This document shows positions 1 to 21,625 of a DNA stretch of 21,625 bases, piece by piece. A model generated the notes under the pieces. It saw only the letters and a list, made by a program, of their open reading frames with translations. It searched no databases and had not been told where the DNA came from. Within the stretch, counting starts at the first letter, position 1. The number at the start of each line of letters is the position of its first letter. Made by a program: the position numbers and the translations under genes. Source of the DNA: a virus. The stretch covers positions 1 to 21,625 of the IMG/VR virus record IMGVR_UViG_3300009695_000024, one strand, 5' to 3'.

Positions 1-165
1 CCAAACTGTCATTCCTAATACTTCGTTTGCCCAATAACTAAACATCGTTGTCACCATTGCTATTGAGGTTGCTACCGTTCCTAAAAACGTAGTCTCCTTG
101 GCTTTTTCTGTGCCTAAAGAAAATATCGGTTTTAAAAAACTGTATTGTTCAAAGACTGTCCACAT
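1..165 (-). CDS. Putative membrane protein, possibly holin (5' part only)
   Basis: The first 55 codons of a minus-strand gene that runs off the left edge of the window. It starts at the ATG at 165, five bases after the stop of the preceding gene, so it belongs to the virion operon. The N-terminus is short and partly charged (FEQYSFLKPIF), and residues about 28-46 (FLGTVATSIAMVTTMFSYW) form one hydrophobic segment long enough to cross the membrane. A small membrane protein after the head and neck genes would fit a holin, but that is inference from position and hydrophobicity. The C-terminal part is missing, so the number of membrane segments is unknown. A tail or hypothetical membrane protein is also possible. 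Confidence 0.5.
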   Translation of the reverse strand, partial: MWTVFEQYSFLKPIFSLGTEKAKETTFLGTVATSIAMVTTMFSYWANEVLGMTVW

Positions 166-170
166 AGCTA

Positions 171-518
171 TTAATTATTGACTCTGTTATGCCAAATTGT
201 GCATCCCAGATTGCCGTTGTAGCTGTTCACAACTTCTCCGGCAAAGGTTTTTACGCGATCTGTAATCACAACTGAGTCGCCAGTCTCAAACAAAACCTCA
301 TTGAATGGCAGTGATACGGTATAATCAGAAATAAATACACCCTCGGTCATTCCGGTACTGCCGGATCGTGATGGGTAATTTCTACATTCGCCTTCAAAAA
401 CATCTACATCAGAAGACGTAGGAGGATTAACATCGGTATTCACAACTACTCTCGTAACCTTTATCCAATGTGGAAATCTTGGATTGAACCCTTCCGTGTT
501 AGTACCTCGCCTGAGCAT
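171..518 (-). CDS. Putative neck / head-closure protein
   Basis: A 115-residue protein of unrecognised family, likely rich in beta strands. Its start overlaps the end of the upstream gene by 20 bases, and the next possible ATG would remove about half of the protein, so the start at 518 is kept. The segment ETGDSVVITDRVKTFAGEVV resembles the small beta-barrel head-closure and adaptor proteins that sit between capsid and tail genes. This is a weak resemblance judged by eye. Position after capsid and connector-like genes supports a role in the neck of the particle. It could equally be a minor tail or decoration protein. Confidence 0.5.
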   Translation of the reverse strand: MLRRGTNTEGFNPRFPHWIKVTRVVVNTDVNPPTSSDVDVFEGECRNYPSRSGSTGMTEGVFISDYTVSLPFNEVLFETGDSVVITDRVKTFAGEVVNSYNGNLGCTIWHNRVNN

Positions 519-1065
519 CTGACTTAACCCCGTTTAATGATGTGAAAATGATAGATGGCATAGTTGCCTCGCCATATTTCTTATAAATTGCATTTGCCTG
601 TGTTCTGATCAATCGCTTATCGGTGATAGATAATGTTCCGCTTGCCTCTTGGTGTGACCATCCGTTATCGCTATCCTTTGCCCCCTGTACTTGCGAGGGG
701 GAATTAACCCCGTACATTAAAGCATCTGCAAAAGCCAGCTCTCTGGTCTGCTGACTGAGAAGTGATACATCTAATCCAATCGCTAATCCACGATCAACTC
801 TGATTTTCATCAAGGCAGCATCAGGTAGTAAATACCCGACACTGGCCTTTAGATACGCCTCAAGCGTAACGATGAAAACAGCAGAAATTACGACATCGCT
901 GTCGGGAGCTTCAAAAACATACGGGTTTGCAACGATAACTTCTTCGCCTCGCAAGAAATGACTGAATGAGGAGGTAGACGCTGCTAACGTCACTTCATCC
1001 CCCATGCTGTGGATTCCTGCGCCTGTGACTACTCCATCACCTATAACTGTAACCTGTACGTTCAT
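499..1065 (-). CDS. Neck/connector-like protein with N-terminal bacterial-repeat domain
   Basis: A 188-residue, two-part protein. Residues about 1-65 look like one divergent InlB-type bacterial repeat: a GDGVVTGAG start, a GDEVTLAAS strand, an NPYVFEAP turn and an SAVF end, the usual order in such repeats. From about residue 68 (TLEAYLKASVGYLL) the protein becomes helical, and an ALMYGVNSP segment and a final helix (LIRTQANAIYKKYGE) are reminiscent of small head-tail connector proteins found after capsid genes in Bacteroidetes phages. The gene follows the capsid gene by 14 bases on the same strand. The repeat domain may be displayed on the virion surface, which is inference. The connector assignment is moderate, and the repeat-domain call is fairly good. 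Confidence 0.55.
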   Translation of the reverse strand: MNVQVTVIGDGVVTGAGIHSMGDEVTLAASTSSFSHFLRGEEVIVANPYVFEAPDSDVVISAVFIVTLEAYLKASVGYLLPDAALMKIRVDRGLAIGLDVSLLSQQTRELAFADALMYGVNSPSQVQGAKDSDNGWSHQEASGTLSITDKRLIRTQANAIYKKYGEATMPSIIFTSLNGVKSDAQARY

Positions 1066-1079
1066 ATCGGCTTATTTGT

Positions 1080-2225
1080 TTATGCAGCAGAAGTGATATC
1101 CAGCATGATGATGTGGTCTGGATTGTTCAGAACCGGAATACCAGTAAACTCAGCAATAAACTCCATCACCTTATGCTTAGCAGATACAGTCTGAAGGATA
1201 GTAATTCTACCATCTTCATAAGTGTAAACAGGTTCAGCAGGATTGTTGAATTTAATTGGAAGAGAAGACTCAACCGATCCGCAAAGTCCAGCAGGACGTA
1301 AAACTACAACACCATCTGCGAAAGATTTCAAAGCGGTATTTACAGTCTTGCGAGTTGCTACATCAAATGTCTGAGCAAAAGAAATCTCATCAACAACTTC
1401 GATAGGAGGCAAACCACGACCAAGAAGGTATTGGCGTACATTATCCTGAGTTACGAAGAATGTAGAAACATTTGCGGCTGCGATACCACCGTTGGTCAAC
1501 TGAATAGCAGTATTATTACGGACAGTTGTGTGCTGCCATATAATATCCCAAGTAGACTGATTCATACGAAGTACGCCGTAAGGTTTGAAATTATCCTTTG
1601 CGTATTTCACGATCATAGCCAAGTCGGCAATAACGTCAGCAGTTGGGTCAGACCAAACTTTTACTACTTTCTTTTTATTGGCAGCAGGAACATTGAAGTC
1701 AAACTCTAATGCGTGAATACCGTCAGGGTTGTTGGTTGCATTGGTTACGAACTTTCCGGTAGATTCAATCTGGAAAGCCATGTAATTCAACTGGCTGTGC
1801 ATACCGCGAAGTAACTTGTCGGTATCGGTAGAGATGATTTTATACAAATCTTCCCAACGTGGAACTACACCAGAGTAGTTAGTAACCAACTGAGCCTGTT
1901 GAATGAAACTTTCTTCGTTAAACTGAATTGCATGACCCATACGAGGCATCTTACCAGTAGAAAGAGAGAAGCTTGAAGGTGCGCGAAGTGGCTTGTCTGC
2001 GTCAAACTCGATGATAGTGGCTTTAGGGGCAACTAAAGAAGTTCCCTGAAGCTGAGTGTAAGTGAAACCTACTTTTGGGATACCCCAATCAAATGCGGAT
2101 TTCCAAGAAGCGTTATCGTAGCGATTGGCAAAGGCGGAATCAATGAATGTTTGCATTGAATCGAAGCCATACTGTCCAAGTGCGCCGTTTACTAAATCGT
2201 AGTAACTTTTGTAATTTGTTTGCAT
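1080..2225 (-). CDS. Major capsid protein (HK97 fold)
   Basis: A 381-residue protein with the size and layout expected of an HK97-fold major capsid protein. A helical N-terminal arm (YYDLVNGALGQYGFDSMQTFI) comes first. A central domain has a long helix (ADVIADLAMIVKYAKDNF) leading into GVLRMNQSTWDIIWQHTTVR, the typical capsid stretch where a residue-finding helix precedes a beta layer. The C-terminal part includes VVVLRPAGLCGSVESSL and ends in strands (EFIAEFTGIPVLNNPDHIIMLDITSA) like the capsid's A-domain. It sits in the usual position after scaffold and decoration genes. No separate N-terminal protease-cleaved delta domain is obvious, fitting the separate scaffold gene. The virion role is well supported; the exact capsid family is not determined. 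Confidence 0.85.
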   Translation of the reverse strand: MQTNYKSYYDLVNGALGQYGFDSMQTFIDSAFANRYDNASWKSAFDWGIPKVGFTYTQLQGTSLVAPKATIIEFDADKPLRAPSSFSLSTGKMPRMGHAIQFNEESFIQQAQLVTNYSGVVPRWEDLYKIISTDTDKLLRGMHSQLNYMAFQIESTGKFVTNATNNPDGIHALEFDFNVPAANKKKVVKVWSDPTADVIADLAMIVKYAKDNFKPYGVLRMNQSTWDIIWQHTTVRNNTAIQLTNGGIAAANVSTFFVTQDNVRQYLLGRGLPPIEVVDEISFAQTFDVATRKTVNTALKSFADGVVVLRPAGLCGSVESSLPIKFNNPAEPVYTYEDGRITILQTVSAKHKVMEFIAEFTGIPVLNNPDHIIMLDITSAA

Positions 2226-2233
2226 AGCTTAGA

Positions 2234-2869
2234 TTAAATTACGTTGTCAAAATAAATATCCGTATGTAGCCGTATGTTCGACTTCATGATAGCAGAAATG
2301 TATGGAATCCTTTTCTCAAATACATAGCCCTTAAATACAGGTGATGCAGTTGCAATGGTATCTCCGGTTTCAATCAAAATCTGACTATAAGTCAAGTGAG
2401 TTGGCTGGCAATAAAGAGCCTGACCTGCTTGTTCCGTTGTTGATGCGGATAGAGCAAGAATTGATCCAACTGCGATTGTGTCACCTGATGCAGTTACGAT
2501 TGTAAAGGTTGATTCACCATCTACGCTATTATCAACAGTGGTTACAGCAAATGCCTTACCTGTTCCCGCAATAGTCGCAGGAGCTAACATCACGATTTTA
2601 CCTGCTTTAATTTCGTGAAGACCATCAGCACGATACACTGTGATTATGGTGTTCGTACTAACTGCCGACGTTGCTTTCACCTTCCATGTAGGAAGAATCT
2701 TAACGCCATTTGCAGATTCGAGACTGCAAGGTGATCCAGCGGGATAGTTTTCACCCTCCACAATTGTGTTCAGTAGCTTGCCTACCCCTACAATTCGCTC
2801 TGGAACGCCTTTCCATACCGGAAAACCAGAACCGTATGTGGCTGTTTTCCTACCGAAAGTATTTCCCAT
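2234..2869 (-). CDS. Putative head fibre / capsid decoration protein
   Basis: A 211-residue protein rich in Thr, Ala, Val and Gly, suggesting mainly beta structure. It has a low-complexity middle (TSAVSTNTIITVYRADG; STFTIVTASGDTIAVGS) and a C-terminal part with SQILIETGDTIATASPVFKGYVF. It lies between scaffold and capsid genes, eight bases upstream of the capsid gene, which is where Bacteroidetes and phi29-like phages carry head-fibre or decoration proteins. No catalytic motif is seen. Its start is preceded by the AT-only stretch TTTTTTAAAAA. An alternative is a minor capsid or capsid-stabilising protein. The structural role is well supported by position and the exact role is inference. Confidence 0.55.
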   Translation of the reverse strand: MGNTFGRKTATYGSGFPVWKGVPERIVGVGKLLNTIVEGENYPAGSPCSLESANGVKILPTWKVKATSAVSTNTIITVYRADGLHEIKAGKIVMLAPATIAGTGKAFAVTTVDNSVDGESTFTIVTASGDTIAVGSILALSASTTEQAGQALYCQPTHLTYSQILIETGDTIATASPVFKGYVFEKRIPYISAIMKSNIRLHTDIYFDNVI

Positions 2870-2928
2870 TTTTTAAAAAATTAAGTTTTATACATTAAAA
2901 ATTTCTTCTGTGTTCGGCGGTGTTTTAC

Positions 2929-3567
2929 TTACGCCTTTGCCTTTCCTAAAAACTTGTCAACAAGATCAACGCCTTTTTTTTGAGCAGCTTCTACCGTAGC
3001 TTTATCACCAAGAGCAGGAATGATCGGAACTGCGCCATCTTTCGAGATGGAGGATTGTAATTCATTGTATTCCGAAAGAGCTAATCCAGAAATCTGTTCG
3101 GCGGTCATGTCATCTTGAATGTCGATTAACTTAATAGCCTTTTTGAGTAGGGTTGAATTAGTTGCTCCTTGTTTTCCAGATATTTCAAGGGCTTTTGTAA
3201 TTAGCTCTTGCTTCGTGGTTGCCTTACGATGCTCAGCATCTTTGTTCTCCAAGCCCGTAATCTTCTCCATTAACGTCTTTAGTAAGGCGGTTGTGGAGTC
3301 GTCGGCTGGGGCTGGAGGATTAACGATAGGTGTTGGTGGATCTGTTGGTCTTTTTACCTTTGATGAATCTATCTCGGACTGCATCACCGCTAAGAGTGGT
3401 CTATAAATTTCCACTTCTGCTTTGATTGCCGTCTGTAAATTCTCAGGCTCAATAGTCCCTGCTGAAAGCCTTACTTCTATTGCATTGACTATTTTTTCGA
3501 TTGATTCTAGCTTTAAACCGTACTGCAAATAAGCACTTTTTACCGCCGCTTGGATCTCTGCTTTCAT
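2929..3567 (-). CDS. Capsid scaffold protein
   Basis: A 212-residue, highly charged and mostly helical protein, expected to guide capsid assembly and then leave the shell. The N-terminal 75 residues are helical. Residues about 75-90 are a Pro-rich linker (RPTDPPTPIVNPPAPAD). A Glu/Lys-rich helical region (LLKTLMEKITGLENKDAEHRK) follows, likely a coiled coil. The basic C-terminal end (VDLVDKFLGKAKA) is like the capsid-binding tails of scaffolds. It is the first gene of the leftward virion operon, 38 bases from its predicted transcription start, and lies two genes before the capsid gene. No serine-protease motif is seen, so no maturation protease is fused to it. Confidence 0.7.
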   Translation of the reverse strand: MKAEIQAAVKSAYLQYGLKLESIEKIVNAIEVRLSAGTIEPENLQTAIKAEVEIYRPLLAVMQSEIDSSKVKRPTDPPTPIVNPPAPADDSTTALLKTLMEKITGLENKDAEHRKATTKQELITKALEISGKQGATNSTLLKKAIKLIDIQDDMTAEQISGLALSEYNELQSSISKDGAVPIIPALGDKATVEAAQKKGVDLVDKFLGKAKA

Positions 3568-3611
3568 TTTAATTGCTATTATAAATATTTGTTAGTAGCA
3601 TGAATTATGGA

Positions 3612-3642
3612 CAAAGATAATTAAAAAATCCGAATTACCAAA
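3612..3642 (-). promoter_or_regulatory. Bacteroidetes-type promoter of the virion operon
   Basis: Read on the minus strand, TTTG at 3642-3639 is followed by exactly 19 bases and then TATCTTTG at 3619-3612. This matches the -33 TTTG and -7 TANNTTTG boxes used by the Bacteroidetes primary sigma factor. Transcription would begin near 3605, about 38 bases before the scaffold start. Confidence 0.8.
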
Positions 3643-3666
3643 TTTCGTTTTTAACGACGCAAGATA

Positions 3667-3697
3667 ATTGCAATTGTACTAAATTTTATTATCTTTG
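3667..3697 (+). promoter_or_regulatory. Bacteroidetes-type promoter of the terminase-portal operon
   Basis: ATTG at 3667-3670, a 19-base spacer, then TATCTTTG at 3690-3697 on the plus strand. The -7 box is a perfect TANNTTTG match and the -33 box differs by one base. The terminase ATG follows 23 bases after the -7 box. It is divergent from the virion-operon promoter, with about 25 bases between the two -33 boxes, so one bound protein could affect both. Confidence 0.78.
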
Positions 3698-3720
3698 CCT
3701 ATTAAAATCTATTTGACTTT

Positions 3721-5292
3721 ATGCAGGAGTACATCCTATCGCCATCAGGAAAGAAATATTACACTAATGAATATGTGGAGTCTCTGCGTGAAGCCAATTT
3801 AAAGCTTCCGGCGGGCGCACAGATGTTTAACTTTATTCCACAAGAAGGTTTTCAAGAAAAGTGCTTAATATCTGAGGCTGACATCATGATAATCGGAGGT
3901 AAGCGCGGAGGCGGGAAATCGAGGGTGATGAATATGATGCCTCTATATAATATTGGGGTGGTAGGTTTCAATGCTAATAGATTCAGGAAGGAAGAGGAAG
4001 ACTGTCGAGATGGTATATATAAGGATGGCGTTGATTTATACCGAGGGTTTGGAAATATTACTGACCTTACAATAAAGTTTAGTAACGGTGATTCATACAT
4101 AGACTTTGGGCATCTTCAAAACGAGAAGGAGATTGACCGTCGATTCAGGGGCAGACAGATGCCGGACATCGGGATAGATGAGTTAAGTCAATTACAGGAA
4201 GCGACATTCTTTACTTTGCTTGGTTCTAATCGTAACACATTAGGAATCAAGAATAAATTTATCGCATCAACTAATCCAGTAGGCGATTTGCACTGGTTAT
4301 ATCAACTTGTAAGCTGGTACATAAATCCGATAACACACAAAGTAATTCCTGAACGCTCTGGCGTTATTCGCTACTTCTATCGTCACGGAAAGAAGCTATC
4401 AGATATAATCTGGGGCGATAGCAGAGAGGAAGTATACTTAAAGGCAAGTGGTTACATTGATGCTATTTACGATAAGTCATTGGAGGGGCAAGTAGATAAG
4501 CTGAATCTTATTGTGTCCTTTACGTTTATTGAAGGACAACTCAGCGAAAATAAAATTCTTAATAAAAAGGATGATAACTATTTAGGTAGACTTGCTACTC
4601 AGGGAGCAGAAGAAGCATATAGGGCAATCAACGGAATTTGGGAAAATAAGGAGTCATCGTTTGGCTTAGTTTCTTACGAGGACTTTGAGAATATGTTTGA
4701 TAATAATAATCAAGGCGGAGTTGGGTTTAGGTGCGCCAGTGCTGATGTTGCGTTGTCTGGGGATTATTTTGAAATGTTTGCCTTCGAGGACAAGCATGTT
4801 GTAGATTGGGAGGCATTTACCAATGTAAAAAGCAATGATGCTATCATGCTGGTAAGAAAGTTTCTCGACAAAAATAGTATTCGCGAGGAGAATTTTACCT
4901 ATGACGGAAACGGAATTGGATTATTTTTAGAGGGATTTTTCAAAAAATCAAAAAAGTTTTTAAATAATGAATCTGCATCTAATCCTAAGATGTGGGGAAA
5001 TCAGAAGTCTGAATGTGCAGAGAGGTTTATTAAAGCTATCGAAAAAGGAGAATACAGCTTTGATAAAAATGTACTAAACAAAGAAATCGGAGGCATGACG
5101 CTTAAAGAGAAATTACATCAACAGCGTCCGGCATTACGAAGGAAAGATATTGATAGTGGGAAATTTGAGATAATAAAAAAATCACAAATGAAGCAAGAAA
5201 TAGGACACTCCCCCGACACGCTCGAAGCCCTATTTATGCGAGAAGTATTCAGCAGTAAAAAAAGGGGGTTTTCAAATAGTGGATTATTATAA
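3721..5292 (+). CDS. terL: Terminase large subunit
   Basis: A 523-residue packaging motor: an ATPase that drives DNA into the prohead through the portal, plus a nuclease that cuts the concatemer. In the N-terminal ATPase domain, Walker A is GGKRGGGKS at about 59-67, Walker B is MPDIGIDEL at about 147-155 with D153-E154 as the acidic pair, and the coupling motif is STNP at about 183-186. The C-terminal RNase H-like nuclease shows three candidate metal-binding Asp residues: D342 (ASADVALSGD), D395 (FTYDGNGIG) and D499 (GHSPDTLEAL). The length is normal for the family and nothing seems broken. It is first in its operon. No small terminase subunit is recognised in this window. Confidence 0.93.
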   Translation: MQEYILSPSGKKYYTNEYVESLREANLKLPAGAQMFNFIPQEGFQEKCLISEADIMIIGGKRGGGKSRVMNMMPLYNIGVVGFNANRFRKEEEDCRDGIYKDGVDLYRGFGNITDLTIKFSNGDSYIDFGHLQNEKEIDRRFRGRQMPDIGIDELSQLQEATFFTLLGSNRNTLGIKNKFIASTNPVGDLHWLYQLVSWYINPITHKVIPERSGVIRYFYRHGKKLSDIIWGDSREEVYLKASGYIDAIYDKSLEGQVDKLNLIVSFTFIEGQLSENKILNKKDDNYLGRLATQGAEEAYRAINGIWENKESSFGLVSYEDFENMFDNNNQGGVGFRCASADVALSGDYFEMFAFEDKHVVDWEAFTNVKSNDAIMLVRKFLDKNSIREENFTYDGNGIGLFLEGFFKKSKKFLNNESASNPKMWGNQKSECAERFIKAIEKGEYSFDKNVLNKEIGGMTLKEKLHQQRPALRRKDIDSGKFEIIKKSQMKQEIGHSPDTLEALFMREVFSSKKRGFSNSGLL

Positions 5293-5310
5293 ATTTTAAA
5301 AAGAGAAGAG

Positions 5311-5703
5311 ATGGAAGCAGCAGAATTTAGAACAGGAAATTTGATTTATTCAAGAGATGGATCTATTAAAGTGATAGATGTCATTAATGCCACTACAAAT
5401 AAATTGGAGTTTGATGATAGTGATGATGATTATAGTATATATGATTGTAATCCAATTCCACTAACCGACGATTTGTTTGATAAATTTGGATTCAAAAAAG
5501 GATATTCAGAATATCACAAACTTAATTATTGGTGGATGACTGGATTTAAATTCCTTATAAGGGATCAGGGAAACGGAGAATATACGCCTTGCACTCACGC
5601 AAATTTCCTATATTCAGCAGCACCGAGATTCAAATATGTGCATAAATTACAGAACTTCTATCATGCGTTTAAGGACGAAGAATTAATACTTAATAATAAC
5701 TAA
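5311..5703 (+). CDS. Conserved small protein of Bacteroidetes and their phages
   Basis: A 130-residue protein of unknown function. It has the layout of a small protein common in Bacteroidetes genomes and mobile elements: an FRTGNLIY start (usually ELRIGNYV), a CNPIPLTDDLFDKFGF core (usually PIPLTEEWLLKFGF), and a KYVHKLQNFYHAFKDEELIL end (usually YVHQLQNLYFALTGEEL). The resemblance is clear to me but from memory. It sits 18 bases after the terminase and one base before the portal, so it is translated with packaging genes, although elsewhere the family is not tied to packaging. The family is best regarded as a Bacteroidetes marker rather than a functional clue. Confidence 0.75.
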   Translation: MEAAEFRTGNLIYSRDGSIKVIDVINATTNKLEFDDSDDDYSIYDCNPIPLTDDLFDKFGFKKGYSEYHKLNYWWMTGFKFLIRDQGNGEYTPCTHANFLYSAAPRFKYVHKLQNFYHAFKDEELILNNN

Positions 5704-5704
5704 A

Positions 5705-7216
5705 ATGGCAACAACAAAAACAGTCGATGAAATTTTACTGAAGAAGCCCTTCCGTAGAGCTGCCCCAAGCGTAAACTGGCATCCGGCATCAACTATGGGA
5801 GAATCTGCACCAGTAATGCTTCCGAGGCAATTATGGGCGCAGGTAACGCAGGATCAATTTCTGACTGAGTATGATCCGGCAGGACATAAGATTAATGACC
5901 AGTTCTATTATGCTGATAGGGTCAAGTCGGACTCGACCGGACAGAGGTATATTCATTTTGTAGAGCGTGTCAGTCTGCCAATGCAGCAGACTATTGTTAC
6001 GAAACAAATGGCGCATCTTTCCGGCAATTACGTGCAGTTTGTGGATAGCAACCCACTTCCAACAGAAGCACAGAAAAATTCATTGATAGAATTTAAGCAA
6101 GGCTGGATCAACAAAAACATGGAGGTCGCAATGCATGAGTTCTTCGAGATGGAAAAGATTACCGGAGATTCGGCTTTGTGCGGATATATTCACGAGGGTG
6201 AGTTCGGATGGCGCACTTTCGGTTATCGCAATGGAGAAATACTTTATCCTCACTACGACAACATAACCGGAAAGCTCAATCTGTTTGCGAGAAGGTATAT
6301 GCAGAATGAAGTTGAGTATGTGGATGTTTGGGATAAGAAATACATGACTACCTACACCCGACAGAAAGGGTGGATGGCTAAGGTGTCAAAAGTAATTGGA
6401 GGTGATGGGTGGAATGTAGATGCACGCGCACCTCATGGGTTCGATTTCGTACCGATCTCTTATAAAAGGGATGATATGGGTGCTTGTTGGTCAAATGTTC
6501 AGGACTGTATTGATAAGTTCGAATTGGCAGTATCTCAGCTCTGTGAAAATAATAAAGCATATGCCTTTAGAATCATGTTTATCAAAGGCGATGGAGATAT
6601 TCAGAAAGATGCAGACGGGATGCCATCGGTTATTATTGGTGACAAGGATTCTAATGCAAAGTTTTTGGAGAAGGCGGATGCTTCTACATCATTCGAGCTT
6701 CAACTGAAAATATTAGAGAAATACATTTTGATGGGTAGTTTTACGGTTCTTCCTCCTGAGGTTAAGGGCGGCGACCTTCCGGGAGTTACGATCAAATTAC
6801 TCTATTCTCCAGCGGTCGAAAAAAGTATGGAGGACTCGATGCACTGGAATCAGGCTTTGGATGACGTGGTTTCAATATTTAAGTTTGGATTCGGAGTTGA
6901 GACACGCAAGTCTGCACAGTTCAATAACCTTGCAGTAAGGGGGGAGATTATTCCTTATGTTCATCAGAATATGGCAGAAAAAGCCCAAATACTTGCTCAG
7001 GGAGTAACTATGGGAGTCATGTCGGCAGAGACGGCAGCCCCACAATACCCAGATGCTGCCAACGATGAATTTGCGAGACTTACAAAACAAAACGAAGCAG
7101 AGTTTGCCAGAGAAACAGCAAGCGCAGAAGCTGCGGTAGCTATCAAGGCTAAAAATGCCACTAAAGCATCGGGTATGAATCAAAATAATAAAAACAGAAA
7201 AGATGCAGGTATTTAA
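5705..7216 (+). CDS. Portal protein
   Basis: A 503-residue portal protein, expected to form the dodecameric ring at the capsid vertex through which the terminase pumps DNA. It has the long alpha/beta body usual for portals, with a stem-like stretch in the middle (FDFVPISYKRDDMGACWSNVQDCIDKFELAVSQLCENNKAYAF). The segment GGDLPGVTIKLLYSPAVEKSMEDS is followed by a helical region with a predicted tunnel-loop helix. The last about 50 residues are a charged Ala/Glu/Lys-rich tail. Its position directly after the terminase supports the call. The start is one base after the preceding stop. The family resembles SPP1 gp6-like portals of Bacteroidetes phages, judged by eye. Confidence 0.85.
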   Translation: MATTKTVDEILLKKPFRRAAPSVNWHPASTMGESAPVMLPRQLWAQVTQDQFLTEYDPAGHKINDQFYYADRVKSDSTGQRYIHFVERVSLPMQQTIVTKQMAHLSGNYVQFVDSNPLPTEAQKNSLIEFKQGWINKNMEVAMHEFFEMEKITGDSALCGYIHEGEFGWRTFGYRNGEILYPHYDNITGKLNLFARRYMQNEVEYVDVWDKKYMTTYTRQKGWMAKVSKVIGGDGWNVDARAPHGFDFVPISYKRDDMGACWSNVQDCIDKFELAVSQLCENNKAYAFRIMFIKGDGDIQKDADGMPSVIIGDKDSNAKFLEKADASTSFELQLKILEKYILMGSFTVLPPEVKGGDLPGVTIKLLYSPAVEKSMEDSMHWNQALDDVVSIFKFGFGVETRKSAQFNNLAVRGEIIPYVHQNMAEKAQILAQGVTMGVMSAETAAPQYPDAANDEFARLTKQNEAEFARETASAEAAVAIKAKNATKASGMNQNNKNRKDAGI

Positions 7217-7670
7217 TACACAACCACCGGAAGCCAGATTCGTACTAGAGCATATACAACAGGCTTTTCTTGGCGAGGAGGTTCCGATAACATGTGCGTT
7301 CAATGAATACGCAATTGCCAAGGCTCAACGCATTTCAGGTCAAGTAGATTATGTGGCTGTAAAATGGGATTTCTCTCTCTATGTGCCTCGGATCGTGTTT
7401 GATCCAAAATGCTTTAATGGGACTATTGTGAAGCTGCTCTGCTTGTATGTATACAGTAAGGTTGCGGAGATAGTAAAGCCGCCAGAACCAAAGCGAGTAG
7501 ACGCATTCTTTTCTAAATCACCCAGCAAAATGACGGGGGAGGAGCTGAAGTTTGAGCTTCGTATGATACACGGCCTTTCGGATGAGAAGGTTGCGGAATA
7601 TAAATCCATGCCATCGAGAGTTGCGAAAGTAATAGAGATGAGAAAAATAGCAGATAATGGAAGAAAATAG
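7203..7670 (+). CDS. Unknown protein following the portal
   Basis: A 155-residue protein that I do not recognise. It overlaps the end of the portal gene by 14 bases and the next gene by 14 bases, so it is translationally linked to both. The N-terminal half has short strands and helices (VLEHIQQAFLGEEVPITCAFNEYAIAKAQ), and the C-terminal half is charged and helical (KMTGEELKFELRMIHGLSDEKVAEYK). No signal peptide, membrane segment or catalytic motif is visible. Position suggests a minor head or packaging-related protein. A head-maturation protease would be expected near here in many phages, but no serine-protease triad or HExxH is seen. Confidence 0.6.
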   Translation: MQVFNTQPPEARFVLEHIQQAFLGEEVPITCAFNEYAIAKAQRISGQVDYVAVKWDFSLYVPRIVFDPKCFNGTIVKLLCLYVYSKVAEIVKPPEPKRVDAFFSKSPSKMTGEELKFELRMIHGLSDEKVAEYKSMPSRVAKVIEMRKIADNGRK

Positions 7671-8109
7671 CAGACTAACACTCGAAAACGCATTTGTCAC
7701 ATACAAAAAGGTGCTTACGCCAGAGGGAATCAAATCCATAACGCATCTTAGTAGGTGGGAAAGTGACAAGCCAAAGCCGGATCAATTTATTGTCTTCTCG
7801 ATTCGCACAAGCTCGTCGGTCGTGATGAGGTTGTATCAGCACTCAGATCGGTACTATAAAGGGAAGGTTCAGCTTCTTACCGACCAAATTATAAACGAAT
7901 ATATTGACATTCACAAGGACGACCCTATGTTAACTACCTATATAGGTGAGAATAAAGGGAAGAAGGATGTAGATAGGTGTTATAAGTACAATCTTCAAAT
8001 TCGCAAATCCACGCTGGATAGACTCAATGAAATGGCAGAAGATTTTCAAGAACCTAAAGCGAGTATAGCAAAAGCTGCGCTGAGAATTTGGATACTTGGG
8101 CTGAAGTAA
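7657..8109 (+). CDS. Unknown protein with C-terminal ribbon-helix-helix-like segment
   Basis: A 150-residue protein ending the plus-strand operon. The first about 105 residues are not recognised. The last about 40 (YNLQIRKSTLDRLNEMAEDF, then a SIAKAALRIWILGLK helix) have the strand-helix-helix pattern of ribbon-helix-helix DNA-binding proteins, with the short strand YNLQIR before two helices. If so it could be a small terminase-like DNA-recognition subunit or a regulator of the packaging operon; the window has no other candidate for a small terminase. That is a hypothesis only. Its start overlaps the previous gene by 14 bases and a terminator follows six bases after the stop. Confidence 0.6.
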   Translation: MEENSRLTLENAFVTYKKVLTPEGIKSITHLSRWESDKPKPDQFIVFSIRTSSSVVMRLYQHSDRYYKGKVQLLTDQIINEYIDIHKDDPMLTTYIGENKGKKDVDRCYKYNLQIRKSTLDRLNEMAEDFQEPKASIAKAALRIWILGLK

Positions 8110-8114
8110 AAATA

Positions 8115-8144
8115 AACCCCGTCAGTTAATTGGCGGGGTTTTTT
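8115..8144 (+). terminator. Rho-independent terminator of the plus-strand operon
   Basis: A 9-bp stem (8115-8123 with 8132-8140, one T-G pair) closes an 8-base loop and is followed by a T run to 8144. It starts five bases after the last plus-strand stop codon. In the other direction the stem is followed by TTTATTTTTA, so it may also stop the leftward HNH transcript that arrives from 8154. Confidence 0.85.
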
Positions 8145-8153
8145 GTCCCAATT

Positions 8154-8657
8154 TTATGATATATTTGGGACGGGATTTATTGGAAAATTTAATCTTGCGA
8201 ATTTGCCATAATATATAATTGCCGCCTCGTCGTAAGCGCGAGCAGCATCTTCCTCTACTTTAAACCGACCAAGAAATTTTTTCTTTCCATCAACATATAT
8301 TGATACCTCCCATTTTTTATCTCTCGCAAACCATGATACCCCTTTGTATTTTGATGAGGAATTTTTATCCTTCTTTCTGTTCATGCCATTCTCGGATGTG
8401 GTGCAATGTCTCATGTTTAGTCGCTGATTATTCCATCCGTCTCCGTCCTCATGATCTATCATTGGTTTTTCTGGATTATCACCCATAATGAGTCGGTGCA
8501 TCATCTGCATGGTTTGTTTGCCGTTAATTCTAATGCGTCTTACGGCATAAAATGTATTGCCGTCTTTCTGTGCATACCAATTAAATTGGCTAACCATTTC
8601 AAAATCTTCGTCATCAACCAAGGCTACTTGACCTTGTGTTAATTTTATTTCTTGCAT
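8154..8657 (-). CDS. HNH-AP2 homing-type endonuclease (copy 1)
   Basis: A 167-residue free-standing endonuclease. Residues 1-60 form the usual N-terminal part (LTQGQVALVDDEDFEMVSQFNWYAQ). The HNH nuclease centre spans about 54-90: H54, D68-H69, the DGDGWNN turn and N90, forming the beta-beta-alpha-metal fold that cuts DNA. An AP2 DNA-binding domain follows at about 101-159 (SSKYKGVSWFARDKKW, then EEDAARAYDEAA and ARLNFP). Copy 2 (15655-16143) is clearly related. The ATG at 8657 was chosen because it matches the start of copy 2; upstream in-frame ATGs would lie inside the pseudoknot leader. The gene has its own promoter and leader and looks like a mobile cassette. Confidence 0.9.
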   Translation of the reverse strand: MQEIKLTQGQVALVDDEDFEMVSQFNWYAQKDGNTFYAVRRIRINGKQTMQMMHRLIMGDNPEKPMIDHEDGDGWNNQRLNMRHCTTSENGMNRKKDKNSSSKYKGVSWFARDKKWEVSIYVDGKKKFLGRFKVEEDAARAYDEAAIIYYGKFARLNFPINPVPNIS

Positions 8658-8748
8658 TACTAAATGTTTAAAACAACAAACCCTCAAACTCAGCTTGCGG
8701 ACTAAGAATGAAGGTTTGCTAAAAAATATTATCAATTATGCCGCAAGA
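8655..8748 (-). promoter_or_regulatory. Pseudoknotted mRNA leader of HNH-AP2 copy 1
   Basis: The untranslated leader between promoter and start codon can fold as an H-type pseudoknot. Read on the minus strand, helix a is CTTGCGG (8747-8741) with CCGCAAG (8700-8694), 7 bp. Helix b is CAAACC (8718-8713) with GGTTTG (8682-8677), 6 bp. The order is a, b, a', b'. The first helix starts at about the predicted first transcribed base. TTTTAAA then precedes the ATG by nine bases. The same arrangement precedes two other genes here. Confidence 0.65.
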
Positions 8749-8755
8749 CATGCGA

Positions 8756-8787
8756 CAAATATACGAAATAAAATACACACTACCAAA
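8756..8787 (-). promoter_or_regulatory. Promoter of HNH-AP2 copy 1
   Basis: On the minus strand TTTG (8787-8784), a 20-base spacer and TATATTTG (8763-8756). The whole box-to-box stretch is nearly the same as for copy 2: both have TTTGGTAGTGT at the left and CGTATATTTG at the right. The -33 box overlaps the stop codon of the A1-like gene upstream. Confidence 0.75.
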
Positions 8788-10318
8788 TATAATTACCAAA
8801 TATGTGTTGTGTTTTACCATCCGCATTAATAATCACATCTCCGATACCCCAGCTACTCAACCCTTCGTTGTACCCATGATCAAGTGTCTGACAACCAACT
8901 ACTAAACTACCATCCTGACGAGATGGCGTATGCGAGTGCGCAGTTATATTTCTCGAAGATAAATTCTTGAACTGAACCGAGCTGCCACGACTACCGTTAG
9001 TTCCTTTATCTCCGTGCATGTTCAATTCTATACCACAAACCAACACGCTATCATCCACTTTGGTTGCCGTTATGTCCATTTGCTTGACTAGATACGGAAA
9101 GACGCCACAATCCTCTCTTAATGCGATTGGGAGCAATTCCGCGTACTTGATTGCATTGGGAATATCGCGCCTCCAATCCATATTGATTATATATCGGTCT
9201 AACATGTTGTCGTGGTTCGAAGCAACTATTACGATATTATCGCATAGAAGTTTTAGTTCAGCAAGAAAATCCAATGTATCCTCAATCTCATTAGCCAGAC
9301 TATTTCTGCCGGACTCAAATCTTTTAACTTTCAGAACTGGATTCTTTTCCTCGTGAGGATTAATACTCTCACAATCCATCATATCGTATAGGATTAACAT
9401 CTTCGGGTTTATGGCAATTATCCTATTTCGGATTCTTTCACGAGCTTCTTGATCTAATTTAGAGGCATGAATATCACCCAATATGAGTGCTTCTGCCTTA
9501 AGCGCGGTGTATATAATTCCATCAGACACTCTCTTGTCGTAGTCGGTAAAATCGCCATCATCTCCGGCAGTCACGTAATGCATATCGCCATCTTGCACAA
9601 CAACAAAGCCATAAACATGATGGAAGCACCCCTTCTTTCCAGTCTTACTATCAGTATAGTTAGGCAACGTGCAAGCTCCGGTCGTCATCATAATTTTTGG
9701 CTTGTGCCCTTTCGGAACGGGCATAAACTGCATGTGAACTCTCGGATGCCCAAATATACACGACTCGGATGCGCTCAACCCGTTCAGTCCCGATAATGGC
9801 GTAACTGCTGTGGGTTGTATTTTAACGTCCGACATTAATTGAATACCATCGAAGAGATTATGTCTGTTGGCGTCCAAGTAGGGCAGGACTTCAGCGCACC
9901 AGACTTCCGCACGAGATTCTGAAAAAACGCTTGTGGGATTGGTATACCTGCTGGCGATTACATGTATCTCGGCATTTTTGAATCTGGCATAAGCTAATAG
10001 ATTATCCCAAAACGGTTTATGTATTGGAGTTGAGTTTAGAGCAGTGGTGATTATGTATGTCTTGGATGGGATGAGCTGCTTATGGGTGGCTTGCTCGTAT
10101 TCGTTAGATGTAGTGCAGGCAGACATGTAGAGAGAATACAAGTCCATATGAACTCCAGCAACGGGATTTCCGGCAGACCCAAGCATTTTGCGAACCCTGT
10201 ACCTTGCACTTTCCGTATCAATGGACGGGTCTTGGCTTACCATTTCCTTGGCAATAGCTCTCTTGTCTGTAATGCCATTGGCGATACATTCTCTAATAAT
10301 TTTTTCTGTGAAAATCAT
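8780..10318 (-). CDS. T5 A1-like metallophosphoesterase / DNase
   Basis: A 512-residue protein with the metal-site motifs of the calcineurin-like phosphoesterase fold: GDIH at about 281-284, YDMMD at about 311-315, SNHD at about 367-370, a HGDKG stretch at about 435-439, and AHSH at about 460-463. Size, motif spacing and phage context recall the phage T5 A1 protein, a nuclease involved in breaking down host DNA at infection. This comparison is from memory. The N-terminal about 45 residues look like a helix-turn-helix (IRECIANGITDKRAIAKEM). It is transcribed alone from a promoter 22 bases upstream, fitting early expression. A DNA-repair or recombination exonuclease (SbcD/Mre11-like) is the alternative. 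Confidence 0.65.
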   Translation of the reverse strand: MIFTEKIIRECIANGITDKRAIAKEMVSQDPSIDTESARYRVRKMLGSAGNPVAGVHMDLYSLYMSACTTSNEYEQATHKQLIPSKTYIITTALNSTPIHKPFWDNLLAYARFKNAEIHVIASRYTNPTSVFSESRAEVWCAEVLPYLDANRHNLFDGIQLMSDVKIQPTAVTPLSGLNGLSASESCIFGHPRVHMQFMPVPKGHKPKIMMTTGACTLPNYTDSKTGKKGCFHHVYGFVVVQDGDMHYVTAGDDGDFTDYDKRVSDGIIYTALKAEALILGDIHASKLDQEARERIRNRIIAINPKMLILYDMMDCESINPHEEKNPVLKVKRFESGRNSLANEIEDTLDFLAELKLLCDNIVIVASNHDNMLDRYIINMDWRRDIPNAIKYAELLPIALREDCGVFPYLVKQMDITATKVDDSVLVCGIELNMHGDKGTNGSRGSSVQFKNLSSRNITAHSHTPSRQDGSLVVGCQTLDHGYNEGLSSWGIGDVIINADGKTQHIFGNYIW

Positions 10319-10339
10319 GTAATATGGTTTTAGTCAATA

Positions 10340-10370
10340 CAAAGATAATACATTTATTGACAATTGCAAA
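10340..10370 (-). promoter_or_regulatory. Promoter of the A1-like gene
   Basis: On the minus strand TTTG (10370-10367), 19 bases, TATCTTTG (10347-10340). The spacer contains AATAAATGTAT, shared with three other early promoters. The A1-like start codon is 22 bases downstream of the -7 box, and a terminator for the upstream operon lies just before the -33 box. Confidence 0.82.
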
Positions 10371-10382
10371 TTAAATGTAAAG

Positions 10383-10412
10383 AAAAAACCACCACTGAGA
10401 TATGTGGTGGTT
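10383..10412 (-). terminator. Rho-independent terminator of the ssDNA-binding-protein/RNA operon
   Basis: On the minus strand AACCACCAC (10395-10387 on the plus) and GTGGTGGTT (10404-10412) form a 9-bp stem with an 8-base loop, followed by six Ts. It ends the transcription unit that holds the ssDNA-binding-protein gene and the tRNA-like RNA, so that RNA can be co-transcribed with the operon. Confidence 0.85.
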
Positions 10413-10538
10413 AGTGTACTTGAAAGGCTTTACTGGTAGATATGCTCTGACACTCCGCAAACCAGTTTTAACAATTTAGTCAGCCTATCCCTCGATCCCA
10501 TATACCGATGGGATTCTTATGATTGCGGGTGCTTTACG
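10413..10538 (-). other. Noncoding stretch between tRNA-like RNA and terminator
   Basis: No gene is seen. Two hairpins can form: an 8-bp stem with one G-U pair (10494-10501 with 10508-10515, 6-base loop), and a 6-bp stem ACTGGT/ACCAGT (10432-10437 with 10461-10466). They may be part of the same structured transcript as the tRNA-like RNA, or processing or end elements. Confidence 0.4.
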
Positions 10539-10716
10539 TGGGGAGAGCAAGACTCAAACTTGCATGAATCAGTATAAGCAATTCTGATCCTCATGTGCCT
10601 TGAATAGAAGAATTTTAACGAGTTCGTGATCTCTTAGTGAGCGGGTGCACATCTTAACCTAAGCCCCGACCATTCTATTCAATGTGGTTAGCGTCTATCA
10701 ATTCCGCCACCTCCCC
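10539..10716 (-). ncRNA. tRNA-Leu-like RNA with anticodon arm replaced by about 100 nt
   Basis: On the minus strand the 5' part reads as a tRNA-Leu. An acceptor GGGGAGG (10716-10710) is followed by TG and a D-arm of the leucine type (GGCGGAATTGATAGACGC). The 3' part ends with T-arm GCAAG-TTTGAGT-CTTGC (10563-10547), acceptor TCTCCCC and discriminator A (10539). The two acceptor strands pair over all 7 positions with one G-U. A 7-bp long variable arm is at 10590-10566 (one G-U). Instead of the normal 17-base anticodon arm, about 100 bases lie between. These include TAACC/GGTTA, a perfect 10-bp inverted repeat TTGAATAGAA/TTCTATTCAA (10682-10673 with 10609-10600), and ATGTGC/GCACAT (10652-10647 with 10598-10593), in interlocked order. 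No CCA is encoded. No anticodon can be assigned. Confidence 0.6.
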
Positions 10717-10847
10717 ATCCTCGTCTTTCCGAGTGTGTGAATTTTCCCAGCTTCTGACTATTTCTTAGCCGCGATAAGCTCACTGGTTTCGCTGCGCTCC
10801 TATCCGATTACTAACGCAATTCAATAAGTCGGATGAATATATTATGT
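10717..10847 (-). other. Noncoding structured spacer after the ssDNA-binding-protein gene
   Basis: Between the ssDNA-binding-protein stop and the tRNA-like RNA. It holds no convincing gene. Two possible stems are seen on the minus strand: CCGA(C)TTA with TAATCGG (one bulge) near 10802-10831, and CTCG-GAAAGA-CGAG just before the tRNA-like 5' end (about 10721-10734). The second could be a processing signal. Confidence 0.35.
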
Positions 10848-11225
10848 TCAAAAAGGCAGGTCATCGCCATCTTTCTGATCTCCACCACTTTGCGTATCTC
10901 CCATTGGTGGCAAATCGTCCGCAGGTTTTGGTTTCGCCCCAGAAGTCTTCGTAATATTCACCTTCCATGCTGTTACGTTCGAAAAATACTTGCCGTTATA
11001 TTCGCGAGATTCTACATTAAATCCAACCTCAACCTCGTCGTCCACTCGCATATCTGCGATCATTTCCGGTTTGTTGAATACAGTGAAGGCTATTTGTTTT
11101 GGCCACTGACCCTCCGATTCCTGTATGACGAAATCACGTTTACTCCACGCTTTCCCAGACGATGCACTTGTTCCTGATGCCTCTGGCAGGATTGCTACCA
11201 CTATTCCACTAATTTTTAAATCCAT
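10848..11225 (-). CDS. DUF3127-type single-stranded DNA-binding protein
   Basis: A 125-residue protein with the pattern of the Bacteroidetes DUF3127 family, an OB-fold expected to coat single-stranded DNA in replication and recombination. The start MDLKISGIVVAILP, then WSKRDFVIQESEGQWPKQIAF, VGFNVESREYNGKYFSNVTAWKV fit five beta strands over residues 1-92. The rest is disordered and ends DGDDLPF, the acidic hydrophobic tip that bacterial SSB proteins use to recruit replication partners. The gene overlaps the previous gene by one base (TAATG). Its operon also includes small unknown genes. The DNA-binding function is inferred from family and tail and was not tested. Confidence 0.8.
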   Translation of the reverse strand: MDLKISGIVVAILPEASGTSASSGKAWSKRDFVIQESEGQWPKQIAFTVFNKPEMIADMRVDDEVEVGFNVESREYNGKYFSNVTAWKVNITKTSGAKPKPADDLPPMGDTQSGGDQKDGDDLPF

Positions 11226-11665
11226 TACTCTGCTGTTTTATTAGTTTCTACTGTTGTTTCCTCTTTAGTTAATTCTGCTATGATTTCTGCCTTATCGTCT
11301 GCTTGCTGTGCAGATTCTGCCGTTTCTTTCATTTCATGTAACGCCTTCTCTTCTTCGATGATGGCTAAGTCATCTTCCGGAGTTATTTCCTTGCTAAGAT
11401 CAGCGAAGTACTCATTATGGAATTTAATCCAAGCCTCCACGTACATTGGATTCTGAATTGCCAAAATACTAAATGTTTGTGTTCCGGCAAATGCGACTTC
11501 AAAATATTTGCGCCATTCGTCATCTTTATTATCCTCGAAAAATTTTTCGATGTTCTCTGGGGTTGCGCCCATTCGGAAATTCCACGACTTGTTCTCGTGG
11601 CTTACTTTTAGGTAGCCGTTTTCTTTTTCGCAGATGTAACTCCCTAATTTAATATTTTTTTTCAT
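11225..11665 (-). CDS. Unknown acidic protein before the ssDNA-binding protein
   Basis: A 146-residue protein of unknown family. Residues 1-95 seem folded (WNFRMGATPENIEKFFEDN; FSILAIQNPMYVEAWIKFHNEYF). The C-terminal 50 residues are strongly acidic and rich in Glu, Ala and Thr, probably unfolded. It shares the TAATG stop-start junction with the ssDNA-binding-protein gene and an ATGA junction with the preceding gene, so translation is coupled. Position suggests a replication or recombination accessory protein (an annealing-protein partner would be a plausible role), with no direct motif evidence. Confidence 0.7.
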   Translation of the reverse strand: MKKNIKLGSYICEKENGYLKVSHENKSWNFRMGATPENIEKFFEDNKDDEWRKYFEVAFAGTQTFSILAIQNPMYVEAWIKFHNEYFADLSKEITPEDDLAIIEEEKALHEMKETAESAQQADDKAEIIAELTKEETTVETNKTAE

Positions 11666-11886
11666 TTATAATGTATTACTTCTCTTCCGTTTTTATTTAC
11701 AAATCTCATTTTAACTTTTCCAAACCCAGACAACTTTTCTATTGACTCTCTTGTTCCTACCACATCTTTGCTTTTTATTTCTACAACAAAAATATCTGTA
11801 TCGTTTAAGGACTGATCGAGATGCATTCCTGTATCTAATTCTATCTCTGGCTTTTTGACCGGAGTCATACCCTTACGCTTGTTCAT
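11662..11886 (-). CDS. Small unknown protein
   Basis: A 74-residue protein: MNKRKGMTPVKKPEIELDTG, then a strand-rich part (DIFVVEIKSKDVVG, KVKMRFVNKNGREVIHYK). The start at 11886 is chosen because it makes an ATGA overlap with the previous gene, as do the other junctions here; a longer frame to 11934 would overlap that gene by 50 bases. It is not recognised. It is part of the operon starting at 12119. Confidence 0.65.
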   Translation of the reverse strand: MNKRKGMTPVKKPEIELDTGMHLDQSLNDTDIFVVEIKSKDVVGTRESIEKLSGFGKVKMRFVNKNGREVIHYK

Positions 11887-12119
11887 AATCTTTGTTGTAG
11901 ATATGGGTTTTCCCTCAGTGCATAATCCTTCCAACTACTTAAATCTTCAAGCGTATCCTTATCAAACTCAAACACTTCGCAGCACGAAATAACATGCTCT
12001 TCAGATATTCCCAATTCTCTGTTTACTCTACAATTGTGTCGCACATTATTTCTCATACAAGTAAACTCCGCTACCCTTCGTTTAAACTTTTTTTCCTCAT
12101 CTGTCAATGCGATTTTCAT
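11883..12119 (-). CDS. Small unknown protein, first gene of the ssDNA-binding-protein operon
   Basis: A 78-residue charged protein with four Cys (TCMRNN, HNCRVN, SCCEVF). The pattern is irregular, so a zinc site is possible but not clear. The start ATG is 27 bases after the -7 box of a strong promoter. It has an ATGA overlap with the next gene. I do not recognise it. Confidence 0.65.
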   Translation of the reverse strand: MKIALTDEEKKFKRRVAEFTCMRNNVRHNCRVNRELGISEEHVISCCEVFEFDKDTLEDLSSWKDYALRENPYLQQRL

Positions 12120-12145
12120 TTTCTTCTCTTATTAGTTTATACATG

Positions 12146-12176
12146 CAAAGATAATACATTTATTTAAACCACCAAA
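12146..12176 (-). promoter_or_regulatory. Promoter of the ssDNA-binding-protein operon
   Basis: On the minus strand TTTG (12176-12173), 19 bases, TATCTTTG (12153-12146). The spacer has AATAAATGTAT, the shared early-promoter block. The -33 box overlaps the end of the gene at 12164-12649. Confidence 0.82.
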
Positions 12177-12649
12177 CTTTTATAGAGATTTTTTAAAGAA
12201 ATATTTTCAACCGCATATTCCATAAACTTACTACTACGCTTAAAATCAAACATATACTCCCTATTTCCCTGCTCAACTAACCAGCCCAATTTCATACAGG
12301 CATAATTGGTATTTAGCCTTGTAATCACCTCCCATGCTACCAACCCTGTCAGTTGCTCCCGACATTGGAGAAAGTAGAGCATAAAATCCACATCCAGCAC
12401 CCTCAACATCCGCCCATCTACAACAGATATGAATTGGTCGGGTCGGAAAGTTTCCTGTACGTTCATAAGCGTGTAACCCAGAAGTGACATATACTCGTTT
12501 TCTTCCTGCAAGTCCGGCACATCCCTTGCTTCCAATTCCCGTACTCGCGCATCAGCTACGGCAAGAAAACGTTTGACGGGACTGTCCCTGTTCGCATAGA
12601 AGCGGGCAAGTGAGGCTGATTCGTGGGAGTAGAGGAGTTGGTACTTCAT
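12164..12649 (-). CDS. Unknown protein
   Basis: A 161-residue, mostly helical protein (SASLARFYANRDSPVKRFLAVADARVRELEARDVPDL; VDFMLYFLQCREQLTGLVAWEV). No catalytic motif is visible and the family is unknown. It overlaps the previous gene by four bases (ATGA), and is the last of a minus-strand chain before the promoter at 12146. Confidence 0.65.
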   Translation of the reverse strand: MKYQLLYSHESASLARFYANRDSPVKRFLAVADARVRELEARDVPDLQEENEYMSLLGYTLMNVQETFRPDQFISVVDGRMLRVLDVDFMLYFLQCREQLTGLVAWEVITRLNTNYACMKLGWLVEQGNREYMFDFKRSSKFMEYAVENISLKNLYKSLVV

Positions 12650-12813
12650 TGATTGCTGGCTTCTTTTGTATCATTCTGCAACTTAATCAGCGCATCCTGC
12701 ATTAAATCAAAATATTCTGCTCGTTCCTTGTCGCTTCTATTTGGCGGAAACTCTACAATGCAGTTGACTACATTTGCAAGGAGTGGGTATTTATTGCGGA
12801 AGTCTTGGTTCAT
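12646..12813 (-). CDS. Small unknown protein
   Basis: A 55-residue protein starting MNQDFRNKYPLLANVV. The start at 12813 gives an ATGA overlap with the previous gene; the longer frame to 12849 would overlap it by 40 bases. Helical, acidic, no motif recognised. Confidence 0.55.
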   Translation of the reverse strand: MNQDFRNKYPLLANVVNCIVEFPPNRSDKERAEYFDLMQDALIKLQNDTKEASNQ

Positions 12814-13058
12814 CGCATAGCCTCCAGTTCGGTTTTCACTTCTTGCCAATATACAAGTCGATCAACAACACTGTATTGTTTGTCAAAAATAAAAATTACA
12901 CTTTTCAGGTCGTTGTAAAAATTAATCTCGGCTATATGGCTTTCTGTGGTAAGTATGGCACACTCAACTATGAGATAAGATGGCATGGTTACTGTACTTA
13001 ATAATGACTGATCCTGAATCTGTTCAATCAAACATTGTGCTTCCTGTTTTGGATTCAT
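12810..13058 (-). CDS. Small unknown protein
   Basis: An 82-residue protein, with a hydrophobic strand-rich centre (VTMPSYLIVECAIL; KSVIFIFDKQ) and a charged C-terminal helix (DRLVYWQEVKTELEAMR). It overlaps both neighbours by four bases (ATGA). Family not recognised. Confidence 0.6.
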   Translation of the reverse strand: MNPKQEAQCLIEQIQDQSLLSTVTMPSYLIVECAILTTESHIAEINFYNDLKSVIFIFDKQYSVVDRLVYWQEVKTELEAMR

Positions 13059-13165
13059 TTCTTCTCTTCTATTCGTTTCATTTTCAAATAATTCTTTACT
13101 ATTCTCATAAAATCTACCACAGCCTTTCGGTCTTGCACATCTACTTTTATTCTTGGCTCGTTCAT
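13055..13165 (-). CDS. Very small gene in the overlap chain (36 aa)
   Basis: ATG at 13163-13165, 36 codons, TGA at 13055-13057. The product begins MNEPRIKVDVQDRKAVVDFM and ends RIEEKK, and is charged and helical. It starts one base after the stop of the previous gene and its stop overlaps the next start as ATGA, which fills exactly a gap in an otherwise unbroken chain of coupled genes. This makes it likely to be real despite its size. Function unknown. Confidence 0.6.
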   Translation of the reverse strand: MNEPRIKVDVQDRKAVVDFMRIVKNYLKMKRIEEKK

Positions 13166-13166
13166 A

Positions 13167-13430
13167 TCACTTAAAATCAGTTGCGTAACAATCCTCCGTA
13201 ATCGTCCAATCATCCAACAGCATCTCCATAAATGCCTTATCCATAGCCTTCTTATCTTTGTAGTGTCCGATCACAACCCAATTGAGCGTATTACTTCTCG
13301 TCGCTTTCTGCCTCTCTATTTCTGTGGTGCGCTTATTCTTTCTGATTATTCGAAACCCACGCTGGACTTTCCAGAGCTGGGAAAACCGCTCAGTACTGCA
13401 ATCCCTGTCCAAATTTCTCTCGTGTGGCAT
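13167..13430 (-). CDS. Small unknown protein
   Basis: An 87-residue basic protein starting MPHERNLDRDCSTERFSQLWK, followed by a long basic region (RRTTEIERQKATRS-like) and a NWVVIGHYKDKKAMDKAFMEML segment. The ATG at 13430 lies two bases after the previous stop and is preferred over an upstream ATG at 13475 that would overlap that gene by 43 bases. It may be conserved in Bacteroidetes phages, but I cannot name it. Confidence 0.6.
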   Translation of the reverse strand: MPHERNLDRDCSTERFSQLWKVQRGFRIIRKNKRTTEIERQKATRSNTLNWVVIGHYKDKKAMDKAFMEMLLDDWTITEDCYATDFK

Positions 13431-13432
13431 AA

Positions 13433-13609
13433 TTAGGTTTCCGCTCGTTGCTTTCCATTCGTCACTGATTTGCATCTCTTCAATTTATTAATCATTAATT
13501 TTGCTTTCCTCTTTATATTAAGGGTTCGGTTGTCGGTTCCGGTTAACCCATTCAACTCCAATAAAAGGGTGTTTATTTGGGTTAGTGATTGATTTGAAAT
13601 GGCGATCAT
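13433..13609 (-). CDS. Small unknown basic protein
   Basis: A 58-residue protein starting MIAISNQSLTQINTLLLELN, with a basic end (KRKAKLMINKLKRCK). The ATG at 13609 is two bases after the previous stop; an ATG five codons earlier (13624) would overlap that stop by 13 bases. The hydrophobic helix followed by a basic tail could bind DNA or RNA, but nothing specific is seen. Confidence 0.5.
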   Translation of the reverse strand: MIAISNQSLTQINTLLLELNGLTGTDNRTLNIKRKAKLMINKLKRCKSVTNGKQRAET

Positions 13610-13611
13610 AC

Positions 13612-13791
13612 CTAAAACTTGCATTTATTGTCGTCTGTTTCCTTTTTGCCATCTTCAAAACCTTTCATATATTCTTGCATACCATATATTCTCATTGCTT
13701 TTCTGATAAGTCCAAGAACCGGAAATATTACCGATATGTCAATCAGGTTTTTATCTGCTTCGTCTTTTAGTATTTCGTATGGTGTTTTCAT
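13612..13791 (-). CDS. Small unknown protein
   Basis: A 59-residue protein starting MKTPYEILKDEADKN. The ATG at 13791 is preceded by AAGAGAG. It contains a hydrophobic helix (DISVIFPVLGLIRKAMRIYG) then a charged tail (GFEDGKKETDDNKC). A longer frame to 13821 adds only MFTESLRIRE and cannot be excluded. Confidence 0.5.
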   Translation of the reverse strand: MKTPYEILKDEADKNLIDISVIFPVLGLIRKAMRIYGMQEYMKGFEDGKKETDDNKCKF

Positions 13792-13833
13792 CTCTCTTAT
13801 TCTTAAACTTTCTGTAAACAATCAATAGATAAC

Positions 13834-13874
13834 ATATTAGCTATTTCTGGTTAAATTTGCCGATATTAGCTATT
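13834..13874. repeat. 12-bp direct repeat between two genes
   Basis: ATATTAGCTATT occurs at 13834-13845 and again at 13863-13874, 29 bases apart, across the end of the helicase gene and the gap before the next gene. It may be an operator or an accident of AT-rich DNA. No clear promoter boxes are seen in this gap. Confidence 0.45.
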
Positions 13875-15381
13875 ATATTGGCGGTAAATCATATTCCAGT
13901 TCTCCCTGCTTCGGCACACTCGGCTTTACCAGCGTTTTCCCCATGCACTTGTAAGCCACAACCCTGCTAAACTCTTCCTTACTCATCGTTAGCAATCCTT
14001 GAGAAGCCAACCGATCCCATTCGCCAATCATAGGCATTAGGTAGTAGGTGTAAGTCATTCCGTCCGACTTCCGCTCCTTGATAAAGTTCTTCTCCTTCAG
14101 CTTTTCGGCAAACTTCACATTCGAGAAGGCATTGTAGCCGGATGCCTTACAATAATCTACGTACTGTTTGTACAGATCCTTGGCGGTTATTTGCATCGGG
14201 GCGTGGGTCTTGTAGACTGGGATGTTGTAGTATTCCTGATCCTCTATGAATTTCAATATCGAGTTGCTATTCATCTCATACTCAATTACTTTGTCCTTAA
14301 CTGCCTCTGGTTCAACTATCTTGTATCCGTTTGCTTTTATGCGAGCATATCCAGTTAAAAACCAATTAAGGATACCGCTTAATTCTTCCCGTAATTCGGT
14401 ATGAAGATTGATGTTTTGCCTTTCCTCTGAGATGGTTACATTAAATGGTACAATTAAAAAACGCCTGAAGTAGCCTTTGGTGTAGTCGCTGGTAGCTGGT
14501 AATTCATTAGTATTTGCGATCAATAATGGAATATGTTTTACAAGAAACGGATCTCGGTAAATATGCCTTGCTTGGATTGGTTCGCCGGAGATTAGCTTCT
14601 TTACGATAGAGCCTGAAATTTCCTTGCTTTTTAATTCCGAGCAGTAGTTTATTGTTTTACCTTCGATTGCCGCGATGTTGTAGTCCTTGGAATTACCGGA
14701 AACTAAATCGCCAATTTCGTAAGTTGTTGTATTATCGTCGCCAACCATCTGAGTCACAGTCTCAAATACAACTGACTTTCCATTACTACCTCCTCCGATC
14801 AACACGAGCATTCGCTCCAATTTCGATTTACTCCGATCTGCATATGCCAGCGAAATCATCTCCTGAAAAGCATTTCTTATCAACTCATCCGGCAAAACCT
14901 CCTCGATAAACTTCATCCATTTAGGACACTTCGCTTCTGGATCATAATCGTAATTAATTCTGTTGATCACGAAATGCTCTGGTGAAAATGGGCTGACCTG
15001 CATTGTGTCAGCGTCAAGTACGCAGTTGGTAAAACATAATTTTCTTCTCGTTAGTTTAAAATCCCTCCGGCTAAGGTTTCTCCAAATCGTTTTCGTCATG
15101 CTTTGGAACTCCTTGTTTAGTATTCCATCAGAAACTTGCAGGTATCTCATAGATGTAAATATCGCACTTTCCAGATCATCCTTATCGACAAGAATGTAGC
15201 TGCGGCCATCAAACCACACGCTGTTTCCGGCATACTTGTAGATATTTATCTTAGATAGCGTATCATAATATAACAATGCTATACCGCCAACCTTCTCAAC
15301 CTTAGCTTCCCTACAAAGTATGTCTTTTAACCGTTCCCTGTCGATAGATGTTATTAGCTGTTCACTAAGTCCATCTGTCAT
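13873..15381 (-). CDS. D5/P4-type SF3 helicase (replication primase-helicase C-terminal type)
   Basis: A 502-residue replicative helicase of the D5/P4 group, expected to unwind DNA at the fork. The SF3 ATPase core shows Walker A at about 196-203 (GGGSNGKS), an acidic B motif near 244-250 (INYCSEL), the sensor strand LLIANTNELP at about 286-295, and an arginine-finger stretch YFRRFLIVPF at about 304-313. The N-terminal about 180 residues match the D5_N helical region that precedes the ATPase. Residues about 370-500 form a winged-helix-like tail (ITAKDLYKQYVDYCKASGYNAFS). No primase domain is fused and none is seen in the window, so the primase must be elsewhere or host-derived. Confidence 0.88.
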   Translation of the reverse strand: MTDGLSEQLITSIDRERLKDILCREAKVEKVGGIALLYYDTLSKINIYKYAGNSVWFDGRSYILVDKDDLESAIFTSMRYLQVSDGILNKEFQSMTKTIWRNLSRRDFKLTRRKLCFTNCVLDADTMQVSPFSPEHFVINRINYDYDPEAKCPKWMKFIEEVLPDELIRNAFQEMISLAYADRSKSKLERMLVLIGGGSNGKSVVFETVTQMVGDDNTTTYEIGDLVSGNSKDYNIAAIEGKTINYCSELKSKEISGSIVKKLISGEPIQARHIYRDPFLVKHIPLLIANTNELPATSDYTKGYFRRFLIVPFNVTISEERQNINLHTELREELSGILNWFLTGYARIKANGYKIVEPEAVKDKVIEYEMNSNSILKFIEDQEYYNIPVYKTHAPMQITAKDLYKQYVDYCKASGYNAFSNVKFAEKLKEKNFIKERKSDGMTYTYYLMPMIGEWDRLASQGLLTMSKEEFSRVVAYKCMGKTLVKPSVPKQGELEYDLPPI

Positions 15382-15390
15382 TGTGTGGGG

Positions 15391-15594
15391 TTAAATTGGA
15401 CGGAAGAAACTAAGTCCCATAAAAGTCATATGGGCTGCCTTATTGGCACGTACATGAGCATACGGCGATCCAAGGGACTGAGAGCTAAGCCCCATCATTT
15501 TCCCGTAACCTATTCTTGTCCAGAATATTACGCCATCACAAATGATAGTGTCTTCTGAAGTTTGGCGTATTGTTTTAAATTCCTGTTGTTCCAT
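15391..15594 (-). CDS. Small unknown protein upstream of the helicase
   Basis: A 67-residue protein starting MEQQEFKTIRQTSEDTIICD and ending AHMTFMGLSFFRPI. The ATG at 15594 is used because the in-frame ATG at 15618 lies within the -7 box of the promoter. It precedes the helicase by nine bases in the same transcript. The family is not recognised. Confidence 0.6.
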   Translation of the reverse strand: MEQQEFKTIRQTSEDTIICDGVIFWTRIGYGKMMGLSSQSLGSPYAHVRANKAAHMTFMGLSFFRPI

Positions 15595-15615
15595 CGTTTT
15601 TAGTTTTGTGTTGTA

Positions 15616-15646
15616 CAAAGATAATGCATTTATTTGAATTTCCTAA
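15616..15646 (-). promoter_or_regulatory. Promoter of the helicase operon
   Basis: On the minus strand TTAG (15646-15643; a poor -33 box), 19 bases, TATCTTTG (15623-15616). The -7 box and the AATAAATGCAT block of the spacer match the shared early-promoter sequence, so the promoter call is good despite the weak -33 box. Confidence 0.75.
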
Positions 15647-15654
15647 TTTTATTT

Positions 15655-16143
15655 TTATTTATTCTCTGAGAAATTTAACCATGCAAATTCACCAAAATAT
15701 TTTATCGCTGCCACGTCATAAGCGCGAGCTGCATCTTCTTCAATAATGAAGTATCCTAAAAACCCCATTTTGCCGTTTACCCTTATTTGCGCCAACCATT
15801 TTTGTCTTGACTCAATCCAACATACTCCTTTGTATTTAGAAGAAGAATTTTTACGAGATTTTTGATTCATTTGATTTTGCCTACGCGTACATGGTCTTAA
15901 ATTTAACCGCCAATTATTGCAACCGTCCCCATCCCAGTGGTCTACACACGGCTTTAGCGGATTATCGCCCATTATAAATCTGTGCATATACTGAAGAATA
16001 CGTTTGCCGTCAATGGTAACGGCTCTTTCTGCATAGAATATATTTCCAATTTTGTGTGCGCACCATTTGTGTTGATTTACCCTCTCGAAATCTTCATCAT
16101 CCACATACGCCACTTTTCCTTGTGTTAATTGTATTTCCCGCAT
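15655..16143 (-). CDS. HNH-AP2 homing-type endonuclease (copy 2)
   Basis: A 162-residue relative of copy 1. N-terminal part LTQGKVAYVDDEDFERVNQHKW. The HNH centre has H54, D68-H69, DGDGCNN and N90, all residues present. The AP2 domain is at about 101-158 (SSKYKGVCWIESRQKW; EEDAARAYDVAA; WLNFSENK). The two copies share most positions in both domains, which shows recent common origin but not identity. It sits between a nucleotide-modification-like gene and the helicase operon, has its own promoter and pseudoknot leader, and splits an otherwise continuous early region, like a mobile cassette. Confidence 0.9.
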   Translation of the reverse strand: MREIQLTQGKVAYVDDEDFERVNQHKWCAHKIGNIFYAERAVTIDGKRILQYMHRFIMGDNPLKPCVDHWDGDGCNNWRLNLRPCTRRQNQMNQKSRKNSSSKYKGVCWIESRQKWLAQIRVNGKMGFLGYFIIEEDAARAYDVAAIKYFGEFAWLNFSENK

Positions 16144-16243
16144 TATTGATTATTTAAAATGCAAAACCCAAAAACACACGGCTAGATGTATCTCTGGGTT
16201 TCATCAGATTTTAGTCTGAATTTCTTAACTTCGATCTAGCCAT
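16141..16243 (-). promoter_or_regulatory. Pseudoknotted mRNA leader of HNH-AP2 copy 2
   Basis: On the minus strand helix a is GGCTAGAT (16241-16234) with ATCTAGCC (16187-16180), 8 bp. Helix b is AAACCCA (16201-16195) with TGGGTTT (16170-16164), 7 bp. The order is a, b, a', b'. A small extra hairpin TCAGA/TCTGA (16219-16215 with 16208-16204) lies between a and b. TTTTAAA precedes the ATG by nine bases. Confidence 0.7.
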
Positions 16244-16250
16244 CGAGCTG

Positions 16251-16282
16251 CAAATATACGGAATATAATCGACACTACCAAA
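16251..16282 (-). promoter_or_regulatory. Promoter of HNH-AP2 copy 2
   Basis: On the minus strand TTTG (16282-16279), 20 bases, TATATTTG (16258-16251). It is very similar to the promoter of copy 1 over the full box-to-box length (both share TTTGGTAGTGT and CGTATATTTG). The -33 box lies two to five bases after the stop codon of the previous gene. Confidence 0.75.
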
Positions 16283-16283
16283 T

Positions 16284-16580
16284 CTACTTTTCTCCCCTCA
16301 GCATGTGAAATAATATTCCATAGTTCACTAAGTCAATTATCGAATCATCAATACTCTCATTATTCGGCGTCTTGCTTCCCTGAAGATTCCCGATCCTGAC
16401 TACTTTGGTCGCTATGAAAACCAGAAGAACTTGCTCTGGAGTAACGCCTACCATAGAGGCGACTATTTTGAAGTTGCTGAGGCGGTCGGCATTGGCGTAA
16501 TCATCCCCCTTGCTGTTCTGTATTTTGGCAATCTCTTCAAATATAGAGGAGAGTTGCGTTTGCTGTTCCTGTTTAGTCAT
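16284..16580 (-). CDS. Nucleotide-modification-associated protein, DUF1599/Nmad1-like
   Basis: A 98-residue all-helical protein of the type seen in phage nucleotide metabolism and DNA modification. The KGDDYANADRLSNFKIVASM start, the VTPEQVLLVFIATKVVRIGNLQG centre and the NESIDDSIIDLVNYGILF end resemble DUF1599/Nmad1 and related phage proteins. Acidic residues across the helices (D in KGDDYA; E and D in NESIDDSIIDL) could hold a metal, as in MazG-type pyrophosphohydrolases. The resemblance is from memory, and the substrate is unknown. It overlaps the previous gene by ATGA and lies next to an HNH cassette. Confidence 0.7.
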   Translation of the reverse strand: MTKQEQQTQLSSIFEEIAKIQNSKGDDYANADRLSNFKIVASMVGVTPEQVLLVFIATKVVRIGNLQGSKTPNNESIDDSIIDLVNYGILFHMLRGEK

Positions 16581-16894
16581 TGCCTCTCAAATATTTTTAT
16601 TATTGGAACCTCCTTAAAAAAATTAAAATGCTTAGGATCAATTCCTTTTATGACAGTTCTGTCATTTAATTTAAGTCCAAGATCGTGCCGCTTTTCCTCG
16701 ATTAACCAACCTCCATCATCGCAAGACCCATTGGCGCGTCCAATATTATTTACATACTCTATCCTTTGGGTTACGCCTATATCGGAAACTAAGTCCCATA
16801 AAGTTCTACTTCGGTCAGGTAGATGAACCCAAATACGCCTCATCTCCTCGATTCGCTTTAGGCGGGTGGGGGTGGCTCTTGTTGGATCGCTCAT
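16577..16894 (-). CDS. Unknown protein
   Basis: A 105-residue protein with an Arg-rich N-terminal helix (RLKRIEEMRRIWVHLPDRSRTLWDLV) and a strand-rich C-terminal half (GGWLIEEKRHDLGLKLNDRTVI; NFFKEVPIIKIFE). No catalytic motif or homology is recognised. It overlaps both neighbours by ATGA junctions. Confidence 0.6.
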   Translation of the reverse strand: MSDPTRATPTRLKRIEEMRRIWVHLPDRSRTLWDLVSDIGVTQRIEYVNNIGRANGSCDDGGWLIEEKRHDLGLKLNDRTVIKGIDPKHFNFFKEVPIIKIFERQ

Positions 16895-16953
16895 CTCCAG
16901 TCCTCCTCGTCATTTCCGGTATAATCCGTCGAGTCAATTAGTTCTTCTTCCAT
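16891..16953 (-). CDS. Very small acidic gene in the overlap chain (20 aa)
   Basis: ATG at 16953, TGA at 16891-16893; 20 residues, MEEELIDSTDYTGNDEEDWR. It starts one base after the previous stop and ends with an ATGA overlap, so it fits the chain. At 20 residues it might only be a translation-coupling mini-gene. Unknown function. Confidence 0.4.
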   Translation of the reverse strand: MEEELIDSTDYTGNDEEDWR

Positions 16954-16954
16954 T

Positions 16955-17158
16955 TTAGTAACCTTTATAAGATTCGATGTCAAGCGTTTCGGGAATAAAC
17001 CTTTCAATATTAGACTCATGACCACAGAAGTTGCAGCGGCATTGGTCGTTTATTCTTGTTACATTCGTAGCTGCACATCCCTGTCTTGGGCAGGTTAGGA
17101 CGAGTGCGGTATATCCGTTATCGTCTTCTGGGGCGTATCCGTTCGGCTCTCTACTCAT
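16955..17158 (-). CDS. Small zinc-ribbon protein
   Basis: A 67-residue protein with a four-Cys zinc ribbon: a CPRQGC pair (CxxxxC spacing) and CRCNFC, in a beta-rich setting (ALVLTCPRQGCAATNVTRIN). The ends are acidic. Zinc ribbons of this kind often bind nucleic acid or proteins, but the role is unknown. It starts with an eight-base overlap with the preceding frame and is followed by the 20-aa gene. Confidence 0.65.
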   Translation of the reverse strand: MSREPNGYAPEDDNGYTALVLTCPRQGCAATNVTRINDQCRCNFCGHESNIERFIPETLDIESYKGY

Positions 17159-17288
17159 CTTCCGCCCCCATTTCTTCCGTTACGTCCACTTCTTTCCAAA
17201 TCATTCCGCAACATCCAATTTCGCCCAACTCTTTACATAGGGCATCTGCCTCTTCCGTACAGGGATAACCTGCGCAGTTATGGCACAA
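17151..17288 (-). CDS. Cys-rich frame following an in-frame stop; TTG start or C-terminal part of a split gene
   Basis: An open frame on the minus strand encodes CHNCAGYPCTEEADALCKELG then IGCCGMIWKEVDV and ends TAG at 17151-17153. It has no ATG; the best start is TTG at 17288. It is in the same frame as the small gene 17307-17471 and is separated only by TAA at 17307-17309. The Cys pattern (CxxCxxxxC, then CC) suggests a metal-binding site. Either TTG is used, the stop is read through, or the gene is a broken half. Confidence 0.4.
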   Translation of the reverse strand: MCHNCAGYPCTEEADALCKELGEIGCCGMIWKEVDVTEEMGAEDE

Positions 17289-17306
17289 TCCACTGTCTGA
17301 CTCTTC

Positions 17307-17471
17307 TTACTGCTCGTAAACTTTTTCGTTAATTGCTGTTCTCATCATTTTTGTTGCTATTATTTGATTAAATTCGCCTTCAATTTTGTTGAGCATACTG
17401 AGAAGGTTTAGGTTATTTTTAGCGTTCTCAATGTCGTTTAGTAACTCCTCTGCTGTTTTTTCTGTTCTCAT
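17307..17471 (-). CDS. Small helical protein (54 aa)
   Basis: ATG at 17471, TAA at 17307-17309. The product starts MRTEKTAEELLNDIENAKNN and ends AINEKVYEQ; it is a charged amphipathic helix over most of its length, maybe a coiled coil. The promoter at 17496 fires about 25 bases upstream. It repeats the motif MRTxxxxEK (start MRTEKT, later MRTAINEK). The same frame continues after the stop into a Cys-rich stretch. Confidence 0.55.
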   Translation of the reverse strand: MRTEKTAEELLNDIENAKNNLNLLSMLNKIEGEFNQIIATKMMRTAINEKVYEQ

Positions 17472-17495
17472 CTATTCTGTTGTTTTAATACAATG

Positions 17496-17526
17496 CAAAG
17501 ATAATATATTTATTCGGATTCGCAAT
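17496..17526 (-). promoter_or_regulatory. Promoter inside the early region
   Basis: On the minus strand ATTG (17526-17523), 19 bases, TATCTTTG (17503-17496), with AATAAATATAT in the spacer, matching the shared early-promoter block. It lies between the 17560-17745 gene and the 54-aa gene. Confidence 0.8.
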
Positions 17527-17559
17527 AGCTTTGGCAATTATTTTTGGATTATTTTCATT

Positions 17560-17745
17560 TTACCTGATTAAGCCCACCTTCACGAGCCACTCCCGTTCCT
17601 TTTCTTTAGACTCAAACTTGACCCACAACCTCTTATCCGCCACGGAGTTACAACTATCAAAAACCCCGTCAATAGAGGCGATCTCGCACAGATGACAGTA
17701 GTGCGAGTCGGATAGGCGGGAGAGGGTTAGTTTTCTTGTAATCAT
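17560..17745 (-). CDS. Small Cys-containing protein
   Basis: A 61-residue protein (MITRKLTLSRLSDSHYCHLC) with CHLC and one later Cys, and a basic C-terminal half (LWVKFESKEKEREWLVKVG). It starts with an ATGA overlap after the zinc-ribbon gene upstream. It is the last gene of the chain that begins at 20586; no terminator is seen before the promoter at 17496. Confidence 0.55.
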   Translation of the reverse strand: MITRKLTLSRLSDSHYCHLCEIASIDGVFDSCNSVADKRLWVKFESKEKEREWLVKVGLIR

Positions 17746-17879
17746 AGCTTCTCAGTTATTTCTCCACCACATTTTTGGCACACATAATCCTCCGACATAA
17801 ACCCAATCGCTCTCACCACTTTCGCTTCTCCTTGCGTTCCAGCCCAATCACAATCAACACATTCGTAAGTTTGTTCCAT
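17742..17879 (-). CDS. Small zinc-ribbon protein (45 aa)
   Basis: ATG at 17879, TGA at 17742-17744. MEQTYECVDCDWAGTQGEAK then YVCQKCGGEITEK: a four-Cys ribbon (CVDC and CQKC) of the usual rubredoxin-like spacing. It overlaps the previous gene by a TAATG junction and the next by ATGA, which argues that it is real. The role is unknown; small zinc ribbons of this kind often bind nucleic acids or partner proteins. Confidence 0.65.
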   Translation of the reverse strand: MEQTYECVDCDWAGTQGEAKVVRAIGFMSEDYVCQKCGGEITEKL

Positions 17880-18220
17880 TATATATTATTTTCAATTAAA
17901 CTTAAATCAATATAAAAATCTGCAAATATATGGATGGTATAGACGACCCTTCCATGAGGTTTATCCGTACACTTTTCTTTTTTGAAATGATGTGCATCTT
18001 CCGGTATGGTTAGGCATTCTTCCAGCCTATCAACCATTGCTTCGGCTGTACTTGCGTTTTCAGTCCATCTCATTGCCATTATGTCCATGTCGCTCGCTAA
18101 ACTTCCATGCAGTCCAAGTGCCCATCCACAATCCAATGCAGCCTGACGGAAATCATTCCACATACAGGCATAAAATACTGCCCTTCCGTTTGTTATTACG
18201 TGTTCTCTACTTTTTGCCAT
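17879..18220 (-). CDS. Conserved phage protein with GSLASDxD motif
   Basis: A 113-residue protein whose middle reads GWALGLHGSLASDMDIMAMRW. The GS...D.D arrangement is the core motif of nucleotidyltransferase folds (catalytic GS followed by two Asp). The rest (VDRLEECLTIPEDA; VVYTIHIFADFYIDLSL) would fit a small alpha/beta domain. Proteins like it occur in many phages, where the function is unknown. An inactive or RNA/nucleotide-binding role is possible. It shares a one-base junction with the next upstream gene (18220). Confidence 0.6.
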   Translation of the reverse strand: MAKSREHVITNGRAVFYACMWNDFRQAALDCGWALGLHGSLASDMDIMAMRWTENASTAEAMVDRLEECLTIPEDAHHFKKEKCTDKPHGRVVYTIHIFADFYIDLSLIENNI

Positions 18221-18603
18221 TATTCTACTCCCCTCCTAGCTTTATCAATACAATCAGCTACCCATCCCACTAAATAAGCATCGGCCTCCATTCCGGTACT
18301 ATACTCTCCGAGATGACCCCAGATCATCCGAGTGGCGTGGGTCGCTTCGTGCGCAATAGTTTCAATTACGCAATACTTGCGAAGTTTAAAAACTACAATT
18401 ACCCCAATCTTACGATCCTCTTTTTGGGAGACTAATTGCGTAAATGCCCGCATCTTTCCGGTTTCATCAGCGCCCATAGCGTCTCCAGAAGGGAATTCAA
18501 GAAATCTTTCACCTATCGCAGATAAATCACTCGTGATAGATACCCACAATTTTACTGGGTATATTTGCGGATCAAATTGGTGGATTACTGTTTTCCTTTT
18601 CAT
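18220..18603 (-). CDS. Predicted zinc metallopeptidase (HEXXH)
   Basis: A 127-residue protein with the zincin motif HEATH in IETIAHEATHATRMIWGHLGE, two His and Glu of a classic zinc site; a third ligand is probably the Glu in TGMEADAYLVGWV. This fold is seen in small phage and SprT-like proteins that are thought to cut DNA-protein or phage proteins. The substrate here is unknown. The N-terminal half holds strands and acidic patches (LSAIGERFLEFPSGDAMGAD). It overlaps both neighbours by four bases or less. Confidence 0.75.
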   Translation of the reverse strand: MKRKTVIHQFDPQIYPVKLWVSITSDLSAIGERFLEFPSGDAMGADETGKMRAFTQLVSQKEDRKIGVIVVFKLRKYCVIETIAHEATHATRMIWGHLGEYSTGMEADAYLVGWVADCIDKARRGVE

Positions 18604-18833
18604 TTAGCAGAAGATGAATATGGACTATTAACCAAAACTATATCGTCATCCTCATCATACGACCAGCATTTAGGACAATAGTGCATTCCTTTCGATTTTA
18701 TCCATTCCGATTCTAATGCCTTTTCTTCCGCAACTGCTTCGTCGTTCCAGCATGATCCATCATCGCAGTCGCATCCGGCATCTTCGCCACAATTATCACA
18801 AACTACCGTGAACATTTCTACTTTTTGTATCAT
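18600..18833 (-). CDS. Cys-rich putative zinc-binding protein
   Basis: A 77-residue protein starting MIQKVEMFTVVCDNCGED. Cys pairs CDNC, CDCDDGSC and CPKC suggest one or two zinc ribbons. The ATG at 18833 is preceded by an A-run (AAATAAAAAA); a GTG at 18860 would extend into the previous gene and is less likely. Acidic, no other motif. Part of the AP2-headed operon. Confidence 0.6.
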   Translation of the reverse strand: MIQKVEMFTVVCDNCGEDAGCDCDDGSCWNDEAVAEEKALESEWIKSKGMHYCPKCWSYDEDDDIVLVNSPYSSSAK

Positions 18834-18850
18834 TTTTTTATTTATTAGTT

Positions 18851-19213
18851 CTATAACCACCCCTTTTTATCATCATGTATATTCCCCACCACAGTCAACT
18901 TACTCCCATCCAGATTTCTCCAATACACGCCACTTTCCAGTCCTCGCGCCATGAATGCAGCCTTCTTAAATATGATCACCCACTTATCTCCGAGCGCATC
19001 TACGCAAACATCGTCCTCAAATATGCGACGTCCAGCGACGTCAAACTCGGATGAGAATTCGCCGAGGGTTAGGGGACTTACTTGTTCTGCATCCCAATCC
19101 TCTCCTTTAAGTTCAAACGTAATCGCACAACTCCCATCAGATGCGGTTATGGCCGATCCTTCCACCCATTCCCCTGTGTCGAGGCGTTGACCTCTATAAA
19201 TATGCTCTCTCAT
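18851..19213 (-). CDS. YopX-family protein
   Basis: A 120-residue protein with the order of YopX-family proteins of phages and prophages: MREHIYRGQRLDTGEWVEGS start (usually KFRGKRxDNGEWVYG), a PLTLGEFSSEFDVAGRRIFEDDVC middle (usually TGLKDKNGKEIYEGD) and a GNIHDD end. The family has a beta-barrel-like fold and no clear biochemical role, although it is common in phage early regions. The match is visible by eye and fairly reliable. It overlaps the following gene by ATGA. Confidence 0.8.
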   Translation of the reverse strand: MREHIYRGQRLDTGEWVEGSAITASDGSCAITFELKGEDWDAEQVSPLTLGEFSSEFDVAGRRIFEDDVCVDALGDKWVIIFKKAAFMARGLESGVYWRNLDGSKLTVVGNIHDDKKGWL

Positions 19214-19428
19214 TTCTCTATCTCCTTATATTCGTTACAATATCTAAAATATCCCATATCCTTCCAGCCATTTCTCCAGTCTGTCGGGATTCGGAACATC
19301 ACTCTCTTTCCGAGTTGGCATTTGGCTCTTACTTTTATGAAGCCCCTTTCTGATAAAATTGGCTCAATAAAGTTCTGGCACAGATCGCATTCTTGGCGGG
19401 GTGGTTTCTTGGCAGCAGTAGTCGTCAT
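19210..19428 (-). CDS. Small Cys-containing protein
   Basis: A 72-residue protein (QECDLCQNFIEPILSERGF, then KCQLGKRVMFRIPTDWR, then FRYCNEYKEI). Cys at CDLC, KCQL and YC could hold a zinc. No family recognised. It overlaps neighbours by ATGA. Confidence 0.55.
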   Translation of the reverse strand: MTTTAAKKPPRQECDLCQNFIEPILSERGFIKVRAKCQLGKRVMFRIPTDWRNGWKDMGYFRYCNEYKEIEK

Positions 19429-19880
19429 CTCACTTTCTTTATTATTTTAGTTATTTTTATCATTTCCATTTTATCCCCACCCTTCAGTACCGCTTCGGCT
19501 CGCGTGATTCGGTCGCGGAGTTTGCCTGACGCCACAGTCTGCTCACCTTCGACTTCTTCATATGCTATAATTTCCCAGATTCTTCTTATTTGTACCATTA
19601 GGGCTTGGCTCACTTTCGCAATTGGCATCCCCTCTTCTGTCTCTCCTCTCTTAGTTGTCAGATTCGACCTACGGCAATCAAGTTTATCTCCGTTTTTGCA
19701 AAATATTCGCACTTTCGGATCTTTCTTACACAGGACGTATTGGGGCAGAGTCCACCTGTGCCCGTCGATCAGCGCATTTGGGAATTTATCCATTCCCCAT
19801 TTGTGCTGCGATGCTCGGAAATAGTCGCGGTCGTCAAGGATGGCGCAGGTTCCGTTGTTTAATTCGAGGAGCTGGCTCAT
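19425..19880 (-). CDS. Degenerate HNH-like protein (active site lost)
   Basis: A 151-residue protein whose first about 80 residues align by eye with the N-terminal half of the two HNH endonucleases in this window: MSQLLELNNGTCAILDDRDY against MQEIKLTQGQVALVDDEDFE, then SQHKWGMDKF, and RIFCKNGDKLDCRRSNLTTK against VDHWDGDGCNNWRLNLRPCT. The catalytic DH pair and the middle Asn are absent, so it likely no longer cuts DNA. The C-terminal about 65 residues are helical and basic (RRIWEIIAYEEVEGEQT; RDRITRAEAVLKGG) and not AP2-like. It follows the AP2-only gene by one base. It may be a domesticated DNA-binding protein. The start ATG at 19880 is used rather than a longer frame. Confidence 0.7.
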   Translation of the reverse strand: MSQLLELNNGTCAILDDRDYFRASQHKWGMDKFPNALIDGHRWTLPQYVLCKKDPKVRIFCKNGDKLDCRRSNLTTKRGETEEGMPIAKVSQALMVQIRRIWEIIAYEEVEGEQTVASGKLRDRITRAEAVLKGGDKMEMIKITKIIKKVR

Positions 19881-19881
19881 A

Positions 19882-20586
19882 TTAGTATCGTATATTTTTA
19901 TCAAGACCCAATTTATCAAACATGGCAAGCGTTTCTGGCATACCTGCACCCACGCCTTTACCAAAAAAGAATAAATCTTCCATTATTGACCAGTTTGCCA
20001 TTCCTGTGCGATATTTCATGTCGTTTTTACTGCACCAAGCAATCATAGCACTCCTGATCAAAGACGTCGAAATAACTATGTCATGGTCTTCATAAACCCT
20101 ATCCGCCGCAGTAGGCTCTATTTCGTAGTTTTCTGCCGGAAAATTGGTTTTTGCGTCCCTGCCTTTAAATTTCAGAGCCATTCTATCATACTCTTTAGCG
20201 GCTCCAATCTCGGAATCCCAATAACTAAGATTTCTTTTCCCATTTATCCCAATACATGATGTCCATTTACCATCCGTTCCAAATTTCGACACACCTCTAT
20301 ATTGGCTCGATTTTGCTTTTATTTTTTTTTCATCATCCACCACAACCTCTACTTTGCTTATGCGCTTCTTTGGGGCTTTTTTGCTATCCTGCTTCACTGG
20401 TTCAGGTACGATATCCTCTTTCGGCACATGTGCCACCATTTCTACGGATAATGCATGCTTGTCAGCCTCCGCGATTCTATCCTGCATAGACATTCCGGCT
20501 CCTTTCGCCATCTTTGCCTCCTGTTCTGCTATTTGCCTCTGCCTTTTCTCTGCCATCCAGTCCGAAATCTTACTATTGTCGTCCAT
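19882..20586 (-). CDS. AP2-domain protein, first gene of the early operon
   Basis: A 234-residue protein. Residues about 92-151 are an AP2 domain (SSQYRGVSKFGTDGKW; EIGAAKEYDRMALKFKG; KTNFPAENYE), the same type as in the two HNH endonucleases, so it likely binds DNA. The N-terminal 60 residues are helical and charged (MAEKRQRQIAEQEAKMAKG) and may form a coiled coil; Lys-rich stretches follow. The C-terminal 85 residues are helical and not recognised (RSAMIAWCSKNDMKYR; MANWSIMEDLFFFGKG). No nuclease is attached. Being first in a long early operon and under its own structured leader, it may be a regulator, which is inference. Start 20586 is preferred because an upstream frame start lies within the leader. 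Confidence 0.75.
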   Translation of the reverse strand: MDDNSKISDWMAEKRQRQIAEQEAKMAKGAGMSMQDRIAEADKHALSVEMVAHVPKEDIVPEPVKQDSKKAPKKRISKVEVVVDDEKKIKAKSSQYRGVSKFGTDGKWTSCIGINGKRNLSYWDSEIGAAKEYDRMALKFKGRDAKTNFPAENYEIEPTAADRVYEDHDIVISTSLIRSAMIAWCSKNDMKYRTGMANWSIMEDLFFFGKGVGAGMPETLAMFDKLGLDKNIRY

Positions 20587-20686
20587 TGTAATATTTTTAA
20601 AATAGAAAAACCTCCAAGGGAGCAAGTAGAGAATTGCCACACCTCAAAGGTTTCTGTAAAATAAGTTTCGTGGGTCTCTACTCCCG
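20584..20686 (-). promoter_or_regulatory. Pseudoknotted mRNA leader of the AP2-domain gene
   Basis: On the minus strand helix a is GGGAGTAGAGA (20685-20675) paired with TCTCTA and CTCCC (20632-20627 and 20622-20618), 11 bp with a 4-base bulge. Helix b is AAACCT (20653-20648) with AGGTTT (20613-20608), 6 bp. The order is a, b, a', b'. TTTTAAA precedes the ATG by nine bases, as in the other two leaders. Confidence 0.65.
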
Positions 20687-20692
20687 AAAGCA

Positions 20693-20723
20693 CAAAGATA
20701 ACATTAATTTTCGAATAAACAAT
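20693..20723 (-). promoter_or_regulatory. Promoter of the AP2-headed early operon
   Basis: On the minus strand ATTG (20723-20720), 19 bases, TATCTTTG (20700-20693). The predicted first transcribed base, about 20686, is next to the first base of the pseudoknot (20685). It drives the chain that runs to about 17560. Confidence 0.8.
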
Positions 20724-20749
20724 AGTAAATCACAAATAAATAAAACAAT

Positions 20750-20869
20750 CTACATAAATCTACATATTTAAGTTTTACTATAAATATTGTTATCATACGC
20801 TAATATGTAGAAAAACTACATATTTTAACTTTATGTATTGCATATTTTTGCAAGAAAAACTACATTTTA
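20750..20869. repeat. CTACATA-type direct and inverted repeats
   Basis: CTACAT begins at 20750, 20760, 20816 and 20860, and the inverse TATGTAG is at 20804-20810. AATATGTAG and CTACATATT (20802-20810 and 20816-20824) make a 9-bp hairpin with a 5-A loop. The word also recurs at 21071-21077 (inverse) and 21474-21480. In AT-rich DNA some repetition is expected, but the clustering near the early promoter suggests protein-binding sites. Confidence 0.5.
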
Positions 20870-21281
20870 TGTATCTTGTGCATAAAAATTACTCTGCGAT
20901 CAAAATTTTCATCTATACATTAAAAAATCACATGGAAGGCAAAAGGTGTTTATTGCGTTGTTGGGTTGAATTTTAAGTACTATTCTTAATATTATGTTTA
21001 TGTCGTTCAATGAATGTAGTGAAGGCACTTTTATAAAGTGTTTCAGTATTATGTATGTTCAACTTACATATATGTAGTATATGTATTATACACATACATA
21101 TTATATATAGGTTACATATATATCCCTTACAGTAACATCAGTTACATTATTTAACTCTAATATATTGATTGTCAGCAAAAAAAATGCAATGTAGTTATAT
21201 ATTTCACATACTTCGATCCTTCATCAGCTTCATTAAGCCCGATCCAAGGCATAATCCACAAATCACGAACACCAGAATTGA

Positions 21282-21311
21282 GTAGGGTTAGTAATATTGG
21301 TACAACCCTAC
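21282..21311. repeat. 8-bp inverted repeat next to the tandem array
   Basis: GTAGGGTT (21282-21289) and AACCCTAC (21304-21311) are perfect inverse copies around a 14-base loop. The right arm overlaps the first copy of the 10-bp tandem repeats. It may be a hairpin or a protein-binding site. Confidence 0.5.
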
Positions 21312-21346
21312 CAGTACCGACCAGTAGCCACCAGTACCTACCAGTT
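21310..21346 (+). repeat. Four-copy 10-bp tandem repeat (iteron-like)
   Basis: ACCAGTACCG, ACCAGTAGCC, ACCAGTACCT and a partial ACCAGTT follow without spacers. The period is 10 bp, one helical turn, so a protein bound to each copy would sit on the same DNA face. This is the look of iterons or operator arrays. It lies in the noncoding region beside an inverted repeat. Confidence 0.65.
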
Positions 21347-21625
21347 GAAAATCAGAAAAATAAAAAAATTCAGAAAATTTCAAAATAATAAAAAATGTCT
21401 CGGAATCGGAAGGCGCGCGTCCTCAAAATTTTTAAAGGGGGGTGTACCCAGTGGCCTGTGTCCCGTCACATACCTACATAATATTACATTTATTAGTTGT
21501 TATTAGCACATATACGTGTTATATGTATAGCTTAAACCATTTGATTGATAATCAGATAGCTGTAAATTTTAAGTGAGTATAATGTATTATGTATGTTAAA
21601 ATTTCAGCTTAAACTCACACGTTTC

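Follow-up and report, generated by a model that had tools for sequence, protein, structure and literature searches.

The locus examined here raises the question of what an RNA that begins and ends like a tRNA-Leu, and carries no anticodon arm between those ends, is doing in a phage. The window, which covers all 21,625 bases of an IMG/VR phage record, encodes a terminase, a portal protein, a major head protein, a primase, an A1-type "DNA transfer" phosphoesterase and a ssDNA-binding protein. Homing endonuclease genes of the HNH/AP2 type are also found on its minus strand, at 8154-8735 (phrog_99) and at 15655-16143 (by sequence likeness). An earlier note on this DNA had proposed a tRNA-Leu-like RNA of 178 nt at 10539-10716. 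All the elements that it named were found, and the RNA lies on the minus strand, with nucleotide 1 at 10716 and A73 at 10539.

The acceptor stem pairs GGGGAGG (10710-10716) with TCTCCCC (10540-10546) over 7 bp including one G-U, the Leu-type D-arm GCG-GAATTGATAGA-CGC is located at 10691-10707, and the T-arm GCAAG-TTTGAGT-CTTGC at 10547-10563. A19 replaces G19 in the D-arm and is compensated by U56, which replaces C56 in the T-arm; because these positions changed together, the contact between the D-loop and the T-loop could still form, and the elbow pairs are A15-U48 and A19-U56. With A as its discriminator, the RNA possesses the 7-bp acceptor, D-arm, T-arm and A73 of an elongator tRNA-Leu, while the anticodon arm (5-bp stem, 7-nt loop and U33) is absent. 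In this region ARAGORN returned no tRNA or tmRNA, and Rfam, at its gathering threshold and at E<=10, returned no tRNA, tmRNA or intron. This silence is expected, as the interior measures 127 nt compared to approximately 35-40 nt in a normal tRNA.

The interior, or payload, can be described by four helices on the minus strand. Helix A (TAACC 10690-10686 / GGTTA 10659-10655, 5 bp) occupies the anticodon-stem position, helix B (TTGAATAGAA 10682-10673 / TTCTATTCAA 10609-10600, 10 bp) would form a loop-loop or pseudoknot interaction, and helix C (ATGTGC 10652-10647 / GCACAT 10598-10593, 6 bp) surrounds the 3′ strand of helix B. The 26-nt loop of helix A contains the 5′ strand of helix B and the loop of helix C contains its 3′ strand, which is the crossed arrangement of the three helices that had been claimed before. 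Hairpin D (ATCAG 10588-10584 / CTGAT 10572-10568, 5 bp) precedes the T-arm at the variable-arm position. After dinucleotide shuffling of the 127-nt interior, a perfect helix of at least 10 bp appeared in 0.5% of the sequences (P about 0.005 for helix B), and a crossed helix chain like that of the window RNA, with relaxed lengths, in 1.5%. A plain minimum free energy fold was only weakly better than that of shuffled sequences (z -1.7), a result that extensive pseudoknotting would lead one to expect. Comparison by blastn with phages and all fetched loci gave nothing above chance-level matches for the payload, and helices A, B and C are therefore predictions that rest on one sequence with the argument from the class, given below, behind them. 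An antisense role was considered and rejected: no complement of at least 12 nt to the RNA was found outside the T-arm, and the one to the T-arm sits within an unrelated coding frame.

The surroundings of the RNA are compact. Upstream is the ssDNA-binding protein gene ssb (10848-11225, minus strand, phrog_4932), and between its end at 10848 and the start of the phosphoesterase gene at 10318 the minus strand is noncoding. This stretch holds, 5′ to 3′, a hairpin CTCG-GAAAGA-CGAG-GAT (10717-10733) that abuts nucleotide 1 of the tRNA-like RNA, the tRNA-like RNA itself, a second conserved structured RNA directly downstream (10450-10532), and a terminator-like hairpin with a T-run (10387-10412) that closes the RNA region. 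The gene ssb and the tRNA-like RNA are probably co-transcribed. With ssb, two RNAs and a terminator in a row, the RNA may be a regulator transcribed with ssb, one of the roles suggested earlier.

Protein comparison identified three relatives of this phage. In L002 the locus is identical to that of the window and tells nothing on covariation. In L003 the same spot carries an anticodon-less tRNA-Leu-like RNA of 125 nt. Its 7-bp acceptor (AACTACA/TGTAGTT) is perfect, its D-arm is of the Leu type, a T-arm is present, and the interior is unrelated; immediately after a stop codon come the GAAAGA hairpin and then this tRNA-like RNA. In L004 the spot is taken by an ordinary tRNA-Thr(UGU). The locus is thus a tRNA slot, which is anticodon-less in two of its three distinct versions. 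The second conserved RNA always follows the slot (L003 5793-5874, L004 5170-5253), and its outer stem covaries, from CCGCAA/TTGCGG to CACGA/TCGTG. It shares an AATAGTC segment with RNA upstream of the GAAAGA hairpin.

Similar RNAs are widespread. A pattern in which a Leu-type D-arm and a T-arm stand too far apart matched at least 120 viral contigs, and a pattern with a longer interior likewise matched at least 120. After a filter that required paired acceptor, D- and T-arms and removed tandem ordinary tRNAs, there were at least 164 distinct elongated tRNA-like RNAs in at least 133 viral contigs, at least 152 of them with non-redundant payloads; a control run on shuffled sequence gave none. The marks of the class were taken to be paired acceptor, D- and T-arms with an end-to-end length above 93 nt, retained 15-48 and 19-56 pairs, and the lack of a canonical anticodon arm; the window RNA has such an elongated shell with both elbow pairs and no canonical anticodon arm. 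Among the matches listed, 109 of 114 non-redundant members retained the 15-48 pair, although the search had left base 48 free, and the 19-56 pair, which was partly constrained by the search, was G-C in 110 and A-U in 3 of the same 114. A canonical anticodon arm was present in 8 of the 114 members listed, compared to 87 of the 96 ordinary class II tRNAs taken from these loci. The acceptor AGTCAGG is common to 48 of the 152 members among the matches listed, with quite different interiors. The D-arm was of the Leu type in 130 of 152 members listed, and since the searches favored this type, the Leu bias may be partly of their making; A73 was absent from 47 of these 152. At least one member, of 104 nt, resides in the genome of Phocaeicola vulgatus ATCC 8482, a culturable reference strain, and many of the pattern matches in bacterial genomes were duplications or assembly gaps.

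Some phages carry arrays of distinct payloads (L156, L066, L469 and L385). In L156 (7688-12363), approximately 12 tRNA-like RNAs that share their ends (AGTCAGG..CCTGACTA) and differ in their interiors alternate with short ORFs; the region has only short ORFs and adjoins ordinary tRNAs. Collectively, the existence of the class is well supported by sequence comparison, and these results point to an unrecognized class of elongated anticodon-less RNAs rather than to a broken tRNA gene. The suggestion that the window RNA is a tRNA mimic was supported and extends to many viral contigs. No description of such RNAs was found in the open-access literature, which does not prove novelty, and no annotated phage records were found near L156, L150, L083 and L093.

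The payloads are very diverse across the class, and the inner helices of members other than the window RNA are under selection, as judged from their substitutions. In 14 pairs of homologous payloads there were 36 compensatory changes compared to 5.6 +- 2.4 expected, and the highest count among 300 simulations was 15; the null was a simple one of random substitutions and some of the counted helices overlap, but the sign of the excess should hold. In the pair L087/L093 both crossed helices compensate, one changing from ACCAC/GTGGT to GCTAC/GTAGC and the other from TGCCA/TGGCA to TGTCA/TGACA. In four pairs (L105/L138, L088/L186, L134/L190 and L162/L188) the two members have differing acceptor stems and a conserved interior. 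Because the payload persists when the acceptor stem is replaced, shell and payload behave as separable units. A crude pseudoknot scan of the 114 interiors among the matches listed gave a moderate excess, with nested helices in equal excess, so a specific slot architecture was tested instead. Strong helices that cross between the anticodon-stem loop and the 3′ variable slot numbered 32 compared to 13.3 +- 3.2 expected, while ordinary variable arms in the same comparison gave 16 compared to 10.1 +- 3.2, both among the matches listed. A three-helix kissing topology like that of the window RNA showed no class-wide enrichment (mean z -0.08) and was enriched in a subset only. A covariance model built on the L086/L087/L093/L129 subfamily (R1) found a single, uninformative match across 295 genomes from the order that includes P. 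vulgatus.

Several observations on individual payloads were made along the way. The payloads at L083 5748-5931 (minus reading), L150 3502-3655 and L089 10421-10615 (minus reading) seemingly enclose another tRNA-like unit, complete with a T-arm, so that one tRNA would sit inside another. On a bacterial genome contig (L295 5390-5912), three tandem tRNA-like RNAs with differing shells have a common core GCCTGAAAAGGCCGA..GAAT..GGTTATCG, that is, one payload in three shells. Class I tRNA-like RNAs of 204-221 nt at L207 1443-1646, L213 2361-2566 (Aquimarina) and L373 630-850 (a virus) share GCAGAAGCACCGAA..AGGGAAGCGC, with no Rfam family for L207 and L373, the two that were checked. One large phage (L410 5356-5474, 7723-7842 and 7858-7976) encodes class I tRNA-like RNAs of 119-120 nt that Rfam calls tRNA and that have related inserts with a GCAGCAA end. 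Homologous payloads are found in tRNA-Leu-like RNAs of approximately 165-170 nt at L390 4736-4905 and L312 556-721, one on a viral contig derived from an isolate and the other in a phage record from the human gut (MT838892.1). In bacterial genomes (L236, L259, L277, L286, L244 and L253), small hairpins inserted into the anticodon loop of tRNA-Leu genes are perhaps a separate kind of small intron.

The hairpin in front of the RNA is also an element in its own right. It is present in 55 viral contigs, in several cases immediately ahead of a tRNA-like RNA whose interior is long. At loci fetched by the tRNA-like patterns only, [stem]-GAAAGA-[stem] was found within 40 nt upstream of 9 of 150 members compared to 3 of 3000 random places, and its stems covary (CTCG/CGAG, CCCG/CGGG, CTTG/CAAG, ATAG/CTAT and ACCG/CGGT). 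The hairpin is not specific to the class, because it also precedes some ordinary tRNAs, among them a tRNA-Leu of Microcystis phage Mvi-JY20, and some protein genes. GAC-[stem]-GAAAGA-[stem] has no Rfam match and looks like an undescribed phage RNA element; GOLLD RNA is present at two of the loci that bear the hairpin.

Could the RNA nevertheless become, or once have been, a normal tRNA? A tRNA-Leu gene from which an intron or a small inserted element is excised would account for the complete acceptor, D- and T-arms, and an 83-nt element flanked by CACA on both sides could have the 10-bp repeat as its ends. The earlier remark that removal of one segment leaves no anticodon stem agreed with an exhaustive scan of single deletions across the interior, in the window and in L003, which gave no solution with a 5-bp anticodon stem and Y32-U33-R37, while 17.5% of shuffled interiors permit a deletion that restores the arm. 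An ordinary intron thus does not explain the window RNA, nor does an insertion of a simple kind. Fits to an intron in the anticodon loop were no more common in the class than in shuffled sequences (7 compared to 4.2 +- 1.9, for 114 members among the matches listed), and with no Rfam intron match we consider excision to a normal tRNA very improbable; the new kind of intron that had been proposed thus found no support. Slightly less probable still is a decaying pseudogene. It would fit an RNA that tRNA programs fail to recognize and the functional tRNA-Thr that fills the slot in L004, but the window RNA retains its 7-bp acceptor and a compensated A19/U56 contact, the elbow is conserved throughout the class, the inner helices of other members show compensating changes, and there are arrays; decay, also raised before, is therefore not supported.

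The reading that we prefer, with a probability of roughly 0.55, is that the window RNA belongs to a widespread class of phage RNAs in which the anticodon arm of a tRNA-Leu-like shell has given way to a payload that is structured and often pseudoknotted. The shell, the absent anticodon arm, the wide spread and the selection on payload helices of other members are seen in the sequences themselves, and the mechanism is what we infer from them. RNase P would cut the precursor at 10716/10717, RNase Z and the CCA enzyme would form the 3′ end at 10539, and the RNA would in this way be excised from the ssb-RNA transcript as a stable RNA with its ends protected in the fashion of a tRNA. Without an anticodon it presumably cannot decode, and the payload may act by binding a host or phage partner. 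Conservation of the shell by itself does not prove a role in processing. More broadly, and rather more tentatively, phages may use anticodon-less tRNA shells as a general delivery format, a new RNA class with tRNA-like processing and stability and with interchangeable pseudoknotted payloads directed at host targets, several to a phage.

The main rival to such a payload carrier is a decoy, in which a tRNA-targeting host defense (a tRNA nuclease or an effector of the retron or Septu type) binds or cuts the RNA instead of a real tRNA, the odd lower half being useless in translation and yet recognized, or resistant. Host defenses are known to cut tRNA-Tyr in the variable loop and are countered by phage tRNAs, for which a role as decoy or supplement was suggested (PMC13096335); the arrays and fast-changing lower halves of the class resemble an arms race. 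However, the known cases replace functional tRNAs, while the class RNAs have no anticodon, no defense target for them was identified, and a generic decoy does not need payload helices that are conserved across distant phages with differing acceptor stems. We regard the decoy as unlikely. It is improbable that the shell is punctuation only, marking RNase P and RNase Z cuts between ssb and the downstream RNA around a lower half of drifting filler. The GAAAGA hairpin that abuts nucleotide 1, the stop codon directly before hairpin and RNA in L003, and the alternation with short ORFs in L156, where one tRNA-like RNA starts 6 nt past a stop codon, would suit such a mark, but compensating changes occur in the payload helices of other members, and flanking ORFs lie at a median distance of more than 100 nt.

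A charged tRNA-like RNA, leucylated and serving as a small tmRNA or an amino-acid donor, is a little less probable again. LeuRS does not read the anticodon, so an anticodon-less RNA could be leucylated, and the window RNA keeps A73, a Leu-type D-arm, as most listed members do under a search that favored it, and the elbow. Leucylation may thus apply to the window RNA, but it cannot extend to the whole class, because 47 of 152 members among the matches listed have no A73. No tag reading frame was found over the interior on the minus strand among ORFs of at least 60 aa, and the likeness to tmRNA that had been remarked on found no support from ARAGORN or Rfam, neither of which returned a tmRNA.

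If our preferred reading is correct, much of the "odd tRNA" signal in phages comes from a distinct class of RNAs that bear cargo of their own, overlooked because programs that search for tRNAs require an anticodon arm and no Rfam family exists. The class would be a natural counterpart of an engineered scaffold and a possible source of phage regulators or counter-defense RNAs, and would give grounds for re-reading phage tRNA islands.

Compared to known systems, the RNA has several features of its own. tmRNA (SsrA) likewise has tRNA-like ends, no anticodon and pseudoknots between its ends, but the window RNA is 178 nt long and of the Leu type, with a D-arm and with G3-C70 rather than the G3-U70 of an Ala-type acceptor. 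A tRNA-Leu with a group I intron is also interrupted in the anticodon region; the interior here is far shorter, matches no group I model in Rfam, and allows no restoring deletion. Counter-defense phage tRNAs are phage-encoded and sometimes arrayed, as here, but are functional and carry an anticodon (PMC13096335 and references there). GOLLD and ROOL are structured phage RNAs of unassigned function near tRNA islands (PMC12286853), a setting that the class shares; they differ in sequence and size, and Rfam finds neither in the window. In function the nearest analogue would be the designed tRNA scaffold of Ponchon and colleagues (PMC3753655), which serves for RNA expression in E. coli. In it, the acceptor, T- and D-arms are likewise kept and a foreign structured RNA is inserted at the anticodon stem-loop. 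That scaffold is man-made from human tRNA-Lys3, whereas the phage class is natural, of the Leu type, with pseudoknotted payloads and often with a special hairpin in front.
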